Below, one piece after another: positions 1-64,000 of a stretch of DNA of 64,000 nt. The stretch is from a virus: positions 1-64,000 of IMG/VR virus record IMGVR_UViG_3300034418_008158. One strand, given 5' to 3'. Numbering within the stretch: position 1 is the first letter of the stretch; each line of letters starts with the position of its first letter. The notes beneath the pieces are model-generated. The model saw only the letters and a program-made list of their open reading frames with translations. It made no database searches and had not been told where the DNA came from. Position numbers and translations under genes: made by a program.

Positions 1-2
1 AA

Positions 3-3000
3 GGGTATAGAAGTGCTTTATTAAATAAGCCTTTTAGTCAGCATTCTTTCTTCTTAAAGTTAATAGATGAATCAGAGAATTTTAGGAATAAACTTTATGT
101 TGATCATATTGGTATTACAGCTTTGAAGGAACTTGGTAAAAGAGTCTTTGGAGATAATAACTCTATAACTGACCTATCTGATTCTGATCATGAATTAACT
201 AAGCTTGGTTTATTCCAAGATACAGAACAAGGAGAACTTAAAGAATACTTTGATGAGAAGAAATCTATCCCATTAAGAATGGCTAGAATGTTCTTTCCTA
301 CTATGTCTGATAAGTCTCAAATGTTATCTTTATATACTGCTGTACTTAATTTAAGAAGCAAGCACTTTAATATAGATAATGGTGCTGTATCTATGACTGA
401 TGGAATTGTAGAAGCTTTATATTCTCAGACAGTATTACCAGAGTTAGAAAGGATTACAAATTATATTGCAAAACATAAAGCCAAAGGAACTGATATTAAA
501 GGTTATGACTTTGCAGCTCAAATGTTCTTGATGATTCCAGAACTTAATAACATGGTAGATGAAGAAACAGGTAAATCTGTTCTTTCTCTAATGATTAATG
601 CTCCTGGAAAACATGATAAAGCCTGGTTTGAAAAGAATATGAAAGACAAGGTTAAAGAAATTATTAGTAGTGTAGTAGATAATGAGGTAACAACTAAGAT
701 GGCAGAATGGGAAGACTCTGGGATTACAGTTAAAAATGAGAAAGATGAACTTGTTCCTAAATACTTAAATGAAAAATATCTCAATGGCTTTAGAGGATCA
801 CCTGTAGAGAAAATAAAGATGTCTGCTTTTGATTTTGTCATCAATAGTTTAATTACTAATGCAAACATAAATATGACTGTTGCTGGGGATATAGCAATGT
901 ATTCTCAAGATAAAATTAAGAAGTATTTTGAGAATGGTAAACCTTATTTACCTAAAGCTGAATATGGAAGAAATGCTTATGCACTAGCAGTAAAAGAAAT
1001 TAGTACTAATGTCGGTAAGAGACTAGCATTATTACTGGCTCCAGGTAGTAAGATAGCCAATTCAATTGGTGAGAGATACAATCAAATCTTTTTAAATGAC
1101 CAATTTGCTTCAAGCAATAACTTAGATTTCTTAGCTGATCTCTTTGAGAATAAGAGATTAACTGATGCAGAAAAACAAGTTATAGCTGCATTTAATGAGC
1201 ATAAGTCTCTCAATACTGAAATGCCAAATAAAGTAAAAGAAGCTTTCTCTAATATTGAAAAGAAGTTTCCTAAAATAGCTCCTTACTTCAGTATAGAAGC
1301 TACTGATGCTCAAGAATACACAACTGTTAGAGAACACGTTGATATACTATGGAGACAAGGAAGATTACATTCTACTCACCATACTGCTATATTAGCAAAG
1401 ATTGCTTCAGGTAAAGATTTTACTGGTGAAGAAATGGAATTAATTCTGCAACCAATTAAGCCAGTACATACAGGCTTTAAAGAAGAGGATAGATTTGATG
1501 CTATGAGAATGATGTATATAAAGACTTCTTCTTTCCCTCTTATTCCTCAAATTACTAAAGGTTCAGAACTTGATAAAGTTAGACAGTTACTTGAGAAGAA
1601 AGAGAAAGATACAGGAATGAGTGTAAGAGCTTCTTACCAATCTGGTAATAAAGTGGGTGGTGTAACTAATCCACTAGCTATATTCAACCATGATGGTACT
1701 TTCAATGATAAGGTAACTGAGCAAGAAATTGCTGGTTCTACTCTTGTATTAGATAGAGATAACTTTAGAATCCAACAGGATGTTCCTTTTAAATCTGGAA
1801 AAAATAAAAAAGATCAAGTCTCTCTTGGTACTCAAACTCTAAAATTATTGTTTGGGGATGGGATGATGGACTTAGAAGGATTTGAATATAATGGGGAGAC
1901 TATTAATGGTAAAGACTTAGCTAAAAGATTTGCTGACAACTTTGATAACTATACTAAGTTACGTAGGAATATGCTATTCAAAGAGCTAGGTATGGATAAA
2001 GAAGGTAATCCTATTGATACTGAAAAGACAATGTTGAAACTTCAGGACTTACTGAAGAGAGAGGCTGAAGATAGAGGTTATCCTAGACAAGACATTGAAG
2101 CTTTGAGTCTTACTATGATGACTAACTTAAAAGATGAAAAAGGATTTACTGTTTCACTACCTATAGATAGAGTAAAAAAATTAAAGTCTGGAAATCTTAC
2201 TACTGTAGAAATTGAGGACTTGAAAAAAGAGGTAGGGGAAAAAGCTTTTAAAGCCATTGAAGAGGGTAACTATACTGCACAAGATGTTCAGTTTACTTTA
2301 CCTTTGTGGATGTCTCCTAATAGTAATAGGTATGAGTCTTTACTTAATGCTATTGTAACAAATAGATTAGTTAAGGTTAAAATGCCAGGTAACGCTTATG
2401 TCCTGGGTTCTGAAGGTGGCTTTAGATTCCAGAAAGACATGAAAGGTGTTGATGAATCAAAGATAATATACTTAGATAGTTGGGAAGGTCAACTAAAAGC
2501 TGCTGATTATCATGAGGGAGGTAAATTGAAAAAAACACAAGTTTTGTTACCTTCTAAATTTAGAGATAATAAAGGTAACTTAATTAATCTTTTAACTGAT
2601 GAATACACATATAGAGATGGAGAAGGGGTGTTGAGATTGAGAGAAGGAAAAATTGATCCTAGCTTACTCAACATCACTTCTTTCAGAATTCCTACATCAG
2701 GTCACGTTTCTATGTCTCAGGTAGAGATAGTAGGTATCTTACCTCCAGAGGTAGGAGACTTAATGATAGTTCCCAAGAACTTGTCTGTACAGAAAGGACT
2801 TGATTATGATGTAGATAAAGAAACTACTTATCATTTACATACTTATACAGATGATAATGGTAACATAAGACCCTTTGATGAAGCAGCAAGACAGGCTGTA
2901 TTAAAAGAGTCTGATAAATGGGGAGATAACCCAGAAGATAATTTGTTTAGAGGTATCTTTGGAGAAGATGTTGACTTTGATTTAAGTGAGCTTGAACCTG

Positions 3001-6000
3001 GAGAGAAATTAGATATGATTAATGATAAGCTTCAACAGAAAATATATGAGAATGAGTTTGTAAAAATTCATGGTTCTGTGTTATCTAATAATAGTCTTGA
3101 AGTTCAGCAAAAGATTAATAAGGTTTTATCTATGGAGTTTGCTGGAGACCAAGCTGAAATGGTAGATGCAGAGGTGACAGGTGCAGAAGACAACACTTAC
3201 TTTACTATGTTATCAGATACTTATCAAAAGAAAAAGATGGCTTTAGGAGCATCAGGTAAACTAGGGATTGGAGTATATTCTAATTATGTAGTGTTTCACT
3301 CTATGGTACAGCAATCTGATAAGAAGATACAATTGCAAACAAGAGATGAAGATGGAGATGTTATACCTTTTAAAATACAAATTGGAACACAAATATCTAC
3401 TGGTGAACTTGGTAGAACAGACTCTTTAGCTCCTATGGGAATCCGTAGAAGTATTGCTGATGTCTTTGCTGAAAGACAAAATACAGCAACAGATAATGAG
3501 AAAGAACAAATTATGGGTAGGCTGAATATTAATGGTGTTACCATAAATGTTGACTCTCTATTATCAGCTCTAGGTTTTGATAAGGACATGTGGGAAATTA
3601 CTAAGGAAGAGTTTGAAGCAAATAAAAAAGGAGCTTACGAAAAGAATGGCAGCTACTATAGAGTAGGTTCATTACCTTATATGATACTATCACAACCTAT
3701 CATTAGAGAGTATGTAGAAGCTATGAATAAAACTCAGTCTAATACTCAAGAATATGATAAGTTTGCTGAAGATAGAATTATTGAAAAATTGTATGCAGAT
3801 TATCAAGTTGGAGACGAATATGATGCTACTGCAATGCCTAGTATGCTTACAGGTAAAGAATTGTTTTCTAATCTTACTAAGCCTAGTCCAGCAATTCAAA
3901 CAGAAGTTCTTAGACTATTTTTAGATTTACATTCTTATGCTAAGAATGCAAGTTTCTTACAGTCAAGAATGAATATTAATGATAGTGGTCTTGGAAAGTC
4001 TTTCTTTGAAACTATTGAAAAGTATGAAGGTGTTCAAAGTATAATTTCAGATATTGAGCATAATAAGAAAGGCTTTATGATTAGTAATGTTAGTAGCTTA
4101 GTAGGTGAGTATGTAAAAATAGATAGAGAACTTAATCAAAATGCAGAAAGTGAGTTAAGAAATAAAGGTTGGACTTATAATATCTATACTCAAAGTTACC
4201 AGGGAGGCAAAGAATTGACTCCTATGACTCGTAATGAATTACTTATAAATGGTTTTGTTGAAGAGAATAATGGCTTTACTAATAAAGATAATGCTGAATT
4301 ACTTAAACAAGGGTATGTACCATTTGATAAATACCTTATAAAGCCTACTACTCCTGTTGGAAGTATGTTAGTTAATGCTGTTTCTACTGGCTATGATATG
4401 TGGAATAGTTATTTCCCTTATAATGATCAACATGTAATTGGAGTAACTAATGAAATTATGAATGAAATATCTGATGAATCTGCATCAAGTTCTAAAGTGC
4501 TTGAAAGACAACAACATGTTTTTCAAGAAATGAAAAAGTTCTTTGTTACTTCAGAGAGATTAGGTACTTTTGTTGGTGATCCTTCTACAGAAAGATTTAG
4601 ATTGTTTATGGATAAAGGAGAAACTAAGAAATCTCTTGCTAATTATCTAAGGAATTTAATGAAGGATAAAAGTGCTGTATATGAAATTCTAAAAAATAAT
4701 AATCTTTTATCAAGATTTCAATTTGATATAAATAGAAATGGTTTACCATCTACAATTAAATTTGATAATACTAAAGGGGAGAATTTTGATGAAGACTATT
4801 TGTACATGGCTTTGATTGAACTTATAGATGTTAATATTCCATTGCCTGCTTTTAATGGGCAAGAATATACAACTAGAGATTTAGCCCAAGACTTAATTGC
4901 TTATAATTACCTTGAGGGTGGAATACAACAAGCTGTTCAATTTACTAAGTACATACCTGTTTCTTATTTAAATACTATACCTTTTGGTAAAACTTTAAGG
5001 GAGTGGAATAACCAAGATAAACCTCAGATATTTTATCAAATACTAGGTAGAAGTCAAGGTGGAAGAACAAGTAAATTTGCTAGACAGTATTTCCAAAACA
5101 ATCCACAAAGATTGCCAAAGGTTGATACTGAAAGACAAACTGCAAATGAAAAATATTTTGGTGATAAAACTGATTTGGATAACTTAATTTCTTTTGAAGC
5201 TAATATAGAAACTATGTCAGATGCAGAGTTGAAAGTATTCAATAAGCTAAAATATGTTTCTATATATAACCCAGATGCTAAGAAAGGAACAAAAAAGTTT
5301 TTAGTCTTTGAGAAAGATGGAGATTCATTCAGAAGAATTTCTGCTTTAGGTGTTTTTGGTATGGCTGAATACTCTTTAAAAGAAAGTGATGCACAAAGTA
5401 TTGTTAATGATTCTTACATGAATCCTGCACCTGCTCAACCTACTATTAATCCTAAAAGAGAAAGTACTCTTGGTGATCCTTTCTTTTTAAGAAATGGTAC
5501 TGTAAAAGAAATTATAGATTCCTTAAAGGTATCTCAATTTTCAGAGCCACACTTAAAGCCTCTACTTGATGCTCTTCTTCCATATATGGGAGATGTAAAG
5601 ATTGAACTAAGAGATTTAAAGAGATTATCTAGGGGTAAATACGTAAGGAGTGAAAATACTATTGTTGTTGATGAAGAATACTATTCTACTTTTGATAAAG
5701 AAAGTATAGCTCAAACTATAGTTCATGAACTTATACATGCTTTGACTGTACAATTTATTTCTCAATATGTAGATTCTAATGGTAATCTTAAACCAGGAGT
5801 AGTTGCACCAAAAGAAATTCTTGATCTTGTCTTATTGTTTAGTGAGACCAGAAAAGTTTTGGGCCCAGAGTGGAAAGCTTATGTAGAGAAAAGAGCTAAA
5901 CAAAAAACTGGAGAAACTACAGAGGGTACAACTGAAAGGGAAAGAACAGTAGCTTATGCTGGATTTAATATCTATGAATTTGTAGCTATAGCTCTTAGTG

Positions 6001-6335
6001 AGCCTAATTTCCAAATGGAGATGAAAGATAAACAATATAAAGAAAGTTCTGATAGTATCATGGATAGGTTAGCTAAGATTGTTCAAAACATTCTTGTTAA
6101 AGTATTAGGAGATGCTTATGTTCCTGGTACGATAACAACTGATGCAGTTAGAGTTTCTCTTGAGATTGTTAAAGCTCAAGCTAATCAGAATAAAAAATTA
6201 GCTACTGAAGCAGAGATCATTGCAAAACAAAATGCTCAGGATGCTAAATTAGCAGGAGATGAAAATGAAGTGTTGTTCAAGTTGGATCAACCTTCAGAAA
6301 ACCCTACTTTTGTAATACCATTTAATTGTAAATAA
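3..6335 (+). CDS. Giant virion RNA polymerase, 5' end outside window
   Basis: The reading frame is open from the first bases, so the gene begins upstream; the TTG at 123 is only an internal codon. More than 2,100 residues are visible. The motif G-L-DYDVD-K (nt 2802-2816) fits the DxDxD metal-binding catalytic motif of the crAss-like virion RNA polymerase (known from Cellulophaga phage phi14:2 gp66, of similar size), which is related to two-barrel polymerases such as eukaryotic RNA-dependent polymerases. Established knowledge says this protein is packaged, injected and transcribes early genes. Near the C terminus a HELIH zincin motif (nt 5724-5738) suggests a fused metallopeptidase domain, perhaps for processing the giant proteins (inference). 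It is followed after 11 bp by another giant gene, as in crAss late operons. Confidence 0.85.
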   Translation, partial: GYRSALLNKPFSQHSFFLKLIDESENFRNKLYVDHIGITALKELGKRVFGDNNSITDLSDSDHELTKLGLFQDTEQGELKEYFDEKKSIPLRMARMFFPTMSDKSQMLSLYTAVLNLRSKHFNIDNGAVSMTDGIVEALYSQTVLPELERITNYIAKHKAKGTDIKGYDFAAQMFLMIPELNNMVDEETGKSVLSLMINAPGKHDKAWFEKNMKDKVKEIISSVVDNEVTTKMAEWEDSGITVKNEKDELVPKYLNEKYLNGFRGSPVEKIKMSAFDFVINSLITNANINMTVAGDIAMYSQDKIKKYFENGKPYLPKAEYGRNAYALAVKEISTNVGKRLALLLAPGSKIANSIGERYNQIFLNDQFASSNNLDFLADLFENKRLTDAEKQVIAAFNEHKSLNTEMPNKVKEAFSNIEKKFPKIAPYFSIEATDAQEYTTVREHVDILWRQGRLHSTHHTAILAKIASGKDFTGEEMELILQPIKPVHTGFKEEDRFDAMRMMYIKTSSFPLIPQITKGSELDKVRQLLEKKEKDTGMSVRASYQSGNKVGGVTNPLAIFNHDGTFNDKVTEQEIAGSTLVLDRDNFRIQQDVPFKSGKNKKDQVSLGTQTLKLLFGDGMMDLEGFEYNGETINGKDLAKRFADNFDNYTKLRRNMLFKELGMDKEGNPIDTEKTMLKLQDLLKREAEDRGYPRQDIEALSLTMMTNLKDEKGFTVSLPIDRVKKLKSGNLTTVEIEDLKKEVGEKAFKAIEEGNYTAQDVQFTLPLWMSPNSNRYESLLNAIVTNRLVKVKMPGNAYVLGSEGGFRFQKDMKGVDESKIIYLDSWEGQLKAADYHEGGKLKKTQVLLPSKFRDNKGNLINLLTDEYTYRDGEGVLRLREGKIDPSLLNITSFRIPTSGHVSMSQVEIVGILPPEVGDLMIVPKNLSVQKGLDYDVDKETTYHLHTYTDDNGNIRPFDEAARQAVLKESDKWGDNPEDNLFRGIFGEDVDFDLSELEPGEKLDMINDKLQQKIYENEFVKIHGSVLSNNSLEVQQKINKVLSMEFAGDQAEMVDAEVTGAEDNTYFTMLSDTYQKKKMALGASGKLGIGVYSNYVVFHSMVQQSDKKIQLQTRDEDGDVIPFKIQIGTQISTGELGRTDSLAPMGIRRSIADVFAERQNTATDNEKEQIMGRLNINGVTINVDSLLSALGFDKDMWEITKEEFEANKKGAYEKNGSYYRVGSLPYMILSQPIIREYVEAMNKTQSNTQEYDKFAEDRIIEKLYADYQVGDEYDATAMPSMLTGKELFSNLTKPSPAIQTEVLRLFLDLHSYAKNASFLQSRMNINDSGLGKSFFETIEKYEGVQSIISDIEHNKKGFMISNVSSLVGEYVKIDRELNQNAESELRNKGWTYNIYTQSYQGGKELTPMTRNELLINGFVEENNGFTNKDNAELLKQGYVPFDKYLIKPTTPVGSMLVNAVSTGYDMWNSYFPYNDQHVIGVTNEIMNEISDESASSSKVLERQQHVFQEMKKFFVTSERLGTFVGDPSTERFRLFMDKGETKKSLANYLRNLMKDKSAVYEILKNNNLLSRFQFDINRNGLPSTIKFDNTKGENFDEDYLYMALIELIDVNIPLPAFNGQEYTTRDLAQDLIAYNYLEGGIQQAVQFTKYIPVSYLNTIPFGKTLREWNNQDKPQIFYQILGRSQGGRTSKFARQYFQNNPQRLPKVDTERQTANEKYFGDKTDLDNLISFEANIETMSDAELKVFNKLKYVSIYNPDAKKGTKKFLVFEKDGDSFRRISALGVFGMAEYSLKESDAQSIVNDSYMNPAPAQPTINPKRESTLGDPFFLRNGTVKEIIDSLKVSQFSEPHLKPLLDALLPYMGDVKIELRDLKRLSRGKYVRSENTIVVDEEYYSTFDKESIAQTIVHELIHALTVQFISQYVDSNGNLKPGVVAPKEILDLVLLFSETRKVLGPEWKAYVEKRAKQKTGETTEGTTERERTVAYAGFNIYEFVAIALSEPNFQMEMKDKQYKESSDSIMDRLAKIVQNILVKVLGDAYVPGTITTDAVRVSLEIVKAQANQNKKLATEAEIIAKQNAQDAKLAGDENEVLFKLDQPSENPTFVIPFNCK

Positions 6336-6346
6336 ATCAAAATCAT

Positions 6347-9300
6347 ATGTCTTGTAATAGTCAACAAAATACAATCAGTCATTTAAAGGAACTTGGAGTT
6401 CTTGATGAATCAGGATTGATTACTGATACTTCCAGGTTAGATAAAATAAATAATCATTATCTGGATTATATAAATAATCAATTAGGTATAGAATCTAATG
6501 AATTGTTATTACCTTACAGAGAAGTTAAATACACTAATCCTGCTGGGCATAGCACTTTTAAATATGTGCTAGAACCTAATGTTAAACTTTTTGGAAAGAT
6601 TGATAATCTAATTAATGATACAGAGGTAGCAGAGTTAGATGTTTTTGATATGCCTGCTACAGGCTTTGCTGTTGCTCCTAAATTTGAAAAAGTAATTCAG
6701 TATAAGGAAAGTCTTGCAAATGCTATTGAAGCCAGATTAGCTAAAGTAAAAGCTGATAAAAGAAAGTTTTCTAATAATACTGTTAAGTTGAAAGAGCTAA
6801 CTGCATTACAAAATACTCTTGAAACTAGATTAGAAGGTTCAACTGAACTTGGCATTTCTGGACTTCGTGAAGAGATTTTAGATTTAAAAGCTGCTCCAGC
6901 TATTGATAAGTTGGCTTTCTACGCTGATGCAGACTTTGCCAGGCTTGACAGTCTCCTTGATTCAAGAAATCCAGAAGATATAAAAGAAGCTTATCAGATT
7001 ATAAATACTTATGAAGCTTTAGGTACTTTTGATCCTAGTAATATACATCCTCTATTTCATGAAACTCAGACTTCTACAGTTAATGGTAGGCCTGTAGTTC
7101 ATTATGTTAATACAGGATTTGATGATGTTACTGGTGAAGTCATTGTTTCTCAAGATGTTCAAGACTTACTTACAAGCTGGAAAGAACGAGTACAAATACC
7201 TAGAAACAAATTATACTTGCAATCAAAGCAGCTCTTTACTGGTGGAATAAACTCAAACAGAAAAGTACAAAAGATGTTTAATGAGCCATTGACTTATGAA
7301 GAGTTGACTCATAAAGGTACAGGCTTAAAAGATGCTAGTTGGGTTGATATGTTTATGATGGATATTACCAATGGTGTATTTAGTACTAATGGTATTGTAC
7401 CACAAGTGATGATGAATATGTTACAGAATTCTTTTCAAACTCATTTAGTTTTTGCTAAAGATGTTGAAGAAAAGATTGATGGCATGAAGGATAGATTGGA
7501 TGCTGCTATGAAAGGACTTAAAGCTTCTCATGGTTTAGATTATGATTTAGCTGGAAAAGCAGGTTGGTTAGGGATTAAAGGTATTTCTTATGATCTATTT
7601 AAGGCTGAAGATAAGAATGGTTTGTTTAAGGATGCTATAGTGCAAAGATATGATAGTAGTTATGCTGAAGAAAGAAATAAAATGTTTAATACTTTTAAAC
7701 AAGATTTAGATAATGCTTATCAAACTCCTGATCCTGTTAGAAGAGATCAGTTAGTTGCTGCTGCTCACAATAAAAAAAGAAATTGGTTTAAAAAACATAC
7801 AGTAGTTCTTGATATAAGAAAGATGCCTGAGATTACAGCTCCAGGATATAATTATACTCAAGCTGAACAAGATGCTTATAGACAAGAGCTTGTTGATATA
7901 CTTGGAGAACAAGGCTATAAAGAAGAGTTAGCTAAGCAAGAGAAATTAATTAAGGATTATGAGAGTATGCTTGATATTGTTACAGACAGTATTGCTGCTG
8001 AAGGAGGTACTGCTGCTGAGCAAGCTGCAAAAGTAGCAAAGTGGACAGAGAGAAATAACCCTTTTGCTTTAGTAAATGATTATTATGAGAATGCTTCTAC
8101 AGGTATGGGTAAGAATCCTAGTATGACTTATAACTATGCTGTACCAAGAAGAAAGAGAGTTAATATGACCATGGTAAATGGAGTATTAACTCCTGTACAA
8201 ACTACTTTTGATACAGGGTACTATGATAAGAAGTTTGAGATCATTGAAGAGAATGACACTTTAAAAGAGTTTCATGATCTATTAATGGGAGTTCAACAAA
8301 AGATGTTTGATGTTATGCCTCTTGATGTAAGGAGAAAGTTCAATGCTAACTCTTTACCTAGTTTAGCTAAGAATTTAATAGAGATATTAACTAGCCCTCA
8401 TACTACTTTCTTTGAAAAGATTTCTGAAGCTGCAAGATATATGTATGATAAGATTAGAGGTTTATTTGGAATCAATGTCCAAAATTCTTTGAGTCATGCT
8501 AAAGTTGATCCTATTACTGGAAGAGCTGAATATGAAATTAACACAGACTTTCTTAACTCCAATAAAGAAGAAATTAATTCTAGGTATCAAGTAGAAATCC
8601 TAAGATTAAAACAGGCTCTAGGTATTTCCTTGACCCAGCCTTTTACTCAATATAATGTTTATAATCTGAACACAATGAATCAGGATGCTTTAAATATCAT
8701 TGCTGAGAATTTGGGTACAGAAGCTAATGTTGCAGCTATAATGGCTAAACTTCCTGGAGAGAATGCTTTGGCATTTGAAGTAGGAAAAGTTATAAGGAGT
8801 GGTATTACAAATCAAATTGTCCAGGAAAAATCTTTTGATTTACCTAAGATTCTAAAATTATACTCTTATATGACTATGGAGTATGCAGCTAGGCAAGAGG
8901 TTCTTCCTATAATGGAAATGATGAAAGGACACTATGAAGAAATTAAAGAACCTACAGTCACTAATACTGGTGCTACTGTTACCAATGCTAGTACAAAAGA
9001 AACTGCTTTAGAAGGAGTAAGGGTAAATGCTAATAAGCAAATGGAATCCTGGTTTAATAGAGCTGTTCTTGGTAACTATGGTAGTAAGAATGAATTTGGA
9101 GATACAACTTTAAAAAGACATCTTCCTTTAGGCTTAACAAATAATCAAAGAATTAATAGTTTTACTTCTGCTTTAAGTACTACTATAACAGGTAGAATAC
9201 TCAATACAGATGAAAAGATAATGCAAGGAAAAATACCAGAATTGCTTTCTGCTTTAGAGTATGAAATGGCAAGTCCAGGTATAACTGCTGAAAATATGGC

Positions 9301-11020
9301 TAAAGCTCAGAAGCTTCATAATAGACTAACTAATCAAGAAGCTCAATTAGGTAAGACTTTTGCTTTTACTGCTTTCTTCGATGCTATGTTTAACTTTATA
9401 AGGCTTAAAGGTCTTGGTTGGAATCTTTCTTCCTATGTGACTAACTTTGCAGAAGGGCAGATAGCAAACTTAATTGTTGATGCTAGTGGGGATTACTTTA
9501 AACCTGGAAACATAAATAGAGCTAACAATATAGTAAAGGGCTCATGGCTCAAGAATATGACAGGTGGTAAGGTGGAAACTAAGGGAGCTAAATTGACTAG
9601 GGTTTTAATGGATAGATATAGGATTCTTCAAGATGCTTCAAATGAGCTTCAAAAAGCTTCTAATAAATCTGCTTTTTCTCAAGTCAATAAGTTAAACCCT
9701 TTCTATGGTACACATAGAACAGAGTATATGAATCAAGCTCCTTTAATGCTTGCAGTGTTAATGGATCAAGAAATTACAGATAAAGATGGTAATGTAAGTA
9801 ACGTCTTAGATGCTATGAATCCAGATGGTACTTTAAAGCCTGAGTTTCATTTACATGCTGATCCTGCTCAAGACTCTAATAGATTGAATTGGGAAAATGC
9901 TAATGGAGATGCTTACAATGATTTTTCATCTCATATGATAAAGACAATTGTAAATACTCATGGTGATTATGATCAACTTAGGGGTAATATGGCTAGTGAA
10001 AGATTAACTGGTAAAGCTTTGTTAATGTTTAAGAGGTGGATGGGTAGACAATTTTACCAGAGGTTTGCTATGGTTCCACAAACTGATTTAGAAGTTGGAG
10101 TAAAAGAGTACAAAGGTAGGTATTTGTCTCATACCAGAGGTTCAGGACTATTACATGGAGCTATTGTTGGCTTTGCTGGAGCTGGGCCTGTGGGAGCTTT
10201 AGCTTTGGGTACAGCAGGATTTGCTATGGGGCATTTCATGGGAGAAAATACTGGATTTAATTTTTTAAAGGAAATGGCTTTCGTTACTAAGAATTTATTC
10301 TTATCTTTGGCAGGTATTCCTGTTAATTGGATTGCAGGAAAAACTGTATTAAAACCTTTTAGTGGTGGTACAACAGCTTTAACCGAAAGAGGTCAAAGGA
10401 ATTTTCATGCTAATATGATTGATATGTCAATGCAATTATTCTGGATTGGATTCCTTTTAGCTACTAAAGCTATGCTCTGGGATGATGATGATGATAGTGA
10501 TGATGATAGAAGAAAGGCACATAATATCCTTGCAAATAGGTTTATACAGTTATCTTCTCAAGCCTCCATGTATGCTAATCCTGTAGAGGCTTATGAAGCT
10601 TTTTCTGATATACCTGTAAAAAGATTCTTTACCGATGTTATAAAGGTGGCAACTGAAGCTCAAGATTATTTTGAAGGAGAAGACACTCTTGCTGGGGGCC
10701 CTAATGCTGGACAATCTGCTTTAGGTAATCAGATAAAAAAGACTTTCTTTCCTGGAATAGCAAAAGGTGGATTAGGTTTTGAATCAGCAATGCAAAGACA
10801 ATTTGAACCACATGCTTTTGATACGTGGTTTCATGGTGAAGAGAAGAAAGCAAAGAAAGTTACTCAAGGGATAAGAGCCCAATATCTATTGGAAATGGTA
10901 GAGAATGGGTTGACAAAAGAGGAAGCTAAGAAGGCAGTGAAGAAGAAGTATAGAAATAAGAAGAGTGGAGACAAAGAGACTTATAAAGAACTTATTGAAG
11001 TTTATGAAAGTATAGATTAA
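6347..11020 (+). CDS. Giant virion (cargo/ejection-type) protein
   Basis: A 1557-residue protein directly behind the RNA polymerase, the position of giant internal virion proteins in crAss-like phages. The body is helical and charged, with long coiled-coil-like stretches around residues 110-180 and 500-560. The C-terminal third has a Gly/Ala-rich hydrophobic region (about residues 1265-1320) and a second hydrophobic segment (about 1360-1378) ending in an Asp-rich WDDDDDSDDD run, then a basic tail. Membrane-compatible segments fit a protein ejected with the DNA that helps genome or polymerase passage through the envelope; this role is inferred from position and composition. No catalytic motif was recognised. 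Confidence 0.6.
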   Translation: MSCNSQQNTISHLKELGVLDESGLITDTSRLDKINNHYLDYINNQLGIESNELLLPYREVKYTNPAGHSTFKYVLEPNVKLFGKIDNLINDTEVAELDVFDMPATGFAVAPKFEKVIQYKESLANAIEARLAKVKADKRKFSNNTVKLKELTALQNTLETRLEGSTELGISGLREEILDLKAAPAIDKLAFYADADFARLDSLLDSRNPEDIKEAYQIINTYEALGTFDPSNIHPLFHETQTSTVNGRPVVHYVNTGFDDVTGEVIVSQDVQDLLTSWKERVQIPRNKLYLQSKQLFTGGINSNRKVQKMFNEPLTYEELTHKGTGLKDASWVDMFMMDITNGVFSTNGIVPQVMMNMLQNSFQTHLVFAKDVEEKIDGMKDRLDAAMKGLKASHGLDYDLAGKAGWLGIKGISYDLFKAEDKNGLFKDAIVQRYDSSYAEERNKMFNTFKQDLDNAYQTPDPVRRDQLVAAAHNKKRNWFKKHTVVLDIRKMPEITAPGYNYTQAEQDAYRQELVDILGEQGYKEELAKQEKLIKDYESMLDIVTDSIAAEGGTAAEQAAKVAKWTERNNPFALVNDYYENASTGMGKNPSMTYNYAVPRRKRVNMTMVNGVLTPVQTTFDTGYYDKKFEIIEENDTLKEFHDLLMGVQQKMFDVMPLDVRRKFNANSLPSLAKNLIEILTSPHTTFFEKISEAARYMYDKIRGLFGINVQNSLSHAKVDPITGRAEYEINTDFLNSNKEEINSRYQVEILRLKQALGISLTQPFTQYNVYNLNTMNQDALNIIAENLGTEANVAAIMAKLPGENALAFEVGKVIRSGITNQIVQEKSFDLPKILKLYSYMTMEYAARQEVLPIMEMMKGHYEEIKEPTVTNTGATVTNASTKETALEGVRVNANKQMESWFNRAVLGNYGSKNEFGDTTLKRHLPLGLTNNQRINSFTSALSTTITGRILNTDEKIMQGKIPELLSALEYEMASPGITAENMAKAQKLHNRLTNQEAQLGKTFAFTAFFDAMFNFIRLKGLGWNLSSYVTNFAEGQIANLIVDASGDYFKPGNINRANNIVKGSWLKNMTGGKVETKGAKLTRVLMDRYRILQDASNELQKASNKSAFSQVNKLNPFYGTHRTEYMNQAPLMLAVLMDQEITDKDGNVSNVLDAMNPDGTLKPEFHLHADPAQDSNRLNWENANGDAYNDFSSHMIKTIVNTHGDYDQLRGNMASERLTGKALLMFKRWMGRQFYQRFAMVPQTDLEVGVKEYKGRYLSHTRGSGLLHGAIVGFAGAGPVGALALGTAGFAMGHFMGENTGFNFLKEMAFVTKNLFLSLAGIPVNWIAGKTVLKPFSGGTTALTERGQRNFHANMIDMSMQLFWIGFLLATKAMLWDDDDDSDDDRRKAHNILANRFIQLSSQASMYANPVEAYEAFSDIPVKRFFTDVIKVATEAQDYFEGEDTLAGGPNAGQSALGNQIKKTFFPGIAKGGLGFESAMQRQFEPHAFDTWFHGEEKKAKKVTQGIRAQYLLEMVENGLTKEEAKKAVKKKYRNKKSGDKETYKELIEVYESID

Positions 11021-11088
11021 GGTCAGACAAATAAAAAAGTAGACCTAAGTTTTATTTTAAACGTTTAAAATTAATTAAATCAGTAATT

Positions 11089-11379
11089 ATGAATTTATTT
11101 ATTGCAATTTTGTTAACAATTGTTGGTGGTGTAGGAATGTATTTTACACTAAAGAATTTGACAAAAATTTATGACATCATGGAAAGTAACATGTTGTCCA
11201 GAGTGGGATGGCTACTTAGAGTAGGTATTTTGCTTGATGTGTTGATTACAACAGCAGGATTAGGAATGTTGTTTACAGGAGTTCCTGTATTAGAAATAGT
11301 GATGCCTTTTGCATCTTTTGGGTTAGGGTCTTGGTTTTTAATCATTAATCCTACTAGAACTAAAGGTAAAAAAGCATGA
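11089..11379 (+). CDS. Small multi-pass membrane protein, holin-like
   Basis: 96 residues, mostly hydrophobic, with about three membrane segments (residues 1-20, 43-62 and 65-87) and a short basic tail (TRTKGKKA). It follows the giant virion genes after a 68-bp AT-rich gap and overlaps the next membrane gene by 4 bp (ATGATG), so the two are probably translationally coupled. Size and topology resemble phage holins, but there is no family signature; lysis is one possibility and membrane docking of virion proteins another. Confidence 0.6.
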   Translation: MNLFIAILLTIVGGVGMYFTLKNLTKIYDIMESNMLSRVGWLLRVGILLDVLITTAGLGMLFTGVPVLEIVMPFASFGLGSWFLIINPTRTKGKKA

Positions 11380-11804
11380 TGTATTTCTTTCTGAGTTCTG
11401 TAATTATCTTTCTAGGTAAGAGCTTTGCTGATGTATTTGGCAATGAAGCTGCCTGGAATAGGTCATGGTTTAAAAAGTTTAAAAAAACTTCTTTCTTGGG
11501 CCCTAAAGATTACACTTCAGAAAGAAAAGATAGTATGGGAGCTTGGATTAGCTCCCATACTTTTCTCTCTTTTAAAATAAGTAACTATTTATCTCACACA
11601 ATTCTTGTACCTTTGACTGATGCTTGGCATTTTTCAAACACTATAAGAAGAGTAGGTATATATTTAGCTGTTTTCTTTGCATTGAAATGCGCCTTTCCAA
11701 CACTAGAAGCTGCTAAATACACTGCTATCTTCATAGCTATAAATCAAACAGGTTTCTGGTTATTCTACAATTATATTATTCAGAAATCAGCAATAAAAGC
11801 TTAG
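11376..11804 (+). CDS. Membrane protein, last gene of the plus-strand block
   Basis: 142 residues with a hydrophobic N terminus (about 1-16), a basic middle (WFKKFKKTS), and two hydrophobic segments near the C terminus (about 92-110 and 113-130). The pattern W-N-RSWFKKF resembles small Bacteroidota phage inner-membrane proteins, but no family is assigned. It is coupled to the gene before it. Its 3' end runs 29 bp into the convergent minus-strand gene, so the two transcription blocks collide here. Confidence 0.6.
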   Translation: MMYFFLSSVIIFLGKSFADVFGNEAAWNRSWFKKFKKTSFLGPKDYTSERKDSMGAWISSHTFLSFKISNYLSHTILVPLTDAWHFSNTIRRVGIYLAVFFALKCAFPTLEAAKYTAIFIAINQTGFWLFYNYIIQKSAIKA

Positions 11805-12177
11805 AGTATTTCTTCTCTACAGTAAATCCTTGCTTTAGCATAGCTTGATCAAAAGTGTCTGGAAGTTGATTTGGGTCAACTAAAACACTTCCTAAGAGTT
11901 GTCCATCTTGCCCTACTTCATAATACTTTTGTATTTTTTCTACTTCTGCAAGACAGGCTTCCAAAAATTCCTTATCAGTTTTTAATAAATCTTTAGGTAT
12001 AATTTCTGTTTTCTCTATCCCTAGGGTAAAATACTTTTTAAAATGTACTAAGTAATATGTCCCACCTCTATGTATTCTTACATGAGTTGAAAAATGAGTC
12101 TTTCTTATTACATTGTCCCATGTATCATCATTCCCAAAAGTGTAAGAGTCCATATAAAACTTTGGATAAATCTTCAT
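11776..12177 (-). CDS. Hypothetical protein at the convergent junction
   Basis: 133 residues, soluble, mixed alpha/beta composition with an acidic middle and no recognised motif. It is the most distal gene of the minus-strand replication arm and overlaps the 3' end of the opposing membrane gene by 29 bp. The start is preceded by an AT-rich leader typical for this window. Function unknown. Confidence 0.6.
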   Translation of the reverse strand: MKIYPKFYMDSYTFGNDDTWDNVIRKTHFSTHVRIHRGGTYYLVHFKKYFTLGIEKTEIIPKDLLKTDKEFLEACLAEVEKIQKYYEVGQDGQLLGSVLVDPNQLPDTFDQAMLKQGFTVEKKYSKLLLLISE

Positions 12178-12186
12178 AATTATAAA

Positions 12187-12945
12187 TTAAAAGGTAAATG
12201 AATAGGTTAGACCAACACCAAATTGAAGACCTGTCTGTATAGTCCCATCTCTGATCCTAGTAGCACCATAACCAGTATATACCCCCATACCAAACCTTTT
12301 CTTCTTAGCTGTTGAAACTTTGTATGATCTTACTGCTGTTGTTTCAGAGTAAGGACTATCATTAGAGATTTCAACAAAAGGTATAGGCTTTTTAAACCAA
12401 CCTTGTTTTTCTTCACCAATTACTACAGAGTAAGAGTTTTTAAGTTTAAGGGAATCAATGATAAGTTCTTGTCTATTCATTGTTACTTTCCCTTTTACCC
12501 AATCATTAAGGTTAAAACTTTTAGAGTATTCAGGATAAATGTACCAAGTACCATCTTCACTTGCCGATATAGTATCGTGATGCGTTACTACTATGTCATG
12601 AAGTATAGTGTCAATTAATGTTTCAGTTTGAAAGACTGTAACATTTCCTGAATTCTTTAATTGTTTCTGGAACTCATTAACTTTAGTTTGAAGAGCCATG
12701 ATTAAAGAGTCTGTAGTCTTTAATCTCAGGAAAGTTTTTGTCTCCTGAGACTCGAAGACACTAATTCTCGCTCTATTGATACCATCTTTATCTTTCCAGG
12801 TCTTGAGAGAATCAGTGAGTACTTCATTAAAGGCAATTTGTTCTCCAAGTTGTGAAGCTTTTTCCCTACCTCTCCACCAAAAGAAGAGAAGTAGGATAGC
12901 AAGGGCTATAATGATTATAGTTTTTAGATCAAAGAATTTTTTCAT
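12187..12945 (-). CDS. Membrane-anchored coiled-coil phage protein, spanin-like layout
   Basis: The chosen start (12945) gives 252 residues beginning MKKFFDLKT; the frame is open further upstream but that would run through the preceding gene. An N-terminal membrane anchor (about residues 7-25, rich in Ile/Leu and ending FFWWRGRE) is followed by a long heptad-like coiled coil (about 30-105) and a beta-rich C terminus ending YSFTF, like an outer-membrane strand. Such layouts are common in Bacteroidota phages next to lysis genes and would suit a protein bridging inner and outer membrane (inference). Confidence 0.6.
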   Translation of the reverse strand: MKKFFDLKTIIIIALAILLLFFWWRGREKASQLGEQIAFNEVLTDSLKTWKDKDGINRARISVFESQETKTFLRLKTTDSLIMALQTKVNEFQKQLKNSGNVTVFQTETLIDTILHDIVVTHHDTISASEDGTWYIYPEYSKSFNLNDWVKGKVTMNRQELIIDSLKLKNSYSVVIGEEKQGWFKKPIPFVEISNDSPYSETTAVRSYKVSTAKKKRFGMGVYTGYGATRIRDGTIQTGLQFGVGLTYSFTF

Positions 12946-12949
12946 AATT

Positions 12950-13201
12950 TTAAATTTTAAGATGTTCAGCAAATTTCTCAATTTCCATGTTAGTAAAACC
13001 TGGACTACTTTTAACTCTGAACCCAGCACGATCTAAAAGAGTTATATTCTTATATCTAAGATCAACTCTAATCTGCGCACCATTCCCATTTGTAAAATAT
13101 AGCTTTCTAGTTTTAGCTACATGTTGATGATTGAAGCCAATCATCTTAATATAATTGATGAAGTTTTGATCACCAATAAAATTTATAACTTTCTTTACCA
13201 T
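12950..13201 (-). CDS. Small basic hypothetical protein
   Basis: 83 residues, basic, with a C-terminal stretch of alternating hydrophobic and charged residues (RVDLRYKNITLLDRAGF). It sits 4 bp before the membrane-anchored coiled-coil gene. The fold could be a small alpha/beta RNA- or DNA-binding unit, but no family is recognised. Confidence 0.5.
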   Translation of the reverse strand: MVKKVINFIGDQNFINYIKMIGFNHQHVAKTRKLYFTNGNGAQIRVDLRYKNITLLDRAGFRVKSSPGFTNMEIEKFAEHLKI

Positions 13202-13258
13202 TTTAAAATGATTTTAAAGATAAATAAATAGAAAACTTATTGTGGTTCTTCACAATGT

Positions 13259-13783
13259 TCACTTAGAATTTTCTTCTTCTCGATCTGAACCAGAGCCACC
13301 AATCATACCCTTGGCTTTTCTAGCTTGAAGTTTTTCATAATTAGCTTGAAGAGCTTCTTCGATGTCAATACTATAGATATTTGCCAAAAGGCATAAATTC
13401 ATAGCAAAGACATGGTATTCAGTGTTCAAATCAATAGCATTGAAAGAACCATCTCGATAATACTTCTTAACTATTTCAGCTATTCTCCCTAAAGCTTTGT
13501 TAGCATTAGCTTTCACTGAAGATTCCATTAAGAAGTTTTTGTCCAAAGTATGAACATCAGCAGGAAAAACATCAAGTATTTGTAATCCAGCTTCTTGACA
13601 ACTAGCAGTAAGATACCAACAGACATCACCAAACTCTTTTTTCTGATCATGTTCTCCTTCTCCAAGGACTTCACAGAACTCTTGAAATTCTCCCATTAGT
13701 CCTAAAGTAGTGTAAGCTAAACCTATCTCTTTTGGATAGATAGCAGTTGATTGAATTGTTTCTTGATAAGTTTCTAAATTCAT
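13259..13783 (-). CDS. MazG-like nucleotide pyrophosphohydrolase
   Basis: Starting at MNLETYQET (13783) the product has 174 residues. It carries the MazG-type metal-binding signature: GEFQEF followed about 20 residues later by KKEFGDVCWYL, i.e. ExxE plus ExxD helices that bind Mg2+ and the nucleotide triphosphate. The C-terminal helix (NYEKLQARKAKG) is also typical. The family hydrolyses (d)NTPs to monophosphates plus PPi. The frame is open up to 13906, which would add 41 residues; that upstream DNA also holds a GGGG/CCCC hairpin near 13805-13830, so I prefer the shorter start. It lies two genes downstream of the ribonucleotide reductase in the same minus-strand transcription unit. Confidence 0.75.
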   Translation of the reverse strand: MNLETYQETIQSTAIYPKEIGLAYTTLGLMGEFQEFCEVLGEGEHDQKKEFGDVCWYLTASCQEAGLQILDVFPADVHTLDKNFLMESSVKANANKALGRIAEIVKKYYRDGSFNAIDLNTEYHVFAMNLCLLANIYSIDIEEALQANYEKLQARKAKGMIGGSGSDREEENSK

Positions 13784-13877
13784 TTTAATTGATTTTGTAG
13801 GCCAAGAGGAGTAGAGGGGTTTGAATTCCCCTACCCTTTCTTCTAGCCATAGTTGTTTAATCCAACATTCCATCTTA

Positions 13878-14075
13878 TTAGCTTTTGATACCAAAGTGAA
13901 TTGCATATAGAACTTTTGAATGCCCTATAGGCATCTTCTGATAGAACTGAAGTATCTTAGCTTCCAGAATTTGATTCTGATGTTCTAAGTTATTAGTTCT
14001 TTCAGTGATGACTTTCTCAATTTCTTCAGCAAGGTTAAAAGCAAAAGCTGAAATGGGTTGATCAGATTTTGACAT
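13878..14075 (-). CDS. Small helical hypothetical protein
   Basis: Using the ATG at 14075 (MSKSDQPIS) gives 65 residues; the longer frame would lie inside the reductase gene. The middle is a predicted helix with heptad spacing (EEIEKVITERTNNLEHQNQILEAKILQ), suggesting a coiled coil. It sits directly behind the reductase stop codon and before the MazG-like gene, so it may belong to nucleotide metabolism by association only. Confidence 0.5.
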   Translation of the reverse strand: MSKSDQPISAFAFNLAEEIEKVITERTNNLEHQNQILEAKILQFYQKMPIGHSKVLYAIHFGIKS

Positions 14076-14077
14076 AG

Positions 14078-16162
14078 TTATAAAATTTCGCACCCACTTG
14101 GGCCACAAGCTACTGAATCTTTCTGAGTAGTGTTATCTTCTTCTTCAATGATTTCAGTAAGATTAATATCAGTATTAAGTACGTAATCTAGTTTAGCCTT
14201 AAATACTTCTGGTGAAACTTCTTCAAAAGGTGCATCTCTATAAGTGCCACCATCATAAGGTAAGACAGATAAACCATTGAAAGTGTGCTTGTACTTCCAC
14301 ATCCAAGCTCCTACTGCATCCCATTCATTTACAACTAAATCTCCATCTTGAATATCAGCATTATACGTTAATCCCACATTGTCATCTAGTCCTAATGAAT
14401 ACACCATATCCTTATCTACACTTACAGTAGCAGAAACATTGTTAGTGTTTGGCCCCCTATTGTGCCCTACTTGAACCCATTCAACATTGAACTTTTTAAC
14501 TCTTTCTAGCATTTCAAGAGCATTTTCATTATCTCTTATTAATGCAGTTTGAGGAGCTACTTGAGGAATCCCAATAACAGCAGACATAGGATCATAATCC
14601 ATCTCTTTTATCAATAATGGATGATTTTTTTTAAAGAAATTATAAAGATGATCTCCAATTCTACATTGCATATTTCTAATATACATGGCTGAGTGCCAAG
14701 CATGTATGCCTGAAGAAGTACCCACTACACAAGAGGTTGTTCCTGATGGTTTAATAGTAGTAGTTCTTGCAGCTTTGTTAATACCAATAAGATTAGCAAC
14801 TCTTTCGTTCTCTTTTTTAACTAGTAAAGCAGTTTCTCTAAGATTTAAATCATCAATATTCCCATTACAAATACCAGTAATTCCAACACCAATTAAAGCA
14901 TCTTTTTCAGTATTAGTTTTCCAAATAGTACGAAGATAATGAAAGTCTGAGAATCCTGCTTGAAGAGTCCCAAAGAAGGCAGCTACTCTAGCTCTTTCAT
15001 TAAAGTCATTTTGGAATTTAACCCATAATTGCATACCTTCATCCATACTCTTTCCATCATACTCAGGACTATCTATTTTTCCTACTAACCCTTCTCCAAT
15101 AGTTCCAGCATTGATTTCAGTAAGATTACAAAATGTGTAAGGTCTTAGACTGATCTCACAACATGGATTAGTACCATATTCAGGATCATTAGTAAAGTAA
15201 ATACCAGGTTCTCCAGAATTTGATTCTACAGTTGTTTGCCATAGAGTTTGAAACTCTTCTTCCTTTACTCGATTTCTCAAGATGACAGCAGAGTTATTAG
15301 CTCTACCTCTTTGAGGGTTGAGTTCCCACCAGTTACCAGCTTTGGCAGTAGCCATCTCTTTATCATCCATAGAGAATAAAGCAATAAGAGCAGCTCTTCT
15401 TATACCACCAGCAAGCACTGCATCAGCTATATAACAACAAATATCATGTACTTCAACAGTGGTAAGTTTAGAACCATTTTCTTTTTCGTTTAGAATTGCC
15501 TCTATATTTGTTAAACAAATCCTTAAAGGTTCTGGCCCTGGAGCTTTACCACCAGCAGTTACTAGTCTTTCTCCTTTCTTTCTAATATCAGAATAATCAA
15601 ATCTAGGTCTTACTTTAGTGATTCCAAAATGTGATTTCATTAATTGTTTTACTGCATCAGCCCAGCCTTCAATAGAATCACCTATAAGGTATTTTGCTTC
15701 TTTAGTTGGTTGAATAACCTCTGGCAATTCCCTTACATGATGATATTGTATTGAATAGCCAACACCAGTTCCACCTAAAAGTAAAAACATCAGTTCTGAA
15801 AAACCTCTGTAATCATTTATTGGCATGTAAGAACAATTGTAGATACGTGCTTCATTCTTCTCTATTGCTGGGCCTGCAAATTGTAGGGCTCTCATTGAAG
15901 GTAAAACTTTTTTGTCGTAGAGGTATTGGCTATTGTCGAGAATTTCTTGTACTAAAGGAGTAAATTCTCCTTCTAAAAATTGAGCTTCAGGCCATGTATT
16001 AAAAGCCTCATTATCAAATTGGTTGCCATACTTCTTGATCATCATGGTAAGATAACGATTAATGATTTCATTCCAATCTTCTCTACGCTTTTCTTCAGGT
16101 AGGTACTTAGCATACTTATTATAGGTGACAATGTTACCTAGGATTTCTTGCGTTTTATCCAT
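14078..16162 (-). CDS. Class II (adenosylcobalamin-dependent) ribonucleoside-triphosphate reductase
   Basis: 694 residues that resemble the monomeric B12-dependent triphosphate reductase family. Visible marks: the N-terminal redox cysteine in YNCSY (about residue 108), the loop LLGGTGVGYS, the active-site segment TNPCCEI (about 333) that supplies Asn, the thiyl-radical Cys and Glu, then FCNL, and the C-terminal shuttle pair CGPSGCEIL. The enzyme makes deoxynucleoside triphosphates with a cobalamin radical and needs no separate radical subunit, so it works with or without oxygen but depends on host B12. Neighbours (MazG-like enzyme, dNTP diphosphohydrolase) also adjust the nucleotide pool. Confidence 0.9.
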   Translation of the reverse strand: MDKTQEILGNIVTYNKYAKYLPEEKRREDWNEIINRYLTMMIKKYGNQFDNEAFNTWPEAQFLEGEFTPLVQEILDNSQYLYDKKVLPSMRALQFAGPAIEKNEARIYNCSYMPINDYRGFSELMFLLLGGTGVGYSIQYHHVRELPEVIQPTKEAKYLIGDSIEGWADAVKQLMKSHFGITKVRPRFDYSDIRKKGERLVTAGGKAPGPEPLRICLTNIEAILNEKENGSKLTTVEVHDICCYIADAVLAGGIRRAALIALFSMDDKEMATAKAGNWWELNPQRGRANNSAVILRNRVKEEEFQTLWQTTVESNSGEPGIYFTNDPEYGTNPCCEISLRPYTFCNLTEINAGTIGEGLVGKIDSPEYDGKSMDEGMQLWVKFQNDFNERARVAAFFGTLQAGFSDFHYLRTIWKTNTEKDALIGVGITGICNGNIDDLNLRETALLVKKENERVANLIGINKAARTTTIKPSGTTSCVVGTSSGIHAWHSAMYIRNMQCRIGDHLYNFFKKNHPLLIKEMDYDPMSAVIGIPQVAPQTALIRDNENALEMLERVKKFNVEWVQVGHNRGPNTNNVSATVSVDKDMVYSLGLDDNVGLTYNADIQDGDLVVNEWDAVGAWMWKYKHTFNGLSVLPYDGGTYRDAPFEEVSPEVFKAKLDYVLNTDINLTEIIEEEDNTTQKDSVACGPSGCEIL

Positions 16163-16251
16163 TTTATTGAATTTTAAAATTAAATTATGTATTAGAAAAA
16201 TTACCAGGAGCAGAATATACCCCTGGCTTTGGATTCATAAGATACAAAAAA

Positions 16252-16578
16252 TTATACTATTATGTCAACTTTTGTCTCTTCTTCTTTCTCCTCTTTATTG
16301 TCAATAGCAATAATATCATCATAAGGCACAATTACATGAATGATCATTCCCTTATCATTTTTCTCAATTAATTTTGTCCCTTGAAACTGGACATACTGAG
16401 AAAAAACAGGAGTGTCTCCTATATTAATTCTTCCTTCTGGACATTCATCACCAACTTGGAGAACCTTGAATTTAAAATCAAACTTATCGCTATCTGAAGC
16501 GTTGTCAGGCAAAATTAATCCAGATTTTTTCTCTTTCATTTTTTGCTCAATTAAAACTCTTTTCCCTAATACTTTCAT
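16252..16578 (-). CDS. groES: GroES-like co-chaperonin
   Basis: 108 residues with the Cpn10 plan: MKVLGKRVLIEQ start, a mobile loop KKSGLILPDNAS that contacts GroEL, the VLQVGDE turn, GDTPVFSQY and a final strand PYDDIIAI. The loop has the hydrophobic Ile-Leu pattern needed for GroEL binding. A charged tail (KEEKEEETK) is extra. Phage GroES proteins such as T4 gp31 widen the host chaperonin cage for capsid protein folding; that role is likely here. An 89-bp gap separates it from the reductase gene. Confidence 0.88.
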   Translation of the reverse strand: MKVLGKRVLIEQKMKEKKSGLILPDNASDSDKFDFKFKVLQVGDECPEGRINIGDTPVFSQYVQFQGTKLIEKNDKGMIIHVIVPYDDIIAIDNKEEKEEETKVDIIV

Positions 16579-16580
16579 AT

Positions 16581-17108
16581 TTACTTTTTTGTTTTAGTAC
16601 GTGTTAAAATACAATTATTTAAATAAAAACCATCCCCTTTAAGGGTAAAAGTGAAGACATTATAGTACATAGTCATTGTGTACTCCCACCTTGATTCTTC
16701 AGAAACAAACACATAAGGTTTAACAGGTGTTCCATAAATATTATAAAGGGCTCTCATTACTTGAACTGGTCTCGCATTGTATAAAATAACTGCTGAACCT
16801 TCTTTATAGTATTTTATTTCTTCTTCTATTAAAGCTTGTATGAAATCTTCGTTTGCAAAGTCTTCCATAGTAAAGTAGCCTGAGTCTTCTTTAGGTACTT
16901 CGACTTTTATACTTATATCATTAAGTCTTTTTTCCCAAGTTTCAAACTTTTTAGTAAGTAATAACTCGGCTTGTGCTACATCTTTATCTCTTTCAACTTC
17001 AGACAATATGGAGTATTTACTACCAAAGTACGAAGCTAAGAGAAAATTCTGGACTAAGCTAATAATTCCTAGGATAATTCCTAGAATAATAAATTCTAAT
17101 AAACTCAT
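16581..17108 (-). CDS. Membrane-anchored hypothetical protein
   Basis: 175 residues. The N terminus is a single long membrane segment (about residues 5-27, rich in Ile/Leu), followed by a charged helix and a soluble alpha/beta domain with aromatic residues near the C terminus (YTMTMYYNVFTFTL). It is packed 2 bp before groES and 11 bp after the UvrD-like helicase. No family recognised; a membrane-attached replication or exclusion role would be a guess. Confidence 0.55.
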   Translation of the reverse strand: MSLLEFIILGIILGIISLVQNFLLASYFGSKYSILSEVERDKDVAQAELLLTKKFETWEKRLNDISIKVEVPKEDSGYFTMEDFANEDFIQALIEEEIKYYKEGSAVILYNARPVQVMRALYNIYGTPVKPYVFVSEESRWEYTMTMYYNVFTFTLKGDGFYLNNCILTRTKTKK

Positions 17109-17119
17109 AATTATTTTAT

Positions 17120-18589
17120 TTAAACATTTAAAAAATAAAGTTCGTGTCTGGCTCTAGTTCTAGCCACGTATTTAAGATTCTCTTCCTGCTGTAATTGATC
17201 AGGTGTAGTTGCAAACTTAGAAGGTATCAAATTCTCATTAAGTATATACACAACATCAGCTTCTAATCCTTTTGCTTTATGTATAGTGCATAATTTAATA
17301 GAGTCTTCTTTACCTTTAAAGATCACTTTCATTAGTATTGAAAGTTTACTAACTAGTTCATGGTCAGAAAGGTTAAAGCCTTGTACTAAACGCTTAAAAT
17401 TTATAGAATTCTCTAAAAAAATATGATACAACATCTTACTTCTTTCACTTCCTTCTATTGCAAGGTCAAAGAGCTTACCTTCAATCTTAGCTTTTGCACT
17501 TTTAATAGTCAACTTATCATATGGTTTTAAGAAACGTGTTACAGAGTTAAGAATATCTGTCCCTTCAATGTAGCAAGATTTACCTTGAGCAAAAAGTATA
17601 AAGTATAGATTTATGATAGGAGCAGAATTTCTGCAAACCACCATTGATCTGTCTTTAATTTGATTATAATTGTTTATCTCTTCAACTACTCCAGGTTTTT
17701 CACTGAAGGCTTGCATTACATCGTAAACCTCATTTGCTGATTCAATGATACCTGTATCACATCTATAGCAAATATCAAGAGTACATTCTTTTACGTTGTC
17801 TTTACCCTTAAATAAATTAAAAGAATCTGCATAAGCCCCACTAAATCCATAGATACTTTGATTTCTATCTCCAACTGCAATCCATTTTTCAAGAGAAGGT
17901 TGTGCAATTATTTTATCAATTAAAGCATGTTGGCATAAGTTTAAGTCTTGAGCTTCATCAACCATCAAATAAGTAGGATAAATAGGAATTTCAAGATCAT
18001 ACCTTACAGGCACATAAATCATGTCATTAAAATCAACCACAATTTTATTACCTTCATAACTAGCATCTCTTAACTCCTTAAACATCTCCCATAAGTTTTC
18101 CATATCGGGTGCAGTATATAGGTATTTGCCTATACTAACACCATAGTCCACTATTTGTTTATAGTCTCCTGTCAAGAATAACCTGGAGATGTCATTCATA
18201 TCCATAAGTGTATAAGTAATTCTCAATTTATCTTCCCAGGAAAGGTATTTAAAAAATTTCCTGTTTTGATTTTGGAATTCTCTCACTAGATCATAATTCT
18301 TTCCTTTGTTTACTACAACTTGTTTCCAATTTCTAATTGAAGATAAACCAAGACTATGTATAGTCAAAGATTTACCTTGTTCCAAGCCTTTGTTTTCAAT
18401 TTTCTCTTGTATTTCCTTTTGAACTGAAGAGTTAAAAGCTAAAAATAAAGTCCTATGTTTACATAAAGCAAGCAATTCAAGAAGAGTGGTAGTTTTACCA
18501 CTCCCTGCAACTGCATTAATAAGGATATTATGTTTTGTGTCAGTCCAAGTTTCAAAAATTTTTTCTTGTCTTGTGCTGGCTTTTAACAT
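17120..18589 (-). CDS. UvrD/Rep-type superfamily 1 DNA helicase
   Basis: 489 residues with SF1A motifs in order: Q-like motif near STRQEKIF, Walker A AVAGSGKTTT (about 26-35), motif Ia LFLAFNSS, Walker B VDEAQD (about 211-216), motif III VGDRNQSIYGFSGA, motif IV-type CYRC, motif V TIHKAKGLEADVVY and motif VI YVARTRARHELYF. It would translocate 3'-5' on single-stranded DNA and help replication or recombination. It is shorter than bacterial UvrD (about 720), lacking large 1B/2B insertions, as often in phages. It overlaps the next upstream gene by 7 bp. Confidence 0.9.
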   Translation of the reverse strand: MLKASTRQEKIFETWTDTKHNILINAVAGSGKTTTLLELLALCKHRTLFLAFNSSVQKEIQEKIENKGLEQGKSLTIHSLGLSSIRNWKQVVVNKGKNYDLVREFQNQNRKFFKYLSWEDKLRITYTLMDMNDISRLFLTGDYKQIVDYGVSIGKYLYTAPDMENLWEMFKELRDASYEGNKIVVDFNDMIYVPVRYDLEIPIYPTYLMVDEAQDLNLCQHALIDKIIAQPSLEKWIAVGDRNQSIYGFSGAYADSFNLFKGKDNVKECTLDICYRCDTGIIESANEVYDVMQAFSEKPGVVEEINNYNQIKDRSMVVCRNSAPIINLYFILFAQGKSCYIEGTDILNSVTRFLKPYDKLTIKSAKAKIEGKLFDLAIEGSERSKMLYHIFLENSINFKRLVQGFNLSDHELVSKLSILMKVIFKGKEDSIKLCTIHKAKGLEADVVYILNENLIPSKFATTPDQLQQEENLKYVARTRARHELYFLNV

Positions 18590-18975
18590 ATGTCACTATT
18601 GTTTTCTTTAGTAGCCCAATGAACTTTATCTTCAGTCTCATCTTCAATAAAGGAAAGGAAACTTTCATAATCAAATCTGTCATCCATCTCTGGTCTATGT
18701 TTCATCATCCAAGCTAAAAATAAAGTGTTGCACTGCATGTGTCCTATATGAGATAGTCCACTTTCAGGGCAGTTATCTTCACCTTCCAAAAAAGCATGTA
18801 CATGCCTTAATAATGATTCACATATTTCTTGAATAGATAAACCTTTCATCCAATTGTAAGCAGCATACTTTTCAGCTCCAAATTCTAAAACTCTAACCAT
18901 GGGTTCAAGTGCAGAAAAAGGTACAAGCCCCCATTGAGGCTTGTCAGTATTATATCTATCTCCTTTAGTCTTCAT
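18583..18975 (-). CDS. dATP/dGTP diphosphohydrolase-type protein (DUF5664)
   Basis: 130 residues matching the phage family usually annotated as dATP/dGTP diphosphohydrolase N-terminal domain. The family pattern is clear: KGDRYNTDKPQWGLVPFSAL, VLEFGAEKYAAYNWMKG, SLLRHVHAFLEGEDNCPESGLSHIGH and CNTLFLAWM, with His and Glu/Asp positions suited to metal-dependent all-alpha NTP pyrophosphohydrolases. It may remove specific dNTPs or modified nucleotides. Gene overlaps on both sides (7 and 11 bp) place it in one transcript with the helicase and the following genes. Confidence 0.8.
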   Translation of the reverse strand: MKTKGDRYNTDKPQWGLVPFSALEPMVRVLEFGAEKYAAYNWMKGLSIQEICESLLRHVHAFLEGEDNCPESGLSHIGHMQCNTLFLAWMMKHRPEMDDRFDYESFLSFIEDETEDKVHWATKENNSDIC

Positions 18976-19540
18976 AATTAAAAATTTCTTCTTTGTGATT
19001 TAATGGAAACTCATACTCTTCAGGCATTGTTACTAGTTCATTAGCTTTTACTTTAGTGCCATAAACTTTGTTTTGATTTTTAACAAATTCTTCAAGAGCT
19101 TTTGATTTCTTTAATAAAATGTTAGCAGCTTTTGTATCTGTTTGTAGAAATAAAGTTTTTATTTCTTCTTCAGTGTACATCTTGCTATACTTACCTTCTA
19201 AGAAATACTCATAAGTTTTTAAATAAGCTTTTGGTATTGCAATTACTACCATATGTCTTCTAGCATCTTTAAGATCAGGAGTAAATGGGTAATCAGCAAG
19301 ATAGTATTTTTCATACTTAATCCATTCTAAAAATTTTATGAAATTTCTTGGTTGGTACTTTGCATCACAGAGTAAATAAATACTTGGTGTAGGATTAAAA
19401 TGGTTGTCATCACCTATTCCTGCTGCCAATTTAAAAACTGTATTAATTTTGTCTGTAAACGTTGATCCGTAGAAAGAGAGACAAGGGCTCAGAAACTTCC
19501 AAGTTTTGTTCTCTAACATTTTTCCAATTTTAATATCCAT
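18965..19540 (-). CDS. Conserved-looking hypothetical protein
   Basis: 191 residues, mixed alpha/beta. A block SIYLLCDAKYQPRNFIKFLEW and a later ARRHMVVIAIP strand suggest a compact nucleotide- or nucleic-acid-binding fold, but no diagnostic motif is visible. It overlaps the PD-(D/E)XK nuclease gene by 11 bp and the diphosphohydrolase by 11 bp, so it is translated with DNA-metabolism genes. Confidence 0.6.
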   Translation of the reverse strand: MDIKIGKMLENKTWKFLSPCLSFYGSTFTDKINTVFKLAAGIGDDNHFNPTPSIYLLCDAKYQPRNFIKFLEWIKYEKYYLADYPFTPDLKDARRHMVVIAIPKAYLKTYEYFLEGKYSKMYTEEEIKTLFLQTDTKAANILLKKSKALEEFVKNQNKVYGTKVKANELVTMPEEYEFPLNHKEEIFNYED

Positions 19541-20375
19541 GCGTAGGTAGTTTCATACATTTAGAGAAAGTGAGGGAATCATAATACTCTTTAGCTTTTT
19601 TTAGTCTTGATTCTAAGAACATAATATCTTCTTGAATATCTCCTTGAAGTTTGTAGGTTTTAATCCTATACTCAATAGGGAGATTATTAATTGATTTTTG
19701 TTCTTTTTCAAAACGTAACATCTCTTTCTCTGAGAAATTTTTAGCATAAGTATTAAGCATTTCTTCTGGAATAGGCATAAGTACATAGTCAAGATAAGCA
19801 CTAGTACAATTATAAAGAAGACAATATGCTATAAGTTGCCAATGGTACTGAAGAGGAATTCCTTTTTTCTTTTTAAAAGTTTTCCAGGTTTCAGGTACTT
19901 TTACATCTCTTACAATCTCTTGAGATGAAACAATAATATCAGCTTCTCCAGTTAAAAAGTCAAGAGACATTCTTGTTCCATTTTTCTCAAAAGACATCTT
20001 ATAATACTTAGCCAGAAGCTCAATAGCACCATCTTCGCATAAATTCCCTTTCATAATTTTAAATAAACCATCTCCTATTGAGAAATCATAGAAGCTATAG
20101 TTTAACTCTAACCATCTTTCTTCAAGATAGGTTTTAGCACCATCAGGTAAAGGGTCATGTTCTGCATTATACTTCTGAGTCATTTGACTTTTTAAACTCT
20201 TTGCATCTGTTGCTATTCCTGGTGTCATGCAGTAATCGTCAATCTTAGCAAGAGAAAAAGTCTCTTTTTTCTTTTGAACTTTTGTTTTGACTTTCTCTAG
20301 GATTTGAAAGTATGCACCCTCATCAAAGTTTGGTCTATTTGTGCATATACTGTATGCACTCGATGATCTTATCAT
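19530..20375 (-). CDS. PD-(D/E)XK superfamily nuclease
   Basis: 281 residues. The nuclease core is visible as an upstream acidic helix (NLCEDGAIELL), GEADIIV (catalytic Asp), a short spacer, then VRDVKV with the D-x-K half of the motif, and the helix YHWQLIAYCLLY that carries the Q-x-x-x-Y of YqaJ/Cas4-like enzymes. It is probably an exonuclease or recombination nuclease acting with the nearby helicases. A terminator-like hairpin separates it from the rIIB-like gene, so it may start a new sub-operon. Confidence 0.75.
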   Translation of the reverse strand: MIRSSSAYSICTNRPNFDEGAYFQILEKVKTKVQKKKETFSLAKIDDYCMTPGIATDAKSLKSQMTQKYNAEHDPLPDGAKTYLEERWLELNYSFYDFSIGDGLFKIMKGNLCEDGAIELLAKYYKMSFEKNGTRMSLDFLTGEADIIVSSQEIVRDVKVPETWKTFKKKKGIPLQYHWQLIAYCLLYNCTSAYLDYVLMPIPEEMLNTYAKNFSEKEMLRFEKEQKSINNLPIEYRIKTYKLQGDIQEDIMFLESRLKKAKEYYDSLTFSKCMKLPTHGY

Positions 20376-20390
20376 AATTTTTTAGGTTAA

Positions 20391-20428
20391 AAGAAAAAGA
20401 AGACAATGCCATACAGCACCATCTTCTT
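20391..20428 (-). terminator. Rho-independent terminator-like hairpin
   Basis: On the minus strand a 7-bp stem (AAGAAGA/TCTTCTT) with an 18-nt loop is followed by TTTTC. It lies between the rIIB-like gene and the nuclease gene; the loop is large, so efficiency may be partial. Confidence 0.45.
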
Positions 20429-20440
20429 GTTTCCAGGTGA

Positions 20441-21628
20441 TTATTTTACTTTATTTAAACTTTTAGAAATGTCTGATAATCTTAGAAGCATCTTACTTCT
20501 TGAAATCTCAGGAATTTCAGGAATATCTAAAGTATAGTCAAAACTCTGATCTGTACTAATATCTCCATCGTAAAGAATTTCACTCATAAAATCGTCTTCA
20601 AACCCATCTCCAAAGGTTTCACTGTATTCATCCAACTTAGATTTATCTTCAATGACTTTTATTGGAAAATAACGACAAGTCCTCATTTTACCATAGTTGT
20701 CAGAAGGTGGTACAGCTACTACATCAGCAGGATTAACAAGCACCATAATAGAAGTTGTACCAAAAGAGCCACTATTGACTAGCCATTCTTTACCAGCAAC
20801 ATGAAGACCATGACTACAGGTATAATCTTGTCTTGCATCACACTCTGTTCTAGGTATAGAAACAGCTTTACCAATAGTAATTTGCATTGTTTTTGTATAA
20901 CTGTCTGTATAGACTGTACCTTTTTCTTCAGAAAGTCCTTTGTACAACTCATCAAGATTTCCTTCAACTGTATAGTTTTCACTTTGAAATTCAGGAGAAT
21001 AAACTTTACCACTTTTAGTAGATTTATAATTTCCTTTATCATCAAGGTAAAGAGTATAGTTTTTAGGAGATTTTTTATGCTTAAATTTAACTTTAGCATA
21101 CTCATGAGTGATTACTTTTGTCATTTCACAATCATACAAATTCCCTTCTGATTTAATCTCTACATTACGATAAGCAACGAATAATCCACTCTTTGATATT
21201 GTCATACCATACTTGTTAAGAAACCAAAATAAATTAGTTCTAGCTCTTGAATCTGGATTTAAACAACATAGAGTCCAAAAATTAATATAGGTCTGTAATA
21301 ACTCAGTATTTCCTGCTTTTTCTGCATCATAAATAGCAATAGCAAGAGATTCAGGCAAAGTAAGTTCTGATACAGATTTTAAGTACAGGCTGTTACCAAA
21401 AGAAGTAAGAACTTTAGAACTTTTTATATCAGAATAAAGAGTTTCTTTTTCTTCAATTTCAATTTCTAATTCTACTTTCTTTGGTGTCATTAGAAGTTTT
21501 ATTTTATCTTCATCTTCTAAATTGTCTTTGATTTCTTTAAAAAAGAGATCATCACAATTAGATTTAGATAAAAATGTACCATCATTTAAGATGATAGTTA
21601 GGTTAGAACCAATTTTACTAATCTTCAT
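20441..21628 (-). CDS. rIIB-like protein
   Basis: 395 residues. The N-terminal beta-rich part (LTIILNDGTFLSKSNCDDLFF) and the block GLFVAYRNVE resemble the T4 rIIB family, and the gene lies directly behind the rIIA-like gene with an 11-bp overlap, the usual pair order. The middle has repeated short beta segments and His/Cys residues (ECDARQDYTCSHGLHVAG) typical of the conserved rIIB core. rII proteins affect lysis timing and phage exclusion at the membrane in T4; here the function is inferred. Confidence 0.75.
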   Translation of the reverse strand: MKISKIGSNLTIILNDGTFLSKSNCDDLFFKEIKDNLEDEDKIKLLMTPKKVELEIEIEEKETLYSDIKSSKVLTSFGNSLYLKSVSELTLPESLAIAIYDAEKAGNTELLQTYINFWTLCCLNPDSRARTNLFWFLNKYGMTISKSGLFVAYRNVEIKSEGNLYDCEMTKVITHEYAKVKFKHKKSPKNYTLYLDDKGNYKSTKSGKVYSPEFQSENYTVEGNLDELYKGLSEEKGTVYTDSYTKTMQITIGKAVSIPRTECDARQDYTCSHGLHVAGKEWLVNSGSFGTTSIMVLVNPADVVAVPPSDNYGKMRTCRYFPIKVIEDKSKLDEYSETFGDGFEDDFMSEILYDGDISTDQSFDYTLDIPEIPEISRSKMLLRLSDISKSLNKVK

Positions 21629-23888
21629 TTTCTATAGGTTTTAAATTTAAAATAGTTTCTTTCTTTAATTTTTTCCAGGCATCTAGGTTTGGTCTGAATA
21701 ACTTTCTAGCTAAAACATAGTCAACAACTAAATTAACACAATTTAATGGAATTTTACTACTTGAATAATAGTCGTTTGGTGCTATATTTTTGATAAATAA
21801 AGCTTTTTTCATAAGGTCTTGATTAGTCCTTGCCAAACTTACAATTTCTTCATCAAAATAATTCTTATCTTTACATAATTGATAAATTTCTTCTTTAAGT
21901 TTAGACTCAACCTTACTTAAATGCAGAATTTTATACTTATGTAATTTTATAACTACATCTCTTAAATGTGTAGAAACTAAATCAAGATTACTTATAGAGT
22001 AAAGCTCATCTAATTCAGGATACTCTTTTTCAAGATGGAATGCTGTTGCAATTCTTCTTAGCGGTTTATACTTAACACTCATAAATTTATCAATTTTTAT
22101 ACAATTAGGAATATCTTTTAATTTTTTAACTCTTGTTGGAGCCATTTCAATTAAAAATAAAGATTTATTTATATTTTTACTCCTATCATGAAAAAGAAGT
22201 CTAAATAAACCCCTTAATAACTCATTGTCTTTAGGTGCATAAATATAGATTCCCTTACTTTGTGCCATTTTCTCTGCTGTAACTGTAGTAGATTCAGTAG
22301 TCACACTTGTACCATGATAAGAATATCTTAATAAATGAATTGTAAATTCTTCTTTTGAAAAAGTTTTACGAGAAGTTAAAGCTCTTGCAGCTAGTTGCTT
22401 CGCCTTTCTTTCTTTTATCCAACTACTAGGAATTCCTCCAGGTGAAAACTTTTTAATCTTTTTCCAAGCAGGAAATACTCTATCAGTCAAGACAAGCTTT
22501 GCCTCTTTCCAGGAGTAATCTACTCTTGTATTAGTTCTAAAAAGTTTCATGGACGTTTTTGTAAGTTCTTCCCAATATGCTAAATTAGGTTTTACAAAAA
22601 TTGCACCATGAAAACAATGATCTTTTAAGTAAACTTTTTCTAAAGAAGTCAAATTAGAAATATCAGCAAAATAAACTTCATTACTACCTGATATAATCTC
22701 AAACATTGATATTGTTTGGTGACTATAAAATTTACCATGTTTAAGCTTATAAACAGACATAGTTTGTTTTGATAAACTATGTCCCATATAAGATTTAATC
22801 TTTTGAATATCATATTTTTCACCTTTATAAGTAAAAGCTTTAGATAATCCAGGAACATGAATATTTATAATTTTATTTGGTGTGTCAAGCAAGATAAATT
22901 TTGAATTCTCACAAGCTTTTATATACTCTTGTAAATCATCGAAATCATTGTCTTGTGCTAGTATTAAATCTTCAATTTCCTGTATTGCTTCTTGCATTTT
23001 AAACTCAATTGCTTCTATGTTTTCTTTAGTGTAAAGAATTTCTTCTCTATTAGGAGTCACTTTTAGGTCTCCTATTTCAAAATTTAAAGCAATTGGCAAT
23101 CTTTGTTCTTCATGAGAAAAACGATGATTTAAGCTTTCAAATCTTATAGGATATGTTACTTTTCCTAAAGTTAGTCTAGGAATTGCTTCATCACTACAAA
23201 CAGAAAAGCTTTTATACCTTTTTATAGCAATGTTATTAAAATCATTACTAAAAAACGTAGAATTAGTTCCCTCAGTAAAATCCTGAATATAAAGATTCTC
23301 AAAATAAGCTAATTGTTGAGTTATTGCTCTTTTAAAAACTGAAATATCAGACCATTGTACAGGCACATAAACTTTAAATCCATTTCTTTCTTCTGTTGGT
23401 TCACTATGTAATAAATCAATAGAAATTGACCCTTCATCTTTATACATGACATACTTATACATTACTCCATCATAGTGAGAAGTTAAATAAGTTACATCAG
23501 AGTATGCAAGAACAGAAAATCTTCCTATACCAAACCCACCTATTAAAGTGTTAGAATCTCTTTTTGTAGAACTTCCAATGTTTCTGTATATTTCATTAAA
23601 ACGTTCTTCAGATAAACCCACACCAAAGTCTTCAATAGAAAAATAATAAGCTCCTTCAGTATCTTTCCCAAGAGTTAGTACTACAGGATCATCAACTCCA
23701 GCTTCTACATGAGAATCCCAAGCATTACTAACTGTTTCTCTTACTAAAGATTTAACAGGTTGAGAGTATAAGTTTGTTGATAAAATAGAAACAATAAAAT
23801 CAACATTAGCCATATCAATAGATATGTTATTGTTTTTAATATCACCTATTTGTTCAACCTTACTTTCTTTTTGTGTATCAAATTTCAT
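21618..23888 (-). CDS. rIIA-like GHKL ATPase
   Basis: 756 residues with an N-terminal Bergerat (GHKL) ATP-binding fold: N-box RETVSNAWDSH (about residues 47-57), G1 box EDFGVGLSE (about 86-94), G2 box GGFGIGRFS (about 117-125). This matches T4 rIIA, which also pairs a GHKL domain with a long lineage-specific C terminus. Coupled with the rIIB-like gene. The C-terminal half is basic with many coiled-coil-like helices. An anti-defence or lysis-control role is likely by analogy. Confidence 0.85.
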   Translation of the reverse strand: MKFDTQKESKVEQIGDIKNNNISIDMANVDFIVSILSTNLYSQPVKSLVRETVSNAWDSHVEAGVDDPVVLTLGKDTEGAYYFSIEDFGVGLSEERFNEIYRNIGSSTKRDSNTLIGGFGIGRFSVLAYSDVTYLTSHYDGVMYKYVMYKDEGSISIDLLHSEPTEERNGFKVYVPVQWSDISVFKRAITQQLAYFENLYIQDFTEGTNSTFFSNDFNNIAIKRYKSFSVCSDEAIPRLTLGKVTYPIRFESLNHRFSHEEQRLPIALNFEIGDLKVTPNREEILYTKENIEAIEFKMQEAIQEIEDLILAQDNDFDDLQEYIKACENSKFILLDTPNKIINIHVPGLSKAFTYKGEKYDIQKIKSYMGHSLSKQTMSVYKLKHGKFYSHQTISMFEIISGSNEVYFADISNLTSLEKVYLKDHCFHGAIFVKPNLAYWEELTKTSMKLFRTNTRVDYSWKEAKLVLTDRVFPAWKKIKKFSPGGIPSSWIKERKAKQLAARALTSRKTFSKEEFTIHLLRYSYHGTSVTTESTTVTAEKMAQSKGIYIYAPKDNELLRGLFRLLFHDRSKNINKSLFLIEMAPTRVKKLKDIPNCIKIDKFMSVKYKPLRRIATAFHLEKEYPELDELYSISNLDLVSTHLRDVVIKLHKYKILHLSKVESKLKEEIYQLCKDKNYFDEEIVSLARTNQDLMKKALFIKNIAPNDYYSSSKIPLNCVNLVVDYVLARKLFRPNLDAWKKLKKETILNLKPIENED

Positions 23889-23893
23889 AAAAT

Positions 23894-24355
23894 TTATTTT
23901 TTAAATTCAACAATAGTTACAATCATGTCTTTTAATTCTCTGTTTATAAGAGCTTCAACGATACTCCATTCTCCACCACCAATACCACAACCAATCATAG
24001 GAAGACCAATATGTTTTCCAGGATACAATTGATTCACTTTTCGTAAAGCAAGTCTCAATGCAGTATAATCTAAATTAACTCCACCAAAATACTGAGTATA
24101 TAAATTCATTGCCATAAAAGTATTTCCTTCTCCATCAACAGGTACTTCAACTTGAGTAAAATCACCAAGCCTACTTATTGGAAGTCTAGTGTCTTTTTGA
24201 TCAATATCATATAGTTCAGGAATTTGTATTCTTATTTGTCCAGCAATTCCAGCATTCATAAATTTTTGACAATTAGCTCCATGAGCTATGACATCAAAGA
24301 TACCTTGATAGGCAAGAGTAATAAGATTTCCTTCAATTTTTGAAAAAGTTACCAT
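23894..24355 (-). CDS. Macro domain protein (ADP-ribose-binding)
   Basis: 153 residues forming a full macro domain: GNLITLA (8-14), DVIAHGANCQKFMNAGIAGQI with the conserved Asn and Gly loop (about 21-41), and GLPMIGCGIGGGEW (about 117-130), the phosphate-binding loop. Closest in style to ADP-ribose-1''-phosphate phosphatase (Poa1-like) macro domains. It may process ADP-ribose products from RNA repair or NAD-based host defence, or reverse ADP-ribosylation. It overlaps the UDG-like gene by 7 bp. Confidence 0.88.
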   Translation of the reverse strand: MVTFSKIEGNLITLAYQGIFDVIAHGANCQKFMNAGIAGQIRIQIPELYDIDQKDTRLPISRLGDFTQVEVPVDGEGNTFMAMNLYTQYFGGVNLDYTALRLALRKVNQLYPGKHIGLPMIGCGIGGGEWSIVEALINRELKDMIVTIVEFKK

Positions 24356-25044
24356 AAGATTTTAGTATTTTTAGTTTTAGATAATATTTCGTTAGCAAAA
24401 ATAAAATGATTATTTCCATAGAAGTTTGCTGGATTTAATGCAGGATTTGTTGAAGTCAAAACATAGTTAAAGTCCTCATTTATTGGGACTTTTTTAATCG
24501 TTTCTTCATCATACCCCCTTACCTGGAACTGATTATGAATGTAAGGTATAAATGACTGAGCATTTTTTCCCCAAAGCAACCAAATACAAGGATTCTTGTG
24601 AGAAATAAGACTTACTATAGCTTGTGTAAATTCTCTCCAATAAGTCAAATGGCTTCCTGGTCTCCCTGTTTCTACTGTTAAAGCTGTATTTAACAGTAAA
24701 ACTCCTTGGTCTTTCCACAAACTAAGATCAGTTTGAAACTGATCCCTTGAAGGAAATTGAGCATTTACTTCTGTGTTTATTACTTTCAGTTCAAAGGAAT
24801 TTAGTTTTCCTAAAGGCACTCTAAAAGCATAACCTAAACTGTAGTTAGGAGAAGAATAAGGTTCTGTACCAAGTATAACCACTTTTATGTCTTTAATGGC
24901 CATGCTTAGTGTATTAAATATATCTTTTCCTTGTGGTTGAAAAGATATATCAGGTAGTATGTTCAATAAATCTACCAAAGGTTCTTGATATAATTTATTT
25001 AATACTGGATTCCAACTACTATCAATATTTCTTTTTGAATTCAT
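24349..25044 (-). CDS. Family 1 uracil-DNA glycosylase homologue with altered active site
   Basis: 231 residues with the UDG fold: a first motif ILGTEPYS (about 57-64) in place of the canonical GQDPYH, a preserved GVLLLNTALTV (about 113-123), LLWGKNAQ, and a last motif TNPALNPANFYGNNHF in place of HPSPLS plus GxxHF. The catalytic Asp is Glu and the catalytic His is lost, so normal uracil excision is doubtful. It might bind uracil or DNA without cutting, or block host UDG. It starts inside an ATGA overlap with a 57-residue gene. Confidence 0.8.
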   Translation of the reverse strand: MNSKRNIDSSWNPVLNKLYQEPLVDLLNILPDISFQPQGKDIFNTLSMAIKDIKVVILGTEPYSSPNYSLGYAFRVPLGKLNSFELKVINTEVNAQFPSRDQFQTDLSLWKDQGVLLLNTALTVETGRPGSHLTYWREFTQAIVSLISHKNPCIWLLWGKNAQSFIPYIHNQFQVRGYDEETIKKVPINEDFNYVLTSTNPALNPANFYGNNHFIFANEILSKTKNTKILW

Positions 25045-25214
25045 GATTTTTTAGTATTAAAGTTAGCTTCTTTAATTATACAATTAGACATTAAAATCCA
25101 ACCAAATCTTTCAGACTTAACTATATGCAAACCAGATTCAGGTCTTAGTTCAATGTTAGTTGCATCTTCCCATTTATGTTGTTTTCTCCAATCTTTATTA
25201 TATTTGATTTTCAT
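25041..25214 (-). CDS. Small protein between primase and UDG homologue
   Basis: 57 residues beginning MKIKYNKDWRKQ; basic N terminus, then a short beta hairpin (GLHIVKSERFGWILMSN). Both borders are ATGA overlaps: its start overlaps the primase stop and its stop overlaps the UDG-like start, which strongly supports translation. Function unknown. Confidence 0.75.
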   Translation of the reverse strand: MKIKYNKDWRKQHKWEDATNIELRPESGLHIVKSERFGWILMSNCIIKEANFNTKKS

Positions 25215-26281
25215 AGTAACAGTAATTTTTTCTCGTTAAGAAATGAAGTTAAATGCTTTTTTCCTCTTCTGTGTATTAAGTCAGCAGGATCAGATACTTG
25301 ATATTTTATCAAGTCCTCTGGTAAATATAAAAAAGTAGACTTATTTTGAGTGAATAGAGAGTTAATTTTATCTGAAACATCTTTTGAAGCTCTTATTCCA
25401 GTATCATCATTGTCAAAGAAAACTAAAATTCTATCAAATCTTTGGGCTAAACTATGAAGTAACTTATCATTAGGTGTTTGACCTTCATTTTGAAACCAAA
25501 CAGTATTAAGATTTAGATTTCTTAGTACTCTACAATCTTTATAAGATTTTGATATAATTAGTTGTCTTCCAAAAGGGACAAGTTTATTTAACTCTCCAAT
25601 ATCATCATTGGTACAATTAGTCATGAAACGGAGATTCTTACCCTCATAAGGTCTATACACCTTTTTAGCTCCTGATTCAAAATTGGTAAAGACATATCCT
25701 TTTCCTGTTACAGTGAAGTTAAAAGTTCCTCTTTTTGACCCTTTTACTTTGAATCTATTTATAGGAAATACTTTATCTTCCTGTAAATTTGATTTTGATA
25801 TACCATATTTTCCCCAAAAGGCTTTATCTCTATTTTCCCATCCTCTTGTTGCTACAAAAAACTGTGTAGGTGTATCTTTCCCTTTTGTTATAGTACGGGA
25901 ATAGGATTTCTTTTCTCTAACCTCTCTCTTCTTAAATCCTTCCAGGTTTATCAATTTAGCTTCAATAAAAGATAAGGTCTCAAAGAAATTGGCTAACTTA
26001 AAAAAAACATAAACCGCATCAAAGCAATCCATATTTCTTAACTTAACATGTCCATAAGTTCTAGGATCACCAAAGTCCTTAAAACGTAAAGTATCATTAT
26101 AATATTCAAAATAGCAACCTGGAGACATATCTACTCTAAATGGGGAAACAACAAATTGATATTCAACTGGCTCATAACCAAAGACTAAAGCAAAGATTTC
26201 TTCTTGAGAAACTCTATCTAAGATATAGTCTTTACTTATAAATCCCATTTGATCTAGTTCATCAGTATTATGATTTATCAT
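25211..26281 (-). CDS. DnaG-type primase with TOPRIM domain
   Basis: 356 residues. The N-terminal half resembles a primase zinc/CHC2-like region without an obvious full zinc site (FRVDMSPGCYFEYYNDTLRFKDFG). The C-terminal half has TOPRIM signatures: LIISKSYKDCRVL with the Lys-containing first strand, then VFFDNDDTGI with the DxDxG-like metal site (about residues 300-309). It would synthesise RNA primers together with the DnaB-like helicase further upstream in the operon. Confidence 0.82.
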   Translation of the reverse strand: MINHNTDELDQMGFISKDYILDRVSQEEIFALVFGYEPVEYQFVVSPFRVDMSPGCYFEYYNDTLRFKDFGDPRTYGHVKLRNMDCFDAVYVFFKLANFFETLSFIEAKLINLEGFKKREVREKKSYSRTITKGKDTPTQFFVATRGWENRDKAFWGKYGISKSNLQEDKVFPINRFKVKGSKRGTFNFTVTGKGYVFTNFESGAKKVYRPYEGKNLRFMTNCTNDDIGELNKLVPFGRQLIISKSYKDCRVLRNLNLNTVWFQNEGQTPNDKLLHSLAQRFDRILVFFDNDDTGIRASKDVSDKINSLFTQNKSTFLYLPEDLIKYQVSDPADLIHRRGKKHLTSFLNEKKLLLL

Positions 26282-26292
26282 ATAAAGTAGTT

Positions 26293-26322
26293 AAAAAAGA
26301 GGGTAAGTTTCCTTACCCTCTT
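26293..26322 (-). terminator. Strong intrinsic terminator
   Basis: Minus-strand stem AAGAGGGTAAG/CTTACCCTCTT, 11 bp, loop GAAA, followed by a run of T. It closes the unit ending with the abundant-looking 256-residue protein and would lower transcription of the primase and downstream genes. Confidence 0.85.
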
Positions 26323-26341
26323 TATGTCATCAATTAAAATA

Positions 26342-27112
26342 CTACCAAGCTGCTTTCTTCGCAGCATCAGCATTAGCTTCAGCAAAGTTGCTGTTAGTAC
26401 TAACACCTTCTGGCCCTCTATCTTCACCTTCAACTTGAAGATAAGCTTTAGGAGACTTCATGAAATTTGCATTTCTTGTAAAAGGGTGTTCTTTGTTAGC
26501 ACCATCTATATAACGAAGCCCATTTGCATCATTTATTGCAGTCCACTCACCAACAGAGACATCAGCAGGACAGAAGAAATAACCTCCTTTCATGTTCTTA
26601 GCCAATTCAAGAAAAGTTCTTTCCTGGCCTTCTTTTATGTTCCATTGGTACTGTAAGAAAGCATCAATAGGTCTTGTAGTATAATCTACAGGTAGAAGGG
26701 CACAAACTACATTAGCCCAAGCAGCAAAATTTGCTTGTGGTGTAGCCAAAGCAGTATTGATTGTCTCTTGTGTCACACCTGTAGCTTTAATAGCATGAAT
26801 AACAACAGCCATTTTTTGCTTCATCTCTGCCTTATACAAAGCAGCATATTCTGGGTTGTCGGGGCCAATTAAATTGTTTTTAGAATCATACAAATCACCA
26901 GTTACATCATAGATGCGGTTATTGTATTCTCTATCTCCAATTTTGATATTAATATCAACTGCATTTCCAGCAGACCCATCTTTTCCAGCATTTGCATTAT
27001 ATGCAATTCTTGTAAAATTTACACTTGGGTTTAACCCAAAGACTCCACCTACTTTGCTTTTCAGCGTGTTGTCATTATCATTGACTGTTCCAAATATTGA
27101 CTCTTGACTCAT
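26342..27112 (-). CDS. Putative single-stranded DNA-binding protein of crAss type
   Basis: 256 residues in the centre of the replication genes. Beta-rich and Ala/Asn-rich, with a middle region of aromatic residues (FLQYQWNIKEGQERTFLELAKNMKG style) and a C-terminal tail NADAAKKAAW. Size, position between primase and helicase genes and a strong terminator behind it fit an abundant ssDNA-binding protein, but I see no sequence-level OB-fold signature, so the call rests on context. Confidence 0.5.
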   Translation of the reverse strand: MSQESIFGTVNDNDNTLKSKVGGVFGLNPSVNFTRIAYNANAGKDGSAGNAVDINIKIGDREYNNRIYDVTGDLYDSKNNLIGPDNPEYAALYKAEMKQKMAVVIHAIKATGVTQETINTALATPQANFAAWANVVCALLPVDYTTRPIDAFLQYQWNIKEGQERTFLELAKNMKGGYFFCPADVSVGEWTAINDANGLRYIDGANKEHPFTRNANFMKSPKAYLQVEGEDRGPEGVSTNSNFAEANADAAKKAAW

Positions 27113-27172
27113 AATAAAATAATTTTTAAAAAGTTAAATTTAACTACTAATAAAACGTAACTCATTAGAGTT

Positions 27173-27502
27173 TTAGATGTTTGACCAAGGATCATTATCT
27201 CCTTCTTCTTCTGTTAGAACTTCTACCATTTCTTGATGTCCTGCTTCTGCTTCAGCATTTTCTATTTCTTGCTGTACCTCAGTAGGGACTTCAACTTCGT
27301 CTTGACTTACTGTATCATCAATTAAGATGAAAGGGTCTTCAACTTTAGGCATGGTTCTTCTTCCTTTTAATTCAGGATGTGTGAACACTTTTTTCATGGC
27401 AGCTTGTGTGATGCCATAATGATCTGCAAGGTCTTTGCGTGTGTAACCTTCTTTTAACATTCTTAGAATGTCGCTGATTTTGATTTGAACTTTGTTGTCC
27501 AT
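27173..27502 (-). CDS. Helix-turn-helix protein with acidic tail
   Basis: 109 residues. The N-terminal 45 residues form a homeodomain-like HTH (ILRMLKEGYTRKDLADHYGITQAAMKK), a typical DNA-recognition unit. The C terminus is acidic (EVQQEIENAEAEAGHQE and GDNDPW), like phage regulators that contact polymerase or mimic DNA. A local transcription regulator is a reasonable inference. Confidence 0.65.
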   Translation of the reverse strand: MDNKVQIKISDILRMLKEGYTRKDLADHYGITQAAMKKVFTHPELKGRRTMPKVEDPFILIDDTVSQDEVEVPTEVQQEIENAEAEAGHQEMVEVLTEEEGDNDPWSNI

Positions 27503-27545
27503 AATAATAAAATTTTTAAATTTAAAAAAGTATAGAATATAAAAC

Positions 27546-28226
27546 TTAACCTGCCATTAGTATGTCAATGACAAATTGATAATCATTTTCAATAATACCA
27601 TCAAAAGCTCCCATAGGGCTTCTTGCAGTATTTAAGCCACTATTCTCTGTTTCAAGAATATACCTGGTTTCTCCAGCTTCTTTTATAACATCAGAATACA
27701 GTACAGTTTCAAGTTTACCTTCAATCTGCATGTTAGTAGCCATATTACCAAGAGTTTTAAGTCTCATCTTGGTTTGGACTCCTGATTTGTAATCTTCAAT
27801 ATGACCTGTAAGAATAGCATACTTTTCTTCTTCAAACATGCCTCTTGCTTCTACCTCTTCAATATGATCCATAATATCCTTATAACTTCTAGGGATTACA
27901 TGATAGGGTAAAATTGGATTAAATTTCTTCCCATATTCTGCTTTTCCCCCTGTCCATACAGGATTCTTATTATCAGCATTGAACCAGATATTAGTCTTTG
28001 GTTTTAAGGTTCTCATACCAGAAGATTTACCTGTTCCTGGCTCTCCTAGAATAAGAACTATCTCAAACCCTTTGTTTTGAAGAGCTGTTATCAATCTCCA
28101 AATGTCTTGACCATAATCTTTCCACTTATCGTGGTTAGCTTTCTTTTTGTCAAGCATATACAATTCAGTCTGAATACCTGTTAAGGTATCAATGCAAACA
28201 GTACGAATTTTTGGTGTTTCTTCCAT
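27546..28226 (-). CDS. P-loop ATPase (AAA_24/Sak4-like) with permuted Walker motifs
   Basis: 226 residues. The motif order is unusual: a Walker B strand and its helix come first (RTVCIDTLTGIQTEL, residues about 8-22, then KDYGQDIWRLITALQNKG), followed by Walker A (LILGEPGTGKSSGMRTL, about 58-74), then the sensor-like strand YAILTGHIEDY and the C-terminal block MRLKTLGNMAT and SPMGAF. In the usual family Walker A is N-terminal and Walker B follows. The start is fixed by a TAATG overlap with the helicase stop, so no earlier Walker A exists. Likely acts in DNA recombination or replication. Confidence 0.75.
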   Translation of the reverse strand: MEETPKIRTVCIDTLTGIQTELYMLDKKKANHDKWKDYGQDIWRLITALQNKGFEIVLILGEPGTGKSSGMRTLKPKTNIWFNADNKNPVWTGGKAEYGKKFNPILPYHVIPRSYKDIMDHIEEVEARGMFEEEKYAILTGHIEDYKSGVQTKMRLKTLGNMATNMQIEGKLETVLYSDVIKEAGETRYILETENSGLNTARSPMGAFDGIIENDYQFVIDILMAG

Positions 28227-29350
28227 TAAATTTCTAATTTTTCAAAGTTTTTATAAGTCCCTTTCATGTTTACTCTCCAATGTTTAGGAAACTCGCAATG
28301 CCTAGCTTCTACTAAATGTACAGTACGCATATCAGGGTATAATTCATTTCCATCACTATCTTTAATTACTTTACCAAAATGCTTAGAAAGATTATATCTT
28401 TCATCATTAGGGTTAAACAAAGTAAAAACATAATCTGCATCTTCAGCTAAATTACCAGTATCCTTAATATCATCAGAATTAGGATAAAGTAAGTCGCTGA
28501 AGCTTTTTAGTCTGTCCATTTGAGTCATGTTTCTATTCAAGTGTATGATGTGTACAAAAGTGTACTTACACCAATTACGAATATCAACAGTGTACTCAAT
28601 GTACTTGTCAACAGTTTGTTTTCTTTGCCAACCTCTTTCATTCATTAGCTTTCTTAAATGGTCAGTAATAACAATAGTAAATTTGTCTGGATTCTTTGGC
28701 TCATACCCAACTATTCTTTTGGAGTTACCCATTTGAATCTTATTAAATTTACCATTTTGCTCTGCATGATGGAGTAAATACTTGTATAATCCTGTTGGAT
28801 TATTTTTCTCATCTATAAAAGTTATAACACCTGGAGTGATACATATACCTTTTTCAGAGTATTCTCCAAACAAAGGTATAATTCTTTTTTCATAGACTTG
28901 TTTTAGTGCTTCTAAAATTTTAGGCTTCATTAAGATGGTTTTGTGTTCATCATCTTGAAGTCTACCCCTTAAATAGTTAGGCACAAGTGGGATGATATTT
29001 TTACCACCAAAAAGTTGACCATCTTCTAATTCTATATGAGTAATCCCATAGTCATAGAATAAAAAGAAAGTTGCAAAGTCAAATTCTTTCTCTACTCTAT
29101 CTATCTCAAAAGAGAAATAGATAATTTCAATAGGAATATTATTTTCCATTGCATATAAGATTGGCATAATCACAAACCCATGGTCTACAAAAGTAGACTT
29201 ACCAGCTTTAGGGGCAGCAGCAACTCCATACATTCTTGCTCTCTGCACTCCATTAATGGAACTAGATATGTGACTAAGACCTTCACCCATAGGTAAACCT
29301 TTGTTTTTCCCAGCTTGTCCTTTTTTAAACTCTAAGATAAAATTACTCAT
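28226..29350 (-). CDS. DnaB-family replicative helicase (RecA-like core)
   Basis: 374 residues. Walker A AAAPKAGKSTF (about 44-54), FSFEID after the second strand, a Walker B strand FTIVITDHL (about 223-231), then FVHIIHLNR and a late VHLVEARHCEFP with the arginine-finger region. This is the C-terminal RecA-like part of DnaB-type helicases without the N-terminal primase-binding domain. It should unwind the fork with the TOPRIM primase and polymerase encoded nearby. Confidence 0.78.
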   Translation of the reverse strand: MSNFILEFKKGQAGKNKGLPMGEGLSHISSSINGVQRARMYGVAAAPKAGKSTFVDHGFVIMPILYAMENNIPIEIIYFSFEIDRVEKEFDFATFFLFYDYGITHIELEDGQLFGGKNIIPLVPNYLRGRLQDDEHKTILMKPKILEALKQVYEKRIIPLFGEYSEKGICITPGVITFIDEKNNPTGLYKYLLHHAEQNGKFNKIQMGNSKRIVGYEPKNPDKFTIVITDHLRKLMNERGWQRKQTVDKYIEYTVDIRNWCKYTFVHIIHLNRNMTQMDRLKSFSDLLYPNSDDIKDTGNLAEDADYVFTLFNPNDERYNLSKHFGKVIKDSDGNELYPDMRTVHLVEARHCEFPKHWRVNMKGTYKNFEKLEI

Positions 29351-29363
29351 TTGTGTTCATAGG

Positions 29364-29939
29364 TTACTTCATTGTGATAGAAGGACTTTGCCTCCCTTTG
29401 CTACTTAGTTTGTTTTCCTTTACTAAGTCAACATATGTAAGTATAGGATTAGTCATATTTACCCCTTTATCTTTTTGAATAAAGTAGTGTGGGTTACTCA
29501 CATATTTAGCTTGTCTTCTTTCGTGGAGACAAGTTTCTATATAGAGTCTTGTTGCTTGTAAGACTAATTCTTTTGACACATCAGGATGAGCATACATTAA
29601 TGCTTCCATCCTAGCAGTACATTCTCTTTTAAATTTATTGTCTTTGCCAAAAGGCTTAAACAAAGGTAAGTATTCAGTAATAACCCAATCTAATCTGATT
29701 TCTTCTTCAGCAAATAAAGGTTGTAGCCAGGTATAACTATATGTATCTCTGTTATATACAACAATGCTGAGAGCATTTACTTTTTGTTTTAAGGAATCTG
29801 GTATATAGCTTGGTTCACAGCTGAAATACAAAGATAACAAATAAGCAACGCAATCGGAAGTATCTAGGTTATTATTTTGAAATAATTCAATCAATTTTAG
29901 ATTTATCGGTTTTTTCATTTTCTCTTTTTTTAACTCCAT
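29364..29939 (-). CDS. Hypothetical replication-arm protein
   Basis: Up to 191 residues; an alternative ATG at 29918 (MKKPINLK) gives 184. All-alpha, with Trp/Tyr-rich middle (YSYTWLQPLF) and a C-terminal HYFIQKDKGVNMTNPI segment. It begins inside the small clamp-motif gene and ends 14 bp before the DnaB-like helicase, so a helicase loader or primase-helicase adaptor is possible from position alone. Confidence 0.6.
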   Translation of the reverse strand: MELKKEKMKKPINLKLIELFQNNNLDTSDCVAYLLSLYFSCEPSYIPDSLKQKVNALSIVVYNRDTYSYTWLQPLFAEEEIRLDWVITEYLPLFKPFGKDNKFKRECTARMEALMYAHPDVSKELVLQATRLYIETCLHERRQAKYVSNPHYFIQKDKGVNMTNPILTYVDLVKENKLSSKGRQSPSITMK

Positions 29940-30021
29940 CTAATAATTTGTCAACAACTTTTTGATCTTCGACATCGAAGAGACTTAGTTGTTTGCCTGG
30001 TTTAACTTCTTTCTTTTTCAT
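29887..30021 (-). CDS. 44-residue protein with a sliding-clamp binding motif
   Basis: Starts with an ATGA overlap on the upstream helicase stop (30018-30021) and ends inside the next gene, in a different frame. The peptide begins MKKKEVKPGKQLSLFDVEDQK and contains QLSLF, the canonical beta-clamp binding pentapeptide (QL[SD]LF) of bacterial polymerases and repair proteins. The rest is highly charged. It could recruit or block the host beta clamp. Translation coupling supports a real gene; function is inferred from the motif. Confidence 0.7.
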   Translation of the reverse strand: MKKKEVKPGKQLSLFDVEDQKVVDKLLDGVKKRENEKTDKSKID

Positions 30022-31289
30022 TCAAAAGTTTTATAAGTTATTTTACTAGGGTCAAAACTTTCAAGAGTAAGTTTTGTCCAAACTTCATCTTGAGTACCCT
30101 CAATACATAAAACCCACACCTTTGCTGCGTACTGTTTCTGACTTAATAAAGTCCTACATATCTTTTGAGATGTAGAGCCATTTCTATCAGAATCACACTG
30201 TACAATAATAAGATGATCCAATCTTTTAAAGGTGAAACCTGTACCACCCATATTTACCATTGCAATTGTATCTTCAAAGCCATCTAAAAACCCATCTAGA
30301 TTTGTTCTGGTAGTTTTGCTATGGAATGTGCATTCAGGAGATAATATCTCTGCTTGTTCAATACTATTACAAAAGATAATTTTTCTTTCCCCCTCAAGTC
30401 TTTGAAGAAGAGTTTTTGCTACATCTGTTTTTAATTGTGAATCTCCTATGTAGCGTTTTCTAGCGATTAACATACTCTTGTGATAAGGTAAGTGTACCTT
30501 ATCATCTGTAAATCTATACTCTGTACCTTCAATAACTACCTTGCCAGTATATGTACCATCCTCTTTTACTACAAAGTAGCCCATAGTTCTTTCATCTTTA
30601 CCAATAATGGCAAAAAGTCTTCCCCCATGTTTAGGTTCTCTTTCAGATAGACCAAGACCACCTTCTAATTGTCCTTTTAGAGTCAGATGTGTTTCATGAT
30701 ATTCAAATGTAGCCACTGTTTTGCTTTCAATGGCAGCTTGTACTTGACTATACTTTTTCATCTTTTCTCTGTTGTAAGGAATTTTTAAAACGGTAACTTC
30801 ATAGTTAGCCAAAATACCTAAATCTACAGCAGTATTGATTTTCATTTCATAAAGAGTGCCTAGATTCAAGGCTTTATAAAGATTCAATTTGTTTTTATGT
30901 TTAGTTGGTGTACCAGTCATAGATAAAATAGAATCATAGTTGCCATTCTGAATCAATTTTTGAGAATTTAACTCTGTAAGATGCTGTTCTTCATCCAATA
31001 TAATGAGATCAAATTTCTCTTTTATCTTTGGTAAAGAACTATAAGTTACAGTAGTAAGTCTTTTAAGGTACTTCTTAGCCCCCCATGTTATAAACTCTTC
31101 TGGTATTTCCTTCTTAACTAAATTAGCTGAAGGAGATACCCAAAGAATAGACTGAGGCTTAAATTTCTTTATTAACTGTATTGCAATTCGAGATTTACCT
31201 ACTCTAGGGGCAAGTAATAATCTCCCATGCAACTCTTCTACAGAATTAACAATTTCATTTTGGATTCTAGTCTTTTCTTTGTTTGTCAT
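30018..31289 (-). CDS. Superfamily 2 DNA helicase (SNF2/UvsW-like)
   Basis: 423 residues. Motif I APRVGKSRIA (about 27-36), motif Ia VSPSANLV, DEEQH as motif II (about 98-102), MTGTPT as motif III (about 126), KIIFCNS as motif IV, and C-terminal VNMGGTGFTFKRLDHLI plus QKICRTLLSQ as motifs V and VI. The Walker loop is non-standard (A-P-R-V-G-K-S). Such helicases remodel forks or R-loops in phages (UvsW). It is the first gene after promoter repeat copy 1. Confidence 0.82.
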   Translation of the reverse strand: MTNKEKTRIQNEIVNSVEELHGRLLLAPRVGKSRIAIQLIKKFKPQSILWVSPSANLVKKEIPEEFITWGAKKYLKRLTTVTYSSLPKIKEKFDLIILDEEQHLTELNSQKLIQNGNYDSILSMTGTPTKHKNKLNLYKALNLGTLYEMKINTAVDLGILANYEVTVLKIPYNREKMKKYSQVQAAIESKTVATFEYHETHLTLKGQLEGGLGLSEREPKHGGRLFAIIGKDERTMGYFVVKEDGTYTGKVVIEGTEYRFTDDKVHLPYHKSMLIARKRYIGDSQLKTDVAKTLLQRLEGERKIIFCNSIEQAEILSPECTFHSKTTRTNLDGFLDGFEDTIAMVNMGGTGFTFKRLDHLIIVQCDSDRNGSTSQKICRTLLSQKQYAAKVWVLCIEGTQDEVWTKLTLESFDPSKITYKTFE

Positions 31290-31314
31290 AAAACTTGATT
31301 TAAAGTGTATAAGA

Positions 31315-31333
31315 ATTAGTGGGGGTTTTGAAG
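31315..31333 (-). promoter_or_regulatory. Phage promoter-like repeat, copy 1
   Basis: Minus-strand element CTTCAAAACCCCCACTAAT, identical in core to copies 2-4, followed by TCTTATAC. It lies 26 bp before the start of the SF2 helicase gene. Confidence 0.75.
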
Positions 31334-31350
31334 AGAGAGATAGTAACTAA

Positions 31351-31632
31351 TCAATCACACCCTTTTCTGTAAGTTTTAATAATGTCTTTAATTACTTCTG
31401 GAATTTGTAAATTATAAGGGCTCCCTTCTGGAGATAGTCTCCACACTATTTTTTCATTAATATCTACAGATAATAGATTTTTAATTAATGATGAAAGAGC
31501 TTCAACAGTCACCTCTATGTCCATTGTGTAGTGCATTGTATTTCCCCCTTCCACTAGTTCATAGCCCATAGTATCAAATAAAGTTTGTCTAACAATATTA
31601 TCTAAATTAGCTCTTGTTTGCTCATTTTCCAT
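31351..31632 (-). CDS. Hypothetical acidic protein
   Basis: 93 residues, acidic and helical with a central THMHYTMDIEVTV-like beta segment. It ends just before promoter repeat copy 1 and follows the 67-residue gene after 2 bp. No family recognised. Confidence 0.55.
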   Translation of the reverse strand: MENEQTRANLDNIVRQTLFDTMGYELVEGGNTMHYTMDIEVTVEALSSLIKNLLSVDINEKIVWRLSPEGSPYNLQIPEVIKDIIKTYRKGCD

Positions 31633-31634
31633 AA

Positions 31635-31838
31635 TTAAGGTGTCTTTTTTGCTTTTAAATAACTAGGCCATTCAATTTTACCTGTTTCAGTGTTAGTGAT
31701 TTTCGCTTTTTTAACTCTAGCTCCATCACCAGAGTTAAGATAAACACTAGCAAGTTGTTCTGCTTTAGGTAGAGTATCCAATTCTTTTACTGGAGTCCAA
31801 TCAAATTCTCTATTCCAAACTATTTCTACTAGGTACAT
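31635..31838 (-). CDS. Small hypothetical protein
   Basis: 67 residues with an N-terminal beta strand (MYLVEIVWN) and a basic C terminus (SYLKAKKTP). It is one of four consecutive genes of about 60-90 residues between polymerase and helicase, all on the same transcript. Function unknown. Confidence 0.5.
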   Translation of the reverse strand: MYLVEIVWNREFDWTPVKELDTLPKAEQLASVYLNSGDGARVKKAKITNTETGKIEWPSYLKAKKTP

Positions 31839-31855
31839 AATTAAATTTTAAAGGT

Positions 31856-32038
31856 TTACGTTAAAGGAGTGCTGGCTACAACTTTAGCATAACCAGCAGT
31901 CAAAGTCTTTTCATTTTTAAGACGAGATTCATAAAGTGCTTTAGCCCCATCTTCATTTTCTGTAACATAATAGTCACTTTCAAGTCTTGAATAGCCACTA
32001 ACATCTTTCTTTTTTACAGTCCAATATATTACCCACAT
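31856..32038 (-). CDS. Small hypothetical protein
   Basis: 60 residues with two predicted strands (WVIYWTVKKK and YYVTENED) and a helix. It shares size and start style (M-x-V-I/E-I-x-W) with the 67-residue neighbour, so the two may be distant paralogues. Confidence 0.5.
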   Translation of the reverse strand: MWVIYWTVKKKDVSGYSRLESDYYVTENEDGAKALYESRLKNEKTLTAGYAKVVASTPLT

Positions 32039-32040
32039 AA

Positions 32041-32220
32041 TTAATCAACTATTTCGGATTCTATATTAACAAGAAGACCTTTGCCAACAAGGATGTTAGC
32101 AACTTCTCTAGCTGCTCTATCATTTGCATGAGTTCCTATGTTTCTCCATTCTTTAAAGTCTGAAGGGTCTTCTTCGTTTAGCCTATTGGCTGGAATAAAA
32201 ATAACGATATAACTTTTCAT
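32041..32220 (-). CDS. Small hypothetical protein next to DNA polymerase
   Basis: 59 residues beginning MKSYIVIFIPANRLNEED. A beta-alpha-beta pattern with a conserved-looking SDFKEWRNIGTHANDRAAREVANIL helix region. Good codon pattern and tight packing (10 bp behind the polymerase start side, 2 bp to the next gene) support translation. Function unknown. Confidence 0.6.
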   Translation of the reverse strand: MKSYIVIFIPANRLNEEDPSDFKEWRNIGTHANDRAAREVANILVGKGLLVNIESEIVD

Positions 32221-32230
32221 AATTTAATTT

Positions 32231-34126
32231 TTAGTGGCATTCTGCATAGTTGGTTCCCCAATCTACAGAGATGCCGATTTCAACATTAAGATTTAAATCA
32301 ACATTAGTTTCTCCCATTGCTTGTTTTAACAATGGCTCTACAATAGTTTTTTGTTCTGCTTTACAGTATAAAAGTATTTCATCATGATATTGCATACATA
32401 TCTTAATGTTATACTCTTTCAAGAATTCTCTACATTTACGTACCCAAGTATCAAAGACATATACACCAGTAGATTGATTAAGAGTTGAGAACTTATCTTT
32501 ATCCTCTTTTAAAAACATCCAAAAACCAGATACAGGATTGTATAACCATTTCTGCTTGTAAAAAGTCTTAACTACACAAGCATCAGCAGTTTTCTTAATT
32601 GCTGCATTACGTTTCCAATAAGTTTCATGTAACAATTTACCAGCCTCTAAAGGTTTCTTTAAAGTCTCAGCAATCTTTGCAGGCCCAGCACCATAAGTAG
32701 CACTAAAGTTAACTGTTTTTGCATCTGTTCTGATGTTCTTGATCTCCTTATACCTTACTTTATCTGCATGAGAAGCTGTGCTTTCATCATAAGCTTTAAA
32801 AAATTCTGCATCTTCTTCAGTAATCATTTCTCCAACTAAAGCAATATCAATATGAGGATCAAAGTTTGGAACTCTCATTTCTGTCACATACTGTGGATCA
32901 AAGAAATAGATGTAATGCTGCTTAGTATTATCTTCAAGACCAGATATATCAGAACCACACATTAAATACTCTTCACTAGGCACTTTTAAACACCCCCTTA
33001 CTTCCTTACCATAAGGTTTATAAACACCTGGCAAATTAGCAATAGGTTTCATGTGTTGTAACCTAAGAGTATTTGTAAAACCATGTGCAGTACTATATAC
33101 ATATCCATTCTTATCCACTACCTTTAAGAAAGATTTCATGAGTCCAAGTCTATGCCTTGCCATATAAAGATTCTCTAACTCTTCGAGCCCAGGATTATCT
33201 TCATATAAGGCTTGTACACTAGGACAAATACCTTGACCAAAAGGTAAAGATACTTGTGGTACTTCTTTCTTAGTTGCTTTAGAAATCTTAAAAGTCTGAG
33301 GTTCCCAATTTAAAGTCTTTAACCACTCTTTTAATTGAGTAGGTGATGCAGGATTAGGTAATTCTCTGATAACTTCTGTCTCAAGAGGTAAGCCATATTC
33401 AGTTAAAGCACTATACCACCTAAGAGCCAAAATAGATGGAGTACCATCTTTCTTAGTCATCTTAGCAGGTTTGGTTTTAATAACTTTTCCTAAAGACTCT
33501 GGCATAATGTTGATAAGACTATCCATCTTCTCCTCTAATACCCACTCCAGGTGTAACTTAGTCTCTTCTGCAAGTTGTGTATCAAGTTTAATCTTTACTT
33601 CTTCCTGATCACGTAAACATTCAAGTTTAAAGTTTAGATAACCTATTAGTCTTTGTATTCTATAATCATTCCCTGAATAAATAGCTGATAAGTAGCTATA
33701 CTGCTTATGAAAAAGTGTAGAGTTAATCTTGACATCTTCTTCACACCTATGTATATACTCTTCAATTGATAGATTATTCCAATCTTCAATTTCAGGCTTA
33801 GATATTCCAAAATCTTCTCCCCACCATTCTAGTCCATGCTTTTTTCTATAAGGATATAAATACCAGGATAATCCAAGAGTATCAATGTATTGATTCTTAA
33901 TAGTTATACCTAGTATAGTTTCAATAGCAGGAATATCATACCTTATGATATTGTGACCTATGAAAAATAAATTTTGTTTAAAATAGTCTACTATGTCTTC
34001 ATATTTTGTTAAAGTTCTCTTTTCAGAAAATTCTCCATCAATATAAGTTTCATAACTTAAACAATGTATCTTAGTTATCGTATCAAGAAGTCCATCAGCC
34101 TCAATATCAAATATGCTATATTTCAT
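32231..34126 (-). CDS. Family A DNA polymerase with 3'-5' exonuclease
   Basis: 631 residues. Exonuclease motifs FDIEADGL (6-13), HNIIRYDIPA (about 57) and YIHRCEEDVKIN are intact, so proofreading is likely. Polymerase motifs: A GSDISGLED (about 390), B RTDAKTVNFSATYGAG (about 465) and C QYHDEILLY (about 580). The style is nearer T7 than bacterial Pol I, with no 5'-nuclease domain. It is the replicative polymerase of this phage and is followed by the small genes above. Confidence 0.93.
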   Translation of the reverse strand: MKYSIFDIEADGLLDTITKIHCLSYETYIDGEFSEKRTLTKYEDIVDYFKQNLFFIGHNIIRYDIPAIETILGITIKNQYIDTLGLSWYLYPYRKKHGLEWWGEDFGISKPEIEDWNNLSIEEYIHRCEEDVKINSTLFHKQYSYLSAIYSGNDYRIQRLIGYLNFKLECLRDQEEVKIKLDTQLAEETKLHLEWVLEEKMDSLINIMPESLGKVIKTKPAKMTKKDGTPSILALRWYSALTEYGLPLETEVIRELPNPASPTQLKEWLKTLNWEPQTFKISKATKKEVPQVSLPFGQGICPSVQALYEDNPGLEELENLYMARHRLGLMKSFLKVVDKNGYVYSTAHGFTNTLRLQHMKPIANLPGVYKPYGKEVRGCLKVPSEEYLMCGSDISGLEDNTKQHYIYFFDPQYVTEMRVPNFDPHIDIALVGEMITEEDAEFFKAYDESTASHADKVRYKEIKNIRTDAKTVNFSATYGAGPAKIAETLKKPLEAGKLLHETYWKRNAAIKKTADACVVKTFYKQKWLYNPVSGFWMFLKEDKDKFSTLNQSTGVYVFDTWVRKCREFLKEYNIKICMQYHDEILLYCKAEQKTIVEPLLKQAMGETNVDLNLNVEIGISVDWGTNYAECH

Positions 34127-34132
34127 GGTATT

Positions 34133-34417
34133 TTAGATTGAATTTATAGAATAAATAAAGATATTGTTATACCTCTTACCATTCTTTTCACTCCCTTCAA
34201 AAGAAAATTCAATAGTGATAAAATCACCAATAGCAATATGCTCTAATGCTGCTAAGTTGTGATTCCTAAGTTCAGGAAATAATTTCTGATTGTCTGGTGA
34301 AACAATAGTTAGGACTCTTTTGTACAAATCTTTATTTCTTCTGGGTAATTGAACTAAGTCTCCTATATGTTCTAGTGTTCCACTAATAGTAAAATATTGC
34401 TTTTTCATAAAATTCAT
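34133..34417 (-). CDS. OB-fold protein (DUF3127-like)
   Basis: 94 residues (91 if the second ATG at 34408 is used). The order GTLEHIG...KRVLTIV...IGDFITIEFSFEGSEKNGKRYNNIFIYSI matches the beta-barrel plan of the Bacteroidota DUF3127 family, which resembles single-stranded DNA-binding OB folds. Its place between Dda-like helicase and DNA polymerase fits a DNA-binding accessory factor. Confidence 0.65.
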   Translation of the reverse strand: MNFMKKQYFTISGTLEHIGDLVQLPRRNKDLYKRVLTIVSPDNQKLFPELRNHNLAALEHIAIGDFITIEFSFEGSEKNGKRYNNIFIYSINSI

Positions 34418-34418
34418 T

Positions 34419-35711
34419 TTAAGTGTTATAAAGTACTAATACTTCTGCTGCTCTAGTTACTGCTGTATAAAGAAGTCTTTGTTTTTCTTCTTTTGTTCTA
34501 TTTCTACGAATATCTCCTACATTGACAATGGTTTTAGTAAAGGTACTGCCTTGGCTTTTATGAACAGTTAAAGCATGATTATATTTCAAATCCGCAAATT
34601 GTTCAATAAAAGTATAGTATTCAACCCATTCAATTATTCTATCTTTACAAAGTTTTTTCAGTCTGTATTCAAGAGCTTTAATTGTGGTTTCTGAATCTTC
34701 ATGTACAACAAGAATTCCAAAAGGAGCTTTCTCGTTAACTTTAGTCTTTTCAGACACATTTATACAATACAACTTTATGTCAAAGTCTTCATACCCTTTG
34801 TAGCCTGTAAAAACTCTAAATTTATGAGTTAAAATTTCCAGTTCTTTTACTATAATTTCTTCATTAGTAAAAAACTGAGAAGCATAAGGAGTATTGAATA
34901 TTAATGATTCTCCAAGTTCCACTTTTTTAGGATTCTTGTAGATTTCTTTTCTGACAAAGAAATTAATATTATCAACTTCCTTATTAGTCCAAGCTAAATA
35001 CTTTAAAGCATCTGTGCCATTAGCTTCAGCTAAAGCTTTAATGATTCTTTCTCTATCTTGTGTATGAGAATACCCTATATATTTATCATCTTCCCCCTCT
35101 ACTAAATTACTAGACTTTCTGGAAATCCAATTAAGGTTTCTACTAAGATCAATTATTGGGTTTCCAAGACCTTGACGAATAATTTCAGTCAATTCTACTT
35201 CAGGATAGTTTCGTTTAAATACTGGTGAATCTAGTTCTCCTACAGGATTGATTTGTTTATCATCCCCTAAGAAAACAATGAGACAATCCTTTTCAGCATA
35301 TCTTTCAATGTAGTTGATGAGTTCAGTATTAAGCATAGAACTTTCATCAATAAAAAATCTTTTCACACCTTTTAAAGGTGGGTAATTAGGACTGAAATTA
35401 GGCTTAAAACTAATCTTTCCTGTCCTTCTATGAATACTTCTTTTCAGCTTTAAAGCTGAATGTGCAGTAATAAAAGTAATGTGTTTTCTTCCTTCTATGT
35501 CTATTTTCCTTCTAAGGATAGACAAAGCCTTATGTGTTGGAGCTGAAATATAAGTAGGTTGTGGCCCAAATCTTTCAGTCAACATCATTTCTAAATAGTC
35601 TGCACCAAAAGTTTTACCCACACCAGCACTACCTTTTAGTACTAGTTTATTAAAACGAAGCAATAAATTCAGACCATCAGTAAGGACTTCCCTTTGATGC
35701 AATGTTAACAT
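34419..35711 (-). CDS. Dda/RecD-like superfamily 1B helicase
   Basis: 430 residues. Walker A GSAGVGKTF (about 27-35), SAPTHKAL (motif Ia), FIDESSML (about 120), FLGDDKQINPVGE (motif III), ELTEIIRQG, then HALTVHKSQGSTF (motif V) and LLYTAVTRAAEVLVL (motif VI). This is the full set of the T4 Dda family, 5'-3' helicases that start replication and displace proteins. A terminator separates it from the previous gene. Confidence 0.9.
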   Translation of the reverse strand: MLTLHQREVLTDGLNLLLRFNKLVLKGSAGVGKTFGADYLEMMLTERFGPQPTYISAPTHKALSILRRKIDIEGRKHITFITAHSALKLKRSIHRRTGKISFKPNFSPNYPPLKGVKRFFIDESSMLNTELINYIERYAEKDCLIVFLGDDKQINPVGELDSPVFKRNYPEVELTEIIRQGLGNPIIDLSRNLNWISRKSSNLVEGEDDKYIGYSHTQDRERIIKALAEANGTDALKYLAWTNKEVDNINFFVRKEIYKNPKKVELGESLIFNTPYASQFFTNEEIIVKELEILTHKFRVFTGYKGYEDFDIKLYCINVSEKTKVNEKAPFGILVVHEDSETTIKALEYRLKKLCKDRIIEWVEYYTFIEQFADLKYNHALTVHKSQGSTFTKTIVNVGDIRRNRTKEEKQRLLYTAVTRAAEVLVLYNT

Positions 35712-35730
35712 TTTGTTATAATTTAGATAA

Positions 35731-35778
35731 TAAAAAAAGAAAAGAAAGTCAACCTATTATAGGCTAACTTTCTTTTTG
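35731..35778 (-). terminator. Intrinsic terminator
   Basis: Minus-strand stem AAGAAAGT...ACTTTCTT with a second inner stem (AGCCTAT/ATAGGTT) followed by a long T-rich tract. It closes the unit ending with the 163-residue gene and precedes the Dda-like gene. Confidence 0.8.
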
Positions 35779-36270
35779 TTAAAGAGTTTTAAGTGCTTGA
35801 TCAATTATGACTAACACTTTTCCATTGACTTCTGCTTCTATTTCAGGAGACATATAAGTATGCTCCTTACTTGCCTGTCTTAAATCCTCATCTTGACTTT
35901 CTCCATAATGGACAGAGTTTCGATAGTATTGGACTTTGCCATTTATATCTAGGACTAATTGTCCATGTAAGGGATGATCTTTAGGAAAGCGTATAGCTTG
36001 ATTATTAGCTATGAAGTCAAGAGTTACAGGGCAATCTGGGTTTTCTATTGCTTTGACATCAGTTACATTTAATAATGGCTGATTATCAATTGTCATAGAA
36101 ATCTCTGAATCAAGACTGTTTAATTCATCTTCAAATTCCTGCATATCTGGAAAAGGCTCCTGTAGAACCATAGTGGCTTTTCTTTTTTCATTAGATACTT
36201 CAACTGAAATAGTGTTTTCAGGTTGATACACATCTATGAAATATTTAACCACTTTCAATTTTTTATTCAT
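35779..36270 (-). CDS. Hypothetical acidic protein
   Basis: 163 residues, acidic, with an N-terminal beta-rich half and a C-terminal helix; no known motif. It is the last gene before a strong terminator, and 9 bp follow the gene upstream. Possibly a structural or inhibitor protein; no basis to decide. Confidence 0.55.
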   Translation of the reverse strand: MNKKLKVVKYFIDVYQPENTISVEVSNEKRKATMVLQEPFPDMQEFEDELNSLDSEISMTIDNQPLLNVTDVKAIENPDCPVTLDFIANNQAIRFPKDHPLHGQLVLDINGKVQYYRNSVHYGESQDEDLRQASKEHTYMSPEIEAEVNGKVLVIIDQALKTL

Positions 36271-36279
36271 AATTTAAAT

Positions 36280-36843
36280 TTATGAATTATTTACTAGTAA
36301 TAAAAGTTTTAAAGATGAATTTTTTACACAAAAATCATGTAAAATTTTTCTCTCCGTACTCATATTACCACTCACAAAATCCGAAAACTCTGCTCCCCAA
36401 CTTCCATAGTATTTAGAAGTTAGATAAGCATACCCTTGCCCCCAATAAGCTTCGCCTTTATTACTTACTTTTGAATTTTTAGTTTCATAGATGTATAATA
36501 CTTCATCTTTAAAACAACCAAAAGTAATGCAAAGTTTATTAGCTTTACTAGCAACTCCAAACTCTGTATGCTGGCCTCTACCTATTTCTTCAATAACCCT
36601 TTTAAATCCAAAAGAGTTGTCCTCTTCAAGAATAGGAGTCATATCATTGGATAGAAATAGTACCACATCTGCTTTTAATAAGTCATTCACAGTATATGGT
36701 GTTGTTTTATCCCAAGTATCAACTATATAGTTTTTATATTCTATATAGTTCTTAATCTCTTGATATAACACCTCTGGGTAATCCAGAGGTTTACTGATAT
36801 AGATTTTTACCCTACGCCTCTTCTTCTGAGAACAGCTCATCAT
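36280..36843 (-). CDS. Rossmann-like protein, nucleoside deoxyribosyltransferase-like
   Basis: 187 residues. The start KIYISKPLDYPEV, the strand LLKADVVLFLSNDMT and the helix GRGQHTEFGVASKANKLCITFG follow the pattern of nucleoside 2-deoxyribosyltransferase-like proteins (I-Y-I-S/A-x-P, D-x-V-x-x-L, H/E-E-x-G-x-A). These act on nucleosides or NAD-like molecules. The C terminus after about residue 120 is unique. The first codons overlap the upstream coiled-coil gene by 32 bp. Confidence 0.45.
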   Translation of the reverse strand: MMSCSQKKRRRVKIYISKPLDYPEVLYQEIKNYIEYKNYIVDTWDKTTPYTVNDLLKADVVLFLSNDMTPILEEDNSFGFKRVIEEIGRGQHTEFGVASKANKLCITFGCFKDEVLYIYETKNSKVSNKGEAYWGQGYAYLTSKYYGSWGAEFSDFVSGNMSTERKILHDFCVKNSSLKLLLLVNNS

Positions 36844-37108
36844 AAGTTTCTTTAGCTATTTGGATTTGTGCATCCAGCATTTTCATTTCCACTTGACAAG
36901 CTTGGTATTCTTCATTCCAAGTGTCTTCATTAACATTTTCTAATGTTATTGAAAGTAGTTGTTCTTTTTTTGAGATTTGTTCATCTCTTTTTTCCTCTAA
37001 TTTGTCCATTAGAGTTCCTTGCTTACGATATAATGCTTTTGCTTTACGTAATGCTTTGTTTTTTTCTACACTCTTTTTTGACTGTGTTAAGATTGCTAAA
37101 ATTTTCAT
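36812..37108 (-). CDS. Small coiled-coil protein
   Basis: 98 residues, almost entirely helical with heptad repeats and many Lys/Glu (KALRKAKALYRKQ, KLEEKRDEQISKKEQLL). It lies between the 110-residue protein of promoter copy 2 and the Rossmann-like gene. Probably a scaffold or adaptor peptide; no family. Confidence 0.55.
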   Translation of the reverse strand: MKILAILTQSKKSVEKNKALRKAKALYRKQGTLMDKLEEKRDEQISKKEQLLSITLENVNEDTWNEEYQACQVEMKMLDAQIQIAKETYDELFSEEEA

Positions 37109-37126
37109 AATTTTAAGATTTAATAG

Positions 37127-37459
37127 TTAAGAAATTAATAATAATAAAGAACAGCGATAATTCTTGGGAGAATTTTGATTCAGCATATAATGTTTATGTC
37201 GATCATGAATCTGCCAAAATACAATTTTACCTTGATAATCGTTAAGCTTATTCATTGGAAACTCACAGAAAAAACGATTAACATCAGTAGGATGATCTCT
37301 TACAAAGTTATATTCCTGTGTTGATTCCTTGCTAAGTCTGTACATTGTACCATTGTAGTTGATTATGTACCAATGAGTACCTCCATCGCTATAAACTAAG
37401 CTAAGATAACCATTGGTATTTTCAAATATATTCCAAAGTTTGAAATCTTTTGGTAACAT
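37127..37459 (-). CDS. Hypothetical protein driven by promoter repeat copy 2
   Basis: The frame is open to 37552, but that region contains promoter repeat copy 2; the ATG at 37459 (MLPKDFKLW) lies 41 bp after the repeat, the same spacing seen at copies 5-8, so I choose it. 110 residues with a Trp/Tyr-rich beta domain (YSDGGTHWYIINYNGTMYRL) and a His-rich patch (QIHDRHKHYML). No family recognised. Confidence 0.6.
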   Translation of the reverse strand: MLPKDFKLWNIFENTNGYLSLVYSDGGTHWYIINYNGTMYRLSKESTQEYNFVRDHPTDVNRFFCEFPMNKLNDYQGKIVFWQIHDRHKHYMLNQNSPKNYRCSLLLLIS

Positions 37460-37499
37460 AGAAAACGCATTTATATAAAGTGAGAAAATAGATATAAAA

Positions 37500-37518
37500 A
37501 TTAGTGGGGGTTTTGAAG
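37500..37518 (-). promoter_or_regulatory. Phage promoter-like repeat, copy 2
   Basis: Minus-strand CTTCAAAACCCCCACTAAT followed by TTTTATAT. It is 41 bp upstream of the ATG at 37459 and sits right behind the structured region following the tmRNA. Confidence 0.78.
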
Positions 37519-37529
37519 AGAAATTCTTC

Positions 37530-37877
37530 ACCTGAAATAAAGAAAATAGCATCTAAGTGGCTTGCACATTCTCCAACGCTGCACACCCTAAAGTGCTTGG
37601 CCCTTGATTGCTAAGTTGGACAGCCTACGCCTAACATCTGTCCTGTTATCCTCTTATGATAGTCTTCACGATAGGGAAGTTATATATCACTGAGTCAAAA
37701 TATTCCTAGAAGCTGACGCTGGTTATCTACCCTCCTCACACCATGTAATCATGGATAACGTCCTTCAGAGTGGGTCAATGAAACCTTTTACGCATAGGAA
37801 TAATTCTTTTCCATCACCACCTCTCCCCAAACACTAGTTCATTTGGATCATAAAGGTGGGTCAAGACTTCTTAATTG
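37530..37877 (-). ncRNA. Structured untranslated region downstream of tmRNA
   Basis: About 350 nt with no gene on either strand. On the minus strand it can form hairpins such as GGACAG/CTGTCC around TTAGGCGTA (near 37610-37640) and CCAAA/TTTGG followed by GGAG (near 37815-37840). The TTAGGCGTA string also occurs in the large noncoding RNA near 43470-43485. It may be a separate small RNA or a trailer of the tmRNA transcript; sequence alone cannot decide. Confidence 0.5.
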
Positions 37878-38381
37878 TGGAGGTGAAGGGATTTGAACCC
37901 TTGTCCAGACATAGCTGCAAAATACAGATTATACAAGCTTTTGTAGCTGTTCATGTACATTTAACTGGTAGCAATTACAATCTCAAAGAGATAGTCACTA
38001 GCACTACTGAGTTTCTTCATTATTTGATTCCTTTATAAACTCTAAGATAGGAATAGGACTAACCGAAGTTAATCTCCACCATTTACTTTTGAAAAAAGTA
38101 ACAAAACAAATTAAGAGAGTGTGACACGCCAAACAGTCACATTTATGAGGTTGATTTAGCCTAATCCTCCTCTCTAAAAAACTACGCTGCTACCAAAGAA
38201 TTAACTTTAGGAGAAACATAGATTGCAGTCAGCATATTATGCTCGTAAGCATTCTTCACCTCTGCGGTATTAATTGATTTGCCAATTAACGGTTCAGTGT
38301 ATTTTATATAAGTTAGGATAACACCATCCTTCTGCTTGTCTATAAGTTACACTCTACCCTGTCGATGCCAAGTTCACCCCC
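37878..38381 (-). ncRNA. ssrA: Transfer-messenger RNA (tmRNA)
   Basis: Both tRNA-like ends are present. The 5' end GGGGGTGAACTTGGCATCGACAGGG-type sequence (38381-38357) holds the conserved TCGACAGG signature; its first seven bases pair with CACCTCC at 37885-37879, including a G3-U70 wobble, the alanine identity pair, followed by discriminator A (37878). The T-arm is AAGGG-TTCAAAT-CCCTT (37902-37886). An internal reading frame from GCA at 38265 ends at TAG (38184-38182) and its last residues are NSLVAA, like degradation tags ending in LAA. A CAG/TAG helix partner precedes GGAC near the 3' half. CCA is not encoded. At 504 nt it is longer than the usual 350-400 nt. It would rescue stalled ribosomes with host SmpB. 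Confidence 0.88.
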
Positions 38382-38554
38382 TTGCAACCTAGTAATCAGT
38401 ACTGATTTGCAGAGCCTAGGCTAAACTTATTTTTGCTTTAAAAATAAGGTCATGTTGTACCTCCCACTTCAACAACACATAAAGCTCCTGGTCTTCTGAA
38501 CTGCCTAATGTTTAATTAGTGTTCAGTCATGGGCCAGGATTGCACCCTAATTTT
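38382..38554 (-). other. tmRNA leader with stable hairpins
   Basis: 173 bp between the endolysin stop and the tmRNA 5' end. The minus strand has a hairpin CTGAAC/GTTCAG with inner CTAAT/ATTAG (about 38485-38520), and a 9-bp stem CTTATTTTT/AAAAATAAG (about 38427-38450). They may stop transcription after the endolysin or guide 5' processing of the tmRNA. No gene seen. Confidence 0.45.
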
Positions 38555-39055
38555 TTATCTTCTAGCATATCTTAATGCCTTTGCATTTTGATAGCCATTG
38601 TATATTCCACCATTCCACATGGCTTGTACTTCAATCTTTGTGGGAATTCTATTGTACTTCTTTAAGTACAGTATTATTCCTTTTTCCAGGTATAGGTGAT
38701 AGATTTCAATACTCTTTTGAACATTTAATCTATCTTCAGAAGTATAGTTAGTACCGTATGTTTTATTAACATCACGAACACAACACATTCTTATCTGAAT
38801 AATACCTAGAGCAAAATCAACTAGATGAGTATCTCCTTTAGCAGAAGGATTACGATTAGGAGTCTCCTTATCCATAATCTTCTCTAAGACACTCTTAGTT
38901 AATTTAATAAAAGGTTGATGTCTTGCTGTAACTACCACTTCTGGTAGTGCAGCAATGTAAATAATTTTTTGTGTCTTCTCAAGTGCAGTAATTGAAGGGA
39001 ATAAAACTACTGAGAATAATAGGAAAAATATACTACCTATGATTCTTTTTATCAT
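38555..39055 (-). CDS. Exported lysozyme/transglycosylase-like endolysin
   Basis: Chosen start 39055 (MIKRIIGSIFFLLFS) gives 166 residues with a signal peptide or signal-anchor (about 1-25). The mature domain has the pattern of phage SLT/lysozyme-like enzymes in Bacteroidota: a Glu-containing ETPNRNPSAKGD stretch, then LGIIQIRMCCVRDVNKTYGTNYTSEDR, and near the end AMWNGGIYNGY, the Trp-Asn-Gly-Gly signature. It should cut peptidoglycan in the periplasm. The longer start at 39097 would overlap a 41-residue gene more deeply. Confidence 0.7.
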   Translation of the reverse strand: MIKRIIGSIFFLLFSVVLFPSITALEKTQKIIYIAALPEVVVTARHQPFIKLTKSVLEKIMDKETPNRNPSAKGDTHLVDFALGIIQIRMCCVRDVNKTYGTNYTSEDRLNVQKSIEIYHLYLEKGIILYLKKYNRIPTKIEVQAMWNGGIYNGYQNAKALRYARR

Positions 39056-39158
39056 AATATCTATTTTGTTTATCTTCAAACAAATACCTAAAGACATGCT
39101 TTTTGCATTGTCTAGCTACTTGTCTGGCAATTTTTAAAAACGTAGTTTTCTTCTTCAT
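39033..39158 (-). CDS. Small basic peptide, overlapping the endolysin start
   Basis: 41 residues, very basic (MKKKTTFLKIARQVARQCKK start). Its start overlaps the upstream stop by ATGA (39155-39158) and its end runs 23 bp into the endolysin gene. The coupling argues for translation; function unknown, possibly amphipathic. Confidence 0.5.
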   Translation of the reverse strand: MKKKTTFLKIARQVARQCKKHVFRYLFEDKQNRYYDKKNHR

Positions 39159-39385
39159 TCTTTTCTCAAGTGTTTATTGTTGTCTAACAATTGTATATGA
39201 AATGGTACTCCACAATTATTGCTGGAGTAACTATTCATAAGCCTGTACACTTTAAGTTCTGTCCTTTGAAAAGGGCTCAAACTTCTATACGTATTGTCAC
39301 TTATTTTTAAGACTTTTCTACATTCTTTGACTGTTAGCCCTTCTTTGACTAACTTAGCTATTTTATTATACAAATCCTTTTTCAT
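39155..39385 (-). CDS. Small helix-turn-helix-like protein
   Basis: 76 residues. The N-terminal KIAKLVKEGLTVKECRKVLKISDNTYRSL fits a resolvase-type HTH (helix, turn at LKIS, recognition helix). It could regulate the lysis genes next to it. No other domain. Confidence 0.55.
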   Translation of the reverse strand: MKKDLYNKIAKLVKEGLTVKECRKVLKISDNTYRSLSPFQRTELKVYRLMNSYSSNNCGVPFHIQLLDNNKHLRKE

Positions 39386-39405
39386 AAGTTTATGAATTTA
39401 GTTAG

Positions 39406-39479
39406 TGACCCTGCCAGGACTCGAACCTGGAACCTGCTCATCAGAAGTGAGCTGCTCTATCCAGTTGAGCTACAAAGCC
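39406..39479 (-). tRNA. tRNA-Arg (anticodon UCU)
   Basis: 74-nt cloverleaf: acceptor GGCTTTG paired to CAGGGTC, D-arm GCTC...GAGC, anticodon stem GCTCA/TGAGC with loop CTTCTGA (anticodon TCT), T-arm CCAGG-TTCGAGT-CCTGG, discriminator A. It reads AGA/AGG; AGA is the dominant Arg codon in this AT-rich genome, so it should aid translation of phage genes. Confidence 0.95.
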
Positions 39480-39497
39480 ATAAAAAAGAAGAAAGAA

Positions 39498-39564
39498 GTG
39501 TAACCATAACCAGGACTATTTACAGGAATCGAACCCTATTGGTCTACCAAATCATAGGTTACAC
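39498..39564 (-). other. tRNA-like element, possibly a degenerate tRNA
   Basis: 67 nt bounded by a perfect 8-bp GTGTAACC/GGTTACAC stem. Inside are a TTGG-TAGA-CCAA hairpin and a T-loop-like GGGTTCGATTCC, but the T-loop string is not next to the 3' acceptor half and no standard cloverleaf forms. It lies 18 bp before tRNA-Arg. Confidence 0.35.
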
Positions 39565-39578
39565 CCCTCTTCTTATTA

Positions 39579-40412
39579 TTAATTAACTAACACCTTAAAA
39601 GACTTTACTTCATCCTCATTTAATAAGGATACAATATAGAGACCAGAAGTGTTAAACAATATATCTAGCTCATCCTGCCCCTCTCCTATCCAGTTTCTAA
39701 TAAATATTAGTTTCCCCTCCAGGGTAAAGACATAGACAATATAGTTGAATTGTCCACCCTTGGCTTTAAAGGTGTGAGTACTATTACCTTGTGCAGTAGC
39801 ATGTGTTACCTCATTAAAAGCTGTAAATTCTACAGCAATTAAACTTGAGTACATTTTGCTGTTATCGTAGTCTACAAACTCTAAGTCGTAATAGTTTACC
39901 CCTTTTTCAGGAGTTGTATCAGTAAAAGACCAAGACATTTGATTCTTATCAGTATTCTGAATAGACCCAATAACTTCTTCACCTCTCCTTACTATGATTT
40001 TTGCTAAGTTTTCTTGGCTGGCTAAGACCCAACTTAGTGTAATATCTGTATCTGCTTTACCTCTAAAAGAGATTAATTCTACTGGCAATGCAGCACAATC
40101 AATACTCCAAGTCCAGTTAAGATTTGGGCCTGTTATGTCAACTGTTTGAAGTAACTCATCATTGACAGAAAATATATTGAAGTATGTATTTTCTGTACAA
40201 CTCCCTGTCTCAAATGTTAATATAACATTTTCTGGCAAGTCAATATAAGTATCTTCAGTTACAATAATACATGTTTCACCACCATCATTAAAGCATATTG
40301 TTAAATCCTCACTACATGACCATGTAGGAGAAAATTCAACATAGATTTCACAAGCCCATACTTGGGCTGTAAATGTTAATATCATTATTAACGTGTTCAA
40401 TAAATTTTTCAT
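39579..40412 (-). CDS. Secreted protein with T9SS-like C-terminal sorting domain
   Basis: 277 residues from MKNLLNTLIMIL (40412). The N terminus is a Sec signal peptide ending near VWA-C. After a Cys-rich beta domain comes a block typical of Bacteroidota secreted proteins (LPVELISFRGKAD..ITLSWVLASQENL..I.RRGEE, then GVNYYDLEFVDYDNSKMYSSLI), and the end GLYIVSLLNEDEVKSFKVLVN resembles the type A sorting domain of the type IX secretion system. The protein is likely exported to the host surface. Such domains are host-type, so transfer from a bacterium is probable. Confidence 0.7.
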   Translation of the reverse strand: MKNLLNTLIMILTFTAQVWACEIYVEFSPTWSCSEDLTICFNDGGETCIIVTEDTYIDLPENVILTFETGSCTENTYFNIFSVNDELLQTVDITGPNLNWTWSIDCAALPVELISFRGKADTDITLSWVLASQENLAKIIVRRGEEVIGSIQNTDKNQMSWSFTDTTPEKGVNYYDLEFVDYDNSKMYSSLIAVEFTAFNEVTHATAQGNSTHTFKAKGGQFNYIVYVFTLEGKLIFIRNWIGEGQDELDILFNTSGLYIVSLLNEDEVKSFKVLVN

Positions 40413-40428
40413 TTTTATTTTTATTTTT

Positions 40429-40749
40429 TTAAATAAAGCGTATGTTTCTTGCAGGGTCAAAAGTAGCTTTATAAACTACATCACCCTTTTTATTTATTCC
40501 TTTCAATGCTGGCCCATAAGATACAGCACCAACTGCTGTTTTCGTACCAAATTCATTAGCATTTGATAATATCATCTTACTTATGTAAGATAGCTTACCA
40601 AGTAATTTTTTAGTCCTTTTTATCTCCATTATTATCTTCTCCAGGTAGATAGGATGGAATCCATCTCTTTCCTTTCTGTAATGTCTTCTCTCAAGAGAAT
40701 CTAGTTTTCTCTGAGTTTTGACTAAATTTAAATTAGAAATACTCCTCAT
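40429..40749 (-). CDS. Small basic hypothetical protein
   Basis: 106 residues, basic, with an Arg/Lys-rich N-terminal helix (KTQRKLDSLERRHYRKERDG). It is the first gene behind promoter repeat copy 3 (69 bp). Possible nucleic-acid binder; no family recognised. Confidence 0.55.
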   Translation of the reverse strand: MRSISNLNLVKTQRKLDSLERRHYRKERDGFHPIYLEKIIMEIKRTKKLLGKLSYISKMILSNANEFGTKTAVGAVSYGPALKGINKKGDVVYKATFDPARNIRFI

Positions 40750-40817
40750 TTTTGTGTATTTTAAAGGTTGTTAAATAATAATAATAGGGCCCCAAATCTA
40801 AAAGAGAGACACTAATA

Positions 40818-40836
40818 ATTAGTGGGGGTTTTGAAG
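40818..40836 (-). promoter_or_regulatory. Phage promoter-like repeat, copy 3
   Basis: Minus-strand CTTCAAAACCCCCACTAAT followed by TATTAGTG. It lies directly after a terminator and opens the unit that contains the secreted protein, tRNA-Arg, lysis genes and tmRNA. Confidence 0.78.
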
Positions 40837-40850
40837 TTGGGTAATAGATC

Positions 40851-40878
40851 AAAAAGGGCACAGCCATAAGCCATACCC
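40851..40878 (-). terminator. Intrinsic terminator behind lipoprotein gene
   Basis: Minus-strand stem GGGTATGGC/GCTGTGCCC with G-U pairs and a short loop, then TTTTT. It lies 8 bp after the lipoprotein stop and 15 bp before promoter repeat copy 3. Confidence 0.7.
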
Positions 40879-40885
40879 TAATTGT

Positions 40886-41293
40886 TTATTCATAGTCTAG
40901 CACAACTTGAGTGCTGTTGTTTGAGTTATTTAATATATAATCACCAGACAATTCCCACCAACCTTGGCTAGTGTCATCTTTCTGGTAAATAGTATAATGA
41001 ATACCCTCAAAAGGGTCTAAATTAAAACGAAGGTTATTTCCCCCTGTAATATTTAATTCATATATATCTTTATCCTCAATATAGGAATAGAGTAGATTGT
41101 CCTGAAAATAGCAACTAACTTCTTTACTCCCTGATGAGACAAGTCTTAATTTGAATTCAATAGAACTCACATTAAGATTTGTTGGGTCTTCAATTGTAGG
41201 CATATCAACAGTTTCTAAAGTCACTGAAGAGTCTGGGCTACATGATGTAAAGACTAAAAACAATAAAATAAAGCCAAATAATAAATTTCTCAT
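40886..41293 (-). CDS. Predicted lipoprotein
   Basis: 135 residues with an SPII signal: MRNLLFGFILLFLVFTSC, the lipobox LVFTSC placing Cys at position 18, then S-P-D-S-S. The mature part is beta-rich. Phage lipoproteins of this kind often alter the host surface and block superinfection; that is inference. It ends a run of small genes and is followed by a terminator. Confidence 0.7.
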   Translation of the reverse strand: MRNLLFGFILLFLVFTSCSPDSSVTLETVDMPTIEDPTNLNVSSIEFKLRLVSSGSKEVSCYFQDNLLYSYIEDKDIYELNITGGNNLRFNLDPFEGIHYTIYQKDDTSQGWWELSGDYILNNSNNSTQVVLDYE

Positions 41294-41400
41294 AAGTATA
41301 TTTTTAAGTTAAAACACAACAAAGATATAATAATCTTTGAATAAAACAAAGGCCAGAGAGTCTTTAAACTCTCCAGCCATTCCTAAACCTATCTTTCACA

Positions 41401-41547
41401 CTATTTCTTCAACTTTATATAAGGTTTTTTCCCATTTATTTTTACAATATCTTCAATAGGAATACCTAGATAAACTTGATTTTCTTTTTGTGCTAGTATG
41501 AGAGATTTGTCATCACCTTTCTCTTTCTTACCTTTTATAATTTTCAT
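41401..41547 (-). CDS. Small basic hypothetical protein
   Basis: 48 residues, start MKIIKGKKEKGDDKS and end NGKKPYIKLKK, with a central beta strand (QVYLGIPIEDIVKI). It is 4 bp from the 133-residue gene. Looks like a small SH3-like or DNA-binding unit; no family. Confidence 0.55.
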   Translation of the reverse strand: MKIIKGKKEKGDDKSLILAQKENQVYLGIPIEDIVKINGKKPYIKLKK

Positions 41548-41551
41548 TATT

Positions 41552-41953
41552 TTAGTTTAAAAGAAATGAAGAAATATCAACTGATGCTGAAGGTAAACTT
41601 TGTAGCTTTATTTCTACAATTTTTAATGAATCTTGCAGAAATTTAAGATCACCTCCGTTTGCTTCAGGAATTGCTACTCTTAGTTCATTTCTTTTAGTTT
41701 CTAAGCTTTTTTGATAGTTTGCTTGTTTAGAAGCATAATATTTCCTTGTGCTGTAGTATTTAGCCACTGAAGATTTCTCCAGTATTACAGATTTGAATAA
41801 GTTTTGCTCTTTTTTAAAGGTTTCAGCTCCTATACGAGTCTGAAAACTTTCAGGGTATTTATTATATTTATTCCCAACTAATTGGAAGATAAGAAACTCT
41901 TTACCTGTTTTTGGGTTTACACCCTTTTTTAAATTACTTAAATTGCTCATCAT
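41552..41953 (-). CDS. Hypothetical helical protein
   Basis: 133 residues; M-M start, second Met equally possible. The N-terminal KKGVNPKTGKEFLIFQLVGNKYN resembles a small recognition domain; the rest is a Lys/Tyr-rich coiled coil (YYSTRKYYASKQANYQKSLETKRNEL). Function unknown. Confidence 0.5.
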   Translation of the reverse strand: MMSNLSNLKKGVNPKTGKEFLIFQLVGNKYNKYPESFQTRIGAETFKKEQNLFKSVILEKSSVAKYYSTRKYYASKQANYQKSLETKRNELRVAIPEANGGDLKFLQDSLKIVEIKLQSLPSASVDISSFLLN

Positions 41954-41968
41954 GATTGATTTTAAATG

Positions 41969-42310
41969 TTATAAATTGTCTAATAATATTATGTCTTGAA
42001 CTGAGATACTATCACCCCAAGGTATCTGATAATGTTTTGTCTGTCCTTCCTCAATACCTGGAGAAGTAATATACAGGCTATCATTATCAATATTGATAAT
42101 GTAATCCGCTTCCTGATAAATTACTGAGGGTTCAGATGTATAGTTCATACTGATGAAGAATAGTGTCCAAATAAAAGAAATGCCTAGAAGGAAAGTCCAA
42201 GAAACTTTAGTTTTATACTTATTATGTTTAAGAGTGTCAACAGCAATGATAATGTCTCCAAGAGTAACATAAATAGCAAGAAAGAAAAGAATAGTTTGAA
42301 TATAAATCAT
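41969..42310 (-). CDS. Membrane protein, two segments plus outer domain
   Basis: 113 residues with membrane segments at about 4-24 and 38-58, then a soluble C-terminal half with beta character (YIINIDNDSLYITSPG). Start overlaps the upstream stop by ATGA. A host-envelope modifying protein is plausible. Confidence 0.6.
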   Translation of the reverse strand: MIYIQTILFFLAIYVTLGDIIIAVDTLKHNKYKTKVSWTFLLGISFIWTLFFISMNYTSEPSVIYQEADYIINIDNDSLYITSPGIEEGQTKHYQIPWGDSISVQDIILLDNL

Positions 42311-42576
42311 AATTGGTTATTTTGAGGTTGATAAATTACTACTTTTTCTAGTTCAAAGAGTCTAGTCCATGCCTCTCCATTAGTGTCTTGTGCCTCTATT
42401 TCTATTTCCATTCCCATTTGGTCAACATTTGTACCAAGGAGTTTTATAGGAGACAAAAGAGGAAGATAATAATGTTCTCTAATTGCTGTAAACAATAGAA
42501 AATAAAACTCAGAAATAGGTGCATCATAGATAACCGCAATAGTTTCACCGTAAGATTTTAATATGAATCCTTTCAT
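42307..42576 (-). CDS. Small hypothetical protein
   Basis: 89 residues, alpha/beta, starting MKGFILKSYGETIAVIYDAP; the C-terminal half is acidic. It shares an ATGA overlap with the membrane gene, so the two may work together. No family recognised. Confidence 0.5.
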   Translation of the reverse strand: MKGFILKSYGETIAVIYDAPISEFYFLLFTAIREHYYLPLLSPIKLLGTNVDQMGMEIEIEAQDTNGEAWTRLFELEKVVIYQPQNNQL

Positions 42577-42596
42577 AAAGTTTAAATTTAAAGCGT

Positions 42597-42637
42597 TAAA
42601 AAGAATAGCAAACTAATAATAATACCAGTTTGCTATT
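42597..42637 (-). terminator. Strong intrinsic terminator
   Basis: Minus-strand 11-bp stem AATAGCAAACT/AGTTTGCTATT with a 12-nt loop, then CTTTTT. It closes the 45-residue gene upstream. Confidence 0.85.
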
Positions 42638-42644
42638 TATTCAA

Positions 42645-42782
42645 TTAAAAGTTACCACCGAAATTGTCATTCATATCTTGTGAATTTCTAATACCAGTAG
42701 TATTGTAATTAATCTTTGGGACAACAATTTTATTTGATGCTGTCTTTTTAATAGTTACAATAGGTTTTGCATTCTTTGCCAT
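42645..42782 (-). CDS. Small protein before a terminator
   Basis: 45 residues (MAKNAKPIVTIKKTASNKI start), basic N terminus and Asn-rich end (DNFGGNF). It is a single gene framed by two strong terminators, so it is probably expressed from a read-through or its own promoter. Function unknown. Confidence 0.55.
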   Translation of the reverse strand: MAKNAKPIVTIKKTASNKIVVPKINYNTTGIRNSQDMNDNFGGNF

Positions 42783-42841
42783 GTGTGGTGTTTTTAAAAG
42801 GTGAACTATAAAGATATTAAATTTATTATTATCAATCCACT

Positions 42842-42889
42842 AAAAAATGGGAAACATAATAGGAGACTCTCCTACCATGCTTTCCCATA
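42842..42889 (-). terminator. Long-stem intrinsic terminator
   Basis: Minus-strand stem ATGGGAAA...TTTCCCAT continued by TAGGAG/CTCCTA, then TTTTTT. It follows the 34-residue membrane peptide gene. Confidence 0.8.
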
Positions 42890-42917
42890 TCTAATAACCA
42901 ATTGTCCTTATTGTGTA

Positions 42918-43022
42918 TTACTTAAAATAATCTGGATCGCCATCAGGTTTACCAGGACTACCTGGGCCTAAAGTAAACATTATACAAATAAGTATAAGGC
43001 CCACTAATATAAAAGCATCCAT
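42918..43022 (-). CDS. 34-residue membrane peptide
   Basis: Starts in a TAATG overlap with the secreted-protein stop. Residues 3-19 are a membrane segment (AFILVGLILICIMFTLG), followed by a Gly/Pro/Asp-rich tail (GPGSPGKPDGDPDYFK). Coupled translation and a following terminator support it. Confidence 0.6.
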   Translation of the reverse strand: MDAFILVGLILICIMFTLGPGSPGKPDGDPDYFK

Positions 43023-43393
43023 TAATGAGAAATTTTTAAGTACTTACAATAAGGATTATTGGTATTTTTCGACTTGATTAGTACAAAGTATGTGCCTTTC
43101 TTCGATACTCTCACAGGCTTGCTGTCATATGTCTCTGAAGTAGGGCTACCAATCCATACAGGGTAATCATTACCTGTTTTTGGACTGTTGCATATTATGT
43201 ACAAAGAACCACCATTTGTGGCAAATACATCATAAGATGTGCCATCAATCATAATGGTTTCACTTTGATCAATACCAGTTGATACATCAAACCCACCACC
43301 TGAAGAGGTAGAAGCTTCAAACTGTACGTTCTGACTATGCAATGAAGAAGAAATACATATGAATAAAGATAGAATAGGGATTAATTTTTTCAT
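43022..43393 (-). CDS. Small secreted beta-rich protein
   Basis: 123 residues with a Sec signal peptide (MKKLIPILSLFICISSSLHSQ, cleavage near S-Q). The mature part is Ser/Gly-rich with beta strands and two Cys (YIICNS and NPYCKYL). It is the first protein gene behind the large noncoding RNA and may act in the periplasm or at the surface. Confidence 0.65.
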   Translation of the reverse strand: MKKLIPILSLFICISSSLHSQNVQFEASTSSGGGFDVSTGIDQSETIMIDGTSYDVFATNGGSLYIICNSPKTGNDYPVWIGSPTSETYDSKPVRVSKKGTYFVLIKSKNTNNPYCKYLKISH

Positions 43394-43439
43394 GGTTATT
43401 AAGTTTTACTAAAAGGTTATTAAATAATATGGTAAGATA

Positions 43440-44680
43440 AAAAGAAAGACACAAGCCATCATCAGTTAAGCATCTTACGCCTAACCTCAAGCTGTATCTA
43501 TCTCTTTGGGCCTTAGACCACTTCCAAATTAATGGCTGTTAAATATCTTAATGTGCCATTGAACTACACATTTATCCTGTGCTAGTCTGAGGTCGTTAAC
43601 CCTCAGTTACTCCCCTGGCAAGGGTGTTTACTGGATTATCATAATACAAATTGTTGTGTCACACTCAAGTTATGTGGTAATTAATCACAAAGAGCTTGTT
43701 AATATGGTATGAGCCACTGGGTTAAAAATAATGATAGTTTTATAGCTCTCAGACTAAGGGGCTAATACGACCCAAGATATTGCTATCTAGTTATTTTTAT
43801 TAAACCTTGTGTTCTCTCACTGCCTTTAGGGAGTTTGTTGGGTTTAATAAATAAAATGGACTGAGTGCTTTGTCCATTTTGTAAGCGTTAATATCAGCTT
43901 TCGCTTCATACACACACTCCCATTACTGGAAGTAGCTTACATAGTCAGATATAAAGGTTCCCACCTTACTACATTAGCTTTTATAAGATACTTGCTTTCC
44001 TACAGTCTCCCCTGGACAGGGATAAACCAACATTCCCATGCTAGTAAACCAGTAGTAATCCCGTTCTCTTCTCTCTCATAGCTTGAGGCTACTTGAGGTC
44101 ATCATATTGCAGATGAATAAGACCATTTTCAGGCTAATGTGTTGACACGTTTTTTCAGTTTCTTTTAGTTGTCTTGCATGACAATTAACAAAAAATTGGT
44201 GCAAGGTGAATAAAGAATGTCCATTGTGAAGAGTGTAGTGTCAACTTTATACCATGCTATCCGTTTGAGATAGTTTAAGTATGACACCCTTCTGCGTTCC
44301 CCCTGTCAAAGGGTACAATAAGACCATCGCTGGTCTATAACTGTTAACTATTCAAATAAGCACGATTTTCATCAGAGCTTAACGGAATATAACTGTACTT
44401 AGCTTCATTGGCGACAACCAACTACTACATAGTACTATTTAATCTTCCCTGTTCCTCTTTCGAGGTCAACTCTCCCTTGGACAAAGGAGAATACATCATA
44501 CTTAGAGCTAACCAGTTGGCCTTGCTCATACCATACAATGTGTGATTAAATACCTTTCCATCCACAACTAGTCTAAAGACTAATTGCACAAATCACTTAT
44601 CTTTATGTGATTCATCTTATACCTATCACTAGGTTTATGGTTAAGGACATGAAGGCTGCCCTAGTACAAGAGTACTCAAA
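43440..44680 (-). ncRNA. Large structured noncoding RNA (about 1.24 kb)
   Basis: No open frame of note on either strand, framed by promoter repeat copy 4 on one side and a T-rich stretch before the secreted-protein gene on the other. The minus strand has many perfect hairpins: AGACCA-GCGA-TGGTCT (44336-44321) and CCTC-GAAA-GAGG (44465-44454), both GNRA loops; AGC-GAAA-GCT (43905-43896); AAAATGGAC/GTCCATTTT (43880-43853); ATTAAACC/GGTTTAAT (43848-43799); CTGAGG/CCTCAG (43606-43587). A motif CCCTTGCCAGGGGAG-like recurs four times (44471-44490, 44298-44315, 44006-44022, 43610-43626). Size, GNRA loops and nearby tRNA/tmRNA recall ornate phage RNAs such as GOLLD and ROOL, but no homology is claimed. 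Confidence 0.75.
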
Positions 44681-44699
44681 ATTAGTGGGGGTTTTGAAG
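44681..44699 (-). promoter_or_regulatory. Phage promoter-like repeat, copy 4
   Basis: Minus-strand CTTCAAAACCCCCACTAAT followed by TTTGAGTACTC. It stands between a strong terminator and the large noncoding region and has no protein start within 1.2 kb, so it seems dedicated to the RNA. Confidence 0.8.
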
Positions 44700-44712
44700 G
44701 TAGGTCAGATAA

Positions 44713-44751
44713 ATAAAAAAGAGTAGCCTAATCCTAAGATTAAACTACTCT
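44713..44751 (-). terminator. Intrinsic terminator
   Basis: Minus-strand 14-bp stem AGAGTAGTTTAATC/GATTAGGCTACTCT with G-U pairs, loop TTAG, then TTTTTT. It closes the 134-residue gene and directly precedes promoter repeat copy 4. Confidence 0.85.
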
Positions 44752-44765
44752 CAACTATCACATCA

Positions 44766-45170
44766 CTATTTCATATCCCTATAATACCTTATTAAGGCAT
44801 TAAGGTATTTTATTTTTTGCTTATGGATGATTTTTCTATTCCTATTTATCATGTCTTCATCAGGCAAAAAAGTAGAATTATCCAGATTGTAGTGGTAGTC
44901 CCACCATCCCCAATATAAGTATTTCATTGTTCTCTCATCACCCTGATACATAAGATGATTGTATCTTTTATGAAATAATGTAGAAGAGGGTTTGACAAGG
45001 ATATCGTCTGCTGTAAAATCCTTGTATTCTTTATACCCCTTCATACTATCCATGTACCTCCTTAAATGAATGCACAGATAGTAGTTTGCTGTTGGTTTAG
45101 CAAGTAAATCTCTTTTTAGACAAGATAATAGTAGTATTATCTTGTCTATTTGTTTCTCTTTTAGTTTCAT
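44766..45170 (-). CDS. Basic hypothetical protein
   Basis: 134 residues, basic, rich in Tyr/Trp (YLYWGWWDYHYN) with helical ends. Starts with an ATGA overlap on the membrane peptide gene before it. No family recognised; composition suggests an RNA- or membrane-contact protein. Confidence 0.55.
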   Translation of the reverse strand: MKLKEKQIDKIILLLSCLKRDLLAKPTANYYLCIHLRRYMDSMKGYKEYKDFTADDILVKPSSTLFHKRYNHLMYQGDERTMKYLYWGWWDYHYNLDNSTFLPDEDMINRNRKIIHKQKIKYLNALIRYYRDMK

Positions 45171-45343
45171 TGGATATTAGGTTTAAAGATAAAATATGCA
45201 CTAACTTGTATTCCCATTAATAGGAAAAACAAGAAAGGTTTAATATCATGCCTATAAATCATAAATGATTGGAGTGCAAAGCATCCAAAGACAATAATTA
45301 AGGCAAATATAGTAACATTAAGATTTGATCTTTTCATTTTCAT
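45167..45343 (-). CDS. Two-segment membrane peptide
   Basis: 58 residues: basic start MKMKRSN, membrane segments at about 9-27 and 37-53. It overlaps its neighbours on both sides (ATGA at the 3' end, 26 bp at the 5' end). Typical small phage inner-membrane protein; holin or exclusion protein possible. Confidence 0.6.
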   Translation of the reverse strand: MKMKRSNLNVTIFALIIVFGCFALQSFMIYRHDIKPFLFFLLMGIQVSAYFIFKPNIQ

Positions 45344-45512
45344 TAGGTTTTAATGGGTTATCAGGACAATATGTTATGGCATCTTCTAGTCTGCCTTCTA
45401 GCACACATTTAATGGCTAAGATGCAATCTAAAGTATGCTGGTCATTGTTGTCTATAAAGTGATTACTTAAAAACGTAGACAGCTTGTGTCTCTGCATATA
45501 GGATATTACCAT
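45318..45512 (-). CDS. Small hypothetical protein
   Basis: 64 residues with a helical N terminus (QRHKLSTFLSNHFIDN) and Cys at positions near 30, 36 and 49. It lies upstream of the membrane peptide gene and overlaps it by 26 bp. Function unknown. Confidence 0.5.
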   Translation of the reverse strand: MVISYMQRHKLSTFLSNHFIDNNDQHTLDCILAIKCVLEGRLEDAITYCPDNPLKPNENEKIKS

Positions 45513-45538
45513 GATTTATGTTTTAGCTATTAACAATA

Positions 45539-45619
45539 TTAGTTGAATTCATCCTTATGAGGATTGCCTAATGAGTATATTAGGCAACCAATCATTATCA
45601 TTGTGAAGAAGACTGTCAT
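45539..45619 (-). CDS. 26-residue membrane peptide
   Basis: MTVFFTMIMIGCLIYSLG forms one membrane segment, followed by NPHKDEFN. It begins with an ATGA overlap on the 81-residue gene. Very short, but coupled and hydrophobic like other micro-ORFs in this window. Confidence 0.5.
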   Translation of the reverse strand: MTVFFTMIMIGCLIYSLGNPHKDEFN

Positions 45620-45861
45620 TTGCAATTATTTACTTTGTGAACAATAGTGTCATACCTCCACACCTCGTATTTACAGGCACATCCATTTTGTGTACCTGTA
45701 ACTACAACTTTATATATGGGTTCAAAGAAGGCATGTTTAACTGCAACAATAGTCCCCATCAATATTATTGATAGGATTAATATGGCAATGATTAGGTTTA
45801 AACACCCATCATTTTTATCTGGATCACAGGTCTCCATGCCATTTTGGTAGGAATATTTCAT
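45616..45861 (-). CDS. Single-pass membrane protein with Cys-rich ends
   Basis: The frame extends to 45981, but that would run through a terminator and into the next gene; the ATG at 45861 (MKYSYQNGMETC) gives 81 residues. A membrane segment at about 21-40 (NLIIAILILSIILMGTIVAV) separates two Cys-containing parts (TCDPDKNDGC and GCACKYEV). Function unknown. Confidence 0.6.
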   Translation of the reverse strand: MKYSYQNGMETCDPDKNDGCLNLIIAILILSIILMGTIVAVKHAFFEPIYKVVVTGTQNGCACKYEVWRYDTIVHKVNNCK

Positions 45862-45891
45862 AAGATATGATAGTTTAAAGGTAAATAAATA

Positions 45892-45932
45892 AAAAAGAAC
45901 TAAACCAAGTGCATTACACACTTGGCTTAGTA
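45892..45932 (-). terminator. Strong intrinsic terminator
   Basis: Minus-strand stem ACTAAGCCAAGTG/CACTTGGTTTAGT, then TCTTTTTT. It closes the single-gene unit of the 88-residue protein driven by promoter repeat copy 5. Confidence 0.88.
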
Positions 45933-45940
45933 TCAAGGTC

Positions 45941-46207
45941 TTAAAGGCTAAAGATATTCTCTGCGCCTTTACTTGGATCAATGTTGATTAAGCAAGAATT
46001 TGCCAAATCTGTAACACCATCCACAACAGGAACTAATACCCTTATGGGTAAAGACTCGTCAATGTTGCCTTGAACTCGGAAATTTTGGTCTCCAATGTTC
46101 ATGAACAATTTGTCTGTGGCTTTATTTCTAAGTACTTCAATTGAAGCACTTGGATAACCAATAGCAGACTTAAATTCGCTAATACTCATAAATTGACTCG
46201 TTTGCAT
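45941..46207 (-). CDS. Small paralogous protein A
   Basis: 88 residues, MQTSQFMSISEFKSA start. It shares most residues with the 89-residue protein at 47103-47372: the blocks VLRNKATDKLFM, LPI(R/K)VLVPVVDGV and INIDPSKGAE(N/S) are almost identical. Both are one-gene units between a promoter repeat and a strong terminator, so high early expression is likely. Beta-rich, no membrane segment. No known family; perhaps a host-takeover protein. Confidence 0.75.
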   Translation of the reverse strand: MQTSQFMSISEFKSAIGYPSASIEVLRNKATDKLFMNIGDQNFRVQGNIDESLPIRVLVPVVDGVTDLANSCLINIDPSKGAENIFSL

Positions 46208-46243
46208 AATAAAGATTTTAAATGTGAAAAATTAATACTCAAA

Positions 46244-46262
46244 ATTAGTGGGGGTTTTGCAG
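46244..46262 (-). promoter_or_regulatory. Phage promoter-like repeat, copy 5
   Basis: Minus-strand CTGCAAAACCCCCACTAAT followed by TTTGAGTATTAA, 37 bp before the ATG of paralogue A. Confidence 0.78.
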
Positions 46263-46289
46263 TCAGGTGTAAGGCGTAATAAAAAGGCT

Positions 46290-46550
46290 ATAATAATGAT
46301 GATCCTGAAAAAAGAGAAAATATTTGAGGTTTGTATTTGGGGGAATGGGTATAAGGCCTCACTTACTTGACTGAGTATCAAGGAGTTATGCTTCCCAAAA
46401 GGGATAATTTGTGAGAGATTGTCCCTAAAATTTCACCCTCTCTCCCCCAATTAAGAGGTTTGATAACATAATACTTACACTGTTTCCCTAATACCTAGAG
46501 ACTAATTAATAAGGGCTAAGTCAAGTCTTGCCCTCTAAGGAATTAGGTTA
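46290..46550 (-). ncRNA. Structured untranslated region between two units
   Basis: About 260 nt without a gene. The minus strand can pair TTGGGGGA (about 46452-46445) with TTCCCCCAA (about 46343-46334) at long range, contains TGAGG/CCTCA and a GGGACA...TCCC element, and ends in TTTTCTCTTTTTTC (about 46305-46320), a terminator-like tail. A small RNA read through from the unit upstream is possible. Confidence 0.45.
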
Positions 46551-46554
46551 AAGA

Positions 46555-46593
46555 AAAAAGAAGAGAGACACCTAATATGGCATCTCTCTTCTT
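46555..46593 (-). terminator. Intrinsic terminator
   Basis: Minus-strand 11-bp stem AAGAAGAGAGA/TCTCTCTTCTT, 14-nt loop, then TTTTC. It starts 2 bp after the stop of the 61-residue gene. Confidence 0.82.
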
Positions 46594-46594
46594 A

Positions 46595-46780
46595 TTACCA
46601 ACGTAGCAAGTCTTCCATGACTTTTACTTTGGCTTCAGCTTTCTTTAACTTCTTGAATACTTCTTTTAGGAACAAGGCTTTTTCAGAATCTTTCTCCAAA
46701 TCTTTGAAGTGAGCTAATGAATCACTAAGTTTCTTATTGTCTAAAGCCTGTTTAGCTTTAGTGAAGGAATATGATTTCAT
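46595..46780 (-). CDS. Small Lys-rich helical protein
   Basis: 61 residues, highly charged helix (KLKKAEAKVKVMEDLLRW end). It follows the 56-residue gene by 35 bp in the unit of promoter copy 6 and ends directly at a terminator. Function unknown. Confidence 0.55.
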   Translation of the reverse strand: MKSYSFTKAKQALDNKKLSDSLAHFKDLEKDSEKALFLKEVFKKLKKAEAKVKVMEDLLRW

Positions 46781-46815
46781 GTTACTTGGTTTTAATGATG
46801 AAGAAATGATGAAGC

Positions 46816-46986
46816 CTAAACTTCATCTCTTATACTCTTAGCATTTGCCAAGGCTCTCTTAGCTTTGAGTAGCTCTTGGCAATATCTGATCTTCTTGGGA
46901 ACTATTCCCCAATAATCAGTATTGTGATTAGGAAGATTGGCTGATATCTCTATTGAGATAGCTTCAAGCATTGATTCATATGTCAT
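46816..46986 (-). CDS. Small hypothetical protein driven by promoter repeat copy 6
   Basis: The open frame continues to 47157 but would run across promoter copy 6 and a terminator. The ATG at 46986 (MTYESMLEAIS) lies 38 bp after the repeat, matching other copies, and gives 56 residues. Mostly helical with basic C terminus (CQELLKAKRALANAKSIRDE). Function unknown. Confidence 0.6.
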   Translation of the reverse strand: MTYESMLEAISIEISANLPNHNTDYWGIVPKKIRYCQELLKAKRALANAKSIRDEV

Positions 46987-47023
46987 AACTAGGAATTTAT
47001 TGGTTATAGAGTTAGTACTAAGA

Positions 47024-47042
47024 CCTAGTGGGGGTTTTGACA
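47024..47042 (-). promoter_or_regulatory. Phage promoter-like repeat, copy 6
   Basis: Minus-strand TGTCAAAACCCCCACTAGG followed by TCTTAGTACTAA, 38 bp before the ATG at 46986 and 10 bp after the terminator of paralogue B. Confidence 0.75.
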
Positions 47043-47052
47043 TTAGGTAAAA

Positions 47053-47092
47053 GAAAAAAGTGAGTACACCAGACATTACATCTGGTGTACTC
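47053..47092 (-). terminator. Very strong intrinsic terminator
   Basis: Minus-strand perfect 12-bp stem GAGTACACCAGA/TCTGGTGTACTC, 7-nt loop, then ACTTTTTTC. It closes the single-gene unit of paralogue B. Confidence 0.92.
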
Positions 47093-47102
47093 ATTAGATA
47101 GG

Positions 47103-47372
47103 CTACAGGGAGAATACACTCTCTGCACCCTTGCTTGGGTCTACGTTTATCAAGCAAGCATTGGCGTAGTCTGATACACCATCTACTACAGGAACCAATA
47201 CCTTGATTGGTAATGCGTTAGTAATAGAGGCCTGAACTCTGTAGTTATCATCGCCTAATGACATGAAGAGTTTGTCAGTAGCCTTGTTGCGTAGCACCGT
47301 AATGGTACTATCAACGTTGTTAGTAGCAGATTTGAATTCAGAGACAGAAAGGAATCTTGATGTGTTTAACAT
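47103..47372 (-). CDS. Small paralogous protein B
   Basis: Start at MLNTSRFLS (47372), aligned with paralogue A and 40 bp after promoter copy 7; the upstream ATG at 47399 lies too close to the promoter. 89 residues. Differences to paralogue A are mostly conservative in the middle (YRVQASITNA against FRVQGNIDES), so both copies are under selection. A strong terminator follows after 10 bp. Function unknown. Confidence 0.75.
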   Translation of the reverse strand: MLNTSRFLSVSEFKSATNNVDSTITVLRNKATDKLFMSLGDDNYRVQASITNALPIKVLVPVVDGVSDYANACLINVDPSKGAESVFSL

Positions 47373-47411
47373 GATAGAAGATTTAGAAATGATGTACAAT
47401 ATTGTACTAGG

Positions 47412-47431
47412 AATCAGAGGGGGTTTTCAAC
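47412..47431 (-). promoter_or_regulatory. Phage promoter-like repeat, copy 7 (variant)
   Basis: Minus-strand TTGAAAACCCCCTCTGATT followed by CCTAGTACAA, 40 bp before paralogue B. The C5 core and the AGTAC box are kept; the ACTAAT part differs. Confidence 0.68.
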
Positions 47432-47435
47432 AGGA

Positions 47436-47465
47436 TCACCACCACTGAGCAGCATCTTTGTACAT
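47436..47465 (-). CDS. Nine-residue micro-ORF behind promoter copy 8
   Basis: ATG at 47465 encodes MYKDAAQWW and stops at 47436. It is 39 bp behind promoter copy 8, the same distance as real genes to copies 2 and 5-7. It could be a leader peptide for paralogue B, a micro-gene, or what remains of a lost gene. Confidence 0.3.
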   Translation of the reverse strand: MYKDAAQWW

Positions 47466-47503
47466 GATATTATTCACGCCAGAGATTTCCTTTACTGCTG
47501 AAA

Positions 47504-47522
47504 ATTGGTGGGGGTATTTAAA
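47504..47522 (-). promoter_or_regulatory. Phage promoter-like repeat, copy 8 (variant)
   Basis: Minus-strand TTTAAATACCCCCACCAAT followed by TTTCAGCAGTA. It is the most divergent copy and the outermost in the array. Confidence 0.55.
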
Positions 47523-47647
47523 GTGGGAAGTTTCGAGGGCCTATTTTATAGGGTGGCTCACACTCTCACTATTTCTCACCCTCACTATTTCTTTCAAATT
47601 TTTCCCAAAAAAAATTTTACCAAAAAAATTGGAAACATAATAGGGTG

Positions 47648-47679
47648 TTTGTTATTAGTCTTAAACTTTTGTATCTTTG
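47648..47679 (+). promoter_or_regulatory. Host (Bacteroidota sigma-type) promoter
   Basis: TTTG (47648-47651), 20-nt spacer, TATCTTTG (47672-47679) matches the Bacteroidota housekeeping consensus TTTG-N19/20-TAnnTTTG. It lies 26 bp before the ATG of the small plus-strand gene, giving a leader of about 20 nt. Confidence 0.75.
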
Positions 47680-47705
47680 TAGCTAACCTTTTAAATCTTT
47701 ATATT

Positions 47706-48047
47706 ATGTTAAAACAAGTTATTTTAGCGTTTTTAGTAGTTATTGGCCTTGGAGCTATCACTATGAATTTTATGCCTTCTACTTCTTTAGAATCTACTTC
47801 TGAAGTTACTTCTAGGTATTCTGTAGTTACTACTGCAAACTTCAATGGTACTTATACTATTGTAGTTGATGACATCATTGATGGTGCTATCTCTGAAGGA
47901 GAAGTTACTGCTATAGCTGGTGGATCAATTGTAGTTGAAGACATCATTGATGGAAACCTAGTAGTTATTGTTACAAAGCCTAGCCCTGCTGATGTTGTAG
48001 TTACAATGGATGTAGATGGTATAGTAATTATAGAAACTGTATCTTAG
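47706..48047 (+). CDS. Small secreted or membrane-anchored beta-repeat protein
   Basis: 113 residues from MLKQVILAFLVVIG (47706); the frame open from 47505 would run through the promoter. N-terminal hydrophobic signal (about 3-20), then a Val/Ile/Thr-rich domain with a repeated (V)VDDIIDGAI / VEDIIDGNL unit and many D-G turns. Monocistronic, with its own host promoter and terminator, oriented against all surrounding genes: a typical moron layout, perhaps expressed independent of phage polymerase. Confidence 0.7.
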   Translation: MLKQVILAFLVVIGLGAITMNFMPSTSLESTSEVTSRYSVVTTANFNGTYTIVVDDIIDGAISEGEVTAIAGGSIVVEDIIDGNLVVIVTKPSPADVVVTMDVDGIVIIETVS

Positions 48048-48064
48048 AAGATAAGATTTATTAC

Positions 48065-48098
48065 AAAGCCCTTTGAATTAGTTTCAAAGGGCTTTTTT
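48065..48098 (+). terminator. Intrinsic terminator, possibly bidirectional
   Basis: 13-bp perfect stem AAAGCCCTTTGAA/TTCAAAGGGCTTT, 5-nt loop, followed by TTT on the plus strand. It separates the monocistronic gene from the convergent 60-residue gene. Confidence 0.92.
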
Positions 48099-48100
48099 AT

Positions 48101-48283
48101 TTAGGATAGGGTTATTGCAGAATAAGGTGTACCATTGATGGTAACTTCATACCCATTAAGAGATATTGTAGTTATAAGAGTTAATACTCCATTAATTTTT
48201 ACACTGTTTCCTGGAGATAGAGTTTGAGCCAGGTTTAGCCCTTTTAGTAATGAATTTCTTTTTGAACATCTTGAACAAGCCAT
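48101..48283 (-). CDS. Small CxxC protein
   Basis: 60 residues with MACSRCSKRNSLLKG at the N terminus (one CxxC pair) and a beta-rich second half (GYEVTINGTPYSAITL). Similar small proteins occur in Bacteroidota phages. Its start touches the stop of the zinc-ribbon gene (1-bp overlap). Confidence 0.55.
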   Translation of the reverse strand: MACSRCSKRNSLLKGLNLAQTLSPGNSVKINGVLTLITTISLNGYEVTINGTPYSAITLS

Positions 48284-48495
48284 TATGTTTTACCTTTTTG
48301 ATTAGTTACATTCATTGTAGACCAACTTCCTATGTTAGGTACTCCTTCAGTTATGTTTGATGTTAAGGCTTCACTTTGACATTCAGGACATTGTACTAGT
48401 TTCCAATTCTGATCATAGAAGTTTATATCTCCAATCTTCTGCCTTAATACTCTAGGAGTAAAGGCATGGTTGTTTTCACATTTAAGTTTCCTCAT
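48283..48495 (-). CDS. Small zinc-ribbon-like protein
   Basis: Start MRKLKCENNH (48495) gives 70 residues; a longer frame (48522) overlaps the previous gene further. Cys/His residues KCENNH and VQCPECQSEAL may bind one zinc. Possibly a host-polymerase or ribosome-binding factor; unassigned. Confidence 0.55.
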   Translation of the reverse strand: MRKLKCENNHAFTPRVLRQKIGDINFYDQNWKLVQCPECQSEALTSNITEGVPNIGSWSTMNVTNQKGKT

Positions 48496-48664
48496 CTGTT
48501 TTCCAATCTTCAGGTTTACCATACCACATCTTTCTTTCCATCTCTAAGCGAGACTTGATGAATGCTTCTTCAGCTTCTTTGTTCTCCTTTATTTTTGCAC
48601 ATCTCTTAACATCCCAAGGAATAGAAGGATAGCACATCTTGTGGTAATTAGATAATTCACTCAT
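48482..48664 (-). CDS. Small charged hypothetical protein
   Basis: 60 residues, helical, charged (KIKENKEAEEAFIKSRLEMERKMW). It overlaps the zinc-ribbon gene and begins with an ATGA overlap on the 25-residue membrane peptide. Function unknown. Confidence 0.5.
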   Translation of the reverse strand: MSELSNYHKMCYPSIPWDVKRCAKIKENKEAEEAFIKSRLEMERKMWYGKPEDWKTDEET

Positions 48665-48738
48665 AATTCTGATTGTTGTTGTAGCCTATCTCTTAGGAGA
48701 AGGCAGATGAAGATAAAAATTAAAGTTTTAAGAATCAT
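48661..48738 (-). CDS. 25-residue membrane peptide, first gene of the minus arm
   Basis: MILKTLIFIFICLLLRDRLQQQSEL: one membrane segment and a polar end. ATGA overlap with the following gene supports translation. It is the promoter-proximal gene of the unit that begins in the divergent region. Confidence 0.5.
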   Translation of the reverse strand: MILKTLIFIFICLLLRDRLQQQSEL

Positions 48739-49022
48739 AATCTATTGATTTTCAAGGTGTTAAGGGGATTATGAATGACAAAAGAAAAAGAACCAAAAAG
48801 AAAACCTTATACTTATTCTCTTTATCAACTCGTTGTGACTTCGTTCTCGCAGGATTATCTCTTCTTTGAAGAGTCAACCTTCGGTGACAAGTTACACTTT
48901 TTTTTTGACAATTGGTGCATTTTCATAAATTATTTTTAAATTATTTTTCAGAGCCTTGTAGCAGCAGATTATTTTGGCTCTAGGTATTTTATATTTTGTT
49001 AAGAAAAAAATTAAAAGAAAGG
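48739..49022. other. Divergent intergenic region
   Basis: 284 bp without a gene. It holds a palindrome CAACTCGTTG, an inverted repeat CTCTTC/GAAGAG around 48870-48885, long T-runs (48898-48908) and an AGAGCC/GGCTCT hairpin (48951-48983). It separates the two transcription directions, as regulatory or replication origin regions do in crAss-like phages, but no clear promoter for the minus side was seen. Confidence 0.5.
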
Positions 49023-49053
49023 TTTGTTATTGTTAAATATATTCTTAACTTTG
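49023..49053 (+). promoter_or_regulatory. Host-type promoter of the structural operon
   Basis: TTTG (49023-49026), 19-nt spacer, TAACTTTG (49046-49053) fits the Bacteroidota consensus. It lies 23 bp before the first gene of the plus-strand structural operon. Confidence 0.75.
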
Positions 49054-49076
49054 TTTCAGATTAAAATGTATCTATA

Positions 49077-49439
49077 ATGATAAACAAAATTCAAAAAGGA
49101 CTTATGCTAGATAAGGATGAATACTATAAGAAGCATCTTAGTATTATTAATCCTATGTTTCCTGTACAGCTAGTGAAGAAAGAGATAGAAGTCCTCGCTG
49201 CTTTCTTAGCTCTTGACGAAGCTTTGGTGGAAGACGATTATTTTAATACAGTAGCAAGAAAGAAAGTGAGAGAGACTCTTAACTTGACAGCAGGGAATCT
49301 GAGTAACTATTTAAGGTCTATGATTACTAAAGGCTTTTTAGATAAGTCAGAGATTTCAGGAAGAATTACTATTAAGGAATTTTTAATACCAGAGACAGAA
49401 GCTCAGGGTTATATGTTTAAGATTGTAAATAAAGGGTAG
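49077..49439 (+). CDS. Winged-helix-like regulator, first gene of the structural operon
   Basis: 120 residues. The middle (KKVRETLNLTAGNLSNYLRSMITKGFLDKSEISGRITIKEFLIP) has helix-turn-helix plus a beta wing, typical of winged-helix DNA-binding proteins. Placed directly behind the host-type promoter, it could control late transcription. Followed directly by the next gene without gap. Confidence 0.6.
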   Translation: MINKIQKGLMLDKDEYYKKHLSIINPMFPVQLVKKEIEVLAAFLALDEALVEDDYFNTVARKKVRETLNLTAGNLSNYLRSMITKGFLDKSEISGRITIKEFLIPETEAQGYMFKIVNKG

Positions 49440-49772
49440 ATGCGAATAAAACAAAAGAGTCAAGATAGTAGGGAGTTGATTACAGAGTTTCATCAGGAGT
49501 TATTAGAGAAATACCCTGATATAACTTATGAAGAAGTAAGAGATATTTGTTATGCACCTTTTACTTTTACTAGGAAACAAATGGAAAGTGGCGAATGTAA
49601 GACAGTTAGATTAAAATACTTCGGTACGTTTAGAGTATATCCAGGAAGAGCGAAAGGGTTATTAGTTAGACTAAAAGATAAATTTGAGGCAAAGCTAGTC
49701 GAGCCCTCTGAGTATTTTAGAATCAAAGCAATGATAGAAACTTATCTACAAGACAATGAAAGTAAAGATTAA
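49440..49772 (+). CDS. HU/IHF-like DNA-binding protein (tentative)
   Basis: 110 residues. The string KTVRLKYFGTFRVYPGRAKGLLVRL resembles the VxLxxFGTFxVxxR core and DNA-binding arm of the HU/IHF family, which is known from crAss-like genomes. The N-terminal helices also fit. It starts right at the stop of the winged-helix gene and overlaps the next gene by 17 bp. Confidence 0.5.
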   Translation: MRIKQKSQDSRELITEFHQELLEKYPDITYEEVRDICYAPFTFTRKQMESGECKTVRLKYFGTFRVYPGRAKGLLVRLKDKFEAKLVEPSEYFRIKAMIETYLQDNESKD

Positions 49773-49953
49773 ATTAAAAGATACTACAACACCTGTATTT
49801 TATGACAAGGTATTGTCTCACTTCTTAGAAGGGCCGACTTTGGCTTTGCTCTTTGAAGATGGAAGTGTAAGAAATTTTCCTCTAGTACATATATGGTACT
49901 ACGAAACAACTCAAGCAAGAGAAAAAACCAAAGTACCAAATGAAATTATTTGA
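49756..49953 (+). CDS. Small hypothetical protein
   Basis: 65 residues, beta-rich (KVKIKLKDTTTPVFYDK, TLALLFEDGSVRNFPL), similar in style to SH3-like barrels. It overlaps both neighbours by 14-17 bp. Function unknown. Confidence 0.55.
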   Translation: MKVKIKLKDTTTPVFYDKVLSHFLEGPTLALLFEDGSVRNFPLVHIWYYETTQAREKTKVPNEII

Positions 49954-50374
49954 TCCTTACCACTGGCTACTTGGAAATTTACGCTACCAGCTTTTTTATT
50001 CTCCTAGGTTTAATTGGTTGATTAGAAAGCATATCATGCAACAAATAGTTTGGAGGATAGAAATGATGAATCCTACATGTTTTAATACAGGAAGTTGTGT
50101 AGAGTGTGGTTGTAAAACGACAGCATTGCAGATGGCTAATAAAGCTTGTGATGGTAAATGTTATCCTCCAATGATGTCAAGAAGGAAGCTAAAAAGATTT
50201 CTTGAAGGAGAAGAAATAAATGGCTGGTTACTATTAATAGATAGACAAAAAGTTTATACTTACAGTATCTATGAGGATAGAGAGAATTATATGATGAAGG
50301 AATCTCATTACCTTTATCATTATGGTACAATTGTGAATGAGAAAGATTTTAAAAAACAATTGAATAATGGATAA
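49940..50374 (+). CDS. Cys-rich hypothetical protein
   Basis: 144 residues with a cluster of Cys (NPTCFNTGSCVECGCKTTALQMANKACDGKCY): seven Cys that could bind zinc or form disulfides. Trp/Tyr-rich ends. Conserved position upstream of terL suggests a structural-operon protein; no family named. Confidence 0.6.
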   Translation: MKLFDPYHWLLGNLRYQLFYSPRFNWLIRKHIMQQIVWRIEMMNPTCFNTGSCVECGCKTTALQMANKACDGKCYPPMMSRRKLKRFLEGEEINGWLLLIDRQKVYTYSIYEDRENYMMKESHYLYHYGTIVNEKDFKKQLNNG

Positions 50375-50681
50375 ATGGGCAGCGACAAGTATTAAAAAGC
50401 TTACAGGGGTTGAGACTGGTACAGTAGTCACATTGACTTATCAAGCGTTAGAACCTTTACGAATTGAAGAGATTAAACCTGGATGTGGTTGTACTACAGT
50501 AAAGTACGATGAAAATACTATGCAGCTTACAGTAGATTATAAAGCTGAGACAATCCCTAAGCATTTGAAAGGGCAAGGTTGGTTTTATGCAGCAAAAGTT
50601 ATAGTAGTTAAATATGTAGATGGTGATCCTGATAGATTAACTTTTACATTAAAAGTAATAGATAATGGCATTTCTATTTAA
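50367..50681 (+). CDS. DUF1573-like protein
   Basis: 104 residues with the key pattern LRIEEIKPGCGCTTVKYD, followed by an Ig-like beta domain. The DUF1573 family in Bacteroidota carries this PxCGCT motif, usually in exported proteins, but here no signal peptide is seen, so it may have a virion role. Overlaps the neighbours by 8 and 17 bp. Confidence 0.65.
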   Translation: MDKWAATSIKKLTGVETGTVVTLTYQALEPLRIEEIKPGCGCTTVKYDENTMQLTVDYKAETIPKHLKGQGWFYAAKVIVVKYVDGDPDRLTFTLKVIDNGISI

Positions 50682-51243
50682 AGTAGAAGAAAAACTAGTG
50701 TTTCCTAATACGGAAACTTTATTGATCTCTCCTTTCAAAGATATATGGGAAAGAGATACAAGTAAGAATAAATCAAATGCTCTTGAAGAGTTTGCTTATA
50801 TAGAGTTTATGACTTCAATGAAGAAGTCAAATCCTTATCGTCAATATGATGACTCAAGAAAAGAGCAAGTGGTAAAGGAAGCAGTCATTACACAAGAGAA
50901 CTGGAAACCAGATCAATTAGTTAGAGAAGCTCTTATTCAGATGGAAGAGTTTCAGACAAATGGTTCTAGTACATATTCATATTACTTGGCAACAAAAACT
51001 GCTGCTGAGAATTTGAAAGAGTTTTTCCTAAATGTAGATGTTAACGAAAGAAATGAAAAGGGTGTTCCTGTATATAAGCCAAGAGAAATTACAGCAGCTT
51101 TAAATGATACAGAGAAAGTCCTTACTAATCTCAAAGCTCTTGAGAAAAAAGTAGAAGAGGAACTTTATGAAACTACTAAAAATAGAGCAGATAAAGAGAT
51201 TTCACCTTTTGCTAACCCTAGAAGTCTTACTAAAAAACGTTAG
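50665..51243 (+). CDS. Hypothetical protein, possible small terminase or structural factor
   Basis: 192 residues, mostly helical and charged, with an acidic first half (ALEEFAYIEFMTSMKK) and a basic C terminus (NPRSLTKKR). It lies four genes ahead of the large terminase, where small terminase subunits are often found, but no HTH is visible; function unassigned. Confidence 0.55.
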   Translation: MAFLFKVEEKLVFPNTETLLISPFKDIWERDTSKNKSNALEEFAYIEFMTSMKKSNPYRQYDDSRKEQVVKEAVITQENWKPDQLVREALIQMEEFQTNGSSTYSYYLATKTAAENLKEFFLNVDVNERNEKGVPVYKPREITAALNDTEKVLTNLKALEKKVEEELYETTKNRADKEISPFANPRSLTKKR

Positions 51244-51245
51244 TT

Positions 51246-51395
51246 ATGATTAACCGAATTAAACATGCTATTTGGAAATTGTACACAGGGAGAACATTGT
51301 CTCTACATGAATTCACACTTCTTGAACAAGAGAAGAGAGAATTGAGAAGAGCAGGAAGCCTGCACCACGATGATAAGAAAAGGTATGGAAGGTAG
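51246..51395 (+). CDS. Small basic protein
   Basis: 49 residues (MINRIKHAIWKLYTGRT start), Arg/His-rich second half (RRAGSLHHDDKKRYGR). It overlaps the GIY-YIG-like gene by 26 bp and starts 2 bp after the previous stop, so translation is likely. Function unknown. Confidence 0.6.
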   Translation: MINRIKHAIWKLYTGRTLSLHEFTLLEQEKRELRRAGSLHHDDKKRYGR

Positions 51396-51810
51396 TTTAC
51401 CACAATGGAAGTTCGCTTCTGGCAAAGAGGCGAACTTTATTCAAGCTTTTAATAAAGAGGCTTTAGGATTTATTTATGAAGTTGAGTTTAACAACGGAAA
51501 GAAATATTTAGGAAGGAAAGCCCTTTATCATACACGTACTCTTAAACCTTTAAAAGGTAAAAAGAAAAAGAGAATTAAAGTAGTAGAATCAGATTGGCTA
51601 AAATATATTGGTTCTTTTAAAGACGAAGAACTAAAAGAGCAAATGAAAAGTGGACATCTAACTGTAGTTAAAAGAACTATCCTTAGAGAATGTTTAAGTA
51701 AGTGGGAAATGTCTTACTATGAAACTAAGCATCTTTTTGAAAAGGATTGTCTTTTGTCTAATGAGTATTACAATAATAACATCTTAGGAAAATTCTATAA
51801 ACCAAAGTAA
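51370..51810 (+). CDS. GIY-YIG-like putative endonuclease
   Basis: 146 residues with GFIYEVEFNNGKKYLGRK, a GIY-YIG-like first motif, then the basic ESDWLKYIGS block and RTILRECLSKWEMSYYE, which fits a catalytic Arg and Glu. The end LLSNEYYNNNILGKFY is typical for the phage version. Proteins like this sit upstream of terL in many Bacteroidota phages and may help packaging or act as a homing-type nuclease. Confidence 0.65.
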   Translation: MIRKGMEGSLPQWKFASGKEANFIQAFNKEALGFIYEVEFNNGKKYLGRKALYHTRTLKPLKGKKKKRIKVVESDWLKYIGSFKDEELKEQMKSGHLTVVKRTILRECLSKWEMSYYETKHLFEKDCLLSNEYYNNNILGKFYKPK

Positions 51811-51811
51811 A

Positions 51812-51955
51812 ATGCAAAAATTGTATAAAAATAAAGAAGGTCACTTATTTTTTGAATGTCTTATAGCAGAAATGCAAATTGTAATAATGTACACACCTAT
51901 TTTATATGGTGAGGAAGAAAATTATCAAATCGTAGAAAAAGAAATGTTTGTATGA
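51812..51955 (+). CDS. Small hypothetical protein
   Basis: 47 residues (MQKLYKNKEGHLFFECL start), alpha/beta. It is joined to the next gene by an ATGA overlap. Function unknown. Confidence 0.55.
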   Translation: MQKLYKNKEGHLFFECLIAEMQIVIMYTPILYGEEENYQIVEKEMFV

Positions 51956-52434
51956 AATATATATCAGTAGTAGTTTTTTGTTTTATTACCATGTTAGGTT
52001 TCAGTCAGAAATCTGATCATATTGTGAAACCTAGCATTGGTCTTTACCTGGAGCATATACAATTCTTTAATCCTGAACTCGCTTATGGTAGTAATTTATA
52101 TCCAGGATTAGAATTAAATTTTAAACACTCTGTAAGGGGGATAAATTGGATTGGGACTGACTTTGGTATATTATATAATACTGATGAAGAGTTGCCTACT
52201 TTTTATCTTGGTATTGCTATTAGAAAATCTTTTTTTGAAGATAAAATGGCTGTACACTTTTTATTACCAAGGATGTCTATGCCTTTTGATGGTTGGAGAC
52301 CAATAGGATATAATACACCTTTTGGGTTTGAGTTTAGATTTGGAAAAGAAAAAGTTAGAGTTAAAATAAGTACTTTATTTTATAACAACGGTGTTGTTAA
52401 TAGACTTACAGTGTTCTACAAAATATTAAAATAA
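51952..52434 (+). CDS. Exported beta-barrel-like protein
   Basis: 160 residues with a Sec signal peptide (MKYISVVVFCFITMLGFSQ). The mature part shows alternating beta strands ending in aromatic residues (GLELNFKHSV, FGFEFRFG, VRVKISTLFY, RLTVFYKIL), as in small outer-membrane barrels. It sits between nuclease and terminase genes, an odd place for an envelope protein; it may be a superinfection-exclusion moron. Function inferred only. Confidence 0.6.
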   Translation: MKYISVVVFCFITMLGFSQKSDHIVKPSIGLYLEHIQFFNPELAYGSNLYPGLELNFKHSVRGINWIGTDFGILYNTDEELPTFYLGIAIRKSFFEDKMAVHFLLPRMSMPFDGWRPIGYNTPFGFEFRFGKEKVRVKISTLFYNNGVVNRLTVFYKILK

Positions 52435-52452
52435 TGTTTAGACTATTTAAGA

Positions 52453-54630
52453 ATGACTATAACTACTGATATATACGAAGAAGGGAAAGCTGCTTCGGTT
52501 AGGAATCCTCAAGGTATTTGGATTAATAGTCAAGTGTTTAGGGAAGAGGGTACTCATTTTATGAAACATGGATATTATTGTCCTGACCCTTGGGAATCCC
52601 CTGCATGGTTTGATTATTGGTTTGAACAGAGAAGAAGATGTATAGAAGGATATTCTGTTGGAGGAACTAAGATAACAGGTGATCATTATTTTTACCTAAA
52701 CTTTTGTCCTATTCAAAAGGCTCAAGATGCTCAAGCTTTATCAAGAACAATTAAGATTGAAGGCTTTCCTGATTTTTGGGATGGTGATTTTAATTATTTT
52801 TGGATTAGAGAAATTGCTAGGTATGGTGTACTTGATACTTTAGCTGATGATGACACTAAACATGCAATACTAGAGTTAGACAGTATTGAGCAAGCAATTA
52901 AACTAAAGGAGCTATTTGAGTCATTGCACTTGGAAGTTAAATTAGAGGCTGACTGCTTAACTGGTGGTTGGAATCTTATAGTAGGTAAGGCAAGAAGAAG
53001 GGGCTACTCTTATAAGTCTGCTGCTGCTGCGGTAAGAAATTACTACACAAAACCTAAATCATTAACTATTTTTGCAGCCTATGAAAAGAAGTACCTTTAT
53101 CCAGGGGGACTTATGACTATGGCTACAAACTATATCAACTTCATCAATAAGAATACAGGATGGGCAATGCCTTCTGATGTTATACAAAAACAAGATCACA
53201 TTAGAGCATCTTATATTCAGTATAGGAAAGGTATTAAAATTGAAGATGGATTTATGTCTCAACTTCAAGGTCTTACTTTTAAAGATAATGCAGATGCAGC
53301 AAGGGGAAAAGATGCTGAAGAAGTTTACTTTGAAGAGTCAGGTGCATTTGGTACACCTGGATTATTGAAGAAATCATATAAAGCAACTGAAGATTGTGTA
53401 ATGGCTGGAGCAATTAAAACAGGTATGATAACTATCTTTGGTACATCTGGAGATATGGAAGGTGGTACTGCGGATTATGCTGATATGCACTCAAGACCTA
53501 AAGCCTTTGGTCTTTTACCTTTTAAGAATGTTTGGGATGCAGGAATGGAAGAAACTACATCAGGATTTTTTCATCCTATCACTTGGAATATGGAGGGGGG
53601 ATTTTATGATGAACAAGGTAACTCTGATGTTGCTGCTGCAACTGCTGCTGAGCTTTTAACAAGAAAAGAACTTATTAAACATGGTGCAACTTCAACAGAG
53701 ATTCAACAAAGGATGCAAGAGAAACCTCTGGGCCCAAGTGAAGCTTTCTCTGCTGTATCAGTTAATAATTTTCCTGTTGTTGAGTTAAAGAGACAATTAA
53801 GATTAGTAAAAGGTCGTGATTTACAAAGGTATAAAGGTACTCCTGTAGAACTTAGTTATGGTAAAGAGGGTGAAGTAATTGCTAAACCAATCATAGATGG
53901 TTCAGCAGAACCTATTTGGTCATATTATAATGTACCAACAAACAAAAGAGGTGTTCCTACTATATATGAATACCCTGTAGAATTACCACAAAAAGGCCTA
54001 TATAAAATTGGATATGACCCTGTTAGGCAAGATATAGGTACATCTTTGGCAGCTATTATTGTTTATAAAAGTTTTCATGTAGGGAGTATGTATCATAATA
54101 TTATTGTAGCTGAATATGTAGGAAGAAAGGAGTCTCCTGAAGATATGGATAGAATAGCTGAGATGTTTGCAGTCTTATATAATACTAAGGTAATGTATGA
54201 GAATGAAGTAACAGGAGTTAAAAACTATTTCAGAAGAGCGAAGAAATTACATTTACTGGCAGCTCAGCCTGATGCAGTTATTAGTAAAAACATCAAAAAA
54301 TCAAAAGTAGCTAGAGTTTTTGGGTGTCATATGAATGAGCAACTTAAAGATGCAGGAGAAAGGTATGTCAAAGATTGGCTGTTAACTATATTGGATTATG
54401 ATGAAAATGGTAATCCTGTAACAGTTATTGATAGGATTTATTCTGTTAGGTTATTAGAAGAATTAATAGCTTATAATAGAAAAGGAAACTTTGATTTAGT
54501 ATCTGCGTTGTTTATGTGTATGTTCCAAGTACAAGAAGAAACCCTTGATAAAGAGTACGGAGAAGACAAGGGAAATAAAAATGCTAAGAAATTACTTGCA
54601 TTAATGGATAAAATGCACAGAAAGAACTAA
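52453..54630 (+). CDS. terL: Large terminase subunit
   Basis: 725 residues. ATPase: a modified Walker A in GKARRRGYSYKSA (about 177-189), Walker B EEVYFEES (about 288-295), followed by TIFGTSGDMEGG as coupling motif. Nuclease: IGYDPVRQDIG (about 519), MYENEVTG and FDLVSALF supply the acidic triad of the RNase H-like domain. It packages the genome into the head through the portal. Length and motif style match crAss-like TerL. Confidence 0.93.
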   Translation: MTITTDIYEEGKAASVRNPQGIWINSQVFREEGTHFMKHGYYCPDPWESPAWFDYWFEQRRRCIEGYSVGGTKITGDHYFYLNFCPIQKAQDAQALSRTIKIEGFPDFWDGDFNYFWIREIARYGVLDTLADDDTKHAILELDSIEQAIKLKELFESLHLEVKLEADCLTGGWNLIVGKARRRGYSYKSAAAAVRNYYTKPKSLTIFAAYEKKYLYPGGLMTMATNYINFINKNTGWAMPSDVIQKQDHIRASYIQYRKGIKIEDGFMSQLQGLTFKDNADAARGKDAEEVYFEESGAFGTPGLLKKSYKATEDCVMAGAIKTGMITIFGTSGDMEGGTADYADMHSRPKAFGLLPFKNVWDAGMEETTSGFFHPITWNMEGGFYDEQGNSDVAAATAAELLTRKELIKHGATSTEIQQRMQEKPLGPSEAFSAVSVNNFPVVELKRQLRLVKGRDLQRYKGTPVELSYGKEGEVIAKPIIDGSAEPIWSYYNVPTNKRGVPTIYEYPVELPQKGLYKIGYDPVRQDIGTSLAAIIVYKSFHVGSMYHNIIVAEYVGRKESPEDMDRIAEMFAVLYNTKVMYENEVTGVKNYFRRAKKLHLLAAQPDAVISKNIKKSKVARVFGCHMNEQLKDAGERYVKDWLLTILDYDENGNPVTVIDRIYSVRLLEELIAYNRKGNFDLVSALFMCMFQVQEETLDKEYGEDKGNKNAKKLLALMDKMHRKN

Positions 54631-54649
54631 CTTTGTAAAAATTTACCTT

Positions 54650-57052
54650 ATGGAAAAAGTAACCCGAAATCAACGATTATCTTTAGCTCAAAAGAATGCA
54701 CATGATAAACGTTGGTATAAAGAAGAAGCAGATAGACTAGATGCTCAAGGAACAGGATCAGTTGGATATGGTGGAATCCTGGACTACAAAAGAATGAAAG
54801 TCAATTATGATCTTTTTAATAACATATTAAACTTAACAGACTTTGAATATGTTTTTCAACCTTATGGAGCAGAAGTAGGAGAACTTCCTGCTTCGATGGT
54901 GAATAGAGATATATCATCAGGAAAGATTAAAGCTATTCTTGGCATGGAAATGAAGAGATCATTTTCCTGGAGAGCTATAGCTACTAATCCTGAAGCCACA
55001 ACTAGAAGAGAACAAGAAGAGTTTGGAAGAGTAAGAGAATGGGTGATAAACTCTATCATGGAACCTATTCGTCAACAAATTGAAATGGAAAGCCAACAAG
55101 AGATGGCTGGTGGGGAAGAACTTACAGAAGAGCAGAAGAAGCAAATACAAGCACAAATTGCTGAACAAACTAAATCTCAAACTCCTGCTGAAGTTCATAA
55201 ATACATGGAAAGGGAACATCAAGACCCTGCTGAAGTCATGTCTCATCAATTACTTGAATACCTTATTCAAAAATGTGAATTGAAAAGAAAGTTCAATGAA
55301 GCGTTTAAGCATGGTTTATTATCTGCAAAAGGAGTTATGTATGTAGGAGTGATGAATGGTGAGCCCCAAGCTTGGAATGTAAACTCTCTAAGATTTAGAT
55401 GTGATAAGTCAGCAGATACCCCTTTTACTCAGAATGGAGAATGGGCTACTTGTGAATATAGAATGACACCTTCAGAAGTTGTTGCACATTTTGGAGACGA
55501 AATGTCAGGAAAAGAGATTGATGATCTTTATAGCAACTACTCTCATCACAGAGAAAGTAAACTTAGAGACAGTCTTTTTAGCTTTGATAACTATGATGAC
55601 GATGATAATAGCACAGTAAGAGTGCTTCATTGTGTCTGGAAATCTTTGAGAAAGATAGGTTTCTTGCAATACCTGGATGAGGATAAGATGCCTCAAGAAA
55701 TGATAGTGGATGAACATTATAAGTTAGATGTTGATTCAGGGGATATAGAAATTGAATGGCAATGGATTCCAGAAGTCTATGAGACATGGAAAATTGGTGC
55801 TGATATTTATAAGCAGATGCAACCTATTCCAGGTCAATTTAAAGATATTGATAATTTATATCAGTGTGATTTACCTTATTATGGTGTTATTTATGACAAC
55901 ATGAACTCAGAAGAAACATCTTTAATGGATCGTCTTAAACCGTATCAATACTATTATAACATAGTAATGTATAGGTTAGAGTTGCTTTTAGCTTCTGATA
56001 AAGGTAAAAAAGTTCTTATGAATATTAATGCTATTCCTGATAGTGCTGGTATTGATATTGAGAAATGGAAATACTTTATGGATGCCTCTCCTGTAATGTG
56101 GTATGACCCTAATGAAGAAGGTACAGAATATAATGATGTGAACACTTTGGCTAAGACTATTGATTTATCTTTAGCTTCAGATATAGGTAAGTACATTGAA
56201 CTTGCTGAGTATCTAAAAACACAAGCTGGTTTATCAGTTGGTATTCCAGCTAATGTAGAAGGGCAATCTAGTCCTTATGAAGGTAAAGCTACAGGTCAAC
56301 AAAAGCTTATTCAATCTTCTCACATCTTAGAACCTTATTATGATTTACATGCTCACATGAAAAGAAGTGTCTTACAAGCTCTTCTTGAGACTGCTAAAAT
56401 AGCATATGCTAACTCTGGTAAAACTAAGCTTACTTATATTTTAGATGATATGTCAAGAAAGATTATTGATTTAGACTTGGCATTACTTGAAAACTCTACT
56501 TTAGGCATCTTTGTTCAAGACAGTGCTAAAGCAGAAGAAGTACAGGAGCTTATTAGAAACCTTGCACATGCAGCTATGCAGTCACAGAAAGTTGAATTTT
56601 CTGATGTTATTGCAGTTGTTAAACAAAAAGGTATCGTTGAAGCTGAAGAAGCCCTTAAAGCTGCTGAAGCACAAAGAAGAGAATTTGAACAAGGTATGCA
56701 AGAACAACAGTCTCAAGCTGCTGCTCAAGAGGCAGAGAAGCAAAGAGACTTTCAAAGAGAAGTATGGGAGCATGAAAAAGATATGGCTATCCTTAAAGAG
56801 GAAGAGAAGAGAAAAACAGAAGTTGTTAAAGGTGGTATAATGGGTGCATCTTTTAACCCTGAGTCAGACAGAGATCAAGATGGTGTAAATGACTTTATTG
56901 AAATAGCAAGAGATGGTTTAGATGCAGATATTAAAGTCAGTAAGCAGCAGTTAGAAAAAGAGAAATTTGAGCATCAAAAAGAGATGGACAAGGAAAAAGT
57001 AGACTTAGAGAAGAAAAAGCTAAAAGCTTCTTCGGCTAAAAGTTCTAAATAA
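54650..57052 (+). CDS. Portal protein
   Basis: 800 residues directly behind terL. N-terminal basic part, central region with portal character (EETSLMDRLKPYQYYYNIVMYRLELLLASDKGK and a long stem helix), then a C-terminal Gln/Glu/Lys-rich coiled coil (about 660-800) with an EF-hand-like DSDRDQDGVND segment near 735. Forms the dodecameric ring for DNA entry and exit. Position terL-portal-scaffold-MCP is the conserved crAss order. Confidence 0.85.
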   Translation: MEKVTRNQRLSLAQKNAHDKRWYKEEADRLDAQGTGSVGYGGILDYKRMKVNYDLFNNILNLTDFEYVFQPYGAEVGELPASMVNRDISSGKIKAILGMEMKRSFSWRAIATNPEATTRREQEEFGRVREWVINSIMEPIRQQIEMESQQEMAGGEELTEEQKKQIQAQIAEQTKSQTPAEVHKYMEREHQDPAEVMSHQLLEYLIQKCELKRKFNEAFKHGLLSAKGVMYVGVMNGEPQAWNVNSLRFRCDKSADTPFTQNGEWATCEYRMTPSEVVAHFGDEMSGKEIDDLYSNYSHHRESKLRDSLFSFDNYDDDDNSTVRVLHCVWKSLRKIGFLQYLDEDKMPQEMIVDEHYKLDVDSGDIEIEWQWIPEVYETWKIGADIYKQMQPIPGQFKDIDNLYQCDLPYYGVIYDNMNSEETSLMDRLKPYQYYYNIVMYRLELLLASDKGKKVLMNINAIPDSAGIDIEKWKYFMDASPVMWYDPNEEGTEYNDVNTLAKTIDLSLASDIGKYIELAEYLKTQAGLSVGIPANVEGQSSPYEGKATGQQKLIQSSHILEPYYDLHAHMKRSVLQALLETAKIAYANSGKTKLTYILDDMSRKIIDLDLALLENSTLGIFVQDSAKAEEVQELIRNLAHAAMQSQKVEFSDVIAVVKQKGIVEAEEALKAAEAQRREFEQGMQEQQSQAAAQEAEKQRDFQREVWEHEKDMAILKEEEKRKTEVVKGGIMGASFNPESDRDQDGVNDFIEIARDGLDADIKVSKQQLEKEKFEHQKEMDKEKVDLEKKKLKASSAKSSK

Positions 57053-57136
57053 TAAGAATTAGCTATTAGTGTTTGAAAATAGATAATTAAGTTTTATACT
57101 TGAAAAACGTTAAGTTTAATATTAAATTTGTACTGT

Positions 57137-58312
57137 ATGAGCAATCAAAATCAAAGTAAGGAGTTAGACACATCTTTTATAGGATGGGAACAACAAACAG
57201 AAGAGGTGGATTTTTTCGGAACAACAACTGAAGTAAGTACGCTTATTCCAGAAGACGAAGTACCAGCAAAACTAGATGCTGAGGAAAAAGAGCCTTCTGA
57301 AAAACCAAAATCTGAAACACCAGAAGAAGATTCATTCTTTGGTGTAGAAGAAGAACCAGAAAAACCTTTTTCACATGCTGAAGAGGAGGAAGAGGAGGAG
57401 AGAGAGGAAGAGATTCCTGATGAAGAAGAGGAAGAAGGAAGTTCTGGACACATTGGAGCATTAAACCTTTTAAAAGAAAAAGGTCTTTTAGATTACGAGT
57501 TAGAAGAAGGAGAAGAGCTGACTGAAGAAAAAGCTGCTGCTTTTATTGAAGATAACTATGAAGCTAGTATTGAAGAGAGAGTAGGAGAGCTATTTCAAGA
57601 ACTGCCCCAGGTAGTTAAAGACCTGAATAAGTTTGTTTTAGATGGTGGTGATATTCGATCTTTTCTTGGTTCTTTTGTAAAAGATTCTGGAGTTAGTTCT
57701 GACATGGACATATCTCAAGAAGCTAATCAAGAACTTGTAATGAGAAATGCTTTGAAAGAAGAAGAGTACGATGATGACTACATTGAGACTCATATTGAAT
57801 TCCTTAAAGACACTAAAAAACTTGAGAAGTTTGCAAAGGCAAAGCTTGAGAAGAAAAAAAAGGAAGAAGATAAAGCAAGGGAAGCTATGGTTAAACAGCA
57901 AGAAGCTGCTAAGCAAGCTCAAAAAGAAACCCTTAGAAAGTTAAAATCCTCTGTAACAAGTAATCTAAAAGAGATTAATGATGTAGAGGGCATACCTTTA
58001 ACTAAAGCTGACAAGAAAGATTTACCATCTTATATGGTAGATAGAAACGTTAAACTAGATAATGGTGGTAGTATTACTGCTATGCAAATGGATTTGATGG
58101 AAGCTTTAAAGGATGAAAAGAAAGCCTTATTTATTGCTAAACTACTTAAAACTGATTTTGATTTGTCCACTATACAGGCCAAAGCTCAAACTGAAGTTAC
58201 TAAGAAAGTTAAGGATGGGATAAGACGAAATAAGAAAGACACGAAGAATGTGAGATCAACAGGTAGTGGGGCAACCTCTGCTGGCAAGAAATCACTTTCT
58301 GATTATTTTTAG
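57137..58312 (+). CDS. Capsid scaffolding protein
   Basis: Start at the ATG 57137 (MSNQNQSKEL) gives 391 residues; the TTG at 57128 is not preferred. The first third is extremely acidic (runs of Glu around residues 75-105); the rest is helical and Lys/Glu-rich, ending with a basic tail (KKSLSDYF). Placed between portal and major capsid protein, this is the expected scaffold. A weak host-like promoter (TTG 57100-57102, TAAATTTG 57123-57130) may lie just ahead. Confidence 0.78.
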   Translation: MSNQNQSKELDTSFIGWEQQTEEVDFFGTTTEVSTLIPEDEVPAKLDAEEKEPSEKPKSETPEEDSFFGVEEEPEKPFSHAEEEEEEEREEEIPDEEEEEGSSGHIGALNLLKEKGLLDYELEEGEELTEEKAAAFIEDNYEASIEERVGELFQELPQVVKDLNKFVLDGGDIRSFLGSFVKDSGVSSDMDISQEANQELVMRNALKEEEYDDDYIETHIEFLKDTKKLEKFAKAKLEKKKKEEDKAREAMVKQQEAAKQAQKETLRKLKSSVTSNLKEINDVEGIPLTKADKKDLPSYMVDRNVKLDNGGSITAMQMDLMEALKDEKKALFIAKLLKTDFDLSTIQAKAQTEVTKKVKDGIRRNKKDTKNVRSTGSGATSAGKKSLSDYF

Positions 58313-58352
58313 AATATATTAACACTTAAATTTTTAAATCTTAAATTAAATT

Positions 58353-59810
58353 ATGGCAACTCTTGGAAGTAGATTAATTACAAAGGAAATGGAATGGAGT
58401 GCTAACATGACAGAGCAATCCCACTTGGGAAGAGCTTTGCTTGCCAAGCCCCACAAATTCCTAGACAAGATGGATCAGTTATTTTCTGCATCAAACTACT
58501 ACTCTGACAATCCAATGTCAAGTATGTTGATGGGTAACAAGAAAACTGAAGAAACCATTGCAGCTACAGAATGGGAATGGGATTTGAAAGGAGCTAACAC
58601 TAGACCACTTGTAGTGGTAGAGAATGTTGTTCCTGTTTCAGATACAACCCCAGGCGCATTTCGTAGAAATTTTAAAATCAAATTGGATGAAAACTGGTAC
58701 GTAGCTGGTGATGTTATCACTCCTGGTACATCAAGCAAAAGATACCAGTGTAGAATTATGGAAGAGCCACGAAGACATGGTGATGGATGGTTATATACTG
58801 TTCGATTAATGTCTGATGACAGTTCTTTTTCTTTACCTGTAACTTACTTAACTCCTGGAACTCAGTGGGCTAAGTTGTTCTCACAGTACGAAGAAGCTGC
58901 TGAACAGTCAGGTTCTACTCAGTACAGCTTACCAATCTCTCTTAGAAATAAGATGGGTAAATTCCGTAAGAAGTACAAAGTAACTGACTATGCTTCAACT
59001 GAAGTACTTGCAGTAAAAGTACCTGATTCAAAAGGAGCTTTTCACGATTCTTGGATTCGTTACGCTGAAGTTGAATATTGGCAACAGTGGTACAGAGAAT
59101 TAGAAAGAGGATATTGGTATTCTCGTTCTACTGATACTGTAATTGGAGCCAATGGAAGACCTGTTAGATCAGGCCCAGGTATTCAAGAGCAACTTGAAGA
59201 CTCACACATCCACCGTTATTCTCACTTGACTACTAAACTTATTGAGGAGTATCTTATGGATATTTTTTACTCAAGAGTTAAGCCAGGTCAAGGAAGAAGT
59301 ATCAAAGGCTTTACTGGTGAATATGGAATGTTACAATTCCACAGAGCTATCCAAAATTGGGTAAACAGTTCAGGGTTCATTAAGAACGTTGAGGTTTATA
59401 CTAATAAGGTTAAATCTGAGTACCACTCAAATGCACTAGAAGCAGGAATGCAGTATGTAAGATACAACATGGCTAATGGTTCAAGCTTAGAGCTTATCCA
59501 TAACCCATTGTATGATGACAGAGAGATCAACTTTGAGATTGATCCTGTAACAGGTTTCCCTGTTGAGTCACAACGTATCACTTTCATGGACTTCTCTGGT
59601 GATGGAAACAAATCAAACATCAAACTTATCAATAAGAAAGATGGTTTTGCTTTCACTTACATTGAAGGTCTTTATGGCCCATATGGCCCTAAGAATGGAG
59701 GTAGCTCTGCACACTCTGGTTCTTACTATGAGATGCACGTTGAGAAGTCTTGTGGACTTCATATACAAGACATCACTAAATGTGGTGAATTGATCTTATC
59801 TCGAAATTAA
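58353..59810 (+). CDS. Major capsid protein
   Basis: 485 residues. Its place behind the scaffold and its AT-rich leader fit the crAss-like major capsid protein of HK97 fold; the size matches that group. Features: N-terminal helical arm, ITKEMEWSANMTEQSHLGRALL, a central beta-rich domain and a C terminus ending CGELILSRN. A stable hairpin after the stop may stabilise or end the message, as expected for the most abundant virion protein. Confidence 0.85.
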   Translation: MATLGSRLITKEMEWSANMTEQSHLGRALLAKPHKFLDKMDQLFSASNYYSDNPMSSMLMGNKKTEETIAATEWEWDLKGANTRPLVVVENVVPVSDTTPGAFRRNFKIKLDENWYVAGDVITPGTSSKRYQCRIMEEPRRHGDGWLYTVRLMSDDSSFSLPVTYLTPGTQWAKLFSQYEEAAEQSGSTQYSLPISLRNKMGKFRKKYKVTDYASTEVLAVKVPDSKGAFHDSWIRYAEVEYWQQWYRELERGYWYSRSTDTVIGANGRPVRSGPGIQEQLEDSHIHRYSHLTTKLIEEYLMDIFYSRVKPGQGRSIKGFTGEYGMLQFHRAIQNWVNSSGFIKNVEVYTNKVKSEYHSNALEAGMQYVRYNMANGSSLELIHNPLYDDREINFEIDPVTGFPVESQRITFMDFSGDGNKSNIKLINKKDGFAFTYIEGLYGPYGPKNGGSSAHSGSYYEMHVEKSCGLHIQDITKCGELILSRN

Positions 59811-59819
59811 TACTTTGGA

Positions 59820-59850
59820 ATGTGGGTAAGTTTTCGTAACTTGCCCACAT
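59820..59850 (+). terminator. Hairpin behind the major capsid gene (partial terminator)
   Basis: Stem ATGTGGG...CCCACAT extended by AAGTT/AACTT, loop with TTCG, then CTAAGTTTTC. The T-run is short, so it may be an attenuator or mRNA-end stabiliser between capsid and downstream head genes. Confidence 0.6.
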
Positions 59851-59895
59851 CTAAGTTTTCTGAATTTTTATCATCAAAATCAAAAAAGAAATATT

Positions 59896-60687
59896 ATGAA
59901 AGTAGAAGTAAGGCCAATAGAAAGAAAGACTTGGCATGGAAAAACAGGAGCAGAGAATTTTAAGAGACCAATCAAAATAAAAGCTTTGGTTGATGCTGCC
60001 AATATGGAATATGCTTCAGGATTAAGTCCTGAAGAAGTTGAAAAATATGGCAAACTTTTAAATCAGAATTTAAACCCAAGTTATAATCCTGGAGAACCAC
60101 ATGAATTTTGGGACTCCTCACTTGGTACAATTAGTCTTGAAAATGCAACTATGTTCTTTGATAGTACAAAGACTATGGATTTTATTAAAGTTAGAATTAT
60201 GAAAGCAAGTAAATATGTTGCTAATTCTATGAGTGAGTACGAAAAAGGTTTATGGCCTGAAGCTACTCATGTTATCTTTGATGAATCAGAAGAGGTTGCT
60301 GTTAAGGCGAAGAAAGTAGAACTAAAGAAACAAGCAGTAATTCAATCTGCAAACTTATCAAAGGATAAGAAGATTGAATTAATCTTAATTTTATCTGGTA
60401 AAAATCTAAAAGGTAAGTCAGACAATTTTGTAGAAGTTGAACTTGATAAACTTGTAGATAAACAAGCCAGAGAAGTAGTAAGACACATTGGTATGGATTC
60501 TGAAGATGCAACGCTACATGCTGTTGTTATAGAAGCTTTACAAAAAAGTGTACTTAGAAAAGTAGGACATAAAGTACTTTATCATGACCATGTAATAGGT
60601 AGTGATGAATTAGATGTAGTTGCCTACTTAAAAGACTCAGAAAACCAAGACTTAAAGTTGAGGATTATGAGTGCAATTAATAACTAA
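59896..60687 (+). CDS. Head-associated structural protein
   Basis: 263 residues, first gene after the capsid protein. The N-terminal 70 residues are basic and beta-rich (RPIERKTWHGKTG), the C-terminal half helical with a repeated Lys-rich pattern (KAKKVELKKQAV). In crAss-like phages the genes here code for head auxiliary and neck proteins. Start follows a leader typical of this operon, and the stop overlaps the next start by 1 bp. Exact role not determined. Confidence 0.6.
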   Translation: MKVEVRPIERKTWHGKTGAENFKRPIKIKALVDAANMEYASGLSPEEVEKYGKLLNQNLNPSYNPGEPHEFWDSSLGTISLENATMFFDSTKTMDFIKVRIMKASKYVANSMSEYEKGLWPEATHVIFDESEEVAVKAKKVELKKQAVIQSANLSKDKKIELILILSGKNLKGKSDNFVEVELDKLVDKQAREVVRHIGMDSEDATLHAVVIEALQKSVLRKVGHKVLYHDHVIGSDELDVVAYLKDSENQDLKLRIMSAINN

Positions 60688-61388
60688 TGACTTCAAGAGA
60701 CATGGCTTATGATGTTAAGACGAAACTTAACAAAGTAGATAGCCAACAGTATCGTAACCTTAGAGTACCAGAAATAGATTGGGCTTTAAACGCAGGGCAG
60801 GAAATCTTTATCAAGATGGTAGCTTTCCCTCGTTATGCAACACGCTTAGGTTTTGAAAGAGTTCAAAGAAACACTGACGATATTAGAACTCTTGTAGTAC
60901 CAAGTGGTGATTTAGTTCCAGTGAGTAATGTAGCAACATTGCCTGGAGACTATTGGCATTACCTGGGAGGTACAGTTAAGATGACAAAACAAAACTGTAC
61001 TAATATACAAGCAAACATTAAGATTAGACAACATGATGATGAATTTGAGTCTAGTCCTTTTGATAAATCTTCCTTTGAATGGAGAACTGTTAATGCAGTT
61101 TTTGATGCACAAGGATTGCGTTTTTACACTGATGGTACATTTACTATTGATACTTGCAACTTTGACTATGTTAGGCATCCAGCCTATATTCATAATGCTC
61201 AAGATGTTGTAGGTGGAAATTATAATTTACCTTCGGGTGTGAATCTTACTGGATTTCAAAACTGCGAATTACCAGAGGAGACACATCGAGAAATTGTAGA
61301 TATTGCAGTTTTATTGGTAACGGGTCAATTACAAATTCCTGATTATCAAGTTAAACTACAGAATCTAAATTTAAATAATTTAAACTAA
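60687..61388 (+). CDS. Neck/ring (adaptor-type) protein
   Basis: 233 residues. The N-terminal helices (MAYDVKTKLNKVDSQQYRNLRVPEIDWALNAGQEIFIKM) followed by a beta domain with LPGDYWHYLGG and a final helix pair (HREIVDIAVLLVTGQLQIPDY) fit the layout of portal-adaptor proteins found in podoviruses and crAss-like phages. Such proteins link portal and tail. Translation is coupled with the gene before (TAATG). Confidence 0.62.
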   Translation: MTSRDMAYDVKTKLNKVDSQQYRNLRVPEIDWALNAGQEIFIKMVAFPRYATRLGFERVQRNTDDIRTLVVPSGDLVPVSNVATLPGDYWHYLGGTVKMTKQNCTNIQANIKIRQHDDEFESSPFDKSSFEWRTVNAVFDAQGLRFYTDGTFTIDTCNFDYVRHPAYIHNAQDVVGGNYNLPSGVNLTGFQNCELPEETHREIVDIAVLLVTGQLQIPDYQVKLQNLNLNNLN

Positions 61389-61395
61389 AAGAATT

Positions 61396-62616
61396 ATGTC
61401 ACAAAACAATGATGTATTCAAAGTCCTGGTTTCAAGTGGGAATCAAGCGATTCTTCCAGCAGGACAAGCCATCAGCACTATAGCTGTTGGTCAAATTGGT
61501 TTCTTCGATGCAGAGACTAACCTCTCTATTCAAACCGCTACTAGAAATTGGTTTCTAGCTGTAGGTTTAGATACAGATGGTGATGCTGTAATGGATGCTG
61601 TTGGGGTATCAGCAGGTCAAAACATCCAAACAAGAAACATTAGAGCAGTAAGCTTTAGAGGCCACACTGCACCTCAGCCTATGATAGTCGAAGTTACTGA
61701 CTACTCTGCTGATTGTGATACTGACTATGCAGTTAAAGTAGAATTCCGTAATCAGGAAATTTACCGAAGACAAGGGTATAATCAGTTCACTAAAACTTAC
61801 ACTGTAAGAACTGCTTGCTGTGAAGATTGTGCAACTTGCCCTAGTGGTGATGCCAATGAAATCACAAGCTTGTTAGTCACTGAAATCGAAAACGATGAAA
61901 GTGGAATCTTAACTGTGGATAGAATTGCAAGACAAACTCTTACAATTGTTACTCATGGTACTGTTGCAGATTACGCTGCTGGTGATGTTATCACTGAAGC
62001 AGATTTAACTGCAATGATTGCTTTTAACGCTGTACAGCCAGATGAAACCACTAAAGTATTTAGTGATCTTCGTTTGACTACTGTTGAGCTTGCAATCAGA
62101 AACTTCTGTAATGTGAACTTGAAATACTACAAGCCACGCCAAACTGTTGCTATCGTTTCTCTAGTAGAAGGATTTGACTGTAATGGCACTGTTACTGTAA
62201 CTCAAGAAGTTGCATATGAAGAAGGTAGTGGATATGACATCAAGCAAAAAGAGTTTCACTCTGGAGGTTGGGATAATAACCCTGGCCCTTACGTATTATC
62301 TGAAGCTACAGGTATGGCTAAAGACATTAACTACAATGCTGTAGCAGCTACTCCTTATGATCAATTTATTTTGACTTATGGACATAGTTACCAAGCAGGG
62401 TGGGCTGAAGGTCAACTTGATGACTTATGTACTATTGTTGCAATCCCTGAAGCTAGTACTGTTACAAGAGATGCCTTTGTTGGTGTTCTTGACTTAATGG
62501 TAGCTGGTTTAGGATTTGATGAACTTACATCTGATGTTGCCGTTGTTAGTGCAGTATCTACTGTTGTTGAACCTACTACTGATTTTGATGATGTTGATAA
62601 TGATGGTATAGCCTAA
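61396..62616 (+). CDS. Virion structural protein, beta-rich with Cys cluster
   Basis: 406 residues. Mostly beta with many Thr/Val; a Cys cluster TACCEDCATCPSG near residue 145. The C-terminal DFDDVDNDGIA is acidic and calcium-loop-like. It lies in the head/tail region and codon use suggests high expression (more GCT, CTT, AAC codons). Likely a head fibre, decoration or tail-associated protein; which is not decidable. Confidence 0.6.
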   Translation: MSQNNDVFKVLVSSGNQAILPAGQAISTIAVGQIGFFDAETNLSIQTATRNWFLAVGLDTDGDAVMDAVGVSAGQNIQTRNIRAVSFRGHTAPQPMIVEVTDYSADCDTDYAVKVEFRNQEIYRRQGYNQFTKTYTVRTACCEDCATCPSGDANEITSLLVTEIENDESGILTVDRIARQTLTIVTHGTVADYAAGDVITEADLTAMIAFNAVQPDETTKVFSDLRLTTVELAIRNFCNVNLKYYKPRQTVAIVSLVEGFDCNGTVTVTQEVAYEEGSGYDIKQKEFHSGGWDNNPGPYVLSEATGMAKDINYNAVAATPYDQFILTYGHSYQAGWAEGQLDDLCTIVAIPEASTVTRDAFVGVLDLMVAGLGFDELTSDVAVVSAVSTVVEPTTDFDDVDNDGIA

Positions 62617-62648
62617 AGGCTTGCCATCTTATCTTTTAATCTAATCAA

Positions 62649-63263
62649 ATGATTGTATTAAACAATATAGGACTAAATGGTGATGCTACCTCAATAGAGG
62701 TAGCAATCACTATTCCTTTTGGAGAGAGTTATTCTACTGCAAGGCTTTGGACTTCTGATAAGTATAAAACAACTTCAGGGGCTATTGATATTATATCTTA
62801 CTTCCCAGGAGGGGCTCAGTTTGCTACAAATAATCTTAGCATACCTGTCTCTGCTATTGGTGAGACTACTTTTAATGGTGTTTTTTATATTGAAATCACA
62901 ACTGCAATAGGGGAGCTTGAAGGGTCAACTACTGAGTTTGCAATAAGCAACTTAACAGTTTACAATACTTGTATCTTAGATAAGGTACTTCAGGTTGATA
63001 TTATTAACTGTGTACCTACTGTAACTACGGATTGTCAAAATCTGGTTAGTTCACAAATAACTTTTATAAACACAATGCTTGAAAGTTTAGAGTATGCTCT
63101 ATTACAGGGAGACTTATTATCTGCCCAATACATAGAGTTACAACTACAAAAACTTTGTACAGATGATTGTGGATGTACTCAAACAGAAAATGCTGTATAT
63201 CTAACTGGTACTTATCTCGAAGATGATGTAGTAGTAAGTGGAATATTCCCAATTATACCTTAA
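62649..63263 (+). CDS. Structural protein with Cys-rich C terminus
   Basis: 204 residues. The first 110 are an Ig-like beta domain, then a helical part (ESLEYALLQGDLLSAQYIELQLQKL) and CTDDCGC, then a final beta hairpin. The two-part design and place before a fibre gene suggest a tail- or head-appendage protein. Confidence 0.55.
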   Translation: MIVLNNIGLNGDATSIEVAITIPFGESYSTARLWTSDKYKTTSGAIDIISYFPGGAQFATNNLSIPVSAIGETTFNGVFYIEITTAIGELEGSTTEFAISNLTVYNTCILDKVLQVDIINCVPTVTTDCQNLVSSQITFINTMLESLEYALLQGDLLSAQYIELQLQKLCTDDCGCTQTENAVYLTGTYLEDDVVVSGIFPIIP

Positions 63264-63273
63264 ATAAGTAATA

Positions 63274-63483
63274 ATGGAAACTACCTTAAAAAATGTACTC
63301 TGCGAGATTACAAGGATGAAAATACTTGGATCAAATATTGACTCAGAAGCAATAAATTTCTTATCTTTGTTGAAGAAGTATGAGACCTATATATTAGATA
63401 ATTCTTTGACTGATACTTATGGAGATAAAATAAATAAGCTGATCTTCCAAATGGAAAGTAAATGCTGTAAAATAACTACTTAA
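63274..63483 (+). CDS. Small helical protein
   Basis: 69 residues, helical, ending SKCCKITT. It lies between the Cys-rich structural protein and the fibre gene in the same operon, with 10-bp gaps. May be an assembly factor. Confidence 0.5.
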   Translation: METTLKNVLCEITRMKILGSNIDSEAINFLSLLKKYETYILDNSLTDTYGDKINKLIFQMESKCCKITT

Positions 63484-63495
63484 AATAAAACTATT

Positions 63496-64000
63496 ATGAA
63501 TATTAAAAATATGAGCTTATTAGGTAAAATTGATTGGCTCATTAAACAAATTAATGGGCTATCTAATCAAGTCTTTCCTCCTGCTTATTATCCAACAGCA
63601 TCCTTTGCAGGGACAGTATCTACTGTTGGCGGTACTAAAAATGTTGTAGGTGTAGGAACTGCTTTTTCACCAGCACACGTAGATACTAGAGTTATGATTG
63701 AGGGAGAATTACACAGAATAAAGACAGTTACAGATGCCACTAACTTGGCTACTTATGATAATATTGTAGGAACATATAGTGGAGTTCCTATGTTAAAAAA
63801 TGCTCCTCCATTAGTAGTTTATGAAGGTAGAGTTGGTATAGCTAATCCTACTCCTGGAGCTAGTTTAGTATTGGATGTAGTTGGTAATTCACAATTTTCA
63901 GGAAATACTTCCTTTAATGGTGGTGTGGCATTTTTCCTAAGCACAGGTGCATCATTTTTAAATGGTGCTTATACAACATTGATACGAGTTGATGGAACTA
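63496..64000 (+). CDS. Fibre-type protein, 3' end outside window
   Basis: Open from ATG 63496 (MNIKNMSLLGKIDWL) through the last base. A helical N terminus (about 1-25) is followed by a Gly/Ser/Thr/Val-rich beta region with FAGTVSTVGGTKNV, VGVGTAFSPAHVDTRV and IANPTPGASLVLDVVG repeats, typical of phage fibres with a trimeric beta shaft. Receptor binding or head fibre is inferred. Confidence 0.65.
   Translation, partial: MNIKNMSLLGKIDWLIKQINGLSNQVFPPAYYPTASFAGTVSTVGGTKNVVGVGTAFSPAHVDTRVMIEGELHRIKTVTDATNLATYDNIVGTYSGVPMLKNAPPLVVYEGRVGIANPTPGASLVLDVVGNSQFSGNTSFNGGVAFFLSTGASFLNGAYTTLIRVDGT

Follow-up and report, generated by a model that had tools for sequence, protein, structure and literature searches.

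GOLLD RNAs are encoded by phages or prophages, often near tRNA genes, and we know of no function for the cages that they form. The GOLLD RNA env-38 (RF02032) was resolved by cryo-EM as a 14-mer cage, in which the 5' domain makes the cap, the 3' domain makes the ring and the variable linker lies inside (PMC12286853). The level of GOLLD RNA rises during lysis, and GOLLD pull-downs reportedly contain ribosomes (PMC12286853). ROOL, another large structured phage RNA found near tRNA genes, likewise forms an RNA cage according to the literature. Finally, an abundant 800-nt noncoding RNA of phage ICP1 was likened by its authors to GOLLD and ROOL (PMC7567579). Like the RNA described below, the ICP1 RNA is a large phage transcript that lacks ORFs and has a comparable length, but the ICP1 genome has no tRNA genes.

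We analyzed a stretch of 64,000 nucleotides of the virus record IMGVR_UViG_3300034418_008158 (the window hereafter), for which the initial annotation had claimed a structured noncoding RNA of about 1.2 kb devoid of any credible gene. The gene-free span, about 1.25 kb in length, was borne out on either strand with the standard code as well as with TAG or TGA as sense. The longest ORF lying wholly inside 43440-44680 has at most 54 aa (table 11), no ORF above 81 aa was found with TAG=Q or TGA=W, and all six frames are interrupted by stops under the three codes. The proteins encoded by the flanking genes turned out to be orphans when used as search anchors. The features bordering the span, together with the hairpin motif discussed below, are as follows.

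44719..44752, minus strand: intrinsic-terminator-like hairpin closing the upstream transcript (15 pairs, T-run tail TTTTATTTAT)
44681..44696, minus strand: exact copy of the repeat CAAAACCCCCACTAAT, putative phage promoter at the 5' end of the RNA
about 44470-44489, minus strand: fourth copy of the CCCTTGCCAGGGGAG hairpin motif, requiring an indel
44298..44312, minus strand: CCCTTGCCAGGGGAG hairpin motif immediately 5' of the 3' domain (73% identity)
44007..44021, minus strand: CCCTTGCCAGGGGAG hairpin motif inside the 3' domain (clear copy, 87% identity)
43610..43624, minus strand: CCCTTGCCAGGGGAG hairpin motif inside the 3' extension (clear copy, statistically weak)

The 16-base repeat, proposed earlier as a phage promoter directly 5' of the RNA, is real: the window contains five exact copies and a sixth that carries two mismatches, every one of them on the minus strand, against 0.03 expected. 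We infer that the repeat serves as a promoter, and its reader is probably a phage-specific polymerase or factor. Copies precede minus-strand operons at 31315, 37500, 40818, 44681 and 46244 (exact) and at 47024 and 47505 (diverged). The strong terminator said to stand before the repeat was found as well, in the form of the 15-bp hairpin and T run at 44752-44719. Folding compared with dinucleotide shuffles gave a z of -4.5 for the minus strand and -2.3 for the plus strand, and the GOLLD match described below has the very orientation anticipated for the RNA, namely the minus strand with the 5' end at the promoter. GNRA-capped stems are more numerous than the three claimed (CCUA-GUGA-UAGG, CCUC-GAAA-GAGG, AGACCA-GCGA-UGGUCU, CAU-GGGA-AUG, AAGGU-GGGA-ACCUU and AGC-GAAA-GCU). 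As for the supposed four-copy motif CCCTTGCCAGGGGAG, two copies are clear, the third is 73% identical and the fourth requires an indel; the set of similar hairpins is real but statistically weak, as 5 of 100 shuffles also gave two matches at three or fewer mismatches. A tmRNA (37875-38381) and a tRNA-Arg (39405-39479) do lie nearby, 4-6 kb from the RNA. The tmRNA, on the minus strand, was detected by Rfam and missed by ARAGORN; the near relatives L090, L100 and L103 also possess a tmRNA, and the tag peptide predicted for L090 is unusually long (33 aa). Two similar small proteins of 88 and 98 aa, encoded close together on the minus strand at 45941-46207 and 47103-47399, represent a gene duplication.

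The standard Rfam scan of the window reported the tmRNA and the tRNA, and nothing else. When the region alone was scanned with relaxed filters, the GOLLD model (RF02032) was matched from end to end (E 3e-12), and searching all 74 kb of the record recovered the same 44292..43858 as the sole match (E 3.7e-14).

43858..44292, minus strand: GOLLD 3' domain, entire Rfam model 1-416 (51.7 bits)

The Rfam models of ROOL and OLE, suggested for the same covariance search, gave no match to the region even at E <= 10. Of the two options left by the initial annotation, a novel class of ornate RNA and a distant member of a class already known, the latter stood, the known class being GOLLD, and the former did not. 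The score of 51.7 bits is far under the GOLLD gathering cut-off of 150 bits, which is a detection threshold and not a structural feature, and independent evidence was therefore sought. The best spurious GOLLD score in 16 crAss-like records was 4.2 bits (E <= 10), and the Rfam GOLLD model matched none of 36 other crAss-like records at E <= 0.001 and none of 50 at E <= 0.01. The window RNA was undetected by a sequence-only HMM built on canonical GOLLDs, and a blastn search of phage records for distant similarity to the RNA found no match. The permissive cmscan lost the GOLLD match of the window when run over 20 kb at once, and missed the positive control L101 when 17 gap regions were scanned together, so that the negatives of the latter scan were discarded. 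Two sequence patterns were tried on their own and rejected: TACTTCCRGNAAN{0,2}GGRAGTG had two matches in viral contigs, both by chance (one was reused as a negative control for cmscan), and GGACAAAGNNCTCAGTCC had three, none of which is GOLLD.

The alignment of canonical GOLLDs comprises a 5' domain, which is absent from the 416-position Rfam model. We built the model R1 from 11 canonical GOLLD 5' domains, from which the window RNA was excluded, and searched the whole window without filters. The best match was 44658..44545 on the minus strand with 35.1 bits (E 2.5e-6), the second best having 14.4 bits, and is separated by 252 nt from the 3' domain, which follows downstream on the same strand. 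As the R1 match and the Rfam match are found at the expected places, both GOLLD domains are present in the correct order, strand and spacing. The elements assigned in the 5' domain and the core are given below.

44545..44658, minus strand: first part of the GOLLD 5' domain, with a P1-like helix, the ATAAACC..GNRA..GGTATAA hairpin and two more hairpins (R1, covariation)
44454..44465, minus strand: CCUC-GAAA-GAGG hairpin in the context UUGA..GGAA, placed and shaped like its counterpart in canonical 5' domains, for instance G077 UUGACCUCGGAAGAGGAAUAGG
44238..44245, minus strand: pseudoknot 5' strand GUUGACAC (core positions 48-55)
44141..44148, minus strand: pseudoknot 3' strand GUGUCAAC (core positions 145-152, 8 Watson-Crick pairs)
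44133..44140, minus strand: 5' strand ACAUUAGC of the long core helix, which is the [[[ ]]] helix of the Rfam structure
43971..43978, minus strand: 3' strand GCUAAUGU of the long core helix, the partner of ACAUUAGC

No model matched 44544-44293, the middle of the 5' domain, and the GNRA hairpin at 44454-44465 is the sole element assigned there, by eye. The pseudoknot has no entry in the Rfam structure: in GOLLD, the first hairpin of the 3' domain has a strand between two of its stems that pairs with a strand past the variable linker, and the pairing is made in most of the reference GOLLD cores from quite different sequences. Its core coordinates in the window RNA, 48-55/145-152, compare with 48-54/145-151 in G046, and a local shuffle test puts the chance of eight Watson-Crick pairs at about 0.8%. 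We observed tRNA-like sequences inside the variable linker of the canonical GOLLDs L206, L205 and L212, matching the literature; the linker of the window RNA (about 44237-44149) has none.

Scanning viral contigs for the conserved terminal-loop motif yielded 67 stretches, and GOLLD was found in 42 of the 50 records tested, with scores between 119 and 332 bits. Seven of these phage GOLLDs, in which the L27 motif is exact, are likewise under the 150-bit cut-off (119-141 bits). The scan for a 5'-domain motif common to the window RNA and GOLLD, followed by R1 and the Rfam model, recovered intermediates at 57-112 bits, and the scores are thus graded from these to the canonical 119-332 bits. The records of the intermediates L300, L302, L313, L319, L328, L338/L358, L356 and L361 encode a crAss-like terminase (E 1e-12 to 1e-60), which is absent from the other GOLLD records tested. 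We then built the model R2 for the 3' end from six crAss-like GOLLD sequences, leaving the window RNA out. R2 matched the window at 43940..43859 on the minus strand with 45.6 bits (E 1.7e-9), the second best match having 11.8 bits.

43859..43940, minus strand: three-way junction, whose AGUAAU loop is specific to the clade, and L27-like hairpin at the end (R2, covariation)
43858..43875, minus strand: L27-like terminal hairpin GGAC-AAAGCACUCA-GUCC (hairpin of 9 bp), followed by AUUUUAUUUAUU

The resemblance to GOLLD env-38 (RF02032; PMC12286853) extends to both domains in order, the pseudoknot, the long core helix, the three-way junction and the terminal L27 hairpin, as well as to about 800 nt between the 5' domain start and L27 and to a phage genome with tRNA and tmRNA genes nearby. 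On the other hand, the window RNA differs from GOLLD in its score far under the Rfam cut-off, in the L27 loop, which in GOLLD is conserved and draws several core regions together (AAAGCACUCA versus GUAAUCUCA; ..CUCA is kept and the remaining loop positions are changed), in the junction-stem loop (AGUAAU versus the UCAAAA type), in the apparently rearranged middle of the 5' domain, and in a further 430 nt at the 3' end that can form a 25-bp long-range helix.

Covariation among the homologues is strong in both structures. With 24 aligned sequences for R1 and ten for R2, 96.0% and 95.8% of the pairs are formed, respectively, and both sides change in 19 of 22 pairs in each; the alignments were fitted to the structures and include related sequences, so that these counts are not of independent events, yet the margin is large. 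None of 500 shuffles reached as high a count in either case, and for R2 no slid register came close either. This evidence bears on two other explanations of the locus. The span might be the degenerate remnant of protein genes, structured by chance, as would suit the fast turnover of small phage genes in this region and the orphan genes on its flanks, but the homologous structure with strong covariation, the conserved synteny (see below) and the stops in all six frames and three codes stand against it. There is no coding frame that could be conserved, and we give this explanation practically no credence, as it is refuted by the covariation among homologues. Alternatively, the RNA may belong to a new ornate class, convergent on or partly resembling GOLLD, and one could point to the score far under the gathering cut-off, the lack of DNA-level similarity to phage records, the failure of the sequence-only HMM and the additional 3' extension. 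Nevertheless, two independent models of different domains and an unmodelled pseudoknot concur in order, strand and spacing, and the graded intermediates connect the RNA to canonical GOLLD; we consider a new class very improbable. Altogether, with homology of both domains, the pseudoknot, the clade-specific loops, covariation and synteny demonstrated computationally, the region is best explained, with high confidence, as a full-length and very divergent GOLLD RNA of a crAss-like clade.

At least ten other crAss-like records carry a GOLLD of this clade. The 5' end of the RNA in the window lies 7.8 kb upstream of the terminase gene (52453) and on the opposite strand, and a GOLLD likewise precedes the terminase gene by about 5-10 kb, again on the opposite strand, in G140, G141, G143, G144, G145, G146, G160, G161, G162 and G036. 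The terminase encoded in G036 (a 105-kb record) is 70% identical to that of the window phage. R2 matched G036 at 14825-14906 (L088:706-787) with 65.3 bits, blastn between the window RNA and the G036 RNA gave 63% identity over 212 nt (E 9e-10), and the Rfam GOLLD model found nothing in G036 at E <= 1. The shared position in spite of so diverged terminases suggests that the clade GOLLD is of old vertical inheritance with losses, although a preferred insertion site may alternatively account for the conserved position. Besides position and orientation, the clade GOLLDs and the window RNA have the AGUAAU junction-stem loop and the ACUCA terminal loop in common, and the CUGNAAUAUG loop is found in most of them. 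They differ in the spacing of the pseudoknot, which is 58-63 nt in the clade GOLLDs and 97 nt in the window RNA. When R2 was run on 15 named phages, crAss-like or of Flavobacterium, and on further records, none of the named phages was matched, but the copy in the window escaped the same search, so that absence from these phages is not shown, and Rfam scans of the gaps in Flavobacterium phage FPSV-D18 and G005 gave nothing credible. None of the papers searched mentions GOLLD together with crAss-like phages, though an earlier sighting may exist.

Two further observations were made on the relatives. The terminases of the GOLLD-carrying crAss-like phages L397, L395, L396 and L405-L407 are deeply diverged (that of L397 is about 25% identical to those of named Crassvirales), and these phages are possibly an undescribed lineage. 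At L087:281-508 and L089:595-822 (G012 and G002, respectively), ARAGORN detected a tRNA with the CUA (amber) anticodon beside a tRNA match by Rfam that extends across 143 nt, as though the tRNA gene held an insert; this suggests stop-codon reassignment in G012 and G002.

The clade GOLLDs of G036 and L302 have no visible counterpart of the sequence that follows the 3' domain in the window.

43430..43857, minus strand: noncoding 3' extension past the known GOLLD 3' end (about 430 nt; no counterpart seen in G036 (L088) or L302)
44524..44554, minus strand: 5' arm of the long-range helix, in the 5' domain (13/14 + 12/12 pairs)
43676..43714, minus strand: 3' arm of the long-range helix, located within the extension (complementary to the 5' domain over 25 bp)

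The 13/14 complementarity is between 43676-43689 and 44541-44554, the 12/12 complementarity is between 43703-43714 and 44524-44535, and the order of the two segment pairs fits one interrupted helix. The single 12-bp run is reached in 1.2% of shuffles, and two collinear runs are much rarer by estimate, not by computation. We infer that the extension is part of the RNA and closes the 5' domain. Still, the RNA in G036 and L302 stops at L27 and is followed by T-rich DNA, and L27 is followed by AUUUUAUUUAUU in the window too; such a U-rich stretch after L27 implies that the transcript could end near 43850. GOLLD would then end at L27 (about 43850) and 43430-43850 would be a separate element, either a 5' leader for the gene that lies downstream (43022-43393) or a small RNA binding the GOLLD 5' domain. 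Against this count the 25-bp complementarity to the 5' domain (through which a separate RNA could bind as well), the absence of a second promoter repeat between 43850 and 43400, and the absence of a terminator call at 43850. We hold a separate element to be plausible but not the likelier arrangement.

On the GOLLD reading, the promoter at 44681-44696 would drive minus-strand transcription of an RNA whose 5' domain would start near 44658 and whose 3' domain would end at 43858, and the extension may reach about 43430. Judging from the solved GOLLD structure, the RNA copies would join via A-minor contacts and kissing loops to form a closed, hollow cage of RNA with the variable linker facing inward (PMC12286853). 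The cage would presumably accumulate during infection and would likely enclose or sequester translation-related cargo such as tRNA, tmRNA or ribosome parts, the choice of cargo being conjecture. Through the 25-bp long-range helix, the cap formed by the 5' domain would be locked by the 3' extension. We also raise, tentatively and as something we would not yet bet on, that an ancient subfamily of GOLLD, passed on vertically and unrecognised by Rfam, exists in crAss-like phages, and that a third, 3' domain here closes the cap by the 25-bp helix, giving a new cage architecture or stoichiometry.

The window RNA is a new divergent GOLLD variant in a crAss-like phage, and its clade is largely invisible to the current Rfam model. 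As the clade model gives 65 bits in G036, where Rfam finds nothing, the current Rfam model misses whole clades; a rebuilt GOLLD model would make the true spread of this RNA measurable and supply varied sequences with which the conservation of inter-chain contacts could be examined. The conserved position in crAss-like genomes ties GOLLD to a phage order with cultured members, in which tests are possible.
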